From the NCBI GenBank assembly GCA_001602415.1, contig CP012155.1, positions 2,598,223 through 2,662,222 on the forward strand: a stretch of 64,000 nt of DNA. The letters run 5' to 3'. Numbering within the stretch: the first letter of the stretch is position 1; every line of letters starts with the position of its first letter. The notes beneath the pieces were generated by a model that saw only the letters and a program-made list of their open reading frames with translations, was not told the DNA's origin and ran no database searches. The position numbers and the translations under genes are program-made. Positions 1 through 64,000 of the stretch are shown here, piece by piece. This DNA is from Bacteroidetes bacterium UKL13-3. GTDB lineage: Bacteria; Bacteroidota; Bacteroidia; UKL13-3.

Positions 1-136
1 GCTTAATACCGTGAGTATTTGAAAATACTTGTCTAGCGTCAATGGTCTGCGCTGTCAACAAGTTGAATGAGGTTAAAAAAGTCAGTATTGTAGGTATTAC
101 TTCATGTCGTGTCATTGTGTGGAGTCTGTTATTATT
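1..136. other. Left flank, end of a preceding cassette
   Basis: No gene is visible. The stretch is T/G-rich with repeated TGTC/TGTG words, like the DNA just left of palindromic sites B, C, D and E, so it is probably the non-coding end of another cassette that continues outside the window. A short hairpin lies at 14-29 (AGTATT, 4-base loop, AATACT). Confidence 0.4.
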
Positions 137-147
137 GCTGCTAACGT

Positions 148-1885
148 CAGAGTGTGAAAAAACACAATCCACAATCTTTATGGTAAAACTAGTTGAAAAA
201 GGGAAAGAAACAATGTGAGTTGTGTTGTTTTTTTGCAGTAACAAAATGGACTACATCACCGCACACAACCGCCACCAAGTGAGCTTTGGCAGCTTGGAAG
301 ATGCAATTGAAAACGATAATCCAGTAAGAGTAATTGAAGCATTTGTTGAAGCACTGGATTTACCTTCATTAAACTTTATAATAAAAAAAATGCAAGCAGA
401 AGGTCGTCCTGCATTCAACCCTAAAGTGTTTTTAAAAATATACTTTTATGGTTATGTAAATGGCATACGCAGCAGCCGCAGGTTAGAGAAAGAGTGCAAG
501 CGCAATATTGAGTTGCAATGGCTAATAGGCAAGCTTGTTCCCAACTATCATAGCATAGCAGACTTTAGAAAAGAGAATCCCCAAGCATTAAAAAACACAT
601 TCAAACTGTTTGTTAGCTTTTTAAAAGATGCATCTCTAGTATCAGGCAATACAATTGCAATTGATGGAACAAAAATGCGAGCACACAATAGCAAGAAGAA
701 TAATTATAATCCAAAGAAAATAGAACGCCACTTAAAATACATAGAAGAAAAAACTAATGAATATTTAACAGCAATAGAAGTTAATGATGCAAATGAAAGC
801 ACAGTAAAAATTAGTGAAGTAACACAGAGGATAGCACTCCTGAAACAAAACAAAATAGAGTATGAGCAACTTGCCCAACAACTCGAACAAAGCGGAGATC
901 CTCAAGTGAGTACAACTGATACCGATGCAAGAGCATTGCTTGTACAAGGTCAAGTAGTAGAGGTAAGTTACAATATGCAAGCAGCGGTAGATGATAAACA
1001 TAAATTGGTAGTAGCCACACACACCATCAACCGCAATGATCGCAATGCGCTATCCGATATTGCAGCCGAAGCTAAAGCCAACTTAAATGCAACTAGCCTC
1101 ACAGCCATCAGCGATAAAGGTTACCACAATGGTCGCCAATTGCAAGAATGTTTTGATAACAACATCACCACCATATGTGCGCATCAAGAGATAGTAAATA
1201 GCAATGTAAAAGGGACTACACCAGAATATTTAGTAACAAAATTTACATATAACAAACAAGACGATACCTACACCTGCCCACAAGGCGAAACATTACGCAC
1301 ACAAGGAACTTGGCATACCAAAGTAAGCACAAACAGTTATCAGTTTAAAAAATACCGCACACCATCATGCAAAACTTGTGCAGTAAAAAATCTTTGTACT
1401 GGAAGAGAAAAAGGCGGACGAGAAATAGATAGAAGTGAATTTGCAGACATAGTAGAAGCCAACAACAAACGCTACCAAGCCAACCAAGCATTATACCGCA
1501 CACGTCAAGAAATTAATGAGCATATATTTGGCACCATCAAACGCAAATGGGGATATTATTATACCAACCTTAAAGGTTTGGAAAAAGTAAACGGAGAATT
1601 TGCATTAATCATGACAGTTTACAACCTCAAACGATGCATCAATATATTGGGTGTTGAACCATTGATTGAAAAACTGAAAAAATGGGTACCCAATTACAAA
1701 AGGATAGCTCATACTTTTTCAAAACCGACCTTTTTAGAGTTGATACCGTGTACTTTTTTTCATCAACAAAAGTTAGCAGCATAAAAAATTGCTATGCTGA
1801 AATGCAAGCAAATCATTTCCAATCCAATTTTACGAAGTCAATTTTGATTGATTCAAGTGAAAAATTGAGTTTTTTCACATCCTGA
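148..1885 (+). mobile_element. IS1182-like insertion sequence
   Basis: The element is about 1.74 kb with one transposase gene. Its terminal inverted repeats are CAGAGTGTGAAAAAAC at 148-163 and the reverse complement of CAGGATGTGAAAAAAC at 1870-1885, matching at 14 of 16 positions. ACGT occurs on both outer sides (144-147 and 1886-1889). This can be read as a 4-bp palindromic target duplication or as four more bases of inverted repeat. The duplication reading is favoured because collapsing it restores a palindrome of normal length (site A). The transposase is open throughout, so the element may be active. Confidence 0.85.
246..1784 (+). CDS. IS1182 family transposase
   Basis: This is a DDE transposase that would cut and rejoin the ends of the surrounding IS. 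The N-terminal part has a helical DUF772-like region (about residues 40-120, with FLKIYFYGYVNGIRSSRRLE). The first catalytic Asp is in AIDGTKMRAHNS and the second in AISDKGYHNG. A four-Cys zinc-ribbon-like patch (CPQG ... CKTCAVKNLC) comes before the region carrying the catalytic Glu (EINEHIFGTIKRKWGYYY). I chose ATG 246, which begins MDYITAHNR as is usual for the family. The frame is open back to a GTG at 222, but that adds a sequence unlike the family. At 512 residues it is full length with no frameshift. Family assignment is firm; activity is inferred. Confidence 0.92.
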   Translation: MDYITAHNRHQVSFGSLEDAIENDNPVRVIEAFVEALDLPSLNFIIKKMQAEGRPAFNPKVFLKIYFYGYVNGIRSSRRLEKECKRNIELQWLIGKLVPNYHSIADFRKENPQALKNTFKLFVSFLKDASLVSGNTIAIDGTKMRAHNSKKNNYNPKKIERHLKYIEEKTNEYLTAIEVNDANESTVKISEVTQRIALLKQNKIEYEQLAQQLEQSGDPQVSTTDTDARALLVQGQVVEVSYNMQAAVDDKHKLVVATHTINRNDRNALSDIAAEAKANLNATSLTAISDKGYHNGRQLQECFDNNITTICAHQEIVNSNVKGTTPEYLVTKFTYNKQDDTYTCPQGETLRTQGTWHTKVSTNSYQFKKYRTPSCKTCAVKNLCTGREKGGREIDRSEFADIVEANNKRYQANQALYRTRQEINEHIFGTIKRKWGYYYTNLKGLEKVNGEFALIMTVYNLKRCINILGVEPLIEKLKKWVPNYKRIAHTFSKPTFLELIPCTFFHQQKLAA

Positions 1886-2075
1886 CGTTTCGCGGCCTGA
1901 CGCAGGTGCCGGCTACGGATGGTTAATTTGTCCTGCTAAGATAAAAAATAAATGCGAAGAAAAATGCCTAGGCTACTGAATTAGCGGCACTTGCCGTTCA
2001 GACCGCTGTTACAAGCTGCCCTTATTTTCTGTCAAGTGTTGAACTGTCGATTTGTTGTACTGTCTGCGTGGGTGA

Positions 2076-2140
2076 AAGCACACTCTTTTGCAATTTTTGG
2101 TCTGTGGGTTGGCTTGTGCGAATTGCAAATGTGTGTGCTT
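2076..2140. repeat. Covarying hairpin h1 (cassette 1, left end)
   Basis: The arms are at 2076-2095 and 2121-2140 and pair except at two positions in the conserved CTCTTTTG / CAAATGTG core. The loop carries GGTCTGTG..GGCTTGTGCG, shared in part with h2, h3 and h4. It lies 60 bp after the right end of site A and 87 bp before the methyltransferase start. Function unknown. Confidence 0.75.
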
Positions 2141-2184
2141 TGTGCTGTTGGAAAATAATTCACTTTTTTCTTGTCGGTTTCGTA

Positions 2185-2226
2185 TTTGTCCGTAAATTTG
2201 TCCGTGTCCGTAAAAATGTCCGCAAT
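2185..2226 (+). promoter_or_regulatory. Candidate promoter with four GTCCG operator-like repeats
   Basis: GTCCG occurs at 2188, 2200, 2206 and 2218, spaced 12, 6 and 12 bases, mostly within TTTGTCCGT. TAAATTTG at 2193-2200 fits the Bacteroidota -7 element TAnnTTTG and is embedded in these repeats. A weak -33 match (CTTG, near 2170) lies about 20 bases upstream. The arrangement suggests a promoter covered by a repeated operator just before the methyltransferase start at 2227. This is inference from spacing and position. Confidence 0.4.
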
Positions 2227-4452
2227 ATGATAAATGTAAAGTTCTACCTAGATAAAGCCGATAAAAGTAAAAGGTTTCCGATACACCTTGTTATTAGGCA
2301 AAAAGATGTCCAAGTAAAAGTTGCGACTGGTGAGAAGATTCTGAAAAAAGATTGGGATAACAAAAACCAAGTTGTCAAAGAGTCGGAATACACTTATAGG
2401 TCGATAAATAAGTTCTTGTCGTTTTTAAAGCAAGAAGTTGAAAAATATTTTGATGCCGTTCCACATTCTCAATTTACGGATAAGAAAGTCAAAGAGAAGA
2501 TTTTGTCTTTAGTTAATAGCCGAAAAGTGAATACCGATGTAAAGATGGTCTGCGAAGATTCTGCTGAATACGAAGGCAAAACAAAAACTACTTTTATCGA
2601 TTTGTTTGCTGGAGCTGGCGGATTTAGTGAAGGCTTTTTACAAGCAGAACACGGAAACAGATATTATGACTTTTTGTTAGGTAGTGATATAAATGAGAAT
2701 TGCGAGTTAACTCATCTTGCCCGATATAACTATCAACTTGGAATGGATGCAGAGTTTTTGCGTCAAGATATAACCGAACCAGATTTTTTAGATAATTTAC
2801 TAAAGAAGTTGAAAGGTCAGCAAGTTGATGTCGTTTGTGGTGGACCACCTTGTCAAAGTTTTAGTTTGGCAGGTAAACGAAAAAAGTTTGATAAGAAAGA
2901 TGATTTGTTTGCTCATTATTTAAATGTTATCCGTGTGTTACGTCCTAAGTATTTTGTAATGGAAAACGTAAAAGGAATTCTTACAAAAGAAGGTGGGAAA
3001 ATTAAGGAAATGATTTTGCAGGAAATCAAATCAATTGTTGATTTGAAAGAGTTCCATCAGTTAATCTTCTTTTTAGCCAAGCTTAGAAAGGCAGAAAGAG
3101 AAAAAGTGTTTACACTAGATTGCTACAATTTGCGAATGCAATTTGAATCAGCAAACGAAAAGGAATTAGAGAAGTTAAGAGAACATTATATTCAGATTAT
3201 CGAAAACAAATTTCGTTTATTAACTCCTAAAATTGCGGATTACAAAACAAGTAAAACAGATGTAAATATTAATACTATCCGTCACGGCTTTAATTTGCTA
3301 AAACGAAGCAAAGAACTGGCTTATGTTAGAAAGAAAGTGATTTTGGAAAAGGCTCATAGTGATTTGGATAATGATTTTTTCGCTGAAAAATTTGATTCCT
3401 TTTTAACTTCAATAGAGTCGGATTCAATAATAGAGCAAATACACGAAGCGTTTAATAATTTAAAACCTGCAAAAACATTTCAAAATGAAATTGCTGAAAT
3501 TATTTCAGCATTAGAAATTTATAATTATTCCTTTGAGGAATGTATTCAAGGGTTACAGCCATTTGTTAAGGCAGAAAAAGCAGAAAAAGAATTTGAAGAG
3601 ATTTTGTCACATATTAGATTGTATAATATAGACCAACCCTTTGTCGCCTTAGCATCAAATTATGGTGTTCCGCAAAACCGTGAAAGAGTTTTATTTATTG
3701 GCTGTCGTAAAGACCAGAAATTAGTTAAAGTTGTTCCGCCAACTGTTAGCGAGAAAGAAAAAGTTACAGTTTTTGAAGCGTTGTATGATTTAGATTTTGT
3801 TGGTAATGATGAAGAAAAATTTAATTATGAAACAATTGATTTAAAGTCGAGATACAATGGGACAACTGAAAAAATGAAAGCCTTAATTAAGAAAAGAAAT
3901 ATTGACGGAAAGCCCGATGATAAAAAAGGTTTAACATACGCTGAGTGGTCTAAAAAAGGTCGCTTAAATGGGAGATTCGCTAATTCTAAAAACCCTTTTT
4001 ACGTAAGAAGTTTTGAAGAACTTGAAAATACATTAACACACATTGTTGCTCCATTGCACAACCACAAAACAAGTAAACAAAATGATGACGTTGTAAAACG
4101 ATTAGAAGTGATTTTAAATACAGGTGGTTACGATGCAGCAAAAAAAGAACTTAAAAAAATTGGTTTGGATTCAGAGAAGCGTAATTACAATGTTTTAAAA
4201 CCAGACTCACAAAGCCCAACTGTAATGACGATACCTGACGATTACATTCATTTTTCAAGTCCAAGAGCTTTAACTGTTCGAGAAATGGCAAGATTGCAGT
4301 CCTTTGATGATTCATTTGTTTTTCAAGGAAAGCGTTCAACCGGTGGTAATAAACGTAAGTTTGAAGTACCACAATTTACATTAGTAGGTAATGCAGTTCC
4401 TCCGTTAATGGCTCGTGCTGTTGCGTTGGAAATATTAAAAAACATAAAATAA
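2227..4452 (+). CDS. DNA (cytosine-5-)-methyltransferase with N-terminal integrase-type arm domain
   Basis: This is the modification enzyme of a type II RM system and transfers a methyl group from SAM to C5 of cytosine. Residues 1-75 (INVKFYLDK ... GEKILKKDWD ... YRSINKFLSFLKQEVEKYF) resemble the arm-type DNA-binding domain that begins many Bacteroidota tyrosine recombinases. Methyltransferase motifs follow: I (FAGAGGFSEG, about 127-136), IV with the catalytic Cys (GGPPCQSFS, about 204), VI (ENVKG, about 246), VIII (QNRERVLFIG, about 482) and X (LVGNAVPP, about 718). About 230 charged residues are inserted between VI and VIII. I chose ATG 2227. The frame is open back to 2068, but that part runs through hairpin h1 and reads as non-coding. 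It heads a tight four-gene operon (gaps 5, 3 and -4 bp). The fusion is unusual; the methyltransferase call is firm. Confidence 0.9.
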   Translation: MINVKFYLDKADKSKRFPIHLVIRQKDVQVKVATGEKILKKDWDNKNQVVKESEYTYRSINKFLSFLKQEVEKYFDAVPHSQFTDKKVKEKILSLVNSRKVNTDVKMVCEDSAEYEGKTKTTFIDLFAGAGGFSEGFLQAEHGNRYYDFLLGSDINENCELTHLARYNYQLGMDAEFLRQDITEPDFLDNLLKKLKGQQVDVVCGGPPCQSFSLAGKRKKFDKKDDLFAHYLNVIRVLRPKYFVMENVKGILTKEGGKIKEMILQEIKSIVDLKEFHQLIFFLAKLRKAEREKVFTLDCYNLRMQFESANEKELEKLREHYIQIIENKFRLLTPKIADYKTSKTDVNINTIRHGFNLLKRSKELAYVRKKVILEKAHSDLDNDFFAEKFDSFLTSIESDSIIEQIHEAFNNLKPAKTFQNEIAEIISALEIYNYSFEECIQGLQPFVKAEKAEKEFEEILSHIRLYNIDQPFVALASNYGVPQNRERVLFIGCRKDQKLVKVVPPTVSEKEKVTVFEALYDLDFVGNDEEKFNYETIDLKSRYNGTTEKMKALIKKRNIDGKPDDKKGLTYAEWSKKGRLNGRFANSKNPFYVRSFEELENTLTHIVAPLHNHKTSKQNDDVVKRLEVILNTGGYDAAKKELKKIGLDSEKRNYNVLKPDSQSPTVMTIPDDYIHFSSPRALTVREMARLQSFDDSFVFQGKRSTGGNKRKFEVPQFTLVGNAVPPLMARAVALEILKNIK

Positions 4453-4457
4453 TAATT

Positions 4458-5603
4458 ATGAGCTTAAAAATCTTAGGTTACACAAAGGATTGCAGAACAG
4501 AAACACCAGTTGTTTATGCAGAAATTCTAATGAACGATTATTTGAAACTTGTCGGAACTGATTTCGATAAATTTGAAATTCAACGGAAAAGAGTTGACCC
4601 TAAAAAATACACTCGTCTAAAAGAAGATATTGCCAAAGGAGCATTGCTGCCAGGTATCACTCTTGCCATTGACCACTTAAAGGTTCATACTTACTTAGAG
4701 TATATTACTAAGCTCGATTCAGAAGGGTTAATAACGGCTTTACAACTTCATAAGGAAACAGAAGAAGCAAAAGATATTTACATCTTGGATGGCTTGCAAA
4801 GAAGTTATATAATAAAAGATTTGTCAGATGAAGGCGTTGTCTTTAAGGCAGAGCAGAAAATACTTCTTGAAATATGGTTTGAAAAGGAAATTGAACATTT
4901 AATTTATAGGCTTATTGTTCTTAATTCGGGACAAAAACCAATGTCTATGAGGCATCAGGTTGAACTTCTTTTTATGACTTTAAAAAAGGATATAGAAAAA
5001 GAAATACCTGGCTTAGAAATTTATTTAGAAAGAGAGGGAACAATAAGAAGTCACTCCAAAAAATTTCCATTTGATAGATTAGTAAATGGTTACTATAGCT
5101 TTATGACCAAAAGCCCTGAAATTGACAGGGACAACTTGGTGGTAAAGATAATGAATGAGGACGATGTACTTTCTTCAAAAGAAGAAGAGTTAAATATTTC
5201 ATACACTTCATTTATTAAATATTTAAAATTATACTGCGATATTGATGATGAATTTTATAGAATATATAACTCTCATTTAGAATTAAGTTCATTTAAGAAT
5301 TGGTTAGCAGATGAAAATACTTTGAAGGCATTTTTTGCAGCAGTTGGTAAATATGCCTCTGATGAAAAAAGAATTTTAAGGGTAGATAATGCATTGAAAA
5401 AACTTTTAGGCGAACTGAAATTAGTTTCAAGTGGTGACCCGATGTATATAGAAGAATTTAAAAAAATTAAAGGTGGGATTGATGCTAAAAAAGTCAATGT
5501 TGGTAATGGTACAAGAAAATTAATAATGGATGGTTTTAGGGAATATTTTATTGGAGAAGGCGATGAAACCTTTTTAGAATGTTGGAAAACAAGTGCAAGC
5601 TAA
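4458..5603 (+). CDS. DGxxR-motif protein (ParB/DGQHR/DUF262-like) in RM operon
   Basis: This 381-residue protein has no confident family. It carries ILDGLQRSYII near residue 108 and later NSGQKPMSMRHQVELL. These recall the DGQxR motif and following NTGQ-type helix of DGQHR (DndB-like) and DUF262 (GmrSD N-terminal, ParB-fold) proteins. Those families are associated with DNA modification or modification-dependent restriction. There is no signal peptide or membrane segment. It starts 5 bp after the methyltransferase and ends 3 bp before the next gene, so it is almost certainly co-expressed with both. A role in sensing nucleotide or DNA modification state is a guess from the motif and context. 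Confidence 0.6.
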   Translation: MSLKILGYTKDCRTETPVVYAEILMNDYLKLVGTDFDKFEIQRKRVDPKKYTRLKEDIAKGALLPGITLAIDHLKVHTYLEYITKLDSEGLITALQLHKETEEAKDIYILDGLQRSYIIKDLSDEGVVFKAEQKILLEIWFEKEIEHLIYRLIVLNSGQKPMSMRHQVELLFMTLKKDIEKEIPGLEIYLEREGTIRSHSKKFPFDRLVNGYYSFMTKSPEIDRDNLVVKIMNEDDVLSSKEEELNISYTSFIKYLKLYCDIDDEFYRIYNSHLELSSFKNWLADENTLKAFFAAVGKYASDEKRILRVDNALKKLLGELKLVSSGDPMYIEEFKKIKGGIDAKKVNVGNGTRKLIMDGFREYFIGEGDETFLECWKTSAS

Positions 5604-5606
5604 ATT

Positions 5607-6683
5607 ATGAATTTACTAGATGTTTCAACTATTATGGCAGATACGCAATCGCCTGTTACAATTACAAGCGTAACTGAATCATTGCCTTATTTGGTCATAA
5701 ATAATTATATCGCATTTAAAGTTGTCCGTATTTCAAATTCATACGACAGTACAAATCCGATTCCTATAACGCTGAATTCTGATGAAAAGGGGCTTTTGAT
5801 TTTTGTTCAATCAAAAGGTAAAATCAACTTGAATGTTATGACGGAATTTGAGTTCATCGCATATTTAACGGAAGCGGATTATATTGATTACCAAAATGGA
5901 AATGACCATGAATTCAAATCAGATTATCTGCTTATCAAAGAAACATTTCTAAGTGATTACATAAATGATTACAAGGAAACATCTTCACTTTGGGGCGGAT
6001 TTTCGCATGAACTAATCACTGGCAGCCCATTAAGTAGATATAAAAAAATTTATCCTGAAATTGTATTGGGTGAAAAGCTTAAAACACTGGATAGCCATTC
6101 TTACGAAAGTAGTGTCAGGGCAATAGAACAACCGTACGCTTTTGAGAGATTTTTAAAGTTGTATCACTTACTTGAATTGCAATTTGATTTTTTTATAATT
6201 GATAAAATTCAAAACCTTACCATACCAAGAGATTCAAACAAAATTGGCAAAATTCTGAATGAATATTCCGACAAAGAATTGCAGCGACTTACAGACTTGC
6301 TTGAATTTTTTTGTGCTGATATTGTAGCATTAGAAAAAAGGTTAGAGAAGGTAGCGTTATTTCCAACAATATCAGAAGAGATGTTTATTGATTTCGGAAA
6401 ATCAAAAAATGATATTCACTTAACTAATATTGACAAATTTAGGGATGTTGTTAATTCTGGCTCTTTTTCAAATACAAACCTTCAAACTTTAAAAGTTCCA
6501 GCAAGTAAAGACCACTCGAAATTTATCATTAATGTTACCGCATATTGGATATATAGAATGAGATGTAGCATAGCACATAATAAAATTGGCGAATATCTAT
6601 TATCATGGAATGATGAGGCGTTTATAGTTGAATTTGGAGAACCAATACTCAAAGAAGTTTTAATGCAATGTTTTAAAAAATGA
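5607..6683 (+). CDS. HEPN-like protein of unknown function in RM operon
   Basis: This 358-residue soluble protein is not recognised over most of its length. Near residue 316 it has YRMRCSIAHNKIGEY, an Rx4H motif in a helix. That is the hallmark of HEPN domains, many of which are ribonucleases in abortive-infection, toxin-antitoxin or RM-linked systems. The N-terminal half is mixed alpha/beta with no motif I can name. Its stop overlaps the start of the restriction endonuclease by 4 bp, so the two are probably translationally coupled. It could be a damage-triggered RNase backing up the RM system, or a non-catalytic partner. Only the motif and the operon position are seen. Confidence 0.55.
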   Translation: MNLLDVSTIMADTQSPVTITSVTESLPYLVINNYIAFKVVRISNSYDSTNPIPITLNSDEKGLLIFVQSKGKINLNVMTEFEFIAYLTEADYIDYQNGNDHEFKSDYLLIKETFLSDYINDYKETSSLWGGFSHELITGSPLSRYKKIYPEIVLGEKLKTLDSHSYESSVRAIEQPYAFERFLKLYHLLELQFDFFIIDKIQNLTIPRDSNKIGKILNEYSDKELQRLTDLLEFFCADIVALEKRLEKVALFPTISEEMFIDFGKSKNDIHLTNIDKFRDVVNSGSFSNTNLQTLKVPASKDHSKFIINVTAYWIYRMRCSIAHNKIGEYLLSWNDEAFIVEFGEPILKEVLMQCFKK

Positions 6684-7864
6684 GGCAATTAACAACCCTT
6701 GAAATAAATAGGATAAAACTTCTAACTGAAAAATCTGTTGAACTTTGTCTGATAGAACCAACTGGAACTGGGCTTGAAAAGTCTATTATGGATGCTACAG
6801 GTTCGGTACGAACCTATTTAAAAGCCAATAATATTCACGATTTTGAATTACAGAAACAAGGTCAAGAAAGTAAAATTCAAATTAACTCATATTTAGTCTC
6901 GTCTGATTCAATAGTAAATTCAGTTGCTTCATTATATCGCCCTAACACTAAAAAAGGTGACCCAAGAATTTGGTTTAAAGGATTGGGGTCTTACTCAAAG
7001 GCAAGCGATATTTTAGGTATAATTGCTTTTGAAAGTGATTTGTATGTTTTGAATATTACGCAACTTGATTTACATAAGTTAATTGAAAGTAAAATATCAA
7101 ATCCGCTTAAGGAATTAGTCAATGAGATAAATCAAATTTCTAATGAAGTTGCAGATGAATTATTGATACTCCTTAATAAAATTGCAGCAAAAGGACCTGT
7201 TCCTGCAATGCTTCAAGCCGATACTGCAATCGGGAGAACGCTTGAAACACTTTTAGGGATTGATATAAATTCGTCAAAAAAGCCAGATTATAAAGGCATT
7301 GAATTAAAGTCGTATCGTGATAAACGAGGAAATCGGAAAAACCTTTTTGCACAAGTTCCTGATTGGAATTTAAGCAAATTCAAAAGTTCTGCCGAAATCT
7401 TAAACGCTTTTGGATATAGTCGTGGAGATGATTTTAAATTGTATTGTACTGTTTCAACACTTGTCAGAAATTCACAAGGTTTAAAATTGAAAATGGATAG
7501 CGAAATCAGTCAGCTTATAGAAAATTCTGATAAAGCTAGTGCTGGAGATTTTGTTGTTTGGGGATTAGAAACTTTACACAAGCGTTTGCTTGAAAAACAT
7601 AATGAAACATTTTGGATTGCAGCCGATTCTGTCACTATTGGTGGCAAGGAACATTTTCAATACAAAAAAGTCGAGCACACTAAAAAACCGATTGTCTCAC
7701 AGTTCGATATATTATTAGAGCAAGGAATTATTACGCTTGACCATTTGATAAAAAGAAAGTCAACTGGAAGCGTTGTCGAGAAAGGACCCATTTTTAAAAT
7801 AAAACCGAACGCTTTGGATTTATTATTTCCACCAAGTCAATCTTACTCGTTGTTGTCGAAGTAA
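6680..7864 (+). CDS. MvaI/BcnI family type II restriction endonuclease
   Basis: This is the nuclease of the RM system. The segment AIGRTLETLLGIDIN followed by KPDYKGIELKS (about residues 200-210) is the PD-(D/E)xK-type catalytic core of the MvaI/BcnI family, with Asp, Glu and Lys in the expected order. LFAQVPDW and the C-terminal GPIFKIKPNALDLLFP also fit. Characterised relatives cut CCWGG or CCSGG. The site here cannot be read from sequence, although a cytosine-C5 partner would suit such a site. At 394 residues it is longer than the family's roughly 240. About 160 extra N-terminal residues may be a second DNA-recognition or regulatory domain. It overlaps the upstream gene by 4 bp. Confidence 0.85.
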   Translation: MRQLTTLEINRIKLLTEKSVELCLIEPTGTGLEKSIMDATGSVRTYLKANNIHDFELQKQGQESKIQINSYLVSSDSIVNSVASLYRPNTKKGDPRIWFKGLGSYSKASDILGIIAFESDLYVLNITQLDLHKLIESKISNPLKELVNEINQISNEVADELLILLNKIAAKGPVPAMLQADTAIGRTLETLLGIDINSSKKPDYKGIELKSYRDKRGNRKNLFAQVPDWNLSKFKSSAEILNAFGYSRGDDFKLYCTVSTLVRNSQGLKLKMDSEISQLIENSDKASAGDFVVWGLETLHKRLLEKHNETFWIAADSVTIGGKEHFQYKKVEHTKKPIVSQFDILLEQGIITLDHLIKRKSTGSVVEKGPIFKIKPNALDLLFPPSQSYSLLSK

Positions 7865-7892
7865 CTGTCACCAGTCTAGTGCGTTTGGAAAA

Positions 7893-7956
7893 TTTTAGCT
7901 CTTTTGGTTTTGCGAAGGTTCGCCTTGTGTGTCGGGCAAAACCAAATGTGCTAAAA
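7893..7956. repeat. Covarying hairpin h2 (cassette 1, right end)
   Basis: Arms TTTTAGCTCTTTTGG... (7893-7913) and ...CCAAATGTGCTAAAA (7936-7956) form a 21-bp stem with two mismatches, at the same TCT/TGT core positions as in h1. The loop has CGCCTTGTGTGTCGGG. It lies 29 bp after the nuclease stop. The arm sequence differs from h1 but the pairing is kept. It is followed by TTTTTTT at 7970-7976, so it might also end transcription. Confidence 0.75.
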
Positions 7957-8013
7957 TGTGCGGCTGGCTTTTTTTCTGTCGGTTGATGGTCGCACTGTCG
8001 GTCTGTTAGGGTT

Positions 8014-8149
8014 GCTTGTAACGGTTTGCGGCTTTGCGAAGAAGCGGATTTCGAAGCACTAAACTGTCAACATACCACAAAATTTGATGCGAGGTAGAAT
8101 GCTCAATTAACCACTGAACCCGCTTTTTTGCAAAACCGCTGTTACAAGC
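8014..8149. repeat. attC-like palindromic site B
   Basis: This is a 136-bp imperfect palindrome from GCTTGTAAC (8014-8022) to GTTACAAGC (8141-8149). The outer arms pair: GCGGCTTTGCGAAGAAGCGG on the left matches GCGGTTTTGCAAAAAAGCGG read from the right strand. The left arm has extra bases GGTTT just inside AAC that the right arm lacks, and C and D show the same kind of offset. The centre shares ATGCGAGG.AGAATGCT and CCACTGAA with its relatives. The left end complements the right end of A, and the right end complements the left end of C. Confidence 0.85.
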
Positions 8150-8238
8150 TGGCCTTCTGTCCACCGTCATTGTCAAGTCTTGTTCAGTATAGGTTTTCGC
8201 TGTTTCTGTCCAACTGTTTTTGTGTCGGTTGTGGGTGG

Positions 8239-8284
8239 CGAAAAAATAAAACACCGAAGGGTGGGAGAAAAAAATTGAATTTCT
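8239..8284 (+). repeat. Inverted repeat near the left end of cassette 2
   Basis: GAAAAAATAAAACACC and AAAAAAATTGAATTTCT, separated by 12 bases, recur exactly but inverted at 20185-20226 with a 9-base spacer, near the other end of the same cassette. Each copy lies between an attC-like site and a covarying hairpin. No gene is seen in 8150-8297. Confidence 0.75.
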
Positions 8285-8297
8285 TTTTGGGTTGCCG

Positions 8298-8366
8298 AAA
8301 AGCACACACTTTTGCAAGCTTTGGTCTGTGCTTGGGCTTGTGCGGCTTGCAAATGTGTGTGCTTTT
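8298..8366. repeat. Covarying hairpin h3 (cassette 2, left end)
   Basis: Arms AAAAGCACACACTTTTGC... (8298-8319) and ...GCAAATGTGTGTGCTTTT (8345-8366) form a 22-bp stem with one mismatch. Compared with h1, the apical pairs change together (AATT/AATT in h1, AAGC/GCTT here), so pairing rather than sequence is conserved. The hairpin ends 14 bp before the stop of the peptidase gene. Confidence 0.75.
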
Positions 8367-8379
8367 GTGTGTAGGCTTC

Positions 8380-9075
8380 TCATGCTAATAATTTCTCTAA
8401 TTTCATTTTCCACTTTTCCCAGTCTTTCATTTCCTTGGTCTGTAAATCTATAAATTTCTGTGTGTGGTCGTGATGTATTAAATGACAAAGTTCGTGTATA
8501 ATAACATATTCAATACAGCCTTTAGGTGCTTTAATCAATTCAGGATTTAATATGATTTTTCCTTTTGGTGTGCAACTTCCCCAACGTGTCGGCATGTCAC
8601 GCAATACAATAGAACTAGGTTCAACTTTGTGTTTTTTGAATTTGTCAATTAGTGGTGATGCAATTGCATGAAACTTTGTCCGTGCATGTTGCAAATACCA
8701 ATCGTTTAATAAGTCTTTTGCTCTTGACTTGTCCCTCGCTGTTACTTCAATGAATTTACCTTTCAGTTTTACAGATTCGTCTTTGTCGATAGAAATTTGT
8801 AAGCGGTATTGTCTGCCCAGATACAAATGTGTTTCTCCACTTATGTATTTCCGTTGTGGTGTCTTTGGTTGAAAGGAAAGAAAGAAGCTTTGTTGTTTAA
8901 TTATCCAAGGTGCTTTTTTTCTTATTTTCTCTTTCACTTTTTCCATGGTAGTGTCTGTTGGTGCTTTTACCAAAACTTCCATTTCAGGCGTTACAGTTAT
9001 ACCAAGCGATTTTCTGTTTGAATACTCCAAACGAAAATCTATTGTTCTACTGCCAAATTGAATCGCTGATGTCAT
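8380..9075 (-). CDS. YgjP-like metal-dependent hydrolase (DUF45/M48-like)
   Basis: This 231-residue protein of the YgjP (DUF45) family is a putative zinc metallopeptidase related to SprT and M48 enzymes. The zinc motif is VIIHELCHLIHHDH near residue 190 (HExxH plus a later His), preceded by the family's RDMPTRWGSCTPKGKIILNPELI. There is no signal peptide. It is the last gene of the type I RM operon, and its ATG overlaps the hsdR stop (TAATG). YgjP-like genes often sit beside hsdR. The substrate is unknown, and a role in trimming or controlling the restriction complex is inference. Confidence 0.85.
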   Translation of the reverse strand: MTSAIQFGSRTIDFRLEYSNRKSLGITVTPEMEVLVKAPTDTTMEKVKEKIRKKAPWIIKQQSFFLSFQPKTPQRKYISGETHLYLGRQYRLQISIDKDESVKLKGKFIEVTARDKSRAKDLLNDWYLQHARTKFHAIASPLIDKFKKHKVEPSSIVLRDMPTRWGSCTPKGKIILNPELIKAPKGCIEYVIIHELCHLIHHDHTQKFIDLQTKEMKDWEKWKMKLEKLLA

Positions 9076-12000
9076 TACTTGTAACGGATTTTAGCTACTT
9101 CAATACAATCTTCTGCAATTTTATCCATGTCCTTGAATGCCAAGTCTACATTGTATTTGTCACGAACTTCATCAATCAGATAGTCGCCAATTTCAATAAG
9201 CAGTTTTCCTATGATATTAGTTTTGTATTGCCAGTCGATAATGGGTTTTCCATTGTCCAAAACAGAATCTTGAATAAGGTCGTCAATTTGTAAAGCCGTT
9301 TGTGTTGCAACTTCTTTGCGAACAACATTATCTTGTATCTTTTCTGAAAGTGCCTCAACTGTCAAACCGTAAAATGCTTTAGCAACATCTCTATCTGTTA
9401 ACTGCTCTGGAATATCATTGTCGGTATGAGCCAGCACATTGTTCATGATGTCTTGAACCCTGCTCAGGTATTGTGCTTCACTGATTCGTTTGGCTTCATA
9501 GTCTGCAATGGTTTCTCTCAGCATTTGCGAAAACTTTTTGTAAAAAGCAGGATCTTCATCCATTTTCTCTGTGATGTGCTTCGCTGTTCTACTAGCAATT
9601 TTGTCGGCTTTAGCTGCTTTTCCTGTTGTGTTTTCTACTTCTTGCTGAAATTTGTCTTTGTCGAAAATGTTTACCAATTCAGTGATGGTTTCAATTTTCT
9701 CGGTGGTAATGTGTGTATCAATCAGTTTTTGAATTTGACCTTCGTATTGTTTATAGTCAATTTCATCACTGTATCGTTCAACAACTGCCAAACGCAATTT
9801 TAAGAACATCGTCAAATCTTCTTTATAGCGATTGATTACCTTTTCTTCTACTTCCTTGTGGAATTGAATAGAGGATAATGCCAATTTTAAACCTTTGGCA
9901 AATGCAGCCAGTTTATCGTAAAACAAAACTCTTATTGCTTCATCCTTCAATAATTGTTGGTAGGCTTCTGCATCACGCTTGTTCGCAATAGTTTTGAAAA
10001 TATCCCAAAGGTCTGAATGCTTTTGCGGTAGTTTTTTGATTTCATCTGAAATGTTAGTCATTGTTCCTGCCAAATCTTCATCATCAAAGTCTTCAAAAGA
10101 CGAATACAACTGCAAGGCATCATCCAGATTTTCAATAACACCATAATAGTCAATGATGTAACCAAATTCTTTGTCAGGATAAATACGGTTTACCCTTGCA
10201 ATGGCTTGTAATAGCTTATGGCTTTGTAAATTCCTTGTGAGATATAAAACTGTGTTTTTTGGTTCATCAAATCCCGTAAGCAATTTGTCAACTACAATAA
10301 TAATTTCTGGGTCTTTTTGATTTTTGAAACGACTTATGATATTCTTTTCATAGCTTTTTGAATTGCCATGTTCGTCCATCATTTTTTTCCAAAACTGATT
10401 CTCCTTTTCTGTTGACTTTTCATAAGCACTTTCTTCGCCTTCTCTTTCGTCAATGGATGAAATCAATACTTCGCAACTTACAATGCCTATTTCATCTAGA
10501 TACTCTTTGTATTTGATAGCATTCACTTTTTTATCGCAAACCAACTGACCTTTAAATGGTGTTCTGCCTTGCCAGTTGTCACGAAAATGATAACTGATGT
10601 CCCAGGCAATCATTCGCATTTTTTGTTCGGCAGAATTCAAATGGTCGTTTCGGGCAAACTTCTTTTTGATGTCTGCTTTTTGGTATTCGGTTAATGGCTC
10701 TGAAACCATTCCGAAAAAAGTATCAATCGGACTTGCATTTACATTTTGCAAAGCCAATCTTCCTTCATAAAGTAATGGAACAACTGCTTTGTCTTTTACA
10801 GCTTGGTCAACCGTGTAAGCATCAATCATACCGCCAAACTTCTCTGCTGTGCTTTTGTCTTTCTTGAAAAGCGGTGTTCCAGTCATGGCAATGAAACAGG
10901 CGTTCGGCAAAGTCTTTTGCATGTCGATATTGAAAGTGCCATGCTGTGTTCTGTGTCCTTCATCTACCAAAACAAAAATGTCGTGGCTTTCTAAAGGCTT
11001 ATCAATTTTCTTTACTGCTGCCACAAATTTGTTGATGATGGTTGTAACTACTGCATCGCTTTTGTTTTCCAGTAATTCAACCAAGCGTTGACCTGTGGTA
11101 GCATTTTCTACAAACCTGCCACACTTGCGAAATGTGCCTGTAATTTGATTGTCCAAATCGGTACGGTCTGTCACCAAAACAATTTTCGGATTGCGAATGC
11201 TTGGCTCCATGGCAATGGCTTGTGCCAGCATCACCATAGTTAAAGATTTTCCACTGCCTTGTGTATGCCAGATTACACCGCCTCTACGTTTTCCATTTTC
11301 AACATGTTTAATGCGTTGCATGGATTTTTTGATGGCAAAAAACTGCTGATAGCGGGCTACTTTCTTTTCTCCATTGTCGAACAAAACAAAATTGAAAACA
11401 ATGTCCATCAATCTTTCAGGACGGCATAAACCATATAAATAATTATCCTGTTCAGTTGGTAGAATTTCCTCCTGTTCTAATGCATCAAAATATTGACGAA
11501 CATATTTGAAGCGGTCAGAAAATAATTGTTCTTTTATAGGAATCGGAAGCGGTTTGTTTTTGAATTCCTGTAATTCGTTTTTGTAATAGCGTTCTTCTTC
11601 ATCAGAGTTAAACTTCTCATGCCATTTTGCCCAAAACTTTTCAGGTGTAGCGTTGGTGGCATAAGCGGCTTCTTGTGTGGCAATGCTCAACGTGAGTTGC
11701 GAATACACATATAAGCTTCTGATTCCATCTTCTTGCTGATTTCGTAAATGCTGACTGATTGCCTGTTTCAATGGCTCTTTCATATCAGGTCGTTTGCACT
11801 CGATGATGCAAAGGGGAATACCATTCACAAACAAAACCAAATCGGGGCGGTAATGCTCTTTGCTAGTGCTTCGCATTACGCTGAATTCTTCGCTTACATG
11901 AAACACATTGTTGCCAATGTTTTTCCAGTCGATGTATTGCAGGGTAAAACTCTTTTTGTCGCCATCTACACTTTGCTCCAATGCCTGACCTAAAGTGAGC

Positions 12001-12302
12001 AGGTTGTAAGCCTTTTCACTGGCTGCAATGTATCCTTCGTTCATAGGCAAGTTTTTCAATGCCAGTATGCCCCGTTCAATATTGTCGTCTGTGAAAATGC
12101 TTGTTTTGGTGGCACTTACACGGATGCTGTTGATTTCCTTCAACTGCTTCCGCAAGACATCTTCCAGCAACACATTGGTGGTTTTGCCACCTCTTTGCCT
12201 GTCTGCTTCTGCCGGACTTAAATAAGTATAACCCAAATTCACCAACATTTGCAATGCAGGTATCTGGCTGATATGGTCTTCTTTGAAACTTGGTGTGTCC
12301 AT
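9075..12302 (-). CDS. hsdR: Type I restriction enzyme R subunit
   Basis: HsdR is the ATP-dependent translocase and nuclease of the type I complex and cuts after translocating on DNA lacking the proper methylation. The N-terminal nuclease domain has RPDLVLFVNGIPLCIIECK (about residues 155-173), with the Asp and ExK of a PD-(D/E)xK site. Superfamily 2 helicase motifs follow: Walker A WHTQGSGKSLTM (about 346), DEGH box LVDEGHRTQHG (about 447), TGTPL, and QAIARVNRIYPDK (motif VI). At 1,075 residues it is full length. The ATG overlaps the stop of the small upstream frame (TAATG). It works with hsdM and either S subunit in the same cassette. Confidence 0.95.
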   Translation of the reverse strand: MDTPSFKEDHISQIPALQMLVNLGYTYLSPAEADRQRGGKTTNVLLEDVLRKQLKEINSIRVSATKTSIFTDDNIERGILALKNLPMNEGYIAASEKAYNLLTLGQALEQSVDGDKKSFTLQYIDWKNIGNNVFHVSEEFSVMRSTSKEHYRPDLVLFVNGIPLCIIECKRPDMKEPLKQAISQHLRNQQEDGIRSLYVYSQLTLSIATQEAAYATNATPEKFWAKWHEKFNSDEEERYYKNELQEFKNKPLPIPIKEQLFSDRFKYVRQYFDALEQEEILPTEQDNYLYGLCRPERLMDIVFNFVLFDNGEKKVARYQQFFAIKKSMQRIKHVENGKRRGGVIWHTQGSGKSLTMVMLAQAIAMEPSIRNPKIVLVTDRTDLDNQITGTFRKCGRFVENATTGQRLVELLENKSDAVVTTIINKFVAAVKKIDKPLESHDIFVLVDEGHRTQHGTFNIDMQKTLPNACFIAMTGTPLFKKDKSTAEKFGGMIDAYTVDQAVKDKAVVPLLYEGRLALQNVNASPIDTFFGMVSEPLTEYQKADIKKKFARNDHLNSAEQKMRMIAWDISYHFRDNWQGRTPFKGQLVCDKKVNAIKYKEYLDEIGIVSCEVLISSIDEREGEESAYEKSTEKENQFWKKMMDEHGNSKSYEKNIISRFKNQKDPEIIIVVDKLLTGFDEPKNTVLYLTRNLQSHKLLQAIARVNRIYPDKEFGYIIDYYGVIENLDDALQLYSSFEDFDDEDLAGTMTNISDEIKKLPQKHSDLWDIFKTIANKRDAEAYQQLLKDEAIRVLFYDKLAAFAKGLKLALSSIQFHKEVEEKVINRYKEDLTMFLKLRLAVVERYSDEIDYKQYEGQIQKLIDTHITTEKIETITELVNIFDKDKFQQEVENTTGKAAKADKIASRTAKHITEKMDEDPAFYKKFSQMLRETIADYEAKRISEAQYLSRVQDIMNNVLAHTDNDIPEQLTDRDVAKAFYGLTVEALSEKIQDNVVRKEVATQTALQIDDLIQDSVLDNGKPIIDWQYKTNIIGKLLIEIGDYLIDEVRDKYNVDLAFKDMDKIAEDCIEVAKIRYK

Positions 12303-12700
12303 TACTTTTTAATTTTTAGAGAACCGGATGCGCGATACAGAGAATTGAATTTGCCCGGTGCCGGAACCAATACAGAGAATCCGGATCCCGATACAGAGAA
12401 TTGAAACTCAGGCAGGTGTCGTTCTAAAGTGCTGATATTCAGCATATTTAAGTGTTTGCGTATTACTAGCACTATCTCTAGTAGCTGCAATACAAAGAAT
12501 AGCAGGATCTGTTTCAGCATCTTCTTTAGCTGTTTTATCTTTAGCATACAGAGAATCATTAACGGCATATAGATAATTAGCTGCTTATTCATTTCTTCTA
12601 ATTGTTCCTCTAATAATTTTTCTCTTATATCTGACTTATTAGAGCTAAACTCCTTTTCTATCTCTTTGTTTATCAATTTCATTATTAGTATTTCCATCAT
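12302..12700 (-). CDS. Small reading frame, probably a degraded or frameshifted gene
   Basis: The 132-residue frame begins plausibly (MKLINKEIEKEF..REKLLEEQLEEMNK, charged and helical) but turns into hydrophobic, low-complexity sequence and then crosses the TACAGAGAAT repeats. In another frame on the same strand, 12408-12584 has better coding character (AANYLYAVNDSLYAKD ... YAEYQHFRTTPA, then TGA). The simplest reading is a small gene frameshifted near 12585 and damaged at its 3' end. The start is preceded by three copies of TTTAAGAGA (about 12703-12733, minus strand). No family recognised. Its stop overlaps the hsdR start. Confidence 0.3.
   Translation of the reverse strand: MMEILIMKLINKEIEKEFSSNKSDIREKLLEEQLEEMNKQLIIYMPLMILCMLKIKQLKKMLKQILLFFVLQLLEIVLVIRKHLNMLNISTLERHLPEFQFSVSGSGFSVLVPAPGKFNSLYRASGSLKIKK
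12334..12405. repeat. Short TACAGAGAAT repeats before hsdR
   Basis: GATACAGAGAATTGAA occurs twice (about 12334 and 12390) and AATACAGAGAATCCGG once between them. A further TACAGAGAATC is near 12547. They lie in the damaged small frame just before hsdR. Such repeats could mediate slippage or deletion; no function is shown. Confidence 0.5.
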
Positions 12701-12732
12701 GTTCTCTCTTAAATCCTCTCTTAAATTTTCTC

Positions 12733-14409
12733 TTAAACTTTTTTATCTGTCTTCTTAAGAGACCATTTTGGTTTACTAAAACTTCCAGTATTCTCAATTC
12801 TTTCTTTCATTCTTAGTTCTGATAACAAGTTCCCAATCTTGTTCTTCTTCTGCTTATCATCCATCCACTCGGGTAGTTTATTCCATAACAATTCATCTAT
12901 TTCATTTCTTTCTAAACTCTTATGTTCTCTAATAGCTTTTTCTATTAAATCCAGATAATAGCTCTTGTCAAAGGCTTTGTTTTTTGAATACGCAGCTTTC
13001 TGACCAGTTTTTTGAGCCACTTTTATTCCTATATAATAATTGGGTTTCCTGCCTTCAATTAGTTTGTTTCCCTTTAAGTGTTTTTCTTCAAATTCTGTTA
13101 GTTCGTGTTTCTTTTGCACTTTGTCCAAAATCATTATCTCTTCCAATGTCAGGTCTCTGTTTCTTGCCAATAACCGTGCATACTCTATATCAAGTATTTT
13201 TCCTGATATAGTGACTTTAACCTTACCGCCTGAGAAATCATAGTCAGGCATTGGAAAGAATCGTTCCCTTTGAAAGTTGAATATCTTTTTGATTCCACCT
13301 CCTGCAGTGTCAACCATTTTAAGATTAAACATAGCTGATGCTAAAAAACGATTTCGGTAATGTTCTTCAGGAGCATCTTCCTTTACTACTTTTTCTACAC
13401 TGCCTGGAATGAAAGAACCAAGATTCGTAAAAATCAATTGGTCGTCCATTTCCACCACATTAATTCTCCCATGCTTAGTGTAATCTTGATGAGCTATACA
13501 GTTGTTTAAAGCCTCACGAATTGAATACGGTTCGTATTGGTTAACTTCATCTGGGAAAAGTGTTCCGTCTTTGATATAACGGTATTTTAAATTGCGGATT
13601 TTAGCATACACTTTATCCACCGCCAAAATCATCGGGCAACCAATAATGGCGTAATCTTTATCATTGCCATTGGCATCTTTCAACAGCCAACGAATTTTCG
13701 CTTCTGCAGGATTGATAAAATGTTCTGATTCTTCTTTGCCTAAAAGAATAATCGCTGTTCTGGTAATTTTCCCTTTAATGGTGATTTTTGCCTTATTTAG
13801 AAAAGTAGCATCATCCCAAGCATCAACTTCAGAGGCTTTTTCAGGAAATTTATTTTTAAAATTCTTTCTTGCCAAAGCAATGGCTTCCTCGTCTAAATCT
13901 TCAATCGTAGCATCAGGAATTATCGTAGCACTCCAATCTTCAGTAGTTGCTTGTGCACGAATTCGTTCAATCTCCTCAAGGTTTAATGGAGAAAGTTCTT
14001 CATCATCTCTGCCATAATAATGTCCATCAAAGGCAATGGGGAAACCTTTGGGAGCAGCAGGTATTTGAAACATGACTACACGACCTTCGGGTTCGTTCAA
14101 TTCGTGAATTTCTATAAACGTAATCCGGTTTGTAGTTTTATTGGCAATCTCACTTTTAAGAATATCTAAGTCTTTACGTTGCGGCCGAAACTGACTGCCT
14201 ACAATGTGGTGTTTCTTATTCTCCACGCCAAAAACCAACCATGCATAAGGTTTTCCTTTCAAATTGGCCTCATTACTTAGGGCAGAAAAATACTTGCCTA
14301 ACTTATTAAAGTCATAGCCATTTTTGGCTTCTTTAAACTCTACAACTTCATTCTCTGCTGTGAGGTTGCGAAGGTTTTGAAGTGTTTGTTTTAATTCTAT
14401 CGAATTCAT
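12733..14409 (-). CDS. AlbA_2/Schlafen-type ATP-binding regulator in type I RM operon
   Basis: This 558-residue protein has an N-terminal AlbA_2 (Schlafen-like) domain (NEVVEFKEAKNGYDFNKLGKYFSALSN ... AWLVFGV, about residues 20-140). The middle is an HATPase_c_4-like region with REALNNCIAHQDYTKHGRINV, FTNLGSFIPG and TAGGGIKKIF, as in RecG-like putative regulators. The C-terminal third is helical and may bind DNA. The family is a common passenger in type I RM loci, where its role is not settled. Its stop is 33 bp from the next frame, and its start overlaps the phosphoesterase stop by 4 bp. Confidence 0.8.
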   Translation of the reverse strand: MNSIELKQTLQNLRNLTAENEVVEFKEAKNGYDFNKLGKYFSALSNEANLKGKPYAWLVFGVENKKHHIVGSQFRPQRKDLDILKSEIANKTTNRITFIEIHELNEPEGRVVMFQIPAAPKGFPIAFDGHYYGRDDEELSPLNLEEIERIRAQATTEDWSATIIPDATIEDLDEEAIALARKNFKNKFPEKASEVDAWDDATFLNKAKITIKGKITRTAIILLGKEESEHFINPAEAKIRWLLKDANGNDKDYAIIGCPMILAVDKVYAKIRNLKYRYIKDGTLFPDEVNQYEPYSIREALNNCIAHQDYTKHGRINVVEMDDQLIFTNLGSFIPGSVEKVVKEDAPEEHYRNRFLASAMFNLKMVDTAGGGIKKIFNFQRERFFPMPDYDFSGGKVKVTISGKILDIEYARLLARNRDLTLEEIMILDKVQKKHELTEFEEKHLKGNKLIEGRKPNYYIGIKVAQKTGQKAAYSKNKAFDKSYYLDLIEKAIREHKSLERNEIDELLWNKLPEWMDDKQKKNKIGNLLSELRMKERIENTGSFSKPKWSLKKTDKKV

Positions 14410-15164
14410 AATTCAATACATTTATTTGGCTCAAATAATCTTTGCTCATTTAGCTGCACGTACCCCAACTGATTAGTTATCAGCTTAGTTTTTCCAATGC
14501 TGAATTCGGGAATATTTCTGTGGTGATGGCCATATACCCAATAAGCTATATTTGATGTTTCAATTATGTCATGCAATTCCACCGCAAAAGCTTCATTGAG
14601 TATGTCGCCCTTGTATTGCTCGGGGTAGTTTAGAAAAGTAGGGCAATGGTGGGTGAAAACAGCCACCTTTTCATCCTTCACTGATTTCAACTCCTTTTGA
14701 ATAAAAGCTAAACTCTCTTCATGCAATTGATTATAAGCCTCTGCATAAAAGCTAAAACCCTTGTTCTTTATTTGATGAAAATCGTTCATACTTCTTTCTA
14801 TTTGCCATTGATGTCCTGCGCTGATTTTGCTCCAAAGTGTAGAAAAAATAAGCTTGGTGTTTTCATGAACCACTGAAGTATTGTTCACCAATAACAGATT
14901 GCTTCGAATTTTTTCATACAGCGCCCCACTTTTTTCAGAAATATCAAAGCGGTAATACTCATGATTGCCCGGCAGCCAATAGGTCGTTTCAAAGTTATCT
15001 GCCACATAACTGAAAAAATCTTTGTGTTTGTCCATTACCGCAAAGGGCACAATATCTCCAGCCAATACCAAAATATCGCTCACCGGCTGCAAGGGATGCT
15101 GCCTTAGGAATTCCTTGTTGGCAGGGAATTCTAAATGTAAGTCGGAGGCGTATTGGAGTAACAT
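14406..15164 (-). CDS. Calcineurin-like metallophosphoesterase
   Basis: This is a 252-residue metallophosphoesterase. The metal-binding signatures are present in order: YASDLHLEF (DxH), LAGDIVPF (GD), LPGNHEYY (GNHE), FTHHCPTF and VYGHHHRN (GHxH). There is no signal peptide, so it is cytoplasmic. It overlaps the downstream AlbA_2 gene by 4 bp and follows the GxxExxY gene by 8 bp. The substrate cannot be read from the sequence; nucleotides or nucleic-acid ends would suit an RM locus, but that is inference. Fold assignment is strong. Confidence 0.85.
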   Translation of the reverse strand: MLLQYASDLHLEFPANKEFLRQHPLQPVSDILVLAGDIVPFAVMDKHKDFFSYVADNFETTYWLPGNHEYYRFDISEKSGALYEKIRSNLLLVNNTSVVHENTKLIFSTLWSKISAGHQWQIERSMNDFHQIKNKGFSFYAEAYNQLHEESLAFIQKELKSVKDEKVAVFTHHCPTFLNYPEQYKGDILNEAFAVELHDIIETSNIAYWVYGHHHRNIPEFSIGKTKLITNQLGYVQLNEQRLFEPNKCIEL

Positions 15165-15172
15165 TGTCTGAA

Positions 15173-15592
15173 CTATGATTTTTGTGATTGATTTGATTGG
15201 TCTGATTTAAATTTCTTGTTGGACAGTCGCTTGAAATTCAAACTTGTTTCGCCAAAGTTTATCAGCAAGCCAATTTCCAAATTGTATGCTTCAAGGTAGT
15301 TTATAGCTTGGGCAAAATGTACATATTCTAATTTGGAAATGGCTTTAAGTTCGACTGAAATAACGCCCTCAACCAAAAAATCAACTCTTCTCGTTCCAAT
15401 TTGTTCCTCTCTGTAAAATATTGGCATTTCAAATTCTCTATTGAACTCGATACATGCCAAACGCATTTCAATTTCTAAAGCCCGTTGATAAATCACTTCT
15501 TGAAAACCATTGCCTAAAGCCTTGTGTTCGGTCATAGCACAACCAATGATTTTGGAAGTGAGTTCGCTGTATTTGTATTGCTCGTTTATCAT
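15173..15592 (-). CDS. GxxExxY family protein
   Basis: This 139-residue protein of the GxxExxY family has the naming motif at GFQEVIY (about residues 29-35). RRVDFLVEGVISVELKAI follows, with the D..ExK of a PD-(D/E)xK-like fold, and then GLLINFGETSLNFKRL. The family is widespread in Bacteroidota and its function is not established. A copy of a GTCTGAACTATGATTTTTG repeat lies at each end of the gene (15165-15200 and 15595-15630), so the gene may have entered the RM operon as a small repeat-flanked unit. Confidence 0.85.
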   Translation of the reverse strand: MINEQYKYSELTSKIIGCAMTEHKALGNGFQEVIYQRALEIEMRLACIEFNREFEMPIFYREEQIGTRRVDFLVEGVISVELKAISKLEYVHFAQAINYLEAYNLEIGLLINFGETSLNFKRLSNKKFKSDQSNQSQKS

Positions 15593-15792
15593 TCGTCTGA
15601 ACTATGATTTTTGTGATTTATTTGATTAGGTTGATTTTTCTATCCTGTTGTCTGAATCATGGCCATCATTTAAAACAAACGAATAATTGTCTGAACCGTG
15701 ATTTACTTGATTCGTTGGATTGCTGTGGTTTATGTTCATATAATTACTTATTTTCATTTGAGTCATAAAAATCAGATGAATCATAGTTCAGA
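15593..15792. repeat. Dispersed repeats of the GTCTGAACTATGATTTTTG family
   Basis: The full unit (about 35 bp: GTCTGAACTATGATTTTTG then TGATTTATTTGATT) is at 15595-15630, with a near-identical copy at 15165-15200 beyond the GxxExxY gene. Shorter or diverged copies are at 15648-15661 and 15688-15714. An inverted copy at 15767-15792 encodes part of the hsdS C-terminus (YDSSDFYDSNENK). No other gene is seen in 15593-15743. Confidence 0.7.
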
Positions 15793-16991
15793 CGTATTTT
15801 CCCCGTCAACAACACCTGCATCAACCCCTTCTTTTGCTCCCGCAACTTCTCCGCTTTAGCTTTAAGCAGGCTGATTTCTTTATCTGCTGCTTGCAACACT
15901 TGGGCAATGGTGGTTTGTTCTTTATAATCAGGCAAGAGGAATTCAAGTTTTATAAAATCTGACTTGCTCATTACACGGTTTCTACCTGCACCACCGGGTG
16001 AAATCATTTGAAGCATGAACTTCATTCTTGGTTGAAGAATATAAAACCTAAAGAAGTCTGGATGGCCTTTATCTTCAATGAATGTGTATGTAGGAAAACG
16101 GTGTGATGCTAATGCTCCATCATCTTCAGGTCGAACAATTGCAATGGCTTGTTCCCACGCAAAAGTGATATTAACAATTAAATCATTTGGCCGAACAACA
16201 TAGAAATTGTCCATGCTATTTTTCTCAGGTTGTTCATCGTGTTTTAAGAAAGTTCCTTTACCGTGACTTCTTAAACCAATTCCCAAATAAGGTGTACTTG
16301 GCTTTGGAACTTCTCTCACAATTGGTTTAATAAAGTTTTCCAATGCTTGAATTTTCCATTTCGTATTCTCAAACCCCTTCAACCTTTTCTTCCCTGTAAG
16401 CAATTGTTGCATTAGCCATTTTTTGCGGAGTTCTTTTTGAGCTATGAGTTTTTCGGTAGTGTGGATAGCGGCATCTGCCTTACTGAGCACCTGGGCTATG
16501 GCTTTTTGCTCGGGGAGTGGGGGGAGTGGGAATGAGTAAGGAATTATGTGTTTATTGTTAATTTGCGGTATAGTAGAAGTATCAGCAATTTTATGAAGCT
16601 GTTCAAATGTGATTTGATAATATAAATACTCAAAATTTAAATCCTCTGACTTTGGATAAACAGCCATAAGATTGCTGTCCATCTGAACAGCAACCGAATT
16701 TATTCGAACCTTATTGTTTAATATAGCTGCGCCTCTTTTCGGAAAAATCACGCTGTTCTTCGGAACTAATTGTTTTTCATCATTAGAAAATTCTCGACTT
16801 GATACTTGATACTTTTCACAATTATTCAGGTCTTCAACCTTTAGGTAAGGATATTTTCCAACAACATCAAGATTGAAAAGCGAAGGACTAACTCCACTAA
16901 CAATTTCAACTAGTGCTCCCAATTTCTTAATCTTCCAATCACTTGGAATTTCAGTATTGTAAAACGCTTTGGTATTTTTTGTTGCTACCAT
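15744..16991 (-). CDS. hsdS: Type I restriction specificity S subunit
   Basis: HsdS sets the DNA target of the type I complex through two target-recognition domains. Both are visible: residues about 1-160 (SDWKIKKLGALVEIVSGVSPS ... IIPYSFPLPPLPEQKAIAQVLSKAD) and about 205-380 (TKWKIQALENFIKP ... LLPDYKEQTTIAQVLQAAD). Each is followed by a conserved spacer helix ending in QQLLTGKKRL or QVLLTGKIRL. At 415 residues it is standard length. The final residues are encoded by an inverted copy of the local repeat, so the extreme C-terminus may be recently altered. Its ATG overlaps the dinD stop. Confidence 0.93.
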   Translation of the reverse strand: MVATKNTKAFYNTEIPSDWKIKKLGALVEIVSGVSPSLFNLDVVGKYPYLKVEDLNNCEKYQVSSREFSNDEKQLVPKNSVIFPKRGAAILNNKVRINSVAVQMDSNLMAVYPKSEDLNFEYLYYQITFEQLHKIADTSTIPQINNKHIIPYSFPLPPLPEQKAIAQVLSKADAAIHTTEKLIAQKELRKKWLMQQLLTGKKRLKGFENTKWKIQALENFIKPIVREVPKPSTPYLGIGLRSHGKGTFLKHDEQPEKNSMDNFYVVRPNDLIVNITFAWEQAIAIVRPEDDGALASHRFPTYTFIEDKGHPDFFRFYILQPRMKFMLQMISPGGAGRNRVMSKSDFIKLEFLLPDYKEQTTIAQVLQAADKEISLLKAKAEKLREQKKGLMQVLLTGKIRLNYDSSDFYDSNENK

Positions 16992-17848
16992 TATTTTTTC
17001 TTTTTAGGTGTTTTTAATGGCTTAGGTTCCTTAGTTTTTTCAAGTTTTTTGATACTATCTGCTACGGGTAAATTTTCGGGCATGGTACCACCAATTTCTT
17101 CAATCGTTTTACGTACTTTTTTGCCTATTTCAAAATGGGTTTGATTGGCTTTTTGTTTTCCTTTGATGTTATCTCGTCTTAGCTTTTCTTCTGTTTGTGT
17201 AGCACGGAATAAGTTAGCAGCTAACTCTGTGCTACCCATGTGGTCTAAAATATTTTGACTTTTTTTCAAGCCTTTATTTTTGTGTATGCCTTTGGCGTCT
17301 AACCCACCATACAAACCCATATAGCCGTGGTTTTGAAAAATTGCATAATCCAAAGGTTCAATTACTCCTGCACCTTTTGCAGCATCTGCCAATTGAATGT
17401 TATGCCTTTTCATTTCATCACGCAAAAACAGACGTTTTTCTTCCTCACTTTTTAGGCGATTATATTCATCCATCTGCCTTATTTCCTGCAAACGGGTTTG
17501 TACCGCAAAATAGGTTTGCCCTTGTGCAACCACTTCTTTGCTTGGGTCAGCATTTTGTACAATCAGGTAACAGGCATATCGGGAGAGTTTTACACTTTCA
17601 TAATCTTGCTTTGCCCCTTTGCCATGTTTTATCTCCTCGAGGTATTCCTCGAAGTGATCCAAAATAGCGTGGCCACTATTTTCACAAGCTTCTTTAGCTC
17701 TTTCAATAACAGGTATAAAGTGTCGGAATTCTGAATACTCCAACACCTTTGATAGTTTTCTTGCACCCCAAAATTCATTCCCGTTTTCATCTATTTCTTT
17801 GATAGAATCAAACAGTGTAATATGTTTTTTTGATAATTCGTTATCCAT
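16991..17848 (-). CDS. dinD: DNA damage-inducible protein D
   Basis: This 285-residue protein matches the DinD family. It has the N-terminal signature FWGARKLSKVLEYSEFRHFIPVI, then DYESVKLSRYACYLIVQNADP, AQGQTYFAVQTRLQEI, and ELAANLFRATQTEEKLRR near the end. Its C-terminus is Lys-rich. DinD is SOS-induced in E. coli and is reported to interfere with RecA filaments. Here it is nested between hsdM (2-bp gap) and hsdS (overlapping stop and start), an arrangement seen in other type I RM loci. A role limiting damage from restriction is inferred. Confidence 0.9.
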   Translation of the reverse strand: MDNELSKKHITLFDSIKEIDENGNEFWGARKLSKVLEYSEFRHFIPVIERAKEACENSGHAILDHFEEYLEEIKHGKGAKQDYESVKLSRYACYLIVQNADPSKEVVAQGQTYFAVQTRLQEIRQMDEYNRLKSEEEKRLFLRDEMKRHNIQLADAAKGAGVIEPLDYAIFQNHGYMGLYGGLDAKGIHKNKGLKKSQNILDHMGSTELAANLFRATQTEEKLRRDNIKGKQKANQTHFEIGKKVRKTIEEIGGTMPENLPVADSIKKLEKTKEPKPLKTPKKKK

Positions 17849-17850
17849 AA

Positions 17851-19410
17851 TTAGGCTATTAATTGTTTTAAATAAACCTCAATTTCTCCTTGCACTTTGC
17901 TCAATTCTTTTTCTAGGCTTTCAATCTCATTTTGCACTTCTGCAATATCCACTTCAGCTTCTTCTTCAAAGGTGTCCACATAGCGGGGGATGTTTAGGTT
18001 AAAGTCGTTTTCCTGTATTTCATCGGTAGTGGCTACATAACTGAATTTATCTTCCACCACACCGGGCTGTAATTTGCCGGCTGCAAAATCACGATAGGTA
18101 TTTACAATGTGTTCAATATCGCTTTCACGTAACCTATTTTGGTTTTTGGCACTTTCGTAATGCTTGCTTGCATCAATAAACAAAAAGTTGTTGCTGGTTT
18201 TTTGCTTGTTGAAAATGAGAATAGCTGCCGGTATACCTGTGCCAAAAAATAGATTTGCAGGTAAGCCAATTACTGCTTCGAGCAGGTTTTCTTCAATGGT
18301 GCGTTGGCGTATGCGGCCTTCGCTGCTGCCACGAAACAATACGCCATGCGGCACTACCACACCTGCTTTGCCATGTTCGTTCAGCGTTTCTATCATGTGG
18401 CTGATAAAAGCCCAGTCGCCTTTGCTCTTAGGCGGCACACCTCTCCAAAAACGGTTGTATTTATCGGTTTCAGGGTCGTAGCTAACAGTAGTTTTGTCGC
18501 CTTCTTTGTCTTCTACTTTTCCCCATTTATCCAAAGAGAATGGCGGATTTGCCACAACTGTATCAAACTTCATCAATGCATCGCCTTCTTTCAGCTTTGG
18601 GTTGCGTATGGTATCGCCCCAGCGAATCGTTGCATTATCGAAACCATGCAAAAACATATTCATTACCGCCAAAGCCCAAGTGCTTCCATTGGCTTCTTGT
18701 CCGTAGAGTGAAAAATTATCTGAACCAACTTCTTCACCTGCTTTAATTAAGAGAGAAGCCGAACCGCAGGTTGGATCACTAATGCGTGAACCGGGTTTTG
18801 ATTTGGTGAGTTTTGCAATCAATGTAGAAACCTCTTTTGGTGTAAAAAATTCACCCGCTTTTTTTCCGGCATCGCTGGCGAAGTTTTCAATCAGGAACAT
18901 GTAAGCACCACCAATAATGTCGTTGCCATCCAAATGCGATGGACGAAGGTTCAAAGCATCTTTGTTAAAATCGAGCAACAGGTTTTTCAGGCGGGTGTTT
19001 TTGTCCTTGGGTTCACCGAGCTTACTGTTGTTAAAGTCAATGTTTTGGAAAATTCCTGCACCATCTTCACTGTATAGTTTTTCACGGTTGGCTTCTTCCA
19101 AATCTGCCAAAGCAATATTGATAAGTTCACCGATATTGGCTTCGTTACGAGAATCGTATAGGAATTTAAAATGGCTATGCTCTGGCACAATAAATCGTTC
19201 GTGTTGCATGGCACGTTTGGCACGTTCCACATCACCGCTGTATTTTGCTAAGTAGCCTTCCATTTTATCGTCATGCACATCGCTGAGATATTTTAGGAAC
19301 AGCATTGTAAGCACATAGTCTTTGTAAACGCTTGGGTCAATGCTACCTCTAAAGGTGTCGCAAGCTTTCCAAACTGCATCGTTGATGTCTTTCTGAGTTA
19401 TTTTAGCCAT
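17851..19410 (-). CDS. hsdM: Type I restriction-modification M subunit
   Basis: HsdM is the adenine-N6 methyltransferase of the type I complex. Residues 1-150 form the HsdM N-terminal helical domain (DAVWKACDTFRGSIDPSVYKDYVL ... DVHDDK). Motif X is at GEFFTPKEV, motif I near residue 212 (DPTCGSASLL) and the catalytic motif IV NPPFS near residue 287. The C-terminus is coiled-coil-like (EEEAEVDIAEVQNEIESLEK). Length is typical at 519 residues. It starts 5 bp after the half-size S subunit and ends 2 bp before dinD, and needs an S subunit to find its target. Confidence 0.95.
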   Translation of the reverse strand: MAKITQKDINDAVWKACDTFRGSIDPSVYKDYVLTMLFLKYLSDVHDDKMEGYLAKYSGDVERAKRAMQHERFIVPEHSHFKFLYDSRNEANIGELINIALADLEEANREKLYSEDGAGIFQNIDFNNSKLGEPKDKNTRLKNLLLDFNKDALNLRPSHLDGNDIIGGAYMFLIENFASDAGKKAGEFFTPKEVSTLIAKLTKSKPGSRISDPTCGSASLLIKAGEEVGSDNFSLYGQEANGSTWALAVMNMFLHGFDNATIRWGDTIRNPKLKEGDALMKFDTVVANPPFSLDKWGKVEDKEGDKTTVSYDPETDKYNRFWRGVPPKSKGDWAFISHMIETLNEHGKAGVVVPHGVLFRGSSEGRIRQRTIEENLLEAVIGLPANLFFGTGIPAAILIFNKQKTSNNFLFIDASKHYESAKNQNRLRESDIEHIVNTYRDFAAGKLQPGVVEDKFSYVATTDEIQENDFNLNIPRYVDTFEEEAEVDIAEVQNEIESLEKELSKVQGEIEVYLKQLIA

Positions 19411-19415
19411 GATAT

Positions 19416-19973
19416 TTATTTTATTGCGTTGATTATTTGTTGTTGAATTTGTTTTTCTCTTAGTGTTTCAATTTTCTGCTTCAAAGATTTTTCCCTGTTG
19501 CGGAGTTTCGTGATTTGCAAAATAGCTTTTTGCGTTTCAATGCTCGGCACTGCTATTTCCAAATTTTCTAAAACCTGTTTTGAAATAGATGGGATGGAAG
19601 TTCCGATTGCTTGTCCTTTCAATAATGTTTGTGTTGTGTGGCTGTTAAGTACCCAAGCCAAATATTGAGGCAACAATTTTTTATCGGTTGGTCTTATAAC
19701 AAAAAATGAAGTAGAAGCCACTGAAGGTTCGTTGTGGTTTTCAAAAACGGCTGCAAAATTTTTGGTCCCTTTGGCAGCAAAAAGAACATCACCATCTTTC
19801 AGTAAGTGTTTTTCAGAAATGCCGTCAGCCACCAAGTCGGGATGTAAAACAGCGTGCAATTGACCGTATTCGTCAAAATGCTTGGACTGTAGATACACCA
19901 ATTCGCCAATGCCTGAAGGCTTTGCAAATAGTCCGGTTTGGATGTGTGTGATATCTTTTATTAGCGTTTTCAA
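19416..19973 (-). CDS. Single-domain (half-size) type I S subunit, TTG start
   Basis: This 185-residue protein has one target-recognition domain (LIKDITHIQTGLFAKPSG ... IPSISKQVLENLEIAVPSIETQKAILQI) and one spacer helix (KSLKQKIETLREKQIQQQII), half of a normal HsdS. Half S subunits can work as dimers that bind palindromic sites. It is the first gene of the operon, so HsdM could pair with this or with the full hsdS, giving two specificities. I accept TTG 19973 as the start: AAAGGA lies about 9 bases upstream, an in-frame stop comes just before, and there is no internal ATG. Confidence 0.82.
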   Translation of the reverse strand: MKTLIKDITHIQTGLFAKPSGIGELVYLQSKHFDEYGQLHAVLHPDLVADGISEKHLLKDGDVLFAAKGTKNFAAVFENHNEPSVASTSFFVIRPTDKKLLPQYLAWVLNSHTTQTLLKGQAIGTSIPSISKQVLENLEIAVPSIETQKAILQITKLRNREKSLKQKIETLREKQIQQQIINAIK

Positions 19974-19998
19974 AATTTATTCCTTTGTAATGGCGCTA

Positions 19999-20029
19999 CA
20001 AAAGTAAACAAAGTTTTCTAACGTCCAAA
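19999..20029 (-). promoter_or_regulatory. Promoter of the type I RM operon
   Basis: Read on the minus strand, TTTG (20029-20026) is followed after 19 bases by TACTTTTG (20006-19999). This matches the Bacteroidota primary sigma consensus TTTG-N(17-23)-TAnnTTTG. Transcription would begin about 20 bases before the TTG start at 19973. The cassette thus carries its own promoter, unlike typical promoterless integron cassettes. Confidence 0.7.
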
Positions 20030-20109
20030 CTTTTTATGAAATTAATTTTAAGTAGGAGTTCTACAAAGTTAAATTATCTCGTCTCTATTGTCTTAGGTGC
20101 GTAGGGAAA

Positions 20110-20174
20110 AAGTGGCTCTTTTGGCTTTGCAGAAGGGTCGGCTTGTGTGTCGGGCAAAGCCAAATGTGCCACTT
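20110..20174. repeat. Covarying hairpin h4 (cassette 2, right end)
   Basis: Arms AAGTGGCTCTTTTGGC... (20110-20130) and ...GCCAAATGTGCCACTT (20154-20174) form a 21-bp stem with the family's two-base core mismatch. The loop contains GGGTCGGCTTGTGTGTCGGG, close to that of h2. It lies between the operon promoter and site C. Confidence 0.75.
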
Positions 20175-20184
20175 GTGCGGTGGC

Positions 20185-20226
20185 AGAAATTCAATTTTTT
20201 TGTGCGGTGTGGTGTTTTATTTTTTC
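20185..20226 (-). repeat. Inverted repeat near the right end of cassette 2
   Basis: On the minus strand this reads GAAAAAATAAAACACC, nine bases, then AAAAAAATTGAATTTCT, matching 8239-8284 in inverted orientation 12 kb away. The stretch 20227-20384 holds no gene; it is T/G-rich cassette-end sequence with GTCGTCTTTTAGG just before site C, close to the sequence before E. Confidence 0.75.
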
Positions 20227-20384
20227 TTGGGTCGGCCTGTGTGTCGCCAAGTTGGTCTATGGTCTGTGTCTAGATACAGCGAAATTGACTGCCGCGATAA
20301 GGTCTTCCAGAAAGTCTGGTCAAGATGTCAAAGTTCGATGGTTTAATTGTCTCGTTGATGGTTGTAGTGTCGTCTTTTAGGCTT

Positions 20385-20518
20385 GCTTGTAACGTTTGAG
20401 GCTATATGCAGTAAGGGATTGCGGGCTACTTTCCTGTCCAACTGCACCGAAGTTTGAGCGGGGCAGAATGCTTGAATTACCACTGAAACCCTTATTGCAT
20501 ATAGCCTTTGTTACCGCC
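20385..20518. repeat. attC-like palindromic site C
   Basis: This is a 134-bp palindrome from GCTTGTAAC (20385-20393) to GTTACCGCC (20510-20518). The outer arms AGGCTATATGCAGTAAGGG and its partner pair closely but share no sequence with the arms of B or D. The outermost ends do not pair with each other beyond GTTAC. Instead the left end matches the right end of B, and the right end matches the left end of D, each at 9 of 9 bases. Confidence 0.85.
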
Positions 20519-20525
20519 ATGTGCT

Positions 20526-21527
20526 TTATTTGTATATTATTTTAAAAATGCTATCTCCGACATTTGGTCTAAAATGACTTGTTTCATAATAGTTCGATTT
20601 AATGTCAGTAAATGAATTCTTGCCAGAAAAATCATATAAATTATTTCCAAATTCGTTTTTAAGTAACAATAGGTCTGAATTATTAAACTTAATTTGCTCA
20701 TAAAGAGGACTTAAAACTACTTTATAATTGGTATTGTTTTTTTCTAATATACGCTTTACCTCCTTTAGCATAAACATCTGTTTCTTATTAATCCTCTGAA
20801 TAGAATCTGTTTTTTCGCCCATTCTAACATAAAATAATTCCTTTCGCTTTGCATAATATTCAGTAGGATTCTGAACTATTTCAGTTTCTTGATCAATGAT
20901 ATTAATTTCATTTGTTAATGTGTCAAAAGTAATCTTACGGTTTTCTATATAACCAGACATAAACGGTTTGTAATTACCTAAAATCTTAAAGCTATAGAAA
21001 TTGGATAGAAATTTTGGGCTTAAATATGCTTTAAAAAAATCAAACTGAAAGGATATATTATCTTCACCTGAGGTAGCAGGATGTTTTACAAATAAATGTC
21101 CCTTATGATTTTCCGTTTGACTAAATGAGCAGTCTCTACAAAGTATAATTAAAGCATTCTTTATTTCAACATTTGTTGAATCAAGATATTTAAGTTTTGT
21201 ATATATTCCATAAATTGATTCTCCAGAAGCATCAAACATAAAAGGGTTATCTTTAACAGACAGAAATTTACTCCATGAATTTGGTCTAAATGCTAATGTC
21301 CGAGAACTACCAAAAATAAATGAATTATAGCTGTTCTTTTTATAATTATTAATGAACATGTCTGTAGAAATGTAATCCCTGTTGGGTATTACATAAGGAT
21401 AAGAATAATCATTGTAATGTCTTAAAACTTTAAAAGGGTCAAAATATAAGTATGATGAAAATAAAAATAGTATTGGAATAATTCCTATTAATGAGAAGTA
21501 GGTTAATTTTGTAATGAACTGTTTCAT
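20526..21527 (-). CDS. Membrane-anchored SGNH/DltD-AlgX-like partner of an MBOAT acyltransferase
   Basis: This 333-residue protein has one N-terminal transmembrane anchor (about residues 8-27, YFSLIGIIPILFLFSSYLYF) and a periplasmic domain. FIFGSSRT near residue 70 resembles the nucleophile block of SGNH hydrolases, and YYETSHFRPNVGDSI near the C-terminus resembles the block with the catalytic His. Such proteins complete acetyl or acyl transfer to surface polysaccharide after an MBOAT protein moves the acyl group across the membrane. The gene follows the MBOAT gene by 3 bp and ends 7 bp from site C. The glycan substrate is unknown. Confidence 0.7.
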   Translation of the reverse strand: MKQFITKLTYFSLIGIIPILFLFSSYLYFDPFKVLRHYNDYSYPYVIPNRDYISTDMFINNYKKNSYNSFIFGSSRTLAFRPNSWSKFLSVKDNPFMFDASGESIYGIYTKLKYLDSTNVEIKNALIILCRDCSFSQTENHKGHLFVKHPATSGEDNISFQFDFFKAYLSPKFLSNFYSFKILGNYKPFMSGYIENRKITFDTLTNEINIIDQETEIVQNPTEYYAKRKELFYVRMGEKTDSIQRINKKQMFMLKEVKRILEKNNTNYKVVLSPLYEQIKFNNSDLLLLKNEFGNNLYDFSGKNSFTDIKSNYYETSHFRPNVGDSIFKIIYK

Positions 21528-21530
21528 AAC

Positions 21531-22979
21531 TTAGAATTGGAAATAAATAAATTGTTGTTCTGAACCTGCAAAGAAGTAAATGGCTAAAATGATAGTGTAA
21601 TACAACGCCCATCGTAAAGGTTTATACCATTTTATACCTAAATGAGCAATTGCATATTGCTGTTCTCTCCCAAGCCATTCAACGATTAAAAATATGCTTG
21701 TCAGTAAAACTATTGGCACCGCTTTACCAATTCCGGGAAAATGTGGTACTGTTAGCAATGAACTGGAAAATATTTCAGAGATATAACTAAACGCATGAGT
21801 AACATTCGCTGCACGAAAGAAAATCCAAGCAAATACAGTTAAGGAAAAAGTCAATAAAATAGCAAAAAACTCACGTAATGTTGGTAGATATTTACCTCTT
21901 GCTACAATATCAAGGTTGTTTCTGTTTGTGTTGAAAACAATAGAGGGCATTATAAATAAGGCATTTAAAAAGCCCCAAACTATGAAAGTCCAATTAGCAC
22001 CGTGCCAAAAACCACTTACAAGAAAAATTATAAAAGTATTTCGAATCTTCATCCACATTCCGCCTTTGCTACCACCCAACGGAATATAGAGATAATCCTT
22101 GAACCATGAGGATAGCGAAATGTGCCAACGTCTCCAAAATTCGGCAATGTCTCGTGAGAAATACGGAAAAGCAAAATTCCTTAAAAGTTCTATACCAAAT
22201 AAACGGGCAGTTCCTAATGCAATATCAGAGTAACCCGAAAAGTCACAATAGATTTGAAAAGTAAAGAATAATGCACCCAAAACAAGCGTACTACCTGAAT
22301 AGTCCGCTGAATTATTAAAAATTGTATTTGCAAATTCGGCACAGTTGTCGGCTATGACGATTTTTTTGAATAAACCCCACAATATTTGTCGCAAACCATC
22401 AACCGCTTTTGAATAATCGAACTCTCTCTTTTTAAGAATTTGAGGTAAAAGATGGGTTGCTCTTTCTATTGGACCAGCCACAAGTAAAGGGAAAAAGCTA
22501 ACAAAAACAGAATAGTCAATAAAATTTCTTTCGGGTTTTATTCTGTTTTTATAAATGTCAATAACATACGACAAACCATGAAAAGTATAAAAAGATATAC
22601 CTACAGGAAGGATTATTTGTAAAGAACCTAAGTTTGCTTTAAATCCTAAAAGTGATAATCCATCAGCAAATGATTCCGCAAAAAAGTTGTAGTATTTAAA
22701 AACTCCAAGAAAACCTAAGTTGATTCCAATACTTAGCCATAGCCAAAACAATTTCTTTCTTTGGTTTGTAGCTTCGTGTATTTTAATACCTGTGAAGTAG
22801 TCCAATAAGGTTGAGAAGATTAGTAAAAACATAAACCGCCAGTCCCAACAAGCATAAAAAAAGTAACTTGAAACGAGTAGTAAAATATTTTGAAGCCTTA
22901 AATTTCCTTTTGTCGCAAACCAGTAAAGTATAAAAACAATCGGTAAGAATATTGCAAAGTTTAATGAGTTAAAAAGCAT
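21531..22979 (-). CDS. MBOAT family O-acyltransferase (AlgI/DltB-like)
   Basis: This 482-residue membrane protein has about 10-12 hydrophobic segments. Conserved MBOAT features include FWRRWHISLSSWFKDYLYIPLGGSKGG and the catalytic His in FLVSGFWHGANWTF (about residue 325). FYTFHGLSYVIDIYK and GYSDIALGTARLFGIELLRNF are typical of the AlgI branch. It probably moves acyl groups across the inner membrane for attachment to an exopolysaccharide, O-antigen or wall glycan. It forms a two-gene operon with the SGNH-like gene and fills a cassette alone. In the array, surface-glycan modification could block phage adsorption; that is inference. Confidence 0.9.
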   Translation of the reverse strand: MLFNSLNFAIFLPIVFILYWFATKGNLRLQNILLLVSSYFFYACWDWRFMFLLIFSTLLDYFTGIKIHEATNQRKKLFWLWLSIGINLGFLGVFKYYNFFAESFADGLSLLGFKANLGSLQIILPVGISFYTFHGLSYVIDIYKNRIKPERNFIDYSVFVSFFPLLVAGPIERATHLLPQILKKREFDYSKAVDGLRQILWGLFKKIVIADNCAEFANTIFNNSADYSGSTLVLGALFFTFQIYCDFSGYSDIALGTARLFGIELLRNFAFPYFSRDIAEFWRRWHISLSSWFKDYLYIPLGGSKGGMWMKIRNTFIIFLVSGFWHGANWTFIVWGFLNALFIMPSIVFNTNRNNLDIVARGKYLPTLREFFAILLTFSLTVFAWIFFRAANVTHAFSYISEIFSSSLLTVPHFPGIGKAVPIVLLTSIFLIVEWLGREQQYAIAHLGIKWYKPLRWALYYTIILAIYFFAGSEQQFIYFQF

Positions 22980-23041
22980 ATTGTCTGTCTATTTTGTAAT
23001 TTTTATTTTCCGCACTGTCTGTCTGTGTCCTTTTTAGCATT

Positions 23042-23177
23042 GGCGGTAACGGTTTGCAGCTACAAGAAGTTGGCGATTTCGGAGACGAAAACTGTCTGCC
23101 ACCACTGAAATTGATACGAAGCACAAAGCTTCATTTAACCACTGAACCGCCAATTTCTTGTAGGTGCTGTTAGCACT
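23042..23177. repeat. attC-like palindromic site D
   Basis: This is a 136-bp palindrome from GGCGGTAAC (23042-23050) to GTTAGCACT (23169-23177). The outer arm CTACAAGAAGTTGGCG pairs with its partner, and the centre has ACTGTC, GATACGAAG, AGCTTCATTTAACCACTGAA, matching B. The two ends do not complement each other beyond GTTA. The left end complements the right end of C and the right end complements half-site E. The stretch 22980-23041 has only T/G-rich cassette-end sequence. Confidence 0.85.
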
Positions 23178-23239
23178 TCGCCCTTCATTTCTGTCGTGTT
23201 GTTGTCTGTCCATTTTGGTCTGTCTTGGTGCGTTGGCTT

Positions 23240-23302
23240 GGTGGCTCTTTTGCATTTTTTGCTTGGATTAGTGCGGTTGGAAAAAAATGCAAATGTGCAA
23301 CC
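23240..23302. repeat. Covarying hairpin h5 (cassette 4, left end)
   Basis: Arms GGTGGCTCTTTTGCATTTTTT (from 23240) and AAAAAAATGCAAATGTGCAACC (to 23302) pair with the same CTCTTTTG/CAAATGTG core as h1-h4 plus one bulge. It ends 12 bp before the stop of the PLD nuclease gene. Confidence 0.7.
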
Positions 23303-23313
23303 AAATGTGTTGG

Positions 23314-24330
23314 CTAAAATTTCATATAATATTTACCTTCTCCAATTTTTGCAAAAGTAAGAGTGTCATTTCCGTAACTCATTAATGTGTCTTTAGTAAC
23401 GGGTGTTAAAGGTGTCAACGCACCAGCTTTTTGAAGTTTGCCTTTTAACCACATTCCAAATATTTGTAAGCTTTGTTTTGAACGTATATTTTTATAGTAA
23501 TCTCCTTGTGTTCTCATTGGAATAATATAGCCATCGTCTGTGTATGCGTCAAAGTCGCCTTTAGGATACAATGGGTTTGATGAAAGTGCAACATTAGCAA
23601 TAAGTTCAATTTCATACCAAGGTCTTGGCTTAACGTGTCCTGTTTTTGAATTTAACCGACCTTTACCGAAATATACATTAAGACTTGATTTTTCTTTTTC
23701 AGCAACTCTGTCCAAAGGGTAAATAAATGTTGGAAGTTTTGAAATGTCAATTGAAGTTGGGTCGTAATGCTTTAAGTTATCTAGGTTAACTAATGAAACT
23801 TTTTCTTTGTATTTCTTTGAACCAGGAACGACAATGTCAGCCTTTAAAATTGAAATTGAATTTTCTTTTGAAAGCAGATAAGATAAAAAATCTTTAACTT
23901 TTATCTTTGTTGTAGTGTCATTTACAGCAACTGTGCATTCAATATTTCCTGATGTCCCGCTTGATGAAAAATTTGATGAGCCGACAAAAATATTATCTTG
24001 TTTACCTGTGTCGAAATAATAAACTTTACCGTGATATTTTCTAGTATATGTTACATAAACTCCAGAGTCTTTATTGATTTTATTTAGGTCGATGCAAAGC
24101 GAATTTAAAATATCAAGTTTTGTTTGGCTCAAGCCCTCATAAAATGCCATCCCAAGCAATAATTTAGCACTACCGCCATTTTTGGCAATTTTAACAAAGT
24201 CATTTTTAAATTCTTGCAGAATATCAGCAGATGCATAGCCTGATGCAACAACAATATTTTTTGATGTTTTAAATTCTTGCTTTAAAACACTTTTAAAATT
24301 TCCACCGAAGTTTTCTGTATTAGTGAACAT
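23314..24330 (-). CDS. Phospholipase D-fold (NgoFVII-like) restriction endonuclease
   Basis: This 338-residue nuclease has the N-terminal half of the NgoFVII/BfiI-type PLD fold. The catalytic block is KYHGKVYYFDTG ... IFVGSSNFSSSGTSGN near residues 98-130 (HxK, then the Asn and Ser/Gly residues), and there is one such motif, so it probably acts as a dimer. The C-terminal part (RPWYEIELIAN ... FDAYTDDGYIIPMRTQGDYYKNIRS) resembles the B3-like DNA-recognition half. NgoFVII itself cuts GCSGC; the site here is unknown. The gene overlaps the end of the methyltransferase gene by 11 bp, forming a compact type II RM pair. Confidence 0.82.
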   Translation of the reverse strand: MFTNTENFGGNFKSVLKQEFKTSKNIVVASGYASADILQEFKNDFVKIAKNGGSAKLLLGMAFYEGLSQTKLDILNSLCIDLNKINKDSGVYVTYTRKYHGKVYYFDTGKQDNIFVGSSNFSSSGTSGNIECTVAVNDTTTKIKVKDFLSYLLSKENSISILKADIVVPGSKKYKEKVSLVNLDNLKHYDPTSIDISKLPTFIYPLDRVAEKEKSSLNVYFGKGRLNSKTGHVKPRPWYEIELIANVALSSNPLYPKGDFDAYTDDGYIIPMRTQGDYYKNIRSKQSLQIFGMWLKGKLQKAGALTPLTPVTKDTLMSYGNDTLTFAKIGEGKYYMKF

Positions 24331-25453
24331 TAGCAGTAACTTGGTTTAGGAATTTTTTAATGTGTTTTGCGAAAACTTGAATACCAACTGGAGCAACTGA
24401 ATTACCAATTTGTCTGCGAACTTCTGTAATTGTTCCTACAAAGGCAAAGTCATCAGGATAGCCAAAAAGCCTAGCTCTTTCTCTATTTGTCAAAGGTCTT
24501 GGTTCGTCAAAATGATATCCCCAAGTGCCACCACCACCAGCTGCAATAATTGTAGTTGATGGTTTGTCGGGATGCAATCTTCGATAAACGTGTGAAATCA
24601 TTCCTTTTACATAATGAGGTGAATTTTTTGGAATATCAGAAAAATTACCACCAGCAGGTATTAGTTTTAGTTTTTCAATTGTTGATGGATTTACATTTTG
24701 GTGTTCATTGTTATACTTAACTTTTTCTGCTCCCTTTAGTGCTTCCCTTGCAGAAACATAGTTTTCTGGTGTATGAGTAGGTTTAGGAATGGTAAATTTC
24801 TCTTTGATGTCTTTTCTTGTGCCTATTATTAAAATCCTTTGTCTTAATTGTGGGGTTCCGTAGTCCGCAAAATTTATAAGATTTACTGTAATGTTATAGC
24901 CAAATTTTCCAGTCGTTGAGAAGTCAGAAACTATTTGTTCTATTGCCTTTCCTTTGTTCGCAGATAGAAGTCCTTTAACATTTTCAGCTATGAAAACTTT
25001 TGGATTTTTTAAATCTACTAAATCAACGAAGTTGCGATACAAATTTCCTCTTTCTGTTGTTATTCCTCCTCGTTTCCATATCATAGAAAAGTCTTGACAC
25101 GGGAAACCTCCAAGCAATACATCACAATTTGGAATTTTTTTATAATCAATTTTAGTTATATCGCCTGCCACAATATGGTCGCCAATATTTCTCTTATATG
25201 TTTCACAAGCAACTGGGTCAATATCGTTTGCCCAAAGAATTTTAAATCCTTCTTTATAAAATCCTAAGTCCATTCCACCACATCCAGAAAATAAAGAAAC
25301 AACTGAATAGGGGTTTTTCAATGCTCCATTTTTTGGAGCAAAAGTAAAGTTATGGCGTTCTATAAACATCTCTAATTGGGGTTCTTCTGCAATTGTTAGA
25401 GTGTCAACATCTTCTGTTATATACTTTTTTTCCGTTGTTTTTTTAGCACGCAT
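24320..25453 (-). CDS. DNA (cytosine-5-)-methyltransferase (type II RM)
   Basis: This is a Dcm-like methyltransferase with motif I LFSGCGGMDLGF (about residues 58-69), motif IV with the catalytic Cys LGGFPCQDFS (about 113-122), ENVKGLLSAN (VI), QLRQRILIIGTRKD (VIII) and the C-terminal IGNSVAPVG (X). I chose ATG 25453, giving 377 residues. The frame can be extended to a TTG at 25471 but has no advantage there. TATATTTG on the minus strand at 25492-25485 fits a -7 promoter element, though I see no clear -33 match. It is paired with the PLD nuclease and probably methylates the site that enzyme cuts. Confidence 0.92.
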   Translation of the reverse strand: MRAKKTTEKKYITEDVDTLTIAEEPQLEMFIERHNFTFAPKNGALKNPYSVVSLFSGCGGMDLGFYKEGFKILWANDIDPVACETYKRNIGDHIVAGDITKIDYKKIPNCDVLLGGFPCQDFSMIWKRGGITTERGNLYRNFVDLVDLKNPKVFIAENVKGLLSANKGKAIEQIVSDFSTTGKFGYNITVNLINFADYGTPQLRQRILIIGTRKDIKEKFTIPKPTHTPENYVSAREALKGAEKVKYNNEHQNVNPSTIEKLKLIPAGGNFSDIPKNSPHYVKGMISHVYRRLHPDKPSTTIIAAGGGGTWGYHFDEPRPLTNRERARLFGYPDDFAFVGTITEVRRQIGNSVAPVGIQVFAKHIKKFLNQVTANVH

Positions 25454-25581
25454 TTTTTTTATTTTTCTCAATTAAAAATCAAAACAAATATATTGAAATT
25501 TAAGGTTGTTTCGGTTTAACTACCTAACAAATTGTCAACTGTCCGCTTGTTGGCTGGTGGGTGGGCTTTGGGTGCGTTTGG

Positions 25582-25645
25582 GTAAAATTAAATGTGCTGC
25601 AAAAGCGTTGACTCTTGTGTCGGCTTGCAGCTCTTTTAATTTTAC
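25582..25645. repeat. Hairpin h6 (cassette 4, right end), core words on swapped arms
   Basis: Arms GTAAAATTAAATGTGCTGCA (25582-25601) and TGCAGCTCTTTTAATTTTAC (25626-25645) form a long stem. The family's core is present, but AAATGTGC is on the left arm and GCTCTTTT on the right, opposite to h1-h5. The loop has CTCTTGTGTCGG. The rest of 25493-25711 has no gene and ends with GTCGTCTTTTAGG, as before site C. Confidence 0.65.
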
Positions 25646-25711
25646 GAAGCGTTGGCATTTTGTCTTTCATTTTCAGTTCTTTTGTTGTCGGTTCTGTCGT
25701 CTTTTAGGGTG

Positions 25712-25788
25712 AGTGCTAACTAGCTTATAGGAGCAACTTTTGCATCCTTTAACTACCGTATTAGGAGTTAAAGGATGCAAAAGTGCTC
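25712..25788. repeat. Half-site E (attI-like) with adjacent 23-bp hairpin
   Basis: AGTGCTAAC at 25712-25720 is the exact complement of the right end of site D, and GTCGTCTTTTAGG precedes it, as at site C. It is not followed by a full attC-like palindrome. Instead there is a near-perfect hairpin (arms 25731-25754 and 25766-25788, one bulge, 11-base loop). E is therefore either the array's primary insertion site, lying between the recombinase remnant and the first cassette, or a truncated terminal attC-like site. Confidence 0.6.
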
Positions 25789-25814
25789 TTTGTTTGCACA
25801 AATGTATGTGGGGT

Positions 25815-26075
25815 TTAATAGTTATCCAAATCATCAAATGGACTTTTAATATTTTTAATACTTTTGGTAGACACATGCGTATATATTTCAGTCGTTTTTG
25901 AGTGGCTATGACCCAACAATTCTTGAATATACCTCAAATCAGTTCCGGCTTCCAATAAGTGTGTGGCATAGCTGTGGCGCAACCAATGTAAAGTTACAGG
26001 CTTATTAATGTTTGCTTATCTTACAGCATCTTTTAATACAAGTTGTAAACTTCTGGCAGTGTATTGTAATACCAA
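25815..26075 (-). pseudogene. C-terminal remnant of a tyrosine recombinase (IntI/Xer-like)
   Basis: The minus strand encodes YTARSLQLVLKDAVR, stop, [20 protein letters not shown], then [32 protein letters not shown] and [14 protein letters not shown] before the stop at 25815. This is the catalytic end of a tyrosine recombinase: HxLRH-type box (HWLRHS), LLGHS box, and the nucleophile Tyr in IYTHV. An in-frame TAA (26016-26018) replaces what is probably Lys. Everything upstream of about 26075 (the N-terminal domain and first catalytic Arg) is missing. The SPFDDL tail recalls the SPLDxL tail of integron integrases more than XerC/D. It lies beside the array and points toward it. It is almost certainly dead. 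Confidence 0.8.
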
Positions 26076-26291
26076 GCATGTTTTAATAGCACAATCTAAA
26101 TGCCTTAGGTAGCATAATCTAATCTATTTCCTATTTACCAATTTAAAGACGAATCGAAACTTTCCTTTTTTTAACTATTTTCGACTAACAATACTTGAAT
26201 ACTAAAAATCTACTTTACACACTTTTTAGCACACTACCATTAATCTCATTGTTACTTGATTACTGTTTTAACCGTGTAATTGGTCTATTAT
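26076..26291. other. Intergenic, no gene seen
   Basis: AT-rich sequence between the recombinase remnant and the terminator. It has no reading frame with family resemblance and no clear repeat. It probably marks the right boundary of the accessory island, where the 5' part of the recombinase gene was lost. Confidence 0.5.
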
Positions 26292-26325
26292 AAAAAACGC
26301 CCGTCTTTTGGGGACGGGCGTTTTT
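26292..26325 (-). terminator. Intrinsic terminator after the giant adhesin gene
   Basis: AAAACGCCCGTC, a 7-base loop and GACGGGCGTTTTT form a strong GC-rich stem flanked by A and T runs on both sides. It lies 43 bp beyond the stop of the leftward giant gene and can work in both directions. Confidence 0.9.
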
Positions 26326-26367
26326 AGTATTATTTACGCTAATAAGAATGGCTATTATCAGCCTTGG

Positions 26368-29300
26368 TTATTCTTTGGTAAATTTCTGTTTAAGGCTTTG
26401 ACCTCCGTTATCTAAAACCTCAACAATGTATAAACCTGCTTTGAGATTGTTTACATTTATCGTTTCTATTGATGATGAGCCCATATAGGTAGCAACCATC
26501 TTACCTGTTGCATCATACACATTCAGTTGTTTAATAAGTTGCGTATGCTCAATGGTTAACACCTCCGTTGTTGGTATTGGGTACATTTTTAATGACTCAG
26601 AAGCATTCATTTCATCCATCAACACATATTGAATGGTCGAGTAAGATACAGCTCCATCCATATCCACCTGTTTTAAGCGATAATAGTTTGAGCAAACAGG
26701 TTGTTCATCTATAAACATATAATTGATTAATGTATGTGTATTACCTCCTGCAGCTACCGTTCCTATTGTGTAGTATTGCTTACCATCGACCGAACGCTCC
26801 ACTTCAAAGTGCTTACTGTTGGTTTCTTGTGCTGTTGCCCAATGCAATTCAACTTGTTTGTTGGCTGTTTTGTTCGCTGTAAAATGCAACAGTTTTACCG
26901 GTAATGCCGATGAGTTTCCAACCACAATATAAAACCTGCTCATTCCCTGGCTGGCTGCTACTCCACTTACAATAGTAAAGTTGTAGGTACTGGCAATCTT
27001 TAAATCCGTTACGGTATTTGTATAGGTATCAAACAACCACACATTGTCGGCAACGGCAATCATATTGTTATTGCTAAATACAAGTTTATACAAGCCTGCT
27101 GATCCACTCACATTGAGTTTAATCGTATCAACAGTATTGGCAACAGGGCGGCAACTAAATGCCAGCTGCTCACCATCGTTTCCGTATGCGCTAATTGTAA
27201 CTGCTCCGGGGAGTTTACGAACATCATACGCATCAAAGTTGGCTGTAGCCCCTGTTAGGTATTTAATAGAAGCATCATCCCACGTTATAGAATCGTAATA
27301 CAACTGAATATTAAATCCTTCATTTTCGTTGGTTTTAAATAGTGCTGCTTCAGTCCCATTTTTGTATTGTTCTTTTAATATTAACGCTGGTGAAGCTGCA
27401 TAAGCTTTTACCCAAAAACTTGCTCCGGCAGGTATTATACCACCCGTCAAACTACCCACCTCCGACTTTGCATTGTAGGATGAGTAACCTCCATTTTGCG
27501 CATTTAGCACCCAAATGGTTGGATCAATCTTCATACAGCTTGCTGTATTTGAGTCGGCAGTATAAAAGTCTCTCCAGTTATAAGGTGAAGCATAAGGATT
27601 GGCAACTAAATTCCACCCATCGTTGGCATTTATTCCTGTTGAAGTAAAACTTACCGGCAAGGTAATATTTCCTTGGTGTGGCACCCCAACCAAATCTAGC
27701 GTTACTGCGTTTTGATCGGTAACTGCTCCAGTTAAACGACCAGTGTTGCTTCTATCGCCTCTTATAAATATACGGTAGCCTCTACCTGATACAATAGTAT
27801 TGGTAGTATTGGTAGCGGCAGTCCATCCATTATTTATACCTCCTGTTGCTGTTTCATTATATGAAAATACACTTGCAGCATTTGAACCTGTTGCGTCAAA
27901 CCCATTAGTTGATCCTCCTGCTCCTGTTACAAACGTTTCATTTTGCCAATCGGCTAGTGTGGTATTTTGCACGCTACTTCCTAAAAAGCGCCACCTGCGG
28001 GCAACTGGTGGTATGTATCGCTGCACAGTTACATTTCCTGTAATGTATGAACACGTTGTACATCCACCGCTAGCAATACGAGCCGTTCCACTTGCGTTTG
28101 ATACCAATATTAAGTTACCATTAGATGCCAGTGTTCCAGCTGTTGGTGTAACCGTTCCAGATACTTGCAATGTATTACCTAATGTTATGGTTCCACCTGT
28201 ACGGTTATATGTTAAGTTGGCTAATCGGTTGGTTGTGCCAGGACTGGTTTGATCAAAAAACAAGGCGACATTGCCAGATCCTCCCATTGCTAGTACAGAT
28301 GACCCATTTGAGGAGAGGCTGTTATCAGCACTTCCCGAAAATGTCCCATTGAGGGTAAGAGTGTTGCTTCCTATTGCAAGCTTTCCTGCCGTGAGGGTTA
28401 AGGCTGTGTTCACTTCCATACTATTTCCCAAGGTAATGGTATTGCCGCTTCGGTTTAGGGTAACTGTGGCAAACCTGTTGGTTGTGCCAGGTGTGGTTTG
28501 ATCAACAAACAAGGTGACATTGCCAGATCCTCCCATTGCTAGTAAAGATGACCCATTTGAGGAGAGGCTGTTATCAGCACTTCCCGAAAATGTCCCATTG
28601 AGGGTAAGAGTGTTGCTTCCTATTGCAAGCTTTCCTGCCGTGAGGGTTAAGGCTGTGTTCACTTCCATACTATTTCCCAAGGTAATGGTATTGCCGCTTC
28701 GGTTTAGGGTAACTGTGGCAAACCTGTTGGTTGTGCCAGGCGTGGTTTGATCAACAAACAAGGTGACATTGCCAGATCCTCCCATTGTTAAATTACTTGT
28801 AGGGCTACCCTTTAATGTACCCGAACCAGACAATCCTCCGTTTAACAACAATGTATTGCTACCAATAGTTAAAGTACCACTTGATAATTTAAGTGAATCG
28901 TTTACTGTAATATCACTTGCCATTACTGCACCCGCACCATTATTAATCGTAAGTTTTTGATACGCCAAATTGGAAACTGTTTGTTGGGTTGAGCCTACAT
29001 ATTGTATATCTGAGCCAGATTGCATTAAGAAACTACCATTTGGGATTGAAGCACCCACTGCTCCATTAAGACCTGCTGCTAATTGAGTGGAAATTGTACC
29101 CGAATTAACAATCCCTAAACTAGGAGATGTTAATTGATTATTATTAAAATTAAATCTTGAACCTGCCTCTAAAGTTAAATTTGACGGTGAAGCAGATGTA
29201 TCTAAACTTACTGTATGTCCTGCTTTAATAGTTACCCTTGATGTATTAATAGGAATTGTATTAGACACCCAAGTTGACGCACTATTCCAATTACCAGACT

Positions 29301-32300
29301 GAGCAGATACAAATTCTCCTTCATAAAATCCAATTGCAAAGTTTCCGAAAATATTTTGACCACTAGGTGCAGTTGATATTCCACTAGGTGCAGTTAATGT
29401 TCCACTCGAGGCATTTCCTCTAAAAGTATTTGCATTGGTTAACTGTGATTCCCATAAAGAGTTACTTGTATTGAATTTTGCCAAGGAAATACCTTGTGAG
29501 GGCAATCCGCCAGGGGTTTGGCTAAAATTGAATGCCAAAGTAGCGGTAGAAGTACCCGAGTTTCTTACTATATCCCAATATTGTGCAGTACTTATACTAA
29601 CCAATGTTCCATCAGTGGTAATAACAGTAGGCGAACCATTGTAAAATTCTAATGTCCATGAGGTAATACCAGTAGTTGGTGTAATAGTAACACTTCCAAG
29701 TACACCACTTTTACCCAATGGTAAAGTAATTGCAGAAGTGGTACTTTGAGCTATTTTCAAAGGTCCGTTTACATAAGCAACATTTGAACCTGGTCCGGTA
29801 GAGGTGCCTGTAATAGTAACTGTATTTGTAGCATCTGTATTTAAAACACCATTTTGCATCGAAATAGCAGTTGCGTTAAATGGTGTAGTCATTGTAACTG
29901 ATGGACTTGCTCCATATCTTGCTACTGTAAAAGTACCAACACTTCCGGTTAAATTCAGGTTGCCAAATGAGCCTCCCAACGAACCACCAATTGTGAAATT
30001 ACCACTTATTGAGGTAAATGACCCATTGCCAACATAAGTGCCATTTAATGTTAAGTTTTGTGAGCCTTTAGAAAATGTAACACCCGTATTAATGGTAAGT
30101 AGTTTATCAACTGTAATTGCACCTGTAAGTGTTTTGGTACTGCCTGGTGTTCCGCCAATAGTTAAATTAGTAAGCACCCCCGATACAGTAGGAATATTTT
30201 GATTACCTCCGTTGTAAATTAAAGTACTTCCTGTATTATAAGTTATTGTACCATTTGAATTGCTTGTATTGATACCCAAAGCATTTGCAGTAGCCAACAC
30301 ACCACTTACAGTTATTGGTGTAGATGCAAAGGTATTTGTATCAAAATTCAATTGAGCGCCACTTTCAATAATTATTTGTGTTGGCGTGCCTCCTCCCGAT
30401 GCAATAGTAGTATCTACCGTTACGGTATGGCCAGCTTTTATGGTTACTTGTGCACCAGAGATTGGCACACTACCTTGTAGCCAAGTGGAAGCTGTTTTCC
30501 AATTTCCTGTTTGTGCCGATTGCCATGGTCCAGCATAAGCAAAAGTATATTTATTATTTACATTAGTTCCGGTAGCAAATGCTAAAGCATTGGCAGTAGT
30601 TACTGTTCCAGTTGATGATGCTCCGTTAAAGGCATTTGAAGCCAAAATTACTGGCAACCAAGTTGGTGTTACATCTGCACTATTATAATTAGCAAATATT
30701 ATTCTATCAGTTGCATTTCCTCCTAAAGGTTTATTAAAGAAAAAACTTAGTGTTGCAGATGCTGCTGCATTTGAACCTTTGGTAACACTCCAATATTGAT
30801 TGTTAATTAACGAATTTAATGATGATGAAAGAGGTGTTGTAGGTGTTGCAGGCTCACTAAAATATTCTACTGTCCAATCCGAAATACTTGTTGGATTAAC
30901 AGTTATTGTTCCTAAGAAGCCGCCCTTACCTATATGTGCCGTACGTGTATTACCTGATGCTAAATTAACAAATCTCACAGGACCATCAACATAAGATGCT
31001 ATACTACCGCTTGTTGTGCTAATATTATTTGCAATCAACAGATTAGCATTTGTGGTATTGATATTACCTGCTATAAGTGAAATAGTAGTATTTACCTGTA
31101 AACTACTTCCTAGTGTTACTGTACTGTTAACACCTCCTCTATTCATAACAAAGGTACCCACACTATTATTTGGCGAGGCTGCAAAATTAATTGTACCAAA
31201 TGAACCACCTGTTGCGCCAGTAATGTTTATTGTGCTGGTTGCATTGGGTTGTATTACTCCTGTTCCAGCAATATTTCCAATAAATGTGAGTGCATGTGCT
31301 GTATTAGCCTGCACTAAAGTTGCACCTGCATCTATTGTAAATGTATCAGTAATAGTGAATGCACCTGCCGTATTTTTAAGTGCTGCGCTATTGCTAATTC
31401 TTAGTTTTCTGTAAGTAATAGCGCTTACGGTTTGGATACTCGATCCATTATAGGTTACACTACTGCCAACGTTATTGGTAATAGATGCTGCATTAATAGA
31501 TGCTGATGCACCCAATAGTCCGTTTGCATGGGCTGTTATTAATGTTCCATTATTGGTAATACCTGAAGTAGCTGCAATGGTATTGGTATTTCCCAAATCT
31601 AATATTGCATTGGTATTGGTAATAAGTGAGCCAACATTAGCATTAACATTTAATACTACTTTATTATCATTTGTAGTTGCAATAACTACACTTGCACCAT
31701 CTGGTGGAACAGTACCAACGGTCCAGGTAGAACCTGTATTCCAGTTACCACCTGCTGCTGTACTAATCCATCCATTATTAGGGGTTCCAATTGTATAATA
31801 ATTACCCATGCTTATTTCTATACCTACTCTTCTTGCAGAGTCTAAAGTAGTATTGGTGATTACAATTTCTGGCATTAAGCCATTGTAATTCCAAGTTCCT
31901 CCCCATGAATTGGCAATGACCATACTACCATTCCAAGTAATTGGCTGATTGAGTATGTTTACAATAGCGGCCGTATTATTCAAGGCTGTGTGCACTGCAC
32001 CTCTTGTGGTAGCAGTTGTCCAATCAGTTGGCCTACCATTAATCATAAAAGATGAAACAGAGTAACTACCTATACCGGCAATATCTGTACTGGTATTGTC
32101 ACCTGATGACGCAATCATAGTCCATGAACCACCATTGTTATTCATTGGCATATAATTTACATCTGTTGTTCTCTGTATCCAAAACAAGCTGTTTACATTA
32201 TCGGTTTGTGTAGGTAAGTTACTCACTCTAAATCCGTCATCTACACCATCATATACAAAAGTTGGTCGGTTATTGAAATAAGAAATAGTACCCCCTGCAA

Positions 32301-34965
32301 CAATTGTTGGCTGAAAACCTGCTGTTGTTTGCACTGCATTTCTGTTATTGCCACTTTGGTCGTACCACGTTGTTACAAAGCCATTATTCCCAACACCTAC
32401 AAATGCTTTTAAAGTTACAGTATCCAAATTGCCATTGGCTAAAAACCCGATATTGGCTTCTAAACTATCTGTGCTTCTTCTTACACGTATTGCCGGTCCG
32501 GTATACGCACTCCTTAATTTACGAATGCTTAATGCCAACGATGAAGTTGTGGCAGATGTGAGCGATAAGCTATCCAATCCTGTCTCCGTAATATTGGCAA
32601 TATAACCAATACCAAAGTTGCCATAACTAGATTGTGTATACGTACCCACCATTGTTCCACTTATTGCGTTAGCAAGTATTGGTGTATTAATTACCGAACT
32701 GTTCCATGGACCGCTTGTGCCATAACTAGCCAAAGCAATATTTTGTGAACCTGTACCTCCGGCACTTGTATTAAAGTTAAAAGATAATTCGGCAGTTGCT
32801 GTACCCAATGTTCTGCTAACATTCCAATATTGATTGGTGGCTACACCGGTTAAGCCTGCACCTAAATTAGATGAGTTTGGTGTAGTGCCTACTCCATTAA
32901 AATACTCAACAGCATAGTTAGTAGCTGTAGCTGATTGTGGGGTAATTGTTACCGTTGCTAATAAATTATTTTTACCTACGGGTACCCTTTTGGTTGTTAT
33001 ATTAGTAGATGCTACTATGGCAGGCCCATTAATGTAGCTTGTATTGCTTCCTCCTGTAACTGCTGCATTGGTAAGTGTTACAATGTTGGTAGCATCGGTA
33101 ACCAACACCCCAGCAGTAAATGTAGCACTTGTACTTACATTAAGTGGTTGGGTAAGTGTGATATTACCTGTACGATTGAGTTGTAATTGTGCTACTGTAT
33201 TATTTAAAGAGTTAAAGCCTAAACTCAATGCTCCTGTACCACCTAACGATAATATACCACCTGTACTAGACATTGTTCCATTGTTGGTAATAGTAGCATT
33301 ATTTATAGCTAAATTTTGTGCAGCCTTATTAAAGGTTACACCCGAATTTACAGTAAGGGATTGGCTTACAGTTAACAATCCGGTTAATGTTTTAGTACCT
33401 GAACCCGCAAATGTTATATTACCAACATTAATTGGTGTAACGTTTTGTGCTGTTCCATTATAAGTAAGTGAACTTCCTGTATTAAAACTTGCTGGTGAGC
33501 CTTTAATAGCAGAATCTAAACCATTGGCATTTGCTATTTGCAAAGTACCGCTAATTACAATACCGGCAACACTACTTTGCAATATACCATTTATGTAATA
33601 ATTACTTTGTGAATTTTCTAAGGTATTTCGATCGGTTGCAGACAAAGAAGTATTGTATAAAATTACTTCTTGCAGTGTACCATTTGAGAATTCACTACCG
33701 TTATTCCAACCACTTGTCCATAAGGTTGTACCTGGTGCTGCAGCTGATACGCTGCCCGTAAGCGGAGTTCCACTTCTAAATACGCTTGTAGTACCATTAG
33801 TTACAGCAGTATAAACCTGATTATCGGTGGTTGCTATGGCAGATCCGTTTATCCATGCATTTCCACTATAATACATATTTTGAAAACCATTCCAAAATCC
33901 TAATAACCAGTTGTTAGAGCCGTTTAATAATCGAGCATTACTACCCCCATCCATACCTTGCACTACGTTTACTGTCCAAGGTGTGCTATTGGTAAGTGGG
34001 TTACTCATTGCCAAGTTTTGGAGAGCAGCGGCTACATGCCTAATAGCAGGTACGCCATTTTTGGTTTCAATTTCGCCACCATTTACAATTCTTGGTTGCC
34101 TGCTTGGTGTAGTTTGTGTAAAATCGAGTCCATTTCCGCTTTGATCATACCACCTAGTTACCAAGCCGCTTGCATTACCCACAAATTCGGTTAAAGTAAA
34201 TTGATTAAGGTTTCCAAACGCATCAAAGAAAATATCTTGTTCGGCATTGTTATCATTGCGTCTTACTCTTATAGCAGGGCCATTATACGATGCACGTAAT
34301 TTGCGCAAGCCAAATGCTGCAGCAACAGGTGCTGTAATATTATCCAACACCGTATTTGCAAATATAGTATTGTTGTATACCACACCATCAGGAACACTTA
34401 GTGTACCACCGGTGTTTACGGTTACGCTTTTAGGCCCCAATCCCGAAACAATGTTCACATCCAATGTTACATTATGTCCGTTTTGTATGGTAACATCATC
34501 CCCAGCAGAGGGAACTTGAGCAGGTAACCAAGTAGCCGCATTACTCCAGTTACCACTTCCATTACTTAAAATACTGGTTGGAACAATATTAGCTATAAAG
34601 CCAATTGCAAAAAAATCAATTGAATTAGGTATTGCATTTAACGTAACAGCAGATACTGTTGTTAATGTACCCGTGGTTGAATTTGCCAAAAGGCTGCTGT
34701 TGGTAACTGAAACAGGTGTCCAATTGCTGTTGTATATAGCTAGTCTTAATGTACTGGAAGTTGCACCTCCTGCACCTTGAAAAAAATCAATACTAAATGA
34801 CGCATTATTAGAATTGTTTCTTGACACTTTCCAATATTGATTGGTACCCAAGCCTGTTAATCCAGATCCTATATTGGTATTATTGGGTACGGTATTATTG
34901 ATAAAATCAACCACCCAACTGGTACTTGTAGTTGCAGTAGGTGTAATGGCAACATTAGAGTACAT
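26368..34965 (-). CDS. C-terminal part of giant T9SS-secreted modular protein (split by nonsense codon)
   Basis: This 2,865-residue frame continues the next gene in the same frame; only a TAA (34978-34980) and four codons separate them. It starts mid-module (MYSNVAITPT) and has no signal peptide, so it is probably not secreted alone. Modules: two arabinofuranosidase-B-like (concanavalin-type) units (GPAIRVRR ... TRWYDQSGNG), and four beta-helix-like stretches each opening with a GNWNxxSTW motif and containing INGP ... VGKNxLLxxVTITP blocks. Then come an Fn3-like ELHWATAQETNSKHFEVERS region and a type A T9SS sorting domain (MYPIPTTEVLTIEH ... NVYDATGKMVA ... LKAGLYIVEVLDNGGQ ... KFTKE). The likely role is a surface adhesin or filament. 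Reported as a broken gene unless the stop is a sequencing error or is read through. Confidence 0.85.
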   Translation of the reverse strand: MYSNVAITPTATTSTSWVVDFINNTVPNNTNIGSGLTGLGTNQYWKVSRNNSNNASFSIDFFQGAGGATSSTLRLAIYNSNWTPVSVTNSSLLANSTTGTLTTVSAVTLNAIPNSIDFFAIGFIANIVPTSILSNGSGNWSNAATWLPAQVPSAGDDVTIQNGHNVTLDVNIVSGLGPKSVTVNTGGTLSVPDGVVYNNTIFANTVLDNITAPVAAAFGLRKLRASYNGPAIRVRRNDNNAEQDIFFDAFGNLNQFTLTEFVGNASGLVTRWYDQSGNGLDFTQTTPSRQPRIVNGGEIETKNGVPAIRHVAAALQNLAMSNPLTNSTPWTVNVVQGMDGGSNARLLNGSNNWLLGFWNGFQNMYYSGNAWINGSAIATTDNQVYTAVTNGTTSVFRSGTPLTGSVSAAAPGTTLWTSGWNNGSEFSNGTLQEVILYNTSLSATDRNTLENSQSNYYINGILQSSVAGIVISGTLQIANANGLDSAIKGSPASFNTGSSLTYNGTAQNVTPINVGNITFAGSGTKTLTGLLTVSQSLTVNSGVTFNKAAQNLAINNATITNNGTMSSTGGILSLGGTGALSLGFNSLNNTVAQLQLNRTGNITLTQPLNVSTSATFTAGVLVTDATNIVTLTNAAVTGGSNTSYINGPAIVASTNITTKRVPVGKNNLLATVTITPQSATATNYAVEYFNGVGTTPNSSNLGAGLTGVATNQYWNVSRTLGTATAELSFNFNTSAGGTGSQNIALASYGTSGPWNSSVINTPILANAISGTMVGTYTQSSYGNFGIGYIANITETGLDSLSLTSATTSSLALSIRKLRSAYTGPAIRVRRSTDSLEANIGFLANGNLDTVTLKAFVGVGNNGFVTTWYDQSGNNRNAVQTTAGFQPTIVAGGTISYFNNRPTFVYDGVDDGFRVSNLPTQTDNVNSLFWIQRTTDVNYMPMNNNGGSWTMIASSGDNTSTDIAGIGSYSVSSFMINGRPTDWTTATTRGAVHTALNNTAAIVNILNQPITWNGSMVIANSWGGTWNYNGLMPEIVITNTTLDSARRVGIEISMGNYYTIGTPNNGWISTAAGGNWNTGSTWTVGTVPPDGASVVIATTNDNKVVLNVNANVGSLITNTNAILDLGNTNTIAATSGITNNGTLITAHANGLLGASASINAASITNNVGSSVTYNGSSIQTVSAITYRKLRISNSAALKNTAGAFTITDTFTIDAGATLVQANTAHALTFIGNIAGTGVIQPNATSTINITGATGGSFGTINFAASPNNSVGTFVMNRGGVNSTVTLGSSLQVNTTISLIAGNINTTNANLLIANNISTTSGSIASYVDGPVRFVNLASGNTRTAHIGKGGFLGTITVNPTSISDWTVEYFSEPATPTTPLSSSLNSLINNQYWSVTKGSNAAASATLSFFFNKPLGGNATDRIIFANYNSADVTPTWLPVILASNAFNGASSTGTVTTANALAFATGTNVNNKYTFAYAGPWQSAQTGNWKTASTWLQGSVPISGAQVTIKAGHTVTVDTTIASGGGTPTQIIIESGAQLNFDTNTFASTPITVSGVLATANALGINTSNSNGTITYNTGSTLIYNGGNQNIPTVSGVLTNLTIGGTPGSTKTLTGAITVDKLLTINTGVTFSKGSQNLTLNGTYVGNGSFTSISGNFTIGGSLGGSFGNLNLTGSVGTFTVARYGASPSVTMTTPFNATAISMQNGVLNTDATNTVTITGTSTGPGSNVAYVNGPLKIAQSTTSAITLPLGKSGVLGSVTITPTTGITSWTLEFYNGSPTVITTDGTLVSISTAQYWDIVRNSGTSTATLAFNFSQTPGGLPSQGISLAKFNTSNSLWESQLTNANTFRGNASSGTLTAPSGISTAPSGQNIFGNFAIGFYEGEFVSAQSGNWNSASTWVSNTIPINTSRVTIKAGHTVSLDTSASPSNLTLEAGSRFNFNNNQLTSPSLGIVNSGTISTQLAAGLNGAVGASIPNGSFLMQSGSDIQYVGSTQQTVSNLAYQKLTINNGAGAVMASDITVNDSLKLSSGTLTIGSNTLLLNGGLSGSGTLKGSPTSNLTMGGSGNVTLFVDQTTPGTTNRFATVTLNRSGNTITLGNSMEVNTALTLTAGKLAIGSNTLTLNGTFSGSADNSLSSNGSSLLAMGGSGNVTLFVDQTTPGTTNRFATVTLNRSGNTITLGNSMEVNTALTLTAGKLAIGSNTLTLNGTFSGSADNSLSSNGSSVLAMGGSGNVALFFDQTSPGTTNRLANLTYNRTGGTITLGNTLQVSGTVTPTAGTLASNGNLILVSNASGTARIASGGCTTCSYITGNVTVQRYIPPVARRWRFLGSSVQNTTLADWQNETFVTGAGGSTNGFDATGSNAASVFSYNETATGGINNGWTAATNTTNTIVSGRGYRIFIRGDRSNTGRLTGAVTDQNAVTLDLVGVPHQGNITLPVSFTSTGINANDGWNLVANPYASPYNWRDFYTADSNTASCMKIDPTIWVLNAQNGGYSSYNAKSEVGSLTGGIIPAGASFWVKAYAASPALILKEQYKNGTEAALFKTNENEGFNIQLYYDSITWDDASIKYLTGATANFDAYDVRKLPGAVTISAYGNDGEQLAFSCRPVANTVDTIKLNVSGSAGLYKLVFSNNNMIAVADNVWLFDTYTNTVTDLKIASTYNFTIVSGVAASQGMSRFYIVVGNSSALPVKLLHFTANKTANKQVELHWATAQETNSKHFEVERSVDGKQYYTIGTVAAGGNTHTLINYMFIDEQPVCSNYYRLKQVDMDGAVSYSTIQYVLMDEMNASESLKMYPIPTTEVLTIEHTQLIKQLNVYDATGKMVATYMGSSSIETINVNNLKAGLYIVEVLDNGGQSLKQKFTKE
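28264..28761 (-). repeat. Two tandem 249-bp repeats in the giant gene
   Basis: Two nearly identical 249-bp units (83 codons) start near 28264 and 28513, and the beginning of a third appears at 28762. They encode the repeated AMGGSGNVTLFVDQTTPGTT ... LAIGSNTLTLNGTFSGSADNS blocks. The copies differ at only a few bases, so the duplication is recent and could vary in number. Confidence 0.9.
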
Positions 34966-34977
34966 ACCATTATTACC

Positions 34978-37900
34978 TTATGGTAGTAATACACTATTTG
35001 TACTTGCAGTGGTAATTCTTACAGGCCCATTAATATATGCTGATGCAGAGCTACTACCAATTACAGAATTAGCAAGTGTAAGCAGATTAGTAGAGTCTGT
35101 TTTTAAAATACCATTAGTTAATGTAAGTGTAGTAATAGAAAGTGGTGTTGCTAATACCAGTGCATTACTTGTTCCGTTATTTCTATTTAATGTTAATGAT
35201 GTATTGGAAATTGTACCTGCATACAAAGTAGCAACTCTGCCAGCAGCACCACCAACTGTAATACTTCCACCCGAAGATGAAATATTACCTAAACCCGCTA
35301 ACGCACCATTAATAGTAAGCGCTTGAGCAGCTTTATTAAGGTTGGTTAATGACGTTATTTCTAACGAATCACTTACAATTGTAGTACCTAATAATGTTTT
35401 TATAGCTGCAGAATTGGTAATCGTTAGTTTTTGGTAAGTAAGGGCAGTTACAAACTGATCAGCACCTGCATTATATATAACCTTACTGTTAGCAAAAAAT
35501 GTACTATTTGCTGAGGTTGCAACCGGTAAAGACGCTGTTGCACCATATAAGCCATTTACATTTGCTGTAATTACTGTACCATAAACTTGTATCCCTGCAG
35601 TTGTACCCGATAATTGATTGGTGGTTAAATTAAAAATACCACCTGTATCTATCTGAACACGCAATGCCGAAGCTGCTGCATTCAAGGTAACGGTGTGTCC
35701 TGATGCAATTCTTACGTCTGATGTTGCACTAGGTACAACGCCACCTGCCCATGTAGAAGTACTGTTCCAGTTACCGGATTGTGTACTTACAATGGTAGAA
35801 GCATAACCCAAACTAAATTGTCCGGTATTGGTAACACTTGAAGCTGTTGCAATATTTGCTAAACTTGTATTTGCCGGTATAAAAGCATTAGCCCCAATAC
35901 CCGTCCAGTTACCCCCTGTATAGTTGGTGATAATTAAGGCTTGTGAAGCTGTACCACCATTTGGTGCCTGGTTAAAACCAAGTTGTAATGCAATGTTACT
36001 TGTACCTGCCGTTCTAAATACTTCCCAATATTGGTTATTGTATACAGCAGTTACTGTATTTGCATCGAGATTAGAAGTGTTAGGTACAACAGCAGTTCCG
36101 TTAAAATATTGTGCTGTGTAAGTAGAACTTTGAGCTGTGGCAGGAGTTATCCAAACCGGACCATACAACCCATTTTTACCCACAGGTAACAATCTTTGTG
36201 AAGTAGCTGATGTACTTATTTCAATTGGTCCTATTACAAATGAAAGGCTGTTTCCATTACTTGTAGAGGCATTTACCATTTGCAATAAGTTAGATGCAGT
36301 TGAGGTAATATAACCTCTCTCCATATTTAAATTATTGTTTACTCTTAATGTACTGCCCAATATTAAATTGGCAGTGTTATTGGTAGAGTTATACTTACGC
36401 ATGTGTAAATTATCCACCACATTATTAGGCGAAGGTGCCATAAATAACGTGCCCAATGTAGCTGTAGTAGAACTAAAAAATTGCTCTAAACGCAATGTAC
36501 CCCCTGTAGAAGAAAGCAACCCCGTACCAAATAAACTTCCGCTAATAAATAAATCTAAACCCGCCTTATTAAAAGTAACGCCTGCATCAATTGTTAAATC
36601 GCCTGTTACATAAGCAATAGAACCCGCAGCCAAAGTTTTAGCTGCTGCGCTGTTGCTAATAGTAAGACTAGCATAAGTAATACCATTGGTAACAGTTTGT
36701 GCCGAACTGCTATTATACGTTACAGTACTTCCAATGGTATTGGTAATTTGTATAGTAGTAGTAGCACTAATTGAAGTGCTTGCTAATACCCCAATTAAAC
36801 CATTTGGATTGGAAGTAATGATTGTGCCACTATTGGTAGTAATGCCAGTTGTTGTAATAATATTGGAACTTCCCATATTAATTATAGAACCTGGATTTAC
36901 GTTTAATGAGCGTACGGTTGTATTTACATCCAATACCACAGTATTGCTACCTGTAGTTGCAATTACAACATCGGCATTTGTTCCACTTGGTGGCACAATG
37001 CCGCCTTCCCAAGTGCTAGTGCTATTCCAATTACCACCTGTAGCTGTACTTACATATAAATTTACTACTCCATAATAAGCACCCTGATTGGCTTCTAGTT
37101 TTGATCTATTAGTGTTAGATAATGAAGTGCTAAACGTTACCAACTCTTGCATTGTTCCATTTGATGGTTCACCGGTAGAACTTGTAAATAGCGTACCTGG
37201 TGCCGTTGCAGATGTTGTTCCGTTTATTTGTAGGCCATTGTTAAAGGCGTTTAATAACGAGCCGCTTGTAATAAAAGTATAAATTTGGTTATTGGTGGTT
37301 GCTGTTCTGCCTAAATAAGTACCATAAGCATTATTAAACCAAACACCATCCAACCCACTGTAAATCCTTTGTTCATTGCCACCGTGGAAACCAAAAATAC
37401 TATTAGATGATGCCTGTAACATTCGCCCGTTGGCACCGCCATCCAAACCTTGTACTACACTAATTGTCCATGGGTTGTTGGTAACCAAATAAGAGGCAGA
37501 AACAGCTAAGTTGTGCTGGCTTGTTGCAATATGCCTAATAGCAGGTTGCCCATTTTTTCTGTCTATTACGCCAGCACTTGCAATACGAGGTTGTTGTGCT
37601 ACAGTTGTTTGTCTAAAGTGATTGTTGTGCCCAGTTTGGTCGTACCAAATTGTTACATAACCATCGTTTGTAGTCACATGGTTTTGTATGGCTGTGGTAT
37701 CTAAATTGCCATTACTGTCAAATCCAATATCCAACAGAGCATTATCATTGCTTCTCCTAATTTGCATTGCATTACCGGTGTAGGTAGTACTTAGTTTACG
37801 AACCGAGTGAGCAGCTTCTGCGCCTACAGCATTATTTAATCCTAAATTATCCAATACATTATCGGCTGTATAAGGAATTGCATAATAATTTGATTGATTT

Positions 37901-40900
37901 ACTTCTAATACAGCACGCTCAGGGTTAGAGATATTCGAGCCAAACACAATAACTTCCGAAACATCCGTTTTTGCAAAATAACTTGGTAAACTGCTTAGCG
38001 AACTAGCTATTACTCGCGATCCAATAGCTAAATTACGAATTGTTGCTGGGGTGTTTGAAACACTGCCAGACGCAGCCACCAAGGCCCCATTAGCATTAAT
38101 TCCAAATTGGCTAAGGTACGAGTAAATATAAGTGTTGTTCATAGCAAGATCAGCATTAGCAACAAAACTTGTATTATTGTATCTTGCATCAGCACCTGAT
38201 GGTGATGCCCCAGCATTTTTCCAACCAGAGTTCCAAACTATAATTCCGTTTGTTACGTAATCATGATTAACCCCATCCGAAAGCGTAACAACTCCAGTAT
38301 TAACGCCTGTTGTGCTATATAGCTTACCCACAACAAAACCACTAACACCCACAAATGTGGTGGCAGTAAATGAGGTAAAAAGATTATCGTTTGCGCCATC
38401 AAACGCTATTTTAGGTTTTCCGTTTTCGGTTAACACCGCCCCTGCATTTACAATTTGCGGTTGGTTAGCAGCAGTTGCTTGTGTTGCATGACGACCATTT
38501 CCTGATTGGTCGTACCAAGTGGTAACAAAGCCGTTTCCACTACCTACAAATGTTTTTAATGTGACTGTATCCAAACCACCACCTGCTGCAAAGCCAATAT
38601 CCATAGAGTCATTGTTACTTCTTCTTACCTTAATAGCAGGGCCAGTATAACAACTGGTTAATTTTCGCAACGAGTAAGCTGCACCAGCCCTAGAGGCAGA
38701 ACTTATCCCTACATTATCTAATGTATTAAAAACAGTAACAGCACCCGATACTGCACTTGTAATAGTACAGCCACCTGAGTTTGCTACTACTACATAATAA
38801 AATAATGTACCAATGGTATTGGTTACAGGAGTATAACTATTGGTTGTTGCCCCAGCAATTAACGTACCTCCTATATTGCTATTTGCAGTATTGCTATACC
38901 ACTGATACGTTAATCCTGTGCCAGTAGCCGTTACAATGAGTGGAGCAGCAGCATTACCCACACACGTAATTGTTTGCACGCTGCCGCTAGGTTGTGCCGA
39001 AATTGCGGGTACATTGTTTGCACTAACAATAATAGCACCCGAAACATTACTTGTTACTGTGTTGGGTATGGTGCTTGTTACCACAACATAATAGTATAAT
39101 GTACCATTACTGGCAGTAGAGGGTGTGTAAGTACTAGAAGTTGCACCTGCAATTAAAGTGCCACCCGTATTACTTGCAGTAGTATTGCTATACCATTGAT
39201 ACGCTAATCCTGTACCTGCCGCAGCAACACTGAGTGGAGTTGCAATATTACCCAAACAAAGAGATTGTGTTGCAGCAGATGGCTGTATACCAATTACAGC
39301 CAAACCATTAATAGAAACACCATAGTATGAACCTTGATTGTTTTCTAATGTTTGGCGGTCGGTGGTGGAGAGTGCCGAAGAGAAGAAAACAATTTCCTGT
39401 GCTATACCACCACGAACACCCGAGTTACTACCAGTTGCCAGCCCACCAATGCCAATCTCCGCTATTGCTGACCAATTACCAGCTAACGCCCCTGTGGCTA
39501 CACTTACTCCATTTCGCCATACTCCGAAGGAATACGCTCCGCCCGAAAAATCATACCTATGAGTACGAACAGCACGGTTCAGCCAATCGTTATCAAAAAG
39601 GGCAGCATAGTTTCCATTCCAATAATGACGTTCGTTTGCTCCCTGTCCTAGTGGAAGCCAAGGGTTACTAGCATTATTAATTGATATGGCATTAATCATC
39701 GCACCCCAATAATCGCCTATTGTGCTTGATTTTGCAACTGAAACAATAGTGTTTGATGTAAGTGTTAGAGCAGATGTAGGAACACTCAATCTGTGTGTTG
39801 TGCCATTAAATATAATCGCAGGTTTTCCAACTTCGGTTTGTACCAAACCACTAAGCACAATACTCGGTTGCGCCCCTAAAGTTGTTTGTGTTGCATGACG
39901 ACCATTTCCTGATTGGTCGTACCAGGTTGTAACAAAGCCATTACTGTCAACACCCATACCCACAAATGTTTTTAAAGCTATGGTATCTAAATCTCCAGCT
40001 GCTGTAAAGCCAATATTTTGGGTGGTATTGTCGCTACTTCTTCTTACGGTAATAGCAGGGCCAGTATAACAACTGGTTAATTTTCGCAACGAATAAGCTG
40101 CACCAGGCCCAGAGGCAGAACTTATCCCTACATTATTTAATGTATTGGCTACAGTTACAGCACCCGATACTGCACTTGTAATACTACAGCCACCTGAGTT
40201 TGCTACTACTACATAATAAAATAACATACCAATGGTATTGGTTACAGGAGTATAACTATTGGTTGTTGCCCCAGCAATTAACGTACCTCCTATATTGCTA
40301 TTTGCAGTATTGCTATACCACTGATACGTTAATCCTGTGCCAGTAGCCGTTACACTGAGTGCAGCAGCAGCATTACCCACACACGCAATTGTTTGCACGC
40401 TGCCGCTAGGTTGTGCCGAAATTGCGGGTGCACTGGTTACACCAACAACAATTGCACCCGAAACATTACTTGTTACTGTGTTGGGTATGGTGCTTGTTAC
40501 CACAACATAATAGTATAATGTACCATTACTGGCAGTAGAGGGTGTGTAAGTACTAGAAGTTGCGCCTGCAATTAAAGTACCGCCTGTATTGCTTGCAGTA
40601 GTATTGCTATACCATTGATACGCTAATCCTGTACCTGCCGCAGCAACACTGAGTGGAGTTGCAGCACCACCCAAACAAAGGGATTGTGCTGCAGTAGATG
40701 GTTGTGTACCAATTGCAGCCAAACCATTAATAGAAACACCATAGTATGAACCTTGATTGACCTCCAAAGCCGAACGCATAGTAGTTGAAAGTGGATGGTT
40801 AAAAACAGTTACCTCACTTATATAACCAATTAAAGAATTATTGACAAAATATGAAGACCCTATACCCAATGTGGTGGTATTTAGTAATGCGGCAATGGGT

Positions 40901-42945
40901 AAACTACTGCTTACGGCAGCACCATTTATATTTAATATATTGGCAGAAGGGCTTAGTACGCTTGTTGCAACATACGGTGTATTTATTAATGTTGTATTTT
41001 GGTTGGAACTTACAGACATGTACGCACTTGAAAGGACACCCGATGTAGTATTATTCTTTAATATAGCTGCATAGTTGTTTGCATTAAAGTCATCCCTAAT
41101 TCCAATTTGACCAAATGACAATATTCTTCCTGCGTTTGCAAAATTATTCATTTGGAAAACAGCATTTGCTGTTAACCTAGATTGGTTGGTTGCAGAAACA
41201 TAACTTGCTAATAAACTTTCAGTTCCTGTATAAATTACAGATGGCTTTCCATTTAACATAACCATAAGCCCGTTATCTACAATTCTTGGTTGTGCTGCAA
41301 CAGATGCAGCAATGGCATTTCTTTCGTATCCACTTTGGTCGTACCAAGTGGTAACAAAGCCGTTGCCACCACTACCCACAAATGTTTTCAGTGATGAAGT
41401 GTCTAAATCACCGCTGGCAGTAAACCCAATATTTTGGGTGATGTTGTCACTACTGCGTCTTACCTGTATAGCAAATCCTGCGTAAGTAGTACTTAATTTA
41501 CGCAACGAGTATGCAGCACTAGCCAATGTATCGGAACTAGTAACACTTGCATTATTTAATCTATTAAGCACTGCATTACTGCCAGAAACTGCACTTGTAA
41601 CAACGCAGCCCAAACCGTTGGTTATAGTTACATAGTAAAACCAAACTCCAGTTGAGGTAGTAGGCGGAGTATAACTACTAGAAGTTGCACCTGCAATTAA
41701 AGTACCACCAATATTGGTTGCAAAACTGTTTCTATGCCATTGATAATCAGCTGCCCCAGTTGCCGATACACTTAATGCAACAGGTGTTGCCGATAAGCTA
41801 TATAACCTATTTATGGTAGATGGTTGAGAAGTAATAGTTGGAGCACTATTTGTACCCACAACAACAGCACCCGAAACATTACTTGTTACTGTGTTGGGTA
41901 TGGTGCTTGTTACCACAACATAATAATATAATGTACCACTACTGGCAGTAGAGGGTGTGTAAGTTCTAGAAGTGGCCCCTGCAATTAAAGTGCCACCCGT
42001 ATTACTTGCACTAGTATTGCTATACCACTGATAAGTAATGCCTGTACCTGCGGCCCCAACACTGAGTGGAGTTGCAATATTACCCAAACAAAGGGATTGA
42101 GTTGCGGTAGATGGATGAATAGTAATTGTAGCCGAACCCGCAACAGCTACACCATAGTAGCCTCCCTGGTTAAGTTCAAGTGTTTGGCGGGCCGTGGTAG
42201 GAGAATTAGTATTACAAATGATGATTTCGGCAACAAAACCTTCAAGGTATGAGTTTCCGGGAACGCCCTGTCCTATCCCCCACTGTTGGTTAAGTGTATT
42301 TAACAATCCCGTTTGGGAAACTACGGCTGGGGCGTTTATTGCTGCATCAGCCGAATTTGCTGAAATCGGATTTCCATTCACACTGTAATTGCTATGGGTA
42401 GCAAATGAAGGATAAGGATTTCCCCAAAATCCTCTGTTTCCTGCAAGCCCTATTGCTTCTATCACAGGATGTCTAACATTTGTTCTTTGTGCAACAGAGG
42501 CAGCCATGTCGCCCATAATAAACGCAGGTGTAACCAACCTTGTTAAATAAGTCCCAGAGAATGTAATTACAGGTTTGGTATTAGTTGTTTGCACTACACC
42601 ATCACGTATAATCCATGGTTGGTTTTCGGGGGTTGTTTGTGTTGCATTTCTTCCGTTGCCACTTTGGTCGTACCAAATGGTAACAAAGCCGTTGCCACTA
42701 CCCACAAATGTTTTTAAAGCTATGGTATCTAAATCTCCAGCTGCAGTAAAGCCAATATCTTGGGTGATGTTGTCACTACTGCGTCTTACCTGTATAGCAT
42801 TACCAGTATACGAAGTACTTAACTTACGCAATGAGTATGCCGCAGCCGGAGGAGTAACTGAGGTTAAACCAAGATTGTCCAAGGTGTTTTGTCCAAACAC
42901 TGGAATAGTCAATACAACTAAGATAAACATTAATTTTTTTGACAT
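34978..42945 (-). CDS. N-terminal part of giant T9SS-secreted modular protein (ends at premature TAA)
   Basis: I chose ATG 42945 because it begins a clear signal peptide (MSKKLMFILVVLTIPVFGQ). The frame is open to 42984, but the extra residues spoil the signal. About 2,655 residues follow: five arabinofuranosidase-B-like units (YSLRKLSTSYTGNAIQVRRS ... VTIWYDQSGNGRNATQ), six Ig-like repeats (TPLSVAAAGTGLAYQWYSN ... YYYVVVTS), then two GNWNSTSTW beta-helix-like blocks. It ends INGPVRITTASTNSVLLP then TAA, followed in frame by GNNGMYSNVAITP. Paralogous blocks read LLPVGKNGLY or LPLGKSGVLG across this point, so TAA probably arose from TTA (Leu) by one substitution. The truncated product has a signal peptide but no sorting domain and would not be surface-anchored. 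Confidence 0.85.
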   Translation of the reverse strand: MSKKLMFILVVLTIPVFGQNTLDNLGLTSVTPPAAAYSLRKLSTSYTGNAIQVRRSSDNITQDIGFTAAGDLDTIALKTFVGSGNGFVTIWYDQSGNGRNATQTTPENQPWIIRDGVVQTTNTKPVITFSGTYLTRLVTPAFIMGDMAASVAQRTNVRHPVIEAIGLAGNRGFWGNPYPSFATHSNYSVNGNPISANSADAAINAPAVVSQTGLLNTLNQQWGIGQGVPGNSYLEGFVAEIIICNTNSPTTARQTLELNQGGYYGVAVAGSATITIHPSTATQSLCLGNIATPLSVGAAGTGITYQWYSNTSASNTGGTLIAGATSRTYTPSTASSGTLYYYVVVTSTIPNTVTSNVSGAVVVGTNSAPTITSQPSTINRLYSLSATPVALSVSATGAADYQWHRNSFATNIGGTLIAGATSSSYTPPTTSTGVWFYYVTITNGLGCVVTSAVSGSNAVLNRLNNASVTSSDTLASAAYSLRKLSTTYAGFAIQVRRSSDNITQNIGFTASGDLDTSSLKTFVGSGGNGFVTTWYDQSGYERNAIAASVAAQPRIVDNGLMVMLNGKPSVIYTGTESLLASYVSATNQSRLTANAVFQMNNFANAGRILSFGQIGIRDDFNANNYAAILKNNTTSGVLSSAYMSVSSNQNTTLINTPYVATSVLSPSANILNINGAAVSSSLPIAALLNTTTLGIGSSYFVNNSLIGYISEVTVFNHPLSTTMRSALEVNQGSYYGVSINGLAAIGTQPSTAAQSLCLGGAATPLSVAAAGTGLAYQWYSNTTASNTGGTLIAGATSSTYTPSTASNGTLYYYVVVTSTIPNTVTSNVSGAIVVGVTSAPAISAQPSGSVQTIACVGNAAAALSVTATGTGLTYQWYSNTANSNIGGTLIAGATTNSYTPVTNTIGMLFYYVVVANSGGCSITSAVSGAVTVANTLNNVGISSASGPGAAYSLRKLTSCYTGPAITVRRSSDNTTQNIGFTAAGDLDTIALKTFVGMGVDSNGFVTTWYDQSGNGRHATQTTLGAQPSIVLSGLVQTEVGKPAIIFNGTTHRLSVPTSALTLTSNTIVSVAKSSTIGDYWGAMINAISINNASNPWLPLGQGANERHYWNGNYAALFDNDWLNRAVRTHRYDFSGGAYSFGVWRNGVSVATGALAGNWSAIAEIGIGGLATGSNSGVRGGIAQEIVFFSSALSTTDRQTLENNQGSYYGVSINGLAVIGIQPSAATQSLCLGNIATPLSVAAAGTGLAYQWYSNTTASNTGGTLIAGATSSTYTPSTASNGTLYYYVVVTSTIPNTVTSNVSGAIIVSANNVPAISAQPSGSVQTITCVGNAAAPLIVTATGTGLTYQWYSNTANSNIGGTLIAGATTNSYTPVTNTIGTLFYYVVVANSGGCTITSAVSGAVTVFNTLDNVGISSASRAGAAYSLRKLTSCYTGPAIKVRRSNNDSMDIGFAAGGGLDTVTLKTFVGSGNGFVTTWYDQSGNGRHATQATAANQPQIVNAGAVLTENGKPKIAFDGANDNLFTSFTATTFVGVSGFVVGKLYSTTGVNTGVVTLSDGVNHDYVTNGIIVWNSGWKNAGASPSGADARYNNTSFVANADLAMNNTYIYSYLSQFGINANGALVAASGSVSNTPATIRNLAIGSRVIASSLSSLPSYFAKTDVSEVIVFGSNISNPERAVLEVNQSNYYAIPYTADNVLDNLGLNNAVGAEAAHSVRKLSTTYTGNAMQIRRSNDNALLDIGFDSNGNLDTTAIQNHVTTNDGYVTIWYDQTGHNNHFRQTTVAQQPRIASAGVIDRKNGQPAIRHIATSQHNLAVSASYLVTNNPWTISVVQGLDGGANGRMLQASSNSIFGFHGGNEQRIYSGLDGVWFNNAYGTYLGRTATTNNQIYTFITSGSLLNAFNNGLQINGTTSATAPGTLFTSSTGEPSNGTMQELVTFSTSLSNTNRSKLEANQGAYYGVVNLYVSTATGGNWNSTSTWEGGIVPPSGTNADVVIATTGSNTVVLDVNTTVRSLNVNPGSIINMGSSNIITTTGITTNSGTIITSNPNGLIGVLASTSISATTTIQITNTIGSTVTYNSSSAQTVTNGITYASLTISNSAAAKTLAAGSIAYVTGDLTIDAGVTFNKAGLDLFISGSLFGTGLLSSTGGTLRLEQFFSSTTATLGTLFMAPSPNNVVDNLHMRKYNSTNNTANLILGSTLRVNNNLNMERGYITSTASNLLQMVNASTSNGNSLSFVIGPIEISTSATSQRLLPVGKNGLYGPVWITPATAQSSTYTAQYFNGTAVVPNTSNLDANTVTAVYNNQYWEVFRTAGTSNIALQLGFNQAPNGGTASQALIITNYTGGNWTGIGANAFIPANTSLANIATASSVTNTGQFSLGYASTIVSTQSGNWNSTSTWAGGVVPSATSDVRIASGHTVTLNAAASALRVQIDTGGIFNLTTNQLSGTTAGIQVYGTVITANVNGLYGATASLPVATSANSTFFANSKVIYNAGADQFVTALTYQKLTITNSAAIKTLLGTTIVSDSLEITSLTNLNKAAQALTINGALAGLGNISSSGGSITVGGAAGRVATLYAGTISNTSLTLNRNNGTSNALVLATPLSITTLTLTNGILKTDSTNLLTLANSVIGSSSASAYINGPVRITTASTNSVLLP
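38636..40755 (-). repeat. Direct repeat of about 700 bp, period about 1.42 kb, in the giant gene
   Basis: A block at about 38636-39335 recurs at about 40055-40755 with high identity (for example GCACCCGATACTGCACTTGT at 38741 and 40160, 1,419 bp apart). It encodes the start of an arabinofuranosidase-B-like unit and two Ig-like repeats. A partial third copy of one Ig-like repeat is near 41860-42110. This indicates growth of the gene by module duplication. Confidence 0.8.
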
Positions 42946-43202
42946 AACTAGGGTATTTTGCGAGATAAAGGTAAGCATACCCAACTATGTTACGCAAGCC
43001 TATTATACGTGTAGCGTTTTTTTACTATATAAGTTGCATTTTAGGGAAAACAGCAACTTATTTTGCTTCATCCAAAACAACCTTAACATAACTAAAACGG
43101 CTTTTAGCATAAGTAAATTTATTGGTTTATGTCGCTGAAAAAGCTGTAGAAAGGTTATAGCCTTATTACAGTTCTTTCCAATTATTATAGATTTGTTAGA
43201 AT
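42946..43202. other. Intergenic region upstream of the giant gene
   Basis: This region holds the promoter and leader of the leftward giant gene. TACCTTTA on the minus strand near 42970 is an imperfect -7 match, and I cannot place the promoter with confidence. No gene or repeat is seen. Confidence 0.4.
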
Positions 43203-44261
43203 CTATCCCCATAATGCGCCACCTATGCTGGCTCGAGTAGCTCCCGTAACACTTGTTAGGGTATTCGTCTTATTTGTTATTCTGAGAATGCCTAAAAAAG
43301 CAAAAATCAAGGCTTCCTTGTATTGAATTAAACTACTATCAGCTATTGCTATTTTTTGTCCGCTGTGCTGTTCTATCCTTTCCATCAAAAAGGTATTATA
43401 TGCGCCACCTCCAGTTACCATAAGAATTTGAACATTAGCCTCTTGAATACTTGCCGCAAGCTGTAAGGCAATATGTTCAACAAACGTAGCCAATAAATCT
43501 TCTAACACTATTTCATAAGCACTCACCAGGGGCCATATCTCCTTCTCAACCCATTCTCTACCCAAGCTTTTTGCACCCGATTGAGTATAGAAGGGTAAGG
43601 CATTCAATTCTCTTAACAACTGTGTATGTATCTGGCCTACCCTTGCCATAGATCCATTTTCATCAAATAACTTTCCTGCCTGCTGCGCAACTTTATTCAA
43701 CAACATATTACACGCACACACATCAAAGGCCAATCGCTGTTCTTGTTTTCGATAACTAATGTTGGCAAACCCACCCAAATTTAAACAAGCATCATACTCA
43801 CCAAACAACAACTCATCACCTATTGGAACCAAAGGAGCTCCTTGCCCCCGCAGTGCTACATCTAAACTTCTGAAATCACAAACAGTTGGAATTCCGGTTT
43901 CGGCATAAATGGAAGCACCACTGCCAATTTGCGCGGTGAAACCGGCATCCGGCTGGTGAAAAATAGTATGCCCATGCGAAGCAATTAGATCAACATCCGT
44001 AATCGAATGTCGGGATAGAAATTGTTTTACACACAACCCAATATACTTGCCATAAAATGCATCCGTTTTAGCATATAAATGAATCGGTTGACTTGGTAAT
44101 GCCGTTAAACGAACAAGCCATTTTTGGTCGTATGGAACTGTTTCGGCATGCTGAAGTGTGTACTGCCATTTACCCTCTTCGTACCTAAAGGTACAATAAG
44201 CTAAATCCAATCCATCAAGGGATGTTCCGCTCATGACTCCGATTACGTTGTATGTTTTCAT
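43203..44261 (-). CDS. anmK: Anhydro-N-acetylmuramic acid kinase
   Basis: AnmK cleaves and phosphorylates 1,6-anhydro-MurNAc to MurNAc-6-phosphate during recycling of wall turnover products. The protein starts with the family signature VIGVMSGTSLDGLDLAYC (ATP-binding loop, residues 6-23). LIASHGHTIFHQP, CDFRSLDVALRGQGAPLVPIGD, LNLGGFANIS and VTGGGAYNTFLMERI are all conserved. The length (352 residues) fits the shorter Bacteroidota members. It stands alone between the giant gene and the TrpF-like gene, all leftward, with 145 bp upstream in which I see no clear promoter. Confidence 0.95.
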   Translation of the reverse strand: MKTYNVIGVMSGTSLDGLDLAYCTFRYEEGKWQYTLQHAETVPYDQKWLVRLTALPSQPIHLYAKTDAFYGKYIGLCVKQFLSRHSITDVDLIASHGHTIFHQPDAGFTAQIGSGASIYAETGIPTVCDFRSLDVALRGQGAPLVPIGDELLFGEYDACLNLGGFANISYRKQEQRLAFDVCACNMLLNKVAQQAGKLFDENGSMARVGQIHTQLLRELNALPFYTQSGAKSLGREWVEKEIWPLVSAYEIVLEDLLATFVEHIALQLAASIQEANVQILMVTGGGAYNTFLMERIEQHSGQKIAIADSSLIQYKEALIFAFLGILRITNKTNTLTSVTGATRASIGGALWG

Positions 44262-44406
44262 CTGCTCACGAAATTAGTTTTTTGAAGAGAGGAGAATTCA
44301 ATAAGAAGGTAGGTGATGATGCACTGAGATTTAATGTTTAATGTTTATTGTTTGGGTACTCCGGAACAAAAAGTCAAATCACGAAAACCGAACAAGTCCG
44401 ACTCAC

Positions 44407-45024
44407 TTAATCTTCTGTGCGCAATACGTCAAATAAATCATTCAACTCATCGAAATCTTTCATGCCTGCTTTTTCCTCAGTACCCCCAACTAAGTTTATT
44501 CCAAAGGGTTTAAAAGAGGATAGGATATTAAGCACATTCCCGGTATTGAGTTGCAATCCCCAAATAAGTTGATGCGATTGACACAAGGATACCAATTGAT
44601 CGCAATCATATGTTTCTGTTTCCGAATCGGCATACACATGAAAAGCATCAGCCACTTTTTCATAAGCCGTAATCGCGTGCTGTAACTTCTCTTTGGTGAA
44701 CACATTTACGTTAACTTTTTTGATAATAGGTTTACCCAAACTTAGTAACTCATCGGGCAAAAATGTATTGTTTACTTCAATTACATCTACGTTTAACAAC
44801 TCGCTAATATCCCGAATTTCCTCCAAGGATTGGTTCCCAAATTCCGCAACTACCGAGCTTCCCGTAACCCAATCAATAATTTCCTTGGCCTTGATTGGAG
44901 TGATGTAATGTTCGTTCATCGGATCAAAACAAAATCCGATATAGGTTGCACCAGCCGCTGCTGCAAAACGTGCATCACTTAAATTGGTGATATTACCCAG
45001 CTTAATATTGGTTTGAAAACTCAT
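44407..45024 (-). CDS. TrpF-like (phosphoribosylanthranilate isomerase fold) protein without usual catalytic residues
   Basis: The start was moved to ATG 45024 (MSFQTNIKLGNITNLSDARF), where similarity to TrpF begins; upstream residues read as leader. At 205 residues it has the TrpF barrel: ITNLSDARFAAAAGATYIGFCF, then GLQLNTGNVLNILSSFKPFGINLVGG and KAGMKDFDELNDLFDVL near the C-terminus, matching the phosphate-binding end. However, the KICG motif with the catalytic Cys is KLGN here, and the LLD motif with the catalytic Asp is not recognisable (FHVYADSE). No other trp gene is nearby. It is probably a relative with another or lost function. Confidence 0.7.
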   Translation of the reverse strand: MSFQTNIKLGNITNLSDARFAAAAGATYIGFCFDPMNEHYITPIKAKEIIDWVTGSSVVAEFGNQSLEEIRDISELLNVDVIEVNNTFLPDELLSLGKPIIKKVNVNVFTKEKLQHAITAYEKVADAFHVYADSETETYDCDQLVSLCQSHQLIWGLQLNTGNVLNILSSFKPFGINLVGGTEEKAGMKDFDELNDLFDVLRTED

Positions 45025-45121
45025 GGCGCAAAGATAAGATGATATATTCATTGGTTGATATTTTATACCCATTACAATGTAAAAACAGCCCGATATATTA
45101 ATAAACGTAATGAGTGATCCC

Positions 45122-45750
45122 AACTACTCGCTGCAACTCAAACTACTTCTGTTAAAATCTGTGGCGATTATTTGTTTCCCGCAGATTGCGCTGATGAACG
45201 CAGATTTAGTTTTAAATTTGTGTAATCAGCGGATTTAACTACTCGCTGCAACTCAAACTACTTCTGTTAAAATCTGTGGCGATTATTTGTTTCCCGCAGA
45301 TTGCGCTGATGAACGCAGATTTAGTTTTAAATTTGTGTAATCAGCGGATTTAACTACTCGCTACAACTCAAACTACTTCTATGAAAATCTGTGGCTATTA
45401 TTTGTTTCCCGCAGATTGCGCTGATGAACGCAGATTTAGTTTTAAATTTGTGTAATCAGCGGATTTAACTACTCGCTACAACTCAAACTACTTCTATGAA
45501 AATCTGTGGCTATTATTTGTTTCCCGCAGATTGCGCTGATGAACGCAGATTTAGTTTTAAATTTGTGTAATCAGCGGCTTTAACTACTCGCTACAACTCA
45601 AACTACTTCTATGAAAATCTGTGGCTATTATTTGTTTCCCGCAGATTGCGCTGATGATTGCAGATTTAGTTTTAAATTTGTGTAATCAGCGGATTTAACT
45701 ACTCGCTACAACTCAAACTACTTCTATGAAAATCTGTGGCGATTCCTCAA
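45122..45750. repeat. Tandem array of a 115-bp repeat, about 5.5 copies
   Basis: Units begin with AACTACTCGCT at 45122, 45237, 45352, 45467, 45582 and 45697, exactly 115 bp apart; the last is partial and ends near 45740 at AATCTGTGGCGATT. Each unit contains CCCGCAGATTGCGCTGATGA, AATTTGTGTAATCAGCGG and AAATCTGTGGCGATT, which partly complement one another and could fold. Copies differ at a few positions (CTGCAACTC/CTACAACTC, TGTTAAAA/TATGAAAA, one GATGATTG). No gene lies in 45025-45777. Similar AATCTGTG..AATCAGCGG intergenic repeats are common in Bacteroidota. Confidence 0.95.
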
Positions 45751-45777
45751 TAAAAAAACGATATTGCTCCTCCATTT

Positions 45778-47151
45778 ATGTATGCTATTGTAGATATTGA
45801 AACCACCGGAGGCCATGCCAATTCAAACGGAATCACGGAAATTGCCATTTATATTTTTGATGGCGACAAAGTAGTTGATGAATTTGTTTCACTTGTTAAT
45901 CCGCAATACCCCATTCCTCCTTTTTTGGAGAGTTATACTGGCATCACCAACCAAATGGTGCAACGTGCTCCTAAGTTTAACCAAATTGCACCAAAGGTTT
46001 TCGAACTGCTTAAAGACAATATTTTTATTGCCCACAACGTAAACTTCGACTATTCATTTATTCATTATCAGTTACAACAAAACGGATTCGATCTCAACAC
46101 TGATAAACTTTGCACAGTAAGGTTGAGCCGAAAAGTGTTTCCCGGATATAAATCATACAGCCTTGGAAATATTTGCGGAGCGTTGGGTATTCCCGTTCAT
46201 AACAGGCACCGTGCAGCGGGTGATGCTATTGCTACTGTGAAACTTTTTCACAAAATACTGCAAGCAGATGATGGTTCTATCCTCAAAGGATTTTTGAAAA
46301 AAGGCTCAAAAGAATATTTGTTACCTCCTAATTTACCAAGGGAACAATTTGATACCTTATCACAACAAACAGGTGTGTATTATTTTCATGATGGCCAAGG
46401 GAAAGTAATTTATGTTGGCAAGGCTAAAAATATCAAAAAACGTGTTGGCTCACATTTTACAGGAAACGGAACTGGCAAACAAAAACAAGATTTTTTACGC
46501 AATATTCATGGTTTATCTTTTACCGCATGTGCAACGGAGTTGATGGCTTATATTTTAGAATCGGTTGAAATAAAGAAACACTGGCCTCCCTTTAACCGTG
46601 CCCTTAAAAAAGTAGATTTTAACTTTGCCATTTATGATTACGTTGATCGAAATGATTATGTGCGATTATGCGTTGACCGCATCCGTAAAAACATGATTCC
46701 ATTACACACCTACCGCACACAAGTTGAAGCCATACAAGCATTGCAACACGTAATTATGCAACACGAGCTATGTCCAAAATTGTGTTATGTAAACACAGGC
46801 AAAGAACCTTGTAGCACCTTTGAATCGAGCTGCTGCAAAGGAGCTTGCGAGTTAAGAGAAAATGCAATTGACTATAACAAACGAGTAGCTTCTGCCATTA
46901 ACGAACTGAGTAATAAAGAATCATATGCCTTAATTGATAAAGGACTTTATGCTGATGAGAACAGTTGCATTTTAATTGAAAAAGGAAAGTTTATTGGCAT
47001 GGGATATTTACCAATTGATGCGGGCATTCATGATTTGGAAACGGTAAAATCATTTATCAAACTCCATAAAGAAAGCTTTTACATAAAGGATATTTTACAA
47101 AGTGAAAGCCTACTCACCTCAACCAAGCGCATTGATTTTATTAACGCATAA
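45778..47151 (+). CDS. DEDD exonuclease fused to GIY-YIG nuclease domain
   Basis: This 457-residue fusion begins with a DnaQ-like 3'-5' exonuclease (residues 1-165: DIETTGG with the first Asp/Glu, AHNVNFDYSF with the second Asp, HRAAGDA with the His and last Asp). A UvrC/Cho-like GIY-YIG nuclease follows (about 200-290: GVYYFHDGQGKVIYVGKAKNIKKRV and a catalytic Glu in AYILESVEIKK). The C-terminal third has a Cys cluster (CPKLCYVNTGKEPCSTFESSCCKGAC) and is less conserved. The family is known in bacteria and is presumed to act in DNA repair, with incision and resection in one chain. It stands alone, rightward, just after the 115-bp repeat array. Confidence 0.88.
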   Translation: MYAIVDIETTGGHANSNGITEIAIYIFDGDKVVDEFVSLVNPQYPIPPFLESYTGITNQMVQRAPKFNQIAPKVFELLKDNIFIAHNVNFDYSFIHYQLQQNGFDLNTDKLCTVRLSRKVFPGYKSYSLGNICGALGIPVHNRHRAAGDAIATVKLFHKILQADDGSILKGFLKKGSKEYLLPPNLPREQFDTLSQQTGVYYFHDGQGKVIYVGKAKNIKKRVGSHFTGNGTGKQKQDFLRNIHGLSFTACATELMAYILESVEIKKHWPPFNRALKKVDFNFAIYDYVDRNDYVRLCVDRIRKNMIPLHTYRTQVEAIQALQHVIMQHELCPKLCYVNTGKEPCSTFESSCCKGACELRENAIDYNKRVASAINELSNKESYALIDKGLYADENSCILIEKGKFIGMGYLPIDAGIHDLETVKSFIKLHKESFYIKDILQSESLLTSTKRIDFINA

Positions 47152-47152
47152 A

Positions 47153-47183
47153 AAAAGTTGAAGATGCTTCATCTCCAACCTTT
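47153..47183 (-). terminator. Intrinsic terminator after folE
   Basis: Read on the minus strand, GTTGGAGATG, AAG, CATCTTCAAC form a 10-bp stem (one mismatch) followed by TTTTTTT. It serves the queD-folE operon and may also act on the converging exonuclease gene. Confidence 0.8.
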
Positions 47184-47206
47184 AGTTGTTATACATAAAT
47201 TGTGCG

Positions 47207-47902
47207 TTACATGTTATCCATCGTAACGTATTTCAAGAACTCTTCACGCGTTTTAGAATCCAAAAACTTACCACAATATTCTGATGTAATTGTATTGCTT
47301 GTAACATCCTTAACACCACGTGAAGCAACGCATAAGTGATCGGCTTCAATAATTACTGCTACATCTTCCGTACTCAATGCTTCTTTTAGCATATTGGCAA
47401 TTTGGATGGTCATACGCTCTTGCACTTGCGGACGTTGAGCAAAATACCTCACAATACGATTCAGTTTTGATAACCCCACCACTCTTCCGTTAGGGATATA
47501 AGCAATATGAGCCTTTCCAATAATAGGGACAAAATGATGTTCGCAAGTACTGTGAAAAGTAATTTGTTTTTCTACCAACATGTTTTTGTATTGGTATTTG
47601 TTTTCAAACAGCTTTGCTTTGGGTGCATTCAAAGGGTTTAATCCCGAAAAAATTTCTTGAACGTACATTTTAGCAACACGGTGTGGTGTTCCTTTCAAGC
47701 TATCATCACTCATATCTAAACCAAGTATGAGCATAATTTCTTTAAAATGCTTTTCAATTAACTCTATTTTTAATGCATCATCCAACTCAAATGCATCTGC
47801 TCTCATCGGTGTTTCCAATGAAAAGGACTCGTGGCCATCTCCCATTTCCTCAAAGTGGTGTTTAATTTCCGCTGTATTCAACAAAGTTTCTTTCTGTTTC
47901 AT
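47207..47902 (-). CDS. folE: GTP cyclohydrolase I
   Basis: This enzyme converts GTP to dihydroneopterin triphosphate, the entry step to folate and, with QueD, to queuosine. Zinc ligands are visible in FHSTCEHHFVPIIGKAHIAY (Cys and His) and HLCVASRGV (second Cys). GRVVGLSKLNRIVRYFAQRPQVQERMT is the family's core. At 231 residues it is typical, with a variable N-terminus. The ATG at 47902 lies inside the 3' end of queD (41-bp overlap), so the two genes are very probably cotranscribed and perhaps translationally coupled. Confidence 0.96.
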   Translation of the reverse strand: MKQKETLLNTAEIKHHFEEMGDGHESFSLETPMRADAFELDDALKIELIEKHFKEIMLILGLDMSDDSLKGTPHRVAKMYVQEIFSGLNPLNAPKAKLFENKYQYKNMLVEKQITFHSTCEHHFVPIIGKAHIAYIPNGRVVGLSKLNRIVRYFAQRPQVQERMTIQIANMLKEALSTEDVAVIIEADHLCVASRGVKDVTSNTITSEYCGKFLDSKTREEFLKYVTMDNM

Positions 47903-48272
47903 ATAGTTTTATGTTCAATTTTAAATGATTGTTTAGTCTTTTTCTAATTAAATTCCATATCACAACCGCAATATTCTCGGCAGTTGGGTTCAATGTTCTA
48001 AACTCCTCAGTATCCAAATTAAGATTTCGGTGATCAAACCTATCTTCAATCTCCTCCTTAATTACATCTTTCAAAATTTTAGTATCTATCAAATAACCAG
48101 TCTCTTCATCAATTTCACCGGTTACGGTAACAATCAAATCGTAATTGTGCCCGTGATAGTTTGCGTTATTACAGGTGCCGAAAACTTCTTTGTTTTTTTC
48201 GGGCGACCAATGTGCAACATTCAACCTATGTGCTGCATTAAAATGACTCTTACGAGATACTGAAATTTCCAT
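47862..48272 (-). CDS. queD: 6-carboxytetrahydropterin synthase / PTPS family
   Basis: This 136-residue PTPS/QueD family enzyme makes 6-carboxytetrahydropterin (queuosine pathway) from the GTP cyclohydrolase product. Zinc-binding His residues are in FNAAHRL and ANYHGHNY, the catalytic Cys is in FGTCNNANYHGH, and DTKILKDVIKEEIEDRFDHRNLN holds the catalytic Asp/His pair. It overlaps folE by 41 bp and is upstream of it, so substrate supply and use are encoded together. A pyruvoyl-tetrahydropterin synthase role cannot be excluded from sequence alone, but QueD is more likely in bacteria. Confidence 0.88.
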   Translation of the reverse strand: MEISVSRKSHFNAAHRLNVAHWSPEKNKEVFGTCNNANYHGHNYDLIVTVTGEIDEETGYLIDTKILKDVIKEEIEDRFDHRNLNLDTEEFRTLNPTAENIAVVIWNLIRKRLNNHLKLNIKLYETERNFVEYSGN

Positions 48273-48548
48273 GTTGTAATATCAAGTTACAAAGGTAAGG
48301 CTAGAATTAGTTTTCTATCTTTTCCTAAGTTACATTCCGATATAAAGTATAACTTGTTTAACATTTAATTGTTTTACTTTCACAAAATCATTCACCTATA
48401 AGCATGAATAATACACCAAAATGACACGCTTAAAATTGTCAATAATTCAACAAAAAAGATATTTACAGTTATTTTACAAAATATTTATAACTGTATTTCA
48501 GGCGGTTATGTTTTGTTTAACTTTTTTTGGAAAAAATTTAACAAACGA

Positions 48549-48582
48549 TTTGGAATTACCGCATGAATAGTGTTTAAATTTG
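48549..48582 (+). promoter_or_regulatory. Promoter of the sigma factor gene
   Basis: TTTG at 48549-48552 and TAAATTTG at 48575-48582, separated by 22 bases, match the Bacteroidota primary sigma consensus. Transcription would start near 48590, about 25 bases before the ATG at 48614. The rest of 48273-48548 is AT-rich; I see no gene in it. Confidence 0.75.
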
Positions 48583-48613
48583 TATAACATTTCCAACAAA
48601 ACATTAAACAGTT

Positions 48614-49153
48614 ATGACAGCCATAGAATTTAAAAAAGTAGTTCAAAAAGAAGCACAGTCGATGAGACATTACGCTTATCAGCTAACTCGTAACGTTGAA
48701 GATACGAATGACCTGATTCAAGACACCATGTTGAAAGCTTTTATGTATCAAGATAAATTTACTGATGGTACCAACTTAAAAGGTTGGTTATATACCATCA
48801 TGAAAAACACCTTCATCAATAATTACCGCAGAATGGTGAAGCGAAACACATTCATCGACCAAACGGAAAATGACTATTACCTTGATTCCATGAGTCATTC
48901 AGAAAGAAATATGGCTGATCAAAACTTTGTGATGCGTGATATTGAGAATGCCATACACAAACTTCCAATGAGTTTGAAAAAACCATTTACCATGAACAAT
49001 AGTGGATTCAAATACCATGAAATAGCAGAAATATTGCACATTCCAATTGGTACAGTAAAAACTAGAATTTTCGTTGCAAGACGACAGTTGAGAGAAGCGC
49101 TAAACAGCTACGGCAACCAATACGGACTTCAAAACACGATGGTTAGCGAATAA
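48614..49153 (+). CDS. RNA polymerase sigma factor, ECF-like
   Basis: This 179-residue group 4 sigma factor has region 2 at about residues 18-85 (MRHYAYQLTRNVEDTNDLIQ, DTMLKAF, LKGWLYTIMKNTFINNYRR) and region 4 at about 120-170 (IHKLPMSLKKPFTMNNSGFKYHEIAEILHIPIGTVKTRIFVARRQL). No anti-sigma factor gene is next to it, so its control is not evident here. Bacteroidota encode conserved ECF factors of this kind, and one (SigP in Porphyromonas) controls T9SS genes with PorX. Whether this is that orthologue cannot be told from the window. It has its own promoter and terminator. Confidence 0.9.
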   Translation: MTAIEFKKVVQKEAQSMRHYAYQLTRNVEDTNDLIQDTMLKAFMYQDKFTDGTNLKGWLYTIMKNTFINNYRRMVKRNTFIDQTENDYYLDSMSHSERNMADQNFVMRDIENAIHKLPMSLKKPFTMNNSGFKYHEIAEILHIPIGTVKTRIFVARRQLREALNSYGNQYGLQNTMVSE

Positions 49154-49175
49154 ATACCACATCTATTACACAAAG

Positions 49176-49203
49176 AAAGCCGAAGATAATTCGGCTTTTT
49201 TTA
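49176..49203 (+). terminator. Intrinsic terminator after the sigma factor gene
   Basis: AAGCCGAA, a 5-base loop, TTCGGCTT, then a run of T forms a short GC stem 22 bp after the stop. It is followed directly by the leader of the next gene. Confidence 0.9.
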
Positions 49204-49251
49204 TGAATAATGCTTTCTATTTTATTACTTTGGTTCAAAGTATTAAAACCA

Positions 49252-50106
49252 ATGAAAAAACTTATTGCTTCATTCATTATTGCCTTTGTATGCATCACAG
49301 GTGTGAAAGCTCAATTCGGATTTGTAAAAAAAGCAGATATTGAAAAATTTAAGGACTCGCGAATGATTGTTGTACTATCCAATGATAGTATTTACAATGC
49401 ATCCATCAAATTTGCTATAGAACGCTTCTGGACATTTAATGCAGGTTTTGAATTTGTACATGATACAATGATGAAACCATACAATAAGGGTGATTATAGT
49501 TTTTTAACCTTCGCAAAAGGAAAAAAATCAAATAAAATAAAGGCTAAACTTTGGTCATCTGAAGATGATTTTAACGGACTTATTATTACCTCAAAATACC
49601 GTAAACGTGCAAAAATTACGGAGCTTATAGCACAAGGGTATTGCAGCAATGTAATTGATACAACAGACTGGTATCCCGAATTGGTTAGAGCAGTACAAAT
49701 ACTTAATAACTTCTTTAACTATGCTGTTCAGGCCGAAAATGATAAAGCAATTAACTACTATACAATGACTTCCAATTACCCTAGCGATTTAACTATTTTA
49801 TCCAATAAGAAATTATTGGTTGAGCTTGGCACTTTGCAAATGAAAGGTAAAGAAGATGCCTCAGCATTATTTGGAAATGAAGTGGAGGAAGTTGATCGTG
49901 ATGATATTAACAAAGCCATTTTAACACAAGATCCTGATGTGGTTTATGTATACGCGGTATACAACGAAAAGTACTGCGATAAAATTTATGTTTCGGCTGC
50001 CAACAGTGAAGTTATGCATTTCATAAACACCAGCGCAGATAATTGCAAGTGTGTAGCAAAAGACTTGAAAGGAATTAAACAACGAATAGATAAGGCAAAA
50101 AAATAA
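49252..50106 (+). CDS. Exported protein of unknown function
   Basis: I chose ATG 49252 because it begins a clean signal peptide (MKKLIASFIIAFVCITGVKA, cleavage before QFGF); an upstream start at 49210 would bury it. The mature 264 residues form a soluble, mixed alpha/beta protein with no family I recognise. Two regions look conserved: DSRMIVVLSNDSIYNASIKFAIERFW and the C-terminal DPDVVYVYAVYNEKYCDKIYV with CKCVAKDL. There is no sorting domain and no lipobox, so it is probably periplasmic. It converges on the FG-GAP gene with a 5-bp gap. Confidence 0.75.
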   Translation: MKKLIASFIIAFVCITGVKAQFGFVKKADIEKFKDSRMIVVLSNDSIYNASIKFAIERFWTFNAGFEFVHDTMMKPYNKGDYSFLTFAKGKKSNKIKAKLWSSEDDFNGLIITSKYRKRAKITELIAQGYCSNVIDTTDWYPELVRAVQILNNFFNYAVQAENDKAINYYTMTSNYPSDLTILSNKKLLVELGTLQMKGKEDASALFGNEVEEVDRDDINKAILTQDPDVVYVYAVYNEKYCDKIYVSAANSEVMHFINTSADNCKCVAKDLKGIKQRIDKAKK

Positions 50107-50111
50107 TCGAC

Positions 50112-52505
50112 TTATCTATTCACCAAAAACCTTGCAGTAAATGATTGGGTTTTGCCTTTTAATTGAATAAAATACATTCCACTTTGAAGGCCTTCGATGT
50201 TAATGGTGTGGGATGCATAAAAGTGATTCACCTCTCCTGCTGACAATACCTGACCCACTATATTCATAATTTCGAAAGTCATATCTTCACGCATATCAAC
50301 CGTGCTAAACGTTACTGTTGAACTTGCCGGATTAGGATACACTGTTATTGCACCATTGCGAGCGGTTAACTCATTCACTCCAATCCAGCCTGTATCAACA
50401 GGCGCGGGAATAGAAGCGAAAAAGTTTAATCCTCCACCCATGTTACCAACCAACACATCGGGTTTATCATCCGCATCCAAATTGCCTACAAATGGAACAG
50501 AACGCGAACCAAATTTTACTGCCTTTGCTTCATCCGTTGGGTTGATAGAAAATAATTGATCTTGCTTTGCGAACACTTTTCCAACTGTATCAGAAACATT
50601 GGTATACAACCAAACCTCGCCACTGCTTGTTCCCACCAGCATTTCTATGGTGTTGCTATCCCCGTCCAAATTACATGCAAATGGAACTGCATAACCATCT
50701 GGCTCAATATTGATAAAACCTCCACTTGTAGTAAATGATCTGCGTGTAGTTATTTTTCCTAAACTATCAATTGTTGGAATGGCACTAAAATTAGGCACAA
50801 CAGTGGTTCCCGTATTTTTGTAATATTGAATTATACCTGCTTTGTTACCAATTAATAAATCCAGTTTACCATCTTTATTCAAATCAAATAATTGCGGTGC
50901 CGAGTTGTTACCAGCATCAATATCGGCAAGTGTGCGTGTTTGCAAAACAAAGTTAATCGCAGCTCCATTTGACTGATTAATATAGAATTCAATTTTTCCA
51001 TTTGAGTTACCAATAATCATATCCTTTTTTCCATCACCATTCAAATCACCAAAGGTTGGATGCATCTCTAAAATGGGTGTATCGTTTGTGAGAGATAACA
51101 GGTTACTGTCTTGCAAAACATATACAGGATTTTGGTTGGTTTTGATGTTTCGATAAAACAATAACTTGTCTTTTATATTCATGGTTTGCTCGTAATCGCC
51201 ACTGGTTGCTACCAACAAATCATTCTTTCCATCATTATCAATATCAATGATTACAGGAACAGTACGTGCACCAAAATCGAGTGTACGGTTAAATAACCAA
51301 AAGTTATTACCTCTAAAATCAAATACCGGTTTAGCGTTTGTTCCTGTGTTTTCATACACCCAAACGTTGTTGGTGTTTTTTACCCCAATGGTATTGTTGG
51401 TTGTTACCAATAACTCATTCACGCCATCTCCATCCATATCAACATAGTATGGTGCAGGGAAATTAATGTGATTGAATGGCGTTGTATTTTTAGGAAAAAT
51501 AGAATCTTGTGCAACAATGGTATCTCTAACAAAAGGATGCAAGTTTTTTCCGTTAATGAGGGCAATTAATGAATTAAACAATACATCACCATAAATCATG
51601 TCCTTTATACCGTCACCATTAATATCAAGCATAAGAGATGAAGTTCCGGCATGTTTCATTTGTGCTGTTTTTTGCATTGGATACATCCTGTAATAGCAAG
51701 ACGACAACTGATCTTTTCTTAAATTAATGGCAAACTTATTGAGCCCCGAATTGGCATCAAACTGTATTCCGCCCCAACACAAATCGCGCAAAATAAACCG
51801 CGCACTATCAGATAGGTATTTAATATTAAATGAATTGATTTTGTAATTTTCGATATACTGCGGACTAAAATCACTGCTCTGGAAACCGAGTATATCAACA
51901 TCTCCATCACCATCCATATCTTCAATGGAAGGAATATCAACTGAGTTGAGTTGTAACAAACGAGGAGCCCTGTTAAAATTGGGGTAATTAGGCGGTAATC
52001 CATAACCTTCCGGAGTTCTTCCTGTATCTTTTACTTCATTGCTAATAGGCTTAAACAAAACATTCGCTGTTCCCGAATTCACCAATATGCGAACACCATC
52101 GCGCGAACCTACTTGTTGAAGTGTGTCGGGTAAATATCTTCGGTTATCAATTACTTCGGTAAAAATATCTTCTTTACCATCGCCATTAAAATCGCGTAAC
52201 AATGCCCACGATTGCATAATGGGAAATTTTTGTTCGTAAAATGGAGCATGTTCATATCCTCCCGGTAAATTTAAGAAACACAATACCCTGCTGGTATGTC
52301 TATCAAACACAAACAAATCTTTTCGCCCGTCACCATTCAAATCAATATTGGAAAACTGCGCTGCATTCACCCCACCCGTAAACGGAAACTTGAGTGTATC
52401 CGTTCCGTTCATAAACTTTGGACTATTAGAATAATAGAATTTGTAAGATTGAGCGTATGATAAAAACGAACTAAAAAAGGCCAGAATTATTATGATTCTT
52501 TTCAT
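50112..52505 (-). CDS. FG-GAP/VCBS-repeat protein with T9SS sorting domain
   Basis: This 797-residue secreted protein has a signal peptide ([18 protein letters not shown]). About ten calcium-binding FG-GAP-type repeats follow ([70 protein letters not shown] and others), probably forming a beta-propeller. The last 75 residues ([15 protein letters not shown] ... [11 protein letters not shown] ... [12 protein letters not shown]) are a type A T9SS sorting domain, so PorU should cleave it and anchor the product outside the cell. It diverges from murF across a 67-bp gap. The ligand is unknown. Confidence 0.9.
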
Positions 52506-52572
52506 GAGGTATTATTTATACTTGTAAATATACACTGAATATTTTTGAGCCTACTCTTAAAAGAATCTTAAA

Positions 52573-53886
52573 ATGATAATTGACGAAATTTATACACTTT
52601 ATACTCAACATCCTACCATAAGCACCGATACCCGAAAAATCACTAATGGCTCTATCTTTTTTGCTTTAAAAGGTCCAACCTTTAATGCCAATGCATTTGC
52701 ACAAGAGGCCCTAAATAAAGGAGCTGCGTATGCAATTATTGATGAAGGCGAGTACAAAAAAGATGATAGGTATATTGTGGTAAAAGATACGCTCAAAACG
52801 TTACAAGAGCTTGCTAAATACCACCGTAAAGAATTAAACATTCCAGTTATTGCTATTGTGGGGTCAAATGGAAAAACCACTACCAAAGAGCTCATTACAT
52901 CTGTATTAAGCAAACAATTTAATGTGCTGGCAACTCCCGGAAATTTTAATAACCATATTGGATTACCACTAACATTGTTAATGCTAAACAAAACGCATGA
53001 AGTTGCGGTAATTGAAATGGGCGCAAATCACGTAGGTGAAAATGCCGAGTTATGCGAAATTGCTAGTCCTAACTTGGGGTTGATTACCAATAACGGAAAA
53101 GATCATTTGGAAGGATTTGGGAGCATTGAAGGTGTTGCTCAATCAAACAGTGAGTTGTACTATTATCTATTAAAAAATGATGGACTTGCATTTGTGAATG
53201 CGAATGATGAATGGCTAACGCGAATGGCTTTGCGACTCACAAAAAAAATAACCTATGCGGCAAATGATGAGGAGAAAAGAGCGGATGCAACTTGCGTAGG
53301 AACAGCGCTTGAGCTTAGGCCTGAAATATTGTTTTCATATACTTTTAACGGAAGTGAGTCATCCTCCCAAATAGCAAGTTGCTTGAGTGGCGATTACAAT
53401 TTTGATAATATTATGGCTGCAGTGTGTATTGGCCATTATTTAGGATTAAACTCTGATTTTATTAAACAAGGAATTGAATCATACCAACCAACAAACAACC
53501 GCTCGCAGGTAATTAAAAAAATACACAACACCATTTATTTAGATGCATATAATGCAAATCCAAGCAGCATGGAAGCATCATTGAAAAATTTTGCCGCAAT
53601 GCCTTTTGATCATAAAATTGCAATTATTGGCGACATGTTTGAAATGGGAGACTATGCTGCGCAAGAGCACGCCAATATGATAGCTTTTTGCAAAAAACTA
53701 AACCTTGAACAAGTATGGTTGGTTGGTGAAGAATTTTCGAAACAACAAGCACCGGGAATGAAGCAGTTTAAAACAACTGCTGAGGTTGTTGCCGAATTAA
53801 CTAAAAATACCTTAGTCAATAAAAATATTTTCATGAAAGGTTCACGCGGAATGAAACTAGAATCGTTGGTGGAGGTTATTGCTTAA
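52573..53886 (+). CDS. murF: UDP-N-acetylmuramoyl-tripeptide--D-alanyl-D-alanine ligase
   Basis: MurF adds D-Ala-D-Ala to the UDP-MurNAc-tripeptide, the last cytoplasmic step of peptidoglycan precursor synthesis. The N-terminal substrate domain has STDTRKITNGSIFFALKG, the ATP loop is IAIVGSNGKTTTKELITSVL (about residues 94-113), and NFNNHIGLPLTLL, EMGANHVGE and the C-terminal YLDAYNANPSSMEASL are conserved. Length is typical at 437 residues. Its 3' end overlaps the converging ispF by 11 bp. murF also lies close to gldJ and por genes in other Bacteroidota. Confidence 0.95.
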   Translation: MIIDEIYTLYTQHPTISTDTRKITNGSIFFALKGPTFNANAFAQEALNKGAAYAIIDEGEYKKDDRYIVVKDTLKTLQELAKYHRKELNIPVIAIVGSNGKTTTKELITSVLSKQFNVLATPGNFNNHIGLPLTLLMLNKTHEVAVIEMGANHVGENAELCEIASPNLGLITNNGKDHLEGFGSIEGVAQSNSELYYYLLKNDGLAFVNANDEWLTRMALRLTKKITYAANDEEKRADATCVGTALELRPEILFSYTFNGSESSSQIASCLSGDYNFDNIMAAVCIGHYLGLNSDFIKQGIESYQPTNNRSQVIKKIHNTIYLDAYNANPSSMEASLKNFAAMPFDHKIAIIGDMFEMGDYAAQEHANMIAFCKKLNLEQVWLVGEEFSKQQAPGMKQFKTTAEVVAELTKNTLVNKNIFMKGSRGMKLESLVEVIA

Positions 53887-54349
53887 GCATAAGTGCAACA
53901 GCATACGCATTCACTCCTTCTTCGTTACCTATGTATCCTAGCTTTTCGTTTGTGGTTGCTTTAACCGAAATATCCTCGATAGTAACATTGCAAATAGATG
54001 CAATACATGCACGCATGCCATCTACATAAGGCATTATTTTAGGCTTTTCAAGGCACAATGTAGCATCAATATTTCCAACTTTGTAACCTTTTTCGCTAAC
54101 CAATTTCATAACATGGGCGAGGAGTAATTTACTATCAATACCTTTATATGCAGCATCCGTATCGGGGAAATGTTTTCCAATATCACCCAATGCGAGTGCT
54201 CCTAAAATGGCATCGCAAATGGCGTGCAACAATACATCGGCATCTGAGTGACCAACGGAACCTTTTGTGTGCGGGATTTTAATTCCACCCAACCATAAAT
54301 CATAGCCTTCACTCAGTCTATGTACATCAAAACCAAAACCTATACGCAT
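53876..54349 (-). CDS. ispF: 2-C-methyl-D-erythritol 2,4-cyclodiphosphate synthase
   Basis: IspF cyclises the CDP-methylerythritol phosphate intermediate in the non-mevalonate isoprenoid pathway. The metal site is formed by GFDVHRL (Asp8, His10) and HSDADVLLHAICDAILGALALGDIGKHFP (including the later His). Active-site elements KATTNEKLGYIG and EGVNAYAVALM close the protein. At 157 residues it is standard. It is 8 bp downstream of porV on the same strand, so it may be read from the porU/porV transcript. Confidence 0.96.
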   Translation of the reverse strand: MRIGFGFDVHRLSEGYDLWLGGIKIPHTKGSVGHSDADVLLHAICDAILGALALGDIGKHFPDTDAAYKGIDSKLLLAHVMKLVSEKGYKVGNIDATLCLEKPKIMPYVDGMRACIASICNVTIEDISVKATTNEKLGYIGNEEGVNAYAVALMLKQ

Positions 54350-54357
54350 GGCTAATA

Positions 54358-55605
54358 TTAGTTTGCAGGAGCCTCAAACACTCCGTTCTTGTTTTCATTA
54401 CCTTCTTTTTGTGTTTTGAATGCATCAAAATCAAATGATAAGGTAAAGCGTAAGGTATTATCAAGCGGGTTGCGCTGTTGAAATGAAATGAGGTAAGCAA
54501 TATCTAATGCAAAAACATTGTAACGCAAACCGGCTCCCATGGTTAAATATTTACGATTGCCTTTGTATTGGTTTTCGTGAAAATAACCAGCACGCAACGC
54601 AAATTGTTTATCATACCAATATTCCAATCCGGTTGAAATATTAATCTCGTTCAATTCTTCTTTAAAACCACCTGGAGCATCGCTAAATGATTGCAACATA
54701 CCTTGCACAATGGGAACATTATTTGCTTTCCCGCTTTCAATTATTTTATCTCCGTTTTGATCAGTGGCAAATGTTCCATTCGCATTTAACAAATACTTGG
54801 GAGGAGTTGGCACGAGCAATTTGTTAAAATCAACTGTAAAGGCAATGGTGTTGTATTTATCAATTTCTACTTGTCCGTAAGTCCCCAAACGAAGATTGAT
54901 GGGAATAAAGTTTTCTTGCTGCGCTGTTGTATACGTTACCTTGTTTCCAATATTAGTAATTGCTCCACCAAAACCATAGTTAACTTTGTAGCCTTTGTAC
55001 CTAGCTTTGTTAGTATAATAAGCTGTAATATCGCCTGCAAATGATTGCCCTGCTTTAATTCCAGCAACATTGGTTGCACCACCCGCTAAATTGGAATAGA
55101 TGTATCGAAAAGCAATTCCAACTGCAAAATTATCGGATAACTTTTGGGAATAGGCTAAATCAGCAGCTAGCTCGTTAGGGTTAAAATTACCCATTGAATT
55201 TCCAGTTATATCTGTAAACTGAATTTCGCCTAACGAGAAATAGCGTAACGACCCACCAATAGCGGATTTATCATTAATTTTTCCGTATGCTGTAAGATAC
55301 GAAAGCGAAACATCTGGAACCAATTGGCGCAACCATGGGGTGTACGAAACGGAGATTCCCCCATTTTTTTCCATAAAAGCCAACTTTGATGCATTCCAAT
55401 GAATAGCGTTAATGTCGTTAGGGGTAGCTGCACCCACATCACCCATCGCTCCTGCACGCGCATCGGGCGTAATCATTAAAAAAGGAACAGCCGTAGTAAT
55501 GGTGTTTTGCCTTCCATCTAACTGTCCTGTGTTTATTTGAGCTGTTGCGCCCATAATGCATAATAAACCTGCTGCTGCAACTGAATATATTTTTCTTCTT
55601 ATCAT
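54358..55605 (-). CDS. porV: Type IX secretion outer-membrane protein PorV
   Basis: PorV (LptO) is the FadL-like outer-membrane barrel that carries cargo from the T9SS translocon to PorU. The 415-residue protein has a signal peptide (SVAAAGLLCIMGATAQ) and the family's N-terminal signature TTAVPFLMITPDARAGAMGDVGAATPNDINAIHWN. A barrel of alternating strands follows, and the protein ends in a short polar tail (EGNENKNGVFEAPAN). It lies 62 bp downstream of porU on the same strand, the expected partner arrangement. Confidence 0.93.
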   Translation of the reverse strand: MIRRKIYSVAAAGLLCIMGATAQINTGQLDGRQNTITTAVPFLMITPDARAGAMGDVGAATPNDINAIHWNASKLAFMEKNGGISVSYTPWLRQLVPDVSLSYLTAYGKINDKSAIGGSLRYFSLGEIQFTDITGNSMGNFNPNELAADLAYSQKLSDNFAVGIAFRYIYSNLAGGATNVAGIKAGQSFAGDITAYYTNKARYKGYKVNYGFGGAITNIGNKVTYTTAQQENFIPINLRLGTYGQVEIDKYNTIAFTVDFNKLLVPTPPKYLLNANGTFATDQNGDKIIESGKANNVPIVQGMLQSFSDAPGGFKEELNEINISTGLEYWYDKQFALRAGYFHENQYKGNRKYLTMGAGLRYNVFALDIAYLISFQQRNPLDNTLRFTLSFDFDAFKTQKEGNENKNGVFEAPAN

Positions 55606-55667
55606 TTGTTTGATGAAATACTGAATCTTAACTGCGCAAAAATAAACCGATAGTTGGGAATTGAAAA

Positions 55668-58600
55668 TTAATTCAATATCACCATCTTCTGAAACTCCTC
55701 GGCACTTTTGCCTGTATTTGACTTCACTTTTACTTTATAAATGTAAACTCCCTTACCAATATTATCACCAAAATCATCTCTACCATCCCATTGCAATTGA
55801 TCAAAATGATTGCCACTGGTAACGGCATCTGTTTGAAGCGTTTTGATTAATTTACCGCTGATGGTAAATATTTGCACTTGCACTTTAATGGCCTCACCTG
55901 CCTTATTATGGTCGAAATGAAACGTTGTGTTTGTGGTAAATGGATTAGGATAATTGAGCACATGTTGCAAAGCCATTTCCTGCGAATTAGCCACCACAAA
56001 CTCCAACATTGCATCCGATGAATTATTGTAAACATCATAAGCACGGGTTTTGAGCATATTTTTACCTTGAGGCAAATCTTTCATCTTAAATCGTACTTCA
56101 CCCTCTTGGTAACTATCTGTTTTGGCTTGATAGTATTCATTAAGCGCAACATTCTTAGTTATATTATCATTCAACACCATTGAAATATCGCGCCCCACTC
56201 CACGCCCTGTAATGTTAATTCCATTATCATCCTTAAGTTTAACAATGAGTGTTGGGTTTTCATTTGTAACACCACCGTACACAAATTGCTCATCGTTTAA
56301 GTATAACTTCATTTCGGGACCAATATTATCTGGACTGATTGTATCTGATGTAGTTCCTACAATAATATTATCATAATAGCCAATGGCATCGGTAGTTCCG
56401 TTATCGGCAGCATAGCTAATTTTTCCATAACCAATCTCGTAGGAAATATCTTTAGGTACCACAAACGTAAAAGAGAACAATCCATTTACCACCGAGGCTT
56501 TTCCCCTGTAAATAACATTATTTTGCATGGTAAAATTGGTTTGTGGACTACCCAAATTGTTTCCAATGGTTCGGTAAGTGGAAGGCTTATCGTAAACAGT
56601 TGGATAAATTATTCCGTTAAAATTACTGAGTGTGTTTGATTGCAAATCGGTTATCTTACCACTAATGCTAACTTTGGCCAAGGCCCTCAGCGTATCAACT
56701 GTTGTTGACACATTTTGATTATTGATGCTGGTAGTTTGAACACGGTTTTGAGGATAAGCTAAAAAGATTGCAGGATCGCCCAACAACGTAAAGTTTCTCT
56801 CGTTTTTATCTGATGAGAGATAATCATTTTTGGTTAACCGTAAAATTTCTCCAATACGAATAGGTGTGAGTGCTGAAGCCGAATCAAAACCTACTCTGTT
56901 GTAAAAATAGGTATTGAGGGAATAGTTAGAACCCGAACTTACCAAGCGCACCGTTGTGAATAAAGCAATTCCGCCACCGTTGGGATTGAGCAAAACCATC
57001 TCTCCAGCTGATGTACGTGCGGGATCATCAAAACGACTGAATTCACAAGTTGCCGTTACAAATAATGGTAACTTGTTTCCATTTGACCACCGCTGTATAT
57101 CATCTGTGTTGAGAATACGCTCGCTCGCCCAACCTACCTCACCACCATGTCCAGTATAATTAATAATCATGGCACCTTGCTCAACAGATCTCACAATTTC
57201 TGCTTGGGCATCAGGATTGCGAGCTCCTCCTGCAGTATTCTCCTCTTTAAATGCATCAATAAATATTTTCTTTACATTGTAATTTTTAGATACGGAACCT
57301 ACGTTATTTGCTAACTGATTAGCTTGATTTTGGTGTATACCGCCATCCTCATCATCTGCCACAAAAACAATCTTGGTTTTCCAATCACCAAATACCGGAT
57401 TGTTTACGTAGTTAAAAATTTTGTTTATCATGTTTTGCGCCTGGGAATTGTCCTGTGCAGGCAACCTACCAATAGCCAAATCAAGCAACTCTTTGGTATC
57501 ATTGTCCGAATCCCATTTGCCTTCATTATCATCCAACAACCCAAAATAATCATCCGAATTATAGGTACTCACCGGATTGTAGGATTCAATACTCTCATAA
57601 GTGGGCACAAAATTAGTATTGTTGGCTATTCTATTTTTGTAATCGTAAGATGCACGACCAAACAACGTAACATATTTGGGCATATCAGCTTTAGTGTTTG
57701 CTCGTTTGTAAAACATTTTTAAAAAATCGCGAATGGCTGAAACATCCTGCGAGCCTGACGAAAACTCATTGTAAATTTGATTAACCGTTACCACATGTAC
57801 ACGCAAACCAGAGCGCGAAGCATGAAATTGAGCAAGCGATTGAGATTCGTTAATAAATGCGGGGTGGGTAATGATAAATAAATCGGCAGGTGGCAATCCA
57901 TGTAAATTTTGGTTAGAAACTTTTTCAGCCATAACAGGCGTTAAATATTCTTGTCCGGTAAACGACACAAACTCCTTAAGCGAATCAGTTGAGGTTATAA
58001 AAGTATATGCACCGTTTAAAAAAGTAACCAATTGGCTAGAGGCATTTGTAGGTAAGGTTACATCCCACACGTTAATAGCCGCACCGGAGTTAATAGTAAA
58101 CTGACTAACCTTCCCAACTCCAACACTTTTTGCATCTCTAAAAGTAATGGTTGGCGAAATTTGATTGAGGAAATTACGACTCTGCAATTCAAAATAATCA
58201 AGCCATCCTACCGAGCCAGGAATGGGAAGGAAATAATTATAGGTTACATTAATATTTCCGGAAGAAACACCCACCGTTGCCGTTTTTAACGCATCATCAT
58301 CAGTGGCAAAAGGATATTCATAATTAGCTTCTACTGCTGGGAGGTTATGCGTTATAATTGGACTAGCATTAACCAAAACAGTGAAAGAGCTTGGATTATA
58401 ACTGTGTGCTGTTACGGAAGAACGAATATATAATGGCACAGCCGTATTAACAGCTCCCATATTTACAGGAAAATTATAGGTTGTTAAGCGATTAAATTCT
58501 TCTCCCATAAGGCGCCTTCCAGATTTGATGAGATTGTATAGTTCCTTTTCGTATACATACAATTGATCAAATTCGGTTACCTGCACATTAGCGTTTCCTA

Positions 58601-59534
58601 CAAAAGTAGCAGTTGCAATACGCTTACCTTTAGCCCCTCCGTATGTTATAAAATAATAGGTAATGTCTGAGTAAATATTCGTGGCATGTTGATACCTGCT
58701 TTCGGAAGTATTATAGGTCCATACATCTTGTTGCGCCCTTCCGTAAAACAGTACTTTGTCATTGTCATTAAACACACCATCGGCCTCACCTTCAACCAAA
58801 ATAGCATTTTCAGGTAAATCGTCATGCCGAAAAGCATTGTTCTTTTGTGGCAACATTCCAGCTCCATAACCATAAATTTTAATTGTACGAGGATCTATCA
58901 CATCTGTATTCACACCAACACTTTTTAAATAATTTTTGGTAAGCGCAAATATTCCTGTTTGATTAATCCCAATTTTTATCCAATCACCGCTTGCGAGAAC
59001 CGAATTAGACACAAATGCTTTTTTTGCTAAAAAACTTAATTCCTTTTCGTTAGCATCATTTGATGTAACAATTGTAAACGAAATTAATTGTTCCACTTTT
59101 CCATTCATAGCGTTGATGCGAACTGGAATGATTTGACACATTAACATAGGTATTTTCTGGGAGTAACCAATTTCCGTAATTACCACACACTCATTAGCCA
59201 ATCTTCCAACGTCTTGAAATGCTACACTACCATCAATAGATTGGTATTTCTCATTTTTGACCACCAACTTTAGGTTGGCAGTGCCATTAAGTTTAATACT
59301 TTTGGTAAAAATCGGTAGCGCTCCATACTTACCGTAATTATACTCCGCACCCTCAAATGAATGAAAATTTACATACTCTTTACCATTCATTGATTTTGTT
59401 GGCTCAACCGACCATTTTATATTAACAGGAATTGATGTTTCTGCTGCATTTGCATGCAAGCAAACGCAAGAAAATAGGAGCAACACCATTCGTTTTGTTA
59501 ATTTTATGCCCTTTTTGAAAAATTGTAGTTGCAT
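55668..59534 (-). CDS. porU: Type IX secretion sortase PorU (C25 peptidase family)
   Basis: PorU removes the C-terminal sorting domain of T9SS cargo and joins the protein to a lipopolysaccharide anchor at the cell surface. The 1,288-residue protein has a signal peptide (MVLLLFSCVCLHANA), a long beta-rich N-terminal region, and a gingipain-like caspase-fold domain. The catalytic His is in INYTGHGGEVGWASERIL (about residue 795) and the catalytic Cys in FVTATCEFSRFDDPARTS (about 827). The C-terminus has its own FlgD/sorting-like repeat (NYPNPFTTNTTFHFD ... GKGVYIYKVKV). It is upstream of porV and divergent from the porP genes. Confidence 0.95.
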   Translation of the reverse strand: MQLQFFKKGIKLTKRMVLLLFSCVCLHANAAETSIPVNIKWSVEPTKSMNGKEYVNFHSFEGAEYNYGKYGALPIFTKSIKLNGTANLKLVVKNEKYQSIDGSVAFQDVGRLANECVVITEIGYSQKIPMLMCQIIPVRINAMNGKVEQLISFTIVTSNDANEKELSFLAKKAFVSNSVLASGDWIKIGINQTGIFALTKNYLKSVGVNTDVIDPRTIKIYGYGAGMLPQKNNAFRHDDLPENAILVEGEADGVFNDNDKVLFYGRAQQDVWTYNTSESRYQHATNIYSDITYYFITYGGAKGKRIATATFVGNANVQVTEFDQLYVYEKELYNLIKSGRRLMGEEFNRLTTYNFPVNMGAVNTAVPLYIRSSVTAHSYNPSSFTVLVNASPIITHNLPAVEANYEYPFATDDDALKTATVGVSSGNINVTYNYFLPIPGSVGWLDYFELQSRNFLNQISPTITFRDAKSVGVGKVSQFTINSGAAINVWDVTLPTNASSQLVTFLNGAYTFITSTDSLKEFVSFTGQEYLTPVMAEKVSNQNLHGLPPADLFIITHPAFINESQSLAQFHASRSGLRVHVVTVNQIYNEFSSGSQDVSAIRDFLKMFYKRANTKADMPKYVTLFGRASYDYKNRIANNTNFVPTYESIESYNPVSTYNSDDYFGLLDDNEGKWDSDNDTKELLDLAIGRLPAQDNSQAQNMINKIFNYVNNPVFGDWKTKIVFVADDEDGGIHQNQANQLANNVGSVSKNYNVKKIFIDAFKEENTAGGARNPDAQAEIVRSVEQGAMIINYTGHGGEVGWASERILNTDDIQRWSNGNKLPLFVTATCEFSRFDDPARTSAGEMVLLNPNGGGIALFTTVRLVSSGSNYSLNTYFYNRVGFDSASALTPIRIGEILRLTKNDYLSSDKNERNFTLLGDPAIFLAYPQNRVQTTSINNQNVSTTVDTLRALAKVSISGKITDLQSNTLSNFNGIIYPTVYDKPSTYRTIGNNLGSPQTNFTMQNNVIYRGKASVVNGLFSFTFVVPKDISYEIGYGKISYAADNGTTDAIGYYDNIIVGTTSDTISPDNIGPEMKLYLNDEQFVYGGVTNENPTLIVKLKDDNGINITGRGVGRDISMVLNDNITKNVALNEYYQAKTDSYQEGEVRFKMKDLPQGKNMLKTRAYDVYNNSSDAMLEFVVANSQEMALQHVLNYPNPFTTNTTFHFDHNKAGEAIKVQVQIFTISGKLIKTLQTDAVTSGNHFDQLQWDGRDDFGDNIGKGVYIYKVKVKSNTGKSAEEFQKMVILN

Positions 59535-59728
59535 ATCAAATGATAAAATGCTTATAATTGGAACTTTGTATAGATATTAATAATACGTTACTAAACGCTA
59601 AACAAAACAAATTAATTGTATGTTCATAACAAATTGTTGGATTATTTAATTATTTACATAAACAAAACAACTAATACTAAAGCTATAGCGTTAATCATCA
59701 ATACCCTATAACACACGAGAATACAGAA
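59535..59728. promoter_or_regulatory. Divergent promoter region between porU and porP
   Basis: This 194-bp AT-rich spacer must carry promoters for both leftward porU and rightward porP/sprF. I do not find a full TTTG / TAnnTTTG pair on either strand, so these genes may use another sigma factor. No gene is present. Confidence 0.4.
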
Positions 59729-60724
59729 ATGAAGGTAAAACTTGCTGTAAAAAGCAGCATCTATATATACATATTAGCATTACTCCATAGTGTAGGGGAA
59801 CTGCGGGCGCAAGATCCTCAGTTTTCGCAATACTATGCTAATCCTATATATACAAACCCTGCGTTTGCCGGAGGTTCGTATGTTGGTCGAGCGGTTCTTA
59901 ATTATCGTAGCCAATGGCCAAGTATTTCGGGTACTTTCCGAACTTTTTCTGCATCGTATGATGAACATTATGATGCCATCAATGGTGGAATAGGATTTAT
60001 TGCAACAGCAGATGAAGCCGGTGTTGGAACCCTCCAAACCTATTCTTTTAGCGGAATGTACGCCTACCAAATTAGCCTCACAAAAGATATTACCATGCGA
60101 CTAGGCATTGAGGGAGGAGTATTTCAAAAAACAATTGATTTCGGCAAACTCACTTTTGCCGACCAAATACGTAAGCAACAAGGTATTTATAAAGCTACAG
60201 ACGAGGAACCATTGAACAACGTTATATTTTATCCGAATTTTTCAGCTGGTGGTGTTGTGTATTCTAATAATTTTTATGGCGGTTTTGCCATTCACAACTT
60301 AACAACGCCTAATCAAGGGTTCTACAAATCATCAGCAAGCAAAATCCCGATGAGATATACTGCTCATGGAGGATTGGTATTGCCTGTTAAACCCCACAGA
60401 GATCCAAAAAAAGCTTCATATCTCTACCCCAATGTGCTTTATATGCAGCAGGGTAGTACACGTCAGTTAAATTTGGGCTTATATTACAACGAAGGTCCAT
60501 TGGTGTTTGGTTCTTATTTCAGGCAAACCAAAGAAAACCCTGATGCATTTATCTTTTTGCTAGGTATCAGAACACCAAAACTTAAAATTGGCTTCTCGTA
60601 CGATGCCACCATTTCCCAGGCACGTCCCGGTGCCAGGCAATCATATGAGGTTTCTTTATCTTTTGAATTGAAGAAAAAAGTTCGCAGCAAGAAAGTTCGG
60701 AGCATCAGATGTCCTGAATTTTAA
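59729..60724 (+). CDS. PorP/SprF family type IX secretion membrane protein
   Basis: This 331-residue outer-membrane beta-barrel protein of the PorP/SprF family assists in secretion or anchoring of specific T9SS cargo. The N-terminus has a signal-like segment and the family hallmark AQDPQFSQYYANPIYTNPAFAGG right after it. The barrel then includes YRSQWPSISGTFRTFSASYDEHY and FSGMYAYQISLTKDITMRLGIEGG. It ends in VRSIRCPEF; the paralogue downstream ends in MRCPEF. It sits at the por/gld locus rather than beside a large adhesin gene as many sprF genes do. Confidence 0.92.
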   Translation: MKVKLAVKSSIYIYILALLHSVGELRAQDPQFSQYYANPIYTNPAFAGGSYVGRAVLNYRSQWPSISGTFRTFSASYDEHYDAINGGIGFIATADEAGVGTLQTYSFSGMYAYQISLTKDITMRLGIEGGVFQKTIDFGKLTFADQIRKQQGIYKATDEEPLNNVIFYPNFSAGGVVYSNNFYGGFAIHNLTTPNQGFYKSSASKIPMRYTAHGGLVLPVKPHRDPKKASYLYPNVLYMQQGSTRQLNLGLYYNEGPLVFGSYFRQTKENPDAFIFLLGIRTPKLKIGFSYDATISQARPGARQSYEVSLSFELKKKVRSKKVRSIRCPEF

Positions 60725-60748
60725 TTTTTTATTTACATTTGTATCAGT

Positions 60749-61750
60749 ATGTGTAAAATAAGAAAAACGCTGTTAAACTCGATTTTATGGTTTTTTATCC
60801 CATTAACAGCTTGGAGTCAGGATCCTCAGTTTTCTCAGTTTTATGCTAATCCACTCTATACAAATCCTGCCTTTTCGGGAGCTGCCAATAATATACGGAT
60901 AACACTCATCGGTCGCGATCAATACACTGCCATCAACAATAACTACCAAACAGTTGGAACAAGCATTGATGCGCAAGTAAACAAAATAAGTGGCGGGTTG
61001 GGTGCAATGGCTACTATGGATGTTGCCGGAGATGGAAAATTAACCACAACAACCTTTAGCGGTATTTATGCGTATAGCGTAAATCTTACCAAAAAGATAA
61101 CCATGCGAGCAGGAATTCAGGCTTCCTATTACCAGCGAACCTACGATTTCAACAAATACCGATTTGGAGATCAGATAGACGACCAATATGGATTTGTGCT
61201 GCCTACCAACGAAGTTAGAGGCCTTCAACAAATTGGTTTGTTAAATTTTAGCAGCGGCCTCCTCCTATACAGTAATAGGTTATTTGGAGGAGTTGCCATT
61301 CACAATTTAACAGAACCCAATCAGTCGTTTTACTCTCCCGACAGCAGTGCTGATGAGTTTAAACTACCAAGGCGATACACATTGCACACAGGAGCAAATA
61401 TTCCGGTAACACAATCACGCTATGAAGACCAACGGGTAATCATTTCTCCCAATATTCTCTATATGCAACAGCGCAACTTTAATCAGTTGAACTTAGGTTT
61501 TTACGTTAAAAAAGAAGCCTTAACAGCCGGAATGTGGTTTAGACAAACATCTCAAAATACAGATGCCTTTATTTTCCTTGTTGGACTCAAACTCCCGCAG
61601 TTCAGGATTGGTTACAGCTACGACATTACCGTATCGGGAGCACGCACTGCAACCCAAGGTTCACATGAAGTTTCGATGGCTTTTGAGATAAAACCCGTGA
61701 AAAAATCGAGTAAAAAAGTGGTTAAAGCAATGCGCTGTCCTGAATTTTAG
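60749..61750 (+). CDS. PorP/SprF family type IX secretion membrane protein, second copy
   Basis: This 333-residue paralogue of the preceding protein has the same layout: DPQFSQFYANPLYTNPAFSGA after the signal peptide, GIYAYSVNLTKKITMRAGIQASYYQRTYDF, and C-terminal AMRCPEF. The gap is 24 bp. TACATTTG at 60734-60741 looks like a -7 element only 8 bp before the ATG, so a near-leaderless transcript is possible besides read-through from the first copy. The copies have diverged well beyond recent duplication, suggesting different cargo or partners. Confidence 0.92.
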   Translation: MCKIRKTLLNSILWFFIPLTAWSQDPQFSQFYANPLYTNPAFSGAANNIRITLIGRDQYTAINNNYQTVGTSIDAQVNKISGGLGAMATMDVAGDGKLTTTTFSGIYAYSVNLTKKITMRAGIQASYYQRTYDFNKYRFGDQIDDQYGFVLPTNEVRGLQQIGLLNFSSGLLLYSNRLFGGVAIHNLTEPNQSFYSPDSSADEFKLPRRYTLHTGANIPVTQSRYEDQRVIISPNILYMQQRNFNQLNLGFYVKKEALTAGMWFRQTSQNTDAFIFLVGLKLPQFRIGYSYDITVSGARTATQGSHEVSMAFEIKPVKKSSKKVVKAMRCPEF

Positions 61751-61757
61751 GTTGGAA

Positions 61758-61792
61758 TTTGGAATATATTGTGCATTTTTACGTTATATTTG
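61758..61792 (+). promoter_or_regulatory. Promoter of gldJ
   Basis: TTTG at 61758-61761 and TATATTTG at 61785-61792, spaced 23 bases, match the Bacteroidota consensus. Transcription would start near 61800, about 17 bases before the ATG. Confidence 0.7.
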
Positions 61793-61816
61793 AAAAATTA
61801 ATAAAAAGCTAACTAT

Positions 61817-63253
61817 ATGAAGCACGCTTCAAAATTGATTCTTTTAGCAGTGTTTGCCCAGGCAATCGTTATTTCTTCTTGTGGAAACAAGAATTCATCT
61901 GTAACAGGATGGAAGTATAACGATGCGAAATGGGGCGGATTTGAAAAAGCTAAATTCAAAGATCAGGAAACCGGTCCGGGATTGATATTCATAGAAGGTG
62001 GTTCTGCTACCATCGGACAAGCCGAACAGGATCTTTTGTACGATCGGAATAACTTCAAACGCAGGGTTTCTGTTCCAAGTTTTTACATGGATGAAACTGA
62101 AGTTTCAAACTTCCATTACACTGAATACCTGTATTGGTTATCTCGTGTATATGTGAGCAATCCTATCATTTACACTGCTGCATTGCCAGATACATTGGTA
62201 TGGAGAGATAAATTATCATACAACGAACCATACGTATTGTATTACCTACGTCATCCTGCCTACAGAGATTACCCTGTTGTTGGTGTGAGTTGGTTACAAG
62301 CTAAAGCATACGCTGAATGGCGCACTGATCGTGTAAACGAAATGATTTTAGCACGCGAAGGCTTTATCGATATGGATGTTACCAAAACAGTTGACGATAA
62401 CAACTTTAATACCGAAGCTTATTTATTGGGATTGTATACTCCAACCATCAAAAAACAATTGAAAGATTATGCACCAAACGGAAGTAAACGCAATGTAAAA
62501 ATGGAAGATGGTATTTTATTACCAGAGTACCGTTTGCCAACCGAAACTGAGTGGGAATATGCAGCATACGGATACTACTCCCCTTCATACAACGAAAATA
62601 TTGACGTTAGAAGGATTTATCCTTGGGATGGTTTAACCTTACGAAGAAACGACACCGAGAAAAATCGTGGTTTAATGTATGCCAACTATCAGCGTGGTAG
62701 AGGTGACGTTGCTGGTGTAGCAGGTAAATTAAATGATGGAGCTTTTTACACAACATTCGTAAAACCTAAAGATATGCTTCCAAATGATTTTGGATTGTAT
62801 CACATGGCAGGTAATGTAAGTGAATGGACAATGGATGTTTACCGCCCGTTATCTTCCGAAGATATGACAGACGTAAATCCTTTTAGGGGTAATGTTTACA
62901 AAACCAAAGTTACCGATGCTGATGGTATTGTTTCTGAAAAAGATAGTTTAGGAAGAATTCCTTACCGTGAGGTAAAAGAAGAAGAAAACATCAAACGCAG
63001 AAACTACAAAAAAGCGAACAATATTGGCTATAAAGATGAGTTAACATATGCTGAACTTGATCAACAATACGAATACAGCGTTTCATCGCTAATTGATAAC
63101 AAAGCACGTGTATATAAAGGTGGTTCTTGGAGAGACCGCGCATACTGGTTACACCCGGGAACACGCAGGTATTTGGATGAAGAATTATCGACTGCAACTA
63201 TTGGTTTCCGTTGTGTAATGGACCGTGTTGGAGATCCGAGAAAAAAGAAATAA
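61817..63253 (+). CDS. gldJ: Gliding motility/T9SS lipoprotein GldJ
   Basis: This 478-residue lipoprotein has a signal peptide with the lipobox ending at Cys22 (AIVISSC). It contains an FGE/SUMF1-type domain: GLIFIEGGSATIGQAEQD, SFYMDETEVSNFHYTEYLYW, HPAYRDYPVVGVSWLQAKAYAEWR, RLPTETEWEYAAYGY, GLYHMAGNVSEWTMDVY, and C-terminal RVYKGGSWRDRAYWLHPGTRR. GldJ is required for T9SS function and gliding and stabilises GldK. I prefer GldJ to GldK because of the EQDLLYDRNNFKRRVSV segment and the porU/porV/murF neighbourhood. It may serve secretion without visible gliding. Confidence 0.88.
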   Translation: MKHASKLILLAVFAQAIVISSCGNKNSSVTGWKYNDAKWGGFEKAKFKDQETGPGLIFIEGGSATIGQAEQDLLYDRNNFKRRVSVPSFYMDETEVSNFHYTEYLYWLSRVYVSNPIIYTAALPDTLVWRDKLSYNEPYVLYYLRHPAYRDYPVVGVSWLQAKAYAEWRTDRVNEMILAREGFIDMDVTKTVDDNNFNTEAYLLGLYTPTIKKQLKDYAPNGSKRNVKMEDGILLPEYRLPTETEWEYAAYGYYSPSYNENIDVRRIYPWDGLTLRRNDTEKNRGLMYANYQRGRGDVAGVAGKLNDGAFYTTFVKPKDMLPNDFGLYHMAGNVSEWTMDVYRPLSSEDMTDVNPFRGNVYKTKVTDADGIVSEKDSLGRIPYREVKEEENIKRRNYKKANNIGYKDELTYAELDQQYEYSVSSLIDNKARVYKGGSWRDRAYWLHPGTRRYLDEELSTATIGFRCVMDRVGDPRKKK

Positions 63254-63271
63254 GAATTCACTAATACGCAT

Positions 63272-63306
63272 AAAAAAAGCTCTGATAAACCAGAGCTTTT
63301 TTTTTG
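63272..63306. terminator. Bidirectional terminator between gldJ and nadC
   Basis: AAAAAAGCTCTG, a short loop and CAGAGCTTTTTT form a stem flanked by A and T runs, so it can end transcription of both converging genes. Confidence 0.92.
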
Positions 63307-63325
63307 CGTATTAGTCAACACTATT

Positions 63326-64000
63326 TTACACTGCTCTCATACTTAAATCCAAACTTTTAACCGAGTGCGTTAATGCGCCCGATGAAATAAAATCAACACC
63401 CGTTTCGGCATAACCCCTAAGTGTTTCCAATGTTATCCCACCCGAAGCTTCCGTTTCAAATCGTCCATCAATCATCTTAACTGCCTCATGCAACATGGGT
63501 ACTGAGAAATTATCCAACATAATGCGATTCACCCCACCAATACTAAGCACCTCATTTACTTCATTAAAACTCCGTGTTTCAATCTCTATTTTTAAGTTAA
63601 GGTTGTTTTCCTGCAAATAATGCTTGGTACGGCTTAAAGCCTGAGCAATTCCACCTGCAAAATCAATATGATTGTCTTTAATCAAAATCATATCATACAA
63701 ACCAATACGATGATTGGCTCCTCCTCCATTTTTAACGGCCCATTTTTCCAATAAGCGCATACCTGGGGTTGTTTTACGTGTATCCAAAATCTGTGTATGC
63801 AATCCGTGCAATACCTTAACATAACGATTGGTTTGGGTGGAAACACCGCTCAATCGCTGCACAAAATTTAATACGGTTCGTTCGGCAGTTAACATGCTAA
63901 TGGTGCTCCCTTCTATTTCCATCACCACATCACCAGCTTTTACAGCATCACCATCTTGTTTCAGCAATTTTACTGTAAGTTGGCTATCCACCTTTTTAAA
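63326..64000 (-). CDS. nadC: Nicotinate-nucleotide pyrophosphorylase (partial, 5' end outside window)
   Basis: NadC converts quinolinate and PRPP to nicotinate mononucleotide in NAD synthesis. The visible 225 codons contain ERTVLNFVQRLSGVSTQTNRYV, LDTRKTTPGMRLLEKWAVKNGGG, NHRIGLYDMILIKDNHID, IEIETRSFNEVNEVL and EASGGITLETLRGYAETGVDFIS, all typical. The frame stays open through base 64000 (FKKVDSQL...), and the usual protein is about 280 residues, so the first 50-60 are missing. It converges on gldJ across a shared terminator. Confidence 0.95.
   Translation of the reverse strand, partial: FKKVDSQLTVKLLKQDGDAVKAGDVVMEIEGSTISMLTAERTVLNFVQRLSGVSTQTNRYVKVLHGLHTQILDTRKTTPGMRLLEKWAVKNGGGANHRIGLYDMILIKDNHIDFAGGIAQALSRTKHYLQENNLNLKIEIETRSFNEVNEVLSIGGVNRIMLDNFSVPMLHEAVKMIDGRFETEASGGITLETLRGYAETGVDFISSGALTHSVKSLDLSMRAV

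Follow-up and report, generated by a model that had tools for sequence, protein, structure and literature searches.

For restriction–modification (R-M) genes, protection of a naive host has to precede the action of the nuclease, and the known solutions are C proteins, promoter methylation and a helix-turn-helix carried on the methylase. At the level of transcription, the three controls described are C proteins, methylation of the promoter and binding of the methyltransferase (MTase) to a separate operator (PMC3978073; PMC3874152). M.SsoII represses its own gene via an N-terminal region with a predicted helix-turn-helix (PMC3978073; PMC3874152), and M.EcoRII represses itself via an N-terminal helix-turn-helix (PMC3874152). 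The integrase IntS of the prophage KplE1 is likewise self-repressing, since the sites to which it binds overlap with the int promoter (PMC2951348). In the present study, we analysed a 64000 nt stretch of DNA from Bacteroidetes bacterium UKL13-3 (hereafter the window), which carries a 741-residue ORF with an ATG start at positions 2227-4452 of the forward strand. Our analysis makes it probable that this ORF encodes a Type II R-M MTase in which a tyrosine-recombinase arm domain would serve as a built-in repressor of its own operon, acting via GTCCG boxes. Autorepression of the whole operon is proposed because a direct-repeat site overlaps the promoter of an MTase that itself has a recombinase arm, a combination of the M.SsoII and IntS ideas. 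A limited literature search found no paper describing a fusion of an arm domain and a methylase, which is not proof that none exists.

A preliminary description of the locus had proposed an integrase-type arm-binding domain in residues 1-75, placed before a complete C5 MTase with a further insert of approximately 230 residues. The protein (2227-4452, +) matched PF00145 outside the arm region with an E value of 6.4e-52, and the C5 motifs were complete: I (125-137), IV (PCQ, 205-216), VI (ENV, 245-250), VIII (483-488), IX (685-693) and X (721-726). With these conserved motifs and a nuclease partner nearby (MvaI_BcnI, E value 1.1e-73), the enzyme belongs with the Type II C5 MTases. The insert was also found, between motifs VI and VIII, although its length was nearer 200 residues than 230 (approximately 270-470; 3034-3636, +, delimited by the motif positions and the predicted model), and it was all-helical in that model. 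The full-length model was only moderately confident (pLDDT 69.5), with a poor target-recognition region.

The arm domain comprises residues 1-103 (2227-2535, +). PF17293 (Arm-DNA-bind_5) matched residues 9-76 with an E value of 6.7e-5 and 23.8 bits against the whole MTase, above the curated cutoff of 22.6, and with 1.2e-6 and 29.4 bits against residues 1-100 alone, where no other Pfam profile passed its cutoff and no N-terminal helix-turn-helix was detected. The same family was matched by 37 of 38 diverse relatives of the MTase (E up to 0.01; best E value 2.4e-11). Conversely, a profile built from the MTase arms retrieved tyrosine recombinases in a search of 198 genomes with E values down to 6.5e-14, and all ten of those checked contained PF17293, Phage_int_SAM_5 and Phage_integrase, the last falling below the cutoff in L217. 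A Phage_integrase catalytic domain gave no Pfam match in the 741-residue protein at E values up to 10. With a pLDDT of ~82, the arm was predicted to fold as three strands and two helices. In structure comparison it resembled phage integrases, as three of them were the only Foldseek matches below 1e-3 in a viral library; Foldseek against the PDB gave no significant match, and the arm profile run against PDB sequences returned only spurious ankyrin-type matches. The arm-domain assignment withstood the profile search, in which a lack of similarity would have spoken against it. Sequence comparison confirms that the fusion is real, and the domain would be expected to bind arm-type DNA sites.

Immediately 5' of the ATG, at positions 2188-2222, we found the sequence GTCCGTAAATTTGTCCGTGTCCGTAAAAATGTCCG, a candidate operator on the forward strand with four direct GTCCG boxes (2188-2192, 2200-2204, 2206-2210 and 2218-2222). 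It consists of two 18-nt units with the GTCCG boxes 12 nt apart inside each. The first unit precedes 77 of 78 family members, in 76 at no fewer than 17 of 20 positions and in L073 at 16; approximately 64 members have both units, approximately 14 only one and L005 none. Across 22 non-redundant members, the core columns carried ~1.4-2 bits, compared with ~0.02-0.5 bits, mostly near 0.1, for the columns 35-60 nt upstream, and the element is thus sharply bounded by unconserved DNA. A conserved leader peptide was considered and rejected: the reading frame is open back to 2068, but the distance from the element to the ATG varies across relatives in all three reading phases, so the element is not coding.

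The boxes are single-copy in the source genome, in the MTase leader only, and the next-best places are scattered and have at least one mismatch. In 296 genomes, the exact 17-mer occurred three times, in each case 38-44 nt 5' of an MTase gene with the arm domain. A lax pattern applied to 395 genomes gave five AT-rich matches, all of them before the five arm-bearing MTases that had been found independently by protein profile, and 20 other matches that look like chance. The genomes with the fusion and the genomes with the element were the same five of 395. None of the loci of 77 relatives contained a second GTCCG-N7-GTCCG, and GTCCG was absent from the 150 nt upstream of the arm-less C5 MTases examined. 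These included L283, which has the insert and shows no arm, a single case with an uncertain gene start. Exact matches of the element in viral contigs were followed up and rejected, as all 12 were unrelated and none stood at an MTase leader.

The conserved element overlaps the predicted promoter of the MTase gene. The Bacteroidota promoter consensus has TTTG at -33 and TAnnTTTG at -7 (PMC6847099; PMC2483708). Between boxes 1 and 2, a putative -7 element TAAATTTG (2193-2200, +) fits TAnnTTTG and is nearly invariant in the family; 19 nt before it lies a putative -33 element TTG (2171-2173, +), assigned from its sequence, the Bacteroidota consensus and its enrichment in relatives, since a triplet of T, T or G, and G is enriched at this place in the 22 non-redundant members. 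We therefore regard TTG-N19-TAAATTTG as a putative Bacteroidota-type promoter of the MTase gene, with a transcript start predicted near 2205 when the G of TTTG is counted as -5. Relative to this promoter, box 1 falls within the spacer and box 2 where the -7 element ends; boxes 3 and 4 are inside a predicted leader of ~22 nt.

Direct repeats of similar spacing were found before genes of a different catalytic type. For 78 arm-domain ORFs from sampled genomes, mostly of 390-440 residues, the 120 nt preceding the start codon were examined for exact direct repeats; this set was collected with the MTase-arm profile, which may favour closer arms, and the catalytic domain was checked in part of it. 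Repeats of 8 nt or more occurred at a lag of 12 in 24 ORFs, at 11 in nine and at 10 in seven, with few elsewhere. A base-shuffled control averaged under one for runs of 7 nt or more at lags 11 and 12, and among 460 other genes from the MTase loci such a repeat was present at lag 12 in one and at lag 11 in one. In the arm-bearing MTases, a lag-12 repeat of at least 8 nt was seen in 54 of 78, and of at least 6 nt in 77. The repeats before the recombinases differ in sequence from lineage to lineage, and in the 395 genomes no recombinase was preceded by the exact GTCCG box sequence; thus the MTases and recombinases share the spacing and position of the repeats, not their sequence. This sharing of repeat spacing between arm-domain genes with unrelated catalytic parts provides the best indirect support for reading of the boxes by the arm domain. 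Examples of recombinase ORFs with upstream repeat pairs 11-12 nt apart are L165, L167, L182, L187 and L189. Such repeats could function as arms of an attachment site, as operators or as both; they suggest that self-regulation through the arm domain may be widespread among Bacteroidota integrases, and might assist in finding the arm sites of these enzymes.

The preliminary description had pointed to other MTases with the same fusion as a check, and at least 157 relatives were found in Bacteroidota in one scan, every complete one having the arm. The 80 loci retained from these were mostly 58-97% identical in the best segment, came from records of Bacteroidota members or metagenome-assembled genomes, and covered essentially all of residues 1-741 apart from a few cut by a contig end. 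Only five of the 395 genomes sampled across the phylum had such a gene, a widespread yet sparse occurrence as expected for a horizontally moving defence gene. In a tree of 72 arm sequences, which rests on a short alignment, all 20 MTase arms fell on one side of a branch with 100/99 support, which is most simply explained if the fusion arose once. The family is old. Arm sequences of the two MTase subfamilies are strongly different (33-40% identity), with Y7, L8, D9, P18, I19, L21, K31, K37 and N61 invariant. Since the subfamily arms differ while the boxes hardly change, the residues that contact DNA should be among these nine.

Behind the MTase gene, on the same strand, are genes for the Dazbog defence proteins DzbA (4458-5603; PADLOC E value 4.4e-103) and DzbB (5607-6683; 4.8e-47), which are adjacent as in Dazbog systems (4458-6683), and for an MvaI/BcnI-type restriction endonuclease, the partner of the MTase (6680-7864; PF15515, 1.1e-73). 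A second defence system is placed behind the same putative promoter as the methylase. The DzbA/DzbB pair lies 3' of the MTase in the window and in six relatives (L010, L034, L044, L060, L070 and L074), and a co-directional MvaI/BcnI-type nuclease lies 3' of the MTase in 46 of the 80 loci, mostly within 20 nt. Elsewhere, L022 has an EcoRII-C nuclease as the neighbour, L033 one of the Mrr type, and L049, L053, L058 and L072 a pair with a GmrSD_N protein 3' of the MTase. In another group, the nuclease is replaced by a convergent protein of ~313 residues (L008, 10223-11164, reverse strand; similar ORFs in L017, L025, L028, L037, L038, L042 and L047), which has no Pfam match and is possibly an unrecognized restriction endonuclease family. 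The constant part is the MTase with its leader, the genes behind it vary, and the gap between the methylase and nuclease genes resembles a hotspot at which additional defence modules are found.

Both MvaI and EcoRII cut CCWGG. In the loci with an MvaI-type nuclease, CCWGG was the most avoided palindromic pentamer tested (556 occurrences compared with 897 expected), and this avoidance, together with the MvaI/BcnI- or EcoRII-C-like partners, makes CCWGG the likely target of the MTase as judged from sequence. As a separate observation, the pentamer CGNCG was absent from the 64-kb window (1-64000), compared with ~48 occurrences expected from the CG content, and from ~94 kb of other genome pieces (L001 and L098-L127), some of which overlap the window; it is possibly avoided genome-wide.

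The genome also contains a dispersed family of hyphenated palindromes of 50-70 nt, GCTCTTTTG-N28-56-CAAATGTG, in co-oriented clusters a few kb apart, with 24 exact copies compared with none for a reversed-pattern control. Five copies lie in the window (2075-2141, 7892-7957, 8298-8366, 20110-20174 and 23238-23304), and the other copies in the same genome are L259-L282. These hairpins resemble attC-like cassette ends, and the operon of MTase, Dazbog and nuclease is placed between two of them. A tandem array with a 115-nt period, its inner copies 94-96% alike, was observed at 44992-45859.

The preliminary description had offered two uses for the arm domain: binding of a separate DNA site for self-control, and a link between modification and mobility. 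For the latter, the domain would bind sites of cassettes or mobile elements and couple modification to recombination; its recombinase origin and the two flanking hairpins would fit such a role. However, the boxes are single-copy and located in the promoter, none of the cassette-type hairpins scanned in the source genome contained GTCCG, the viral matches of the element were unrelated, and a matching hairpin was near the gene in only five of 77 relatives, compared with boxes in 77 of 78 members. With a recombinase catalytic domain also lacking, the proposed link was not borne out, and we regard a mobility function of the arm as highly improbable. The operon itself may well be mobile, being between two hairpins in a cassette-like array, but nothing ties the arm domain to that mobility. 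The self-control part fared better, as the family-specific repeat lies over the gene's own promoter with recombinase-like spacing, which points to a separate site that the arm would bind. It is unlikely that another protein reads the boxes, or that they belong to an unusual promoter or mRNA leader while the arm does other work, such as general DNA binding. The domain and the site are linked by association, and the element contains promoter sequence that would be conserved anyway, yet the GTCCG boxes are absent from the promoter consensus, they co-occur one to one with the arm domain in 395 genomes, and repeats at the 12-nt spacing are also seen before other arm-domain genes whose catalytic part is unrelated.

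If the arm does bind the boxes, its effect might instead be to activate, or to activate or repress depending on how many boxes are present. The first two boxes are invariant and boxes 3 and 4 are lost in some members, so the two units could differ in role, and M.SsoII represses its own gene yet stimulates the nuclease gene (PMC3978073). We consider this reading quite unlikely, as the unit that never varies spans the -7 element and the predicted start, where repressing sites are typically placed. Some observations also weigh against self-repression itself: the arms diverge between subfamilies far more than the boxes do, approximately 14 members make do with a single 18-nt unit and L005 with none, and the promoter was assigned from a consensus.

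Under self-repression, the methylase would be made fast on entry into a new, unmethylated host. As free MTase accumulates, its arm domain would bind the GTCCG boxes, and the bound boxes, flanking and overlapping the -7 element and predicted start, would block RNA polymerase and turn the operon down. If one transcript runs from the methylase through the nuclease gene, methylase, Dazbog and nuclease would later be held at a low steady level. The arm domain was probably derived from a recombinase whose gene was already preceded by repeats of this kind. We lean, with less assurance than for self-repression, towards the view that the arm domain and the promoter-overlapping repeat form a portable module for self-repression that stems from mobile elements. 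A restriction MTase would have acquired domain and site together, in a single event and in place of the usual helix-turn-helix, and would then have spread through Bacteroidota while the nucleases and additional defence systems behind it were exchanged. If true, this would add a further, integrase-derived class of regulator for R-M systems, one whose site is defined and very highly conserved.

Like M.SsoII, M.Ecl18kI, M.EcoRII, M.ScrFIA and M.MspI, the present MTase is a C5 methylase that has, in addition, a DNA-binding region at its N-terminus and a putative operator over its own promoter, and its target is likely to be related to those of the M.SsoII group (CCNGG/CCWGG). However, that group uses a helix-turn-helix, with a 15-bp quasi-palindrome in M.SsoII (PMC3978073), whereas an arm domain and direct repeats are found here, and self-repression, proven for that group, is proposed for the arm-bearing MTase. 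The locus also resembles intS of KplE1, where integrase sites, arm-type ones included, lie over the promoter that drives the integrase gene itself (PMC2951348); IntS, however, is a recombinase whose sites are part of an attachment site, whereas here the catalytic part is that of a methylase and nothing indicates an attachment site. With the Bacteroidota Arm-DNA-bind_5 tyrosine recombinases, it shares a homologous N-terminal domain and, as in many of them, repeats 11-12 nt apart before the gene, but it lacks the recombinase catalytic domain and its box sequence differs. Fusion of a regulator to an R-M enzyme is also seen in CR.NsoJS138I, in which a C protein is carried on the nuclease (PMC3850674), whereas in the present family an arm domain is carried on the methylase.
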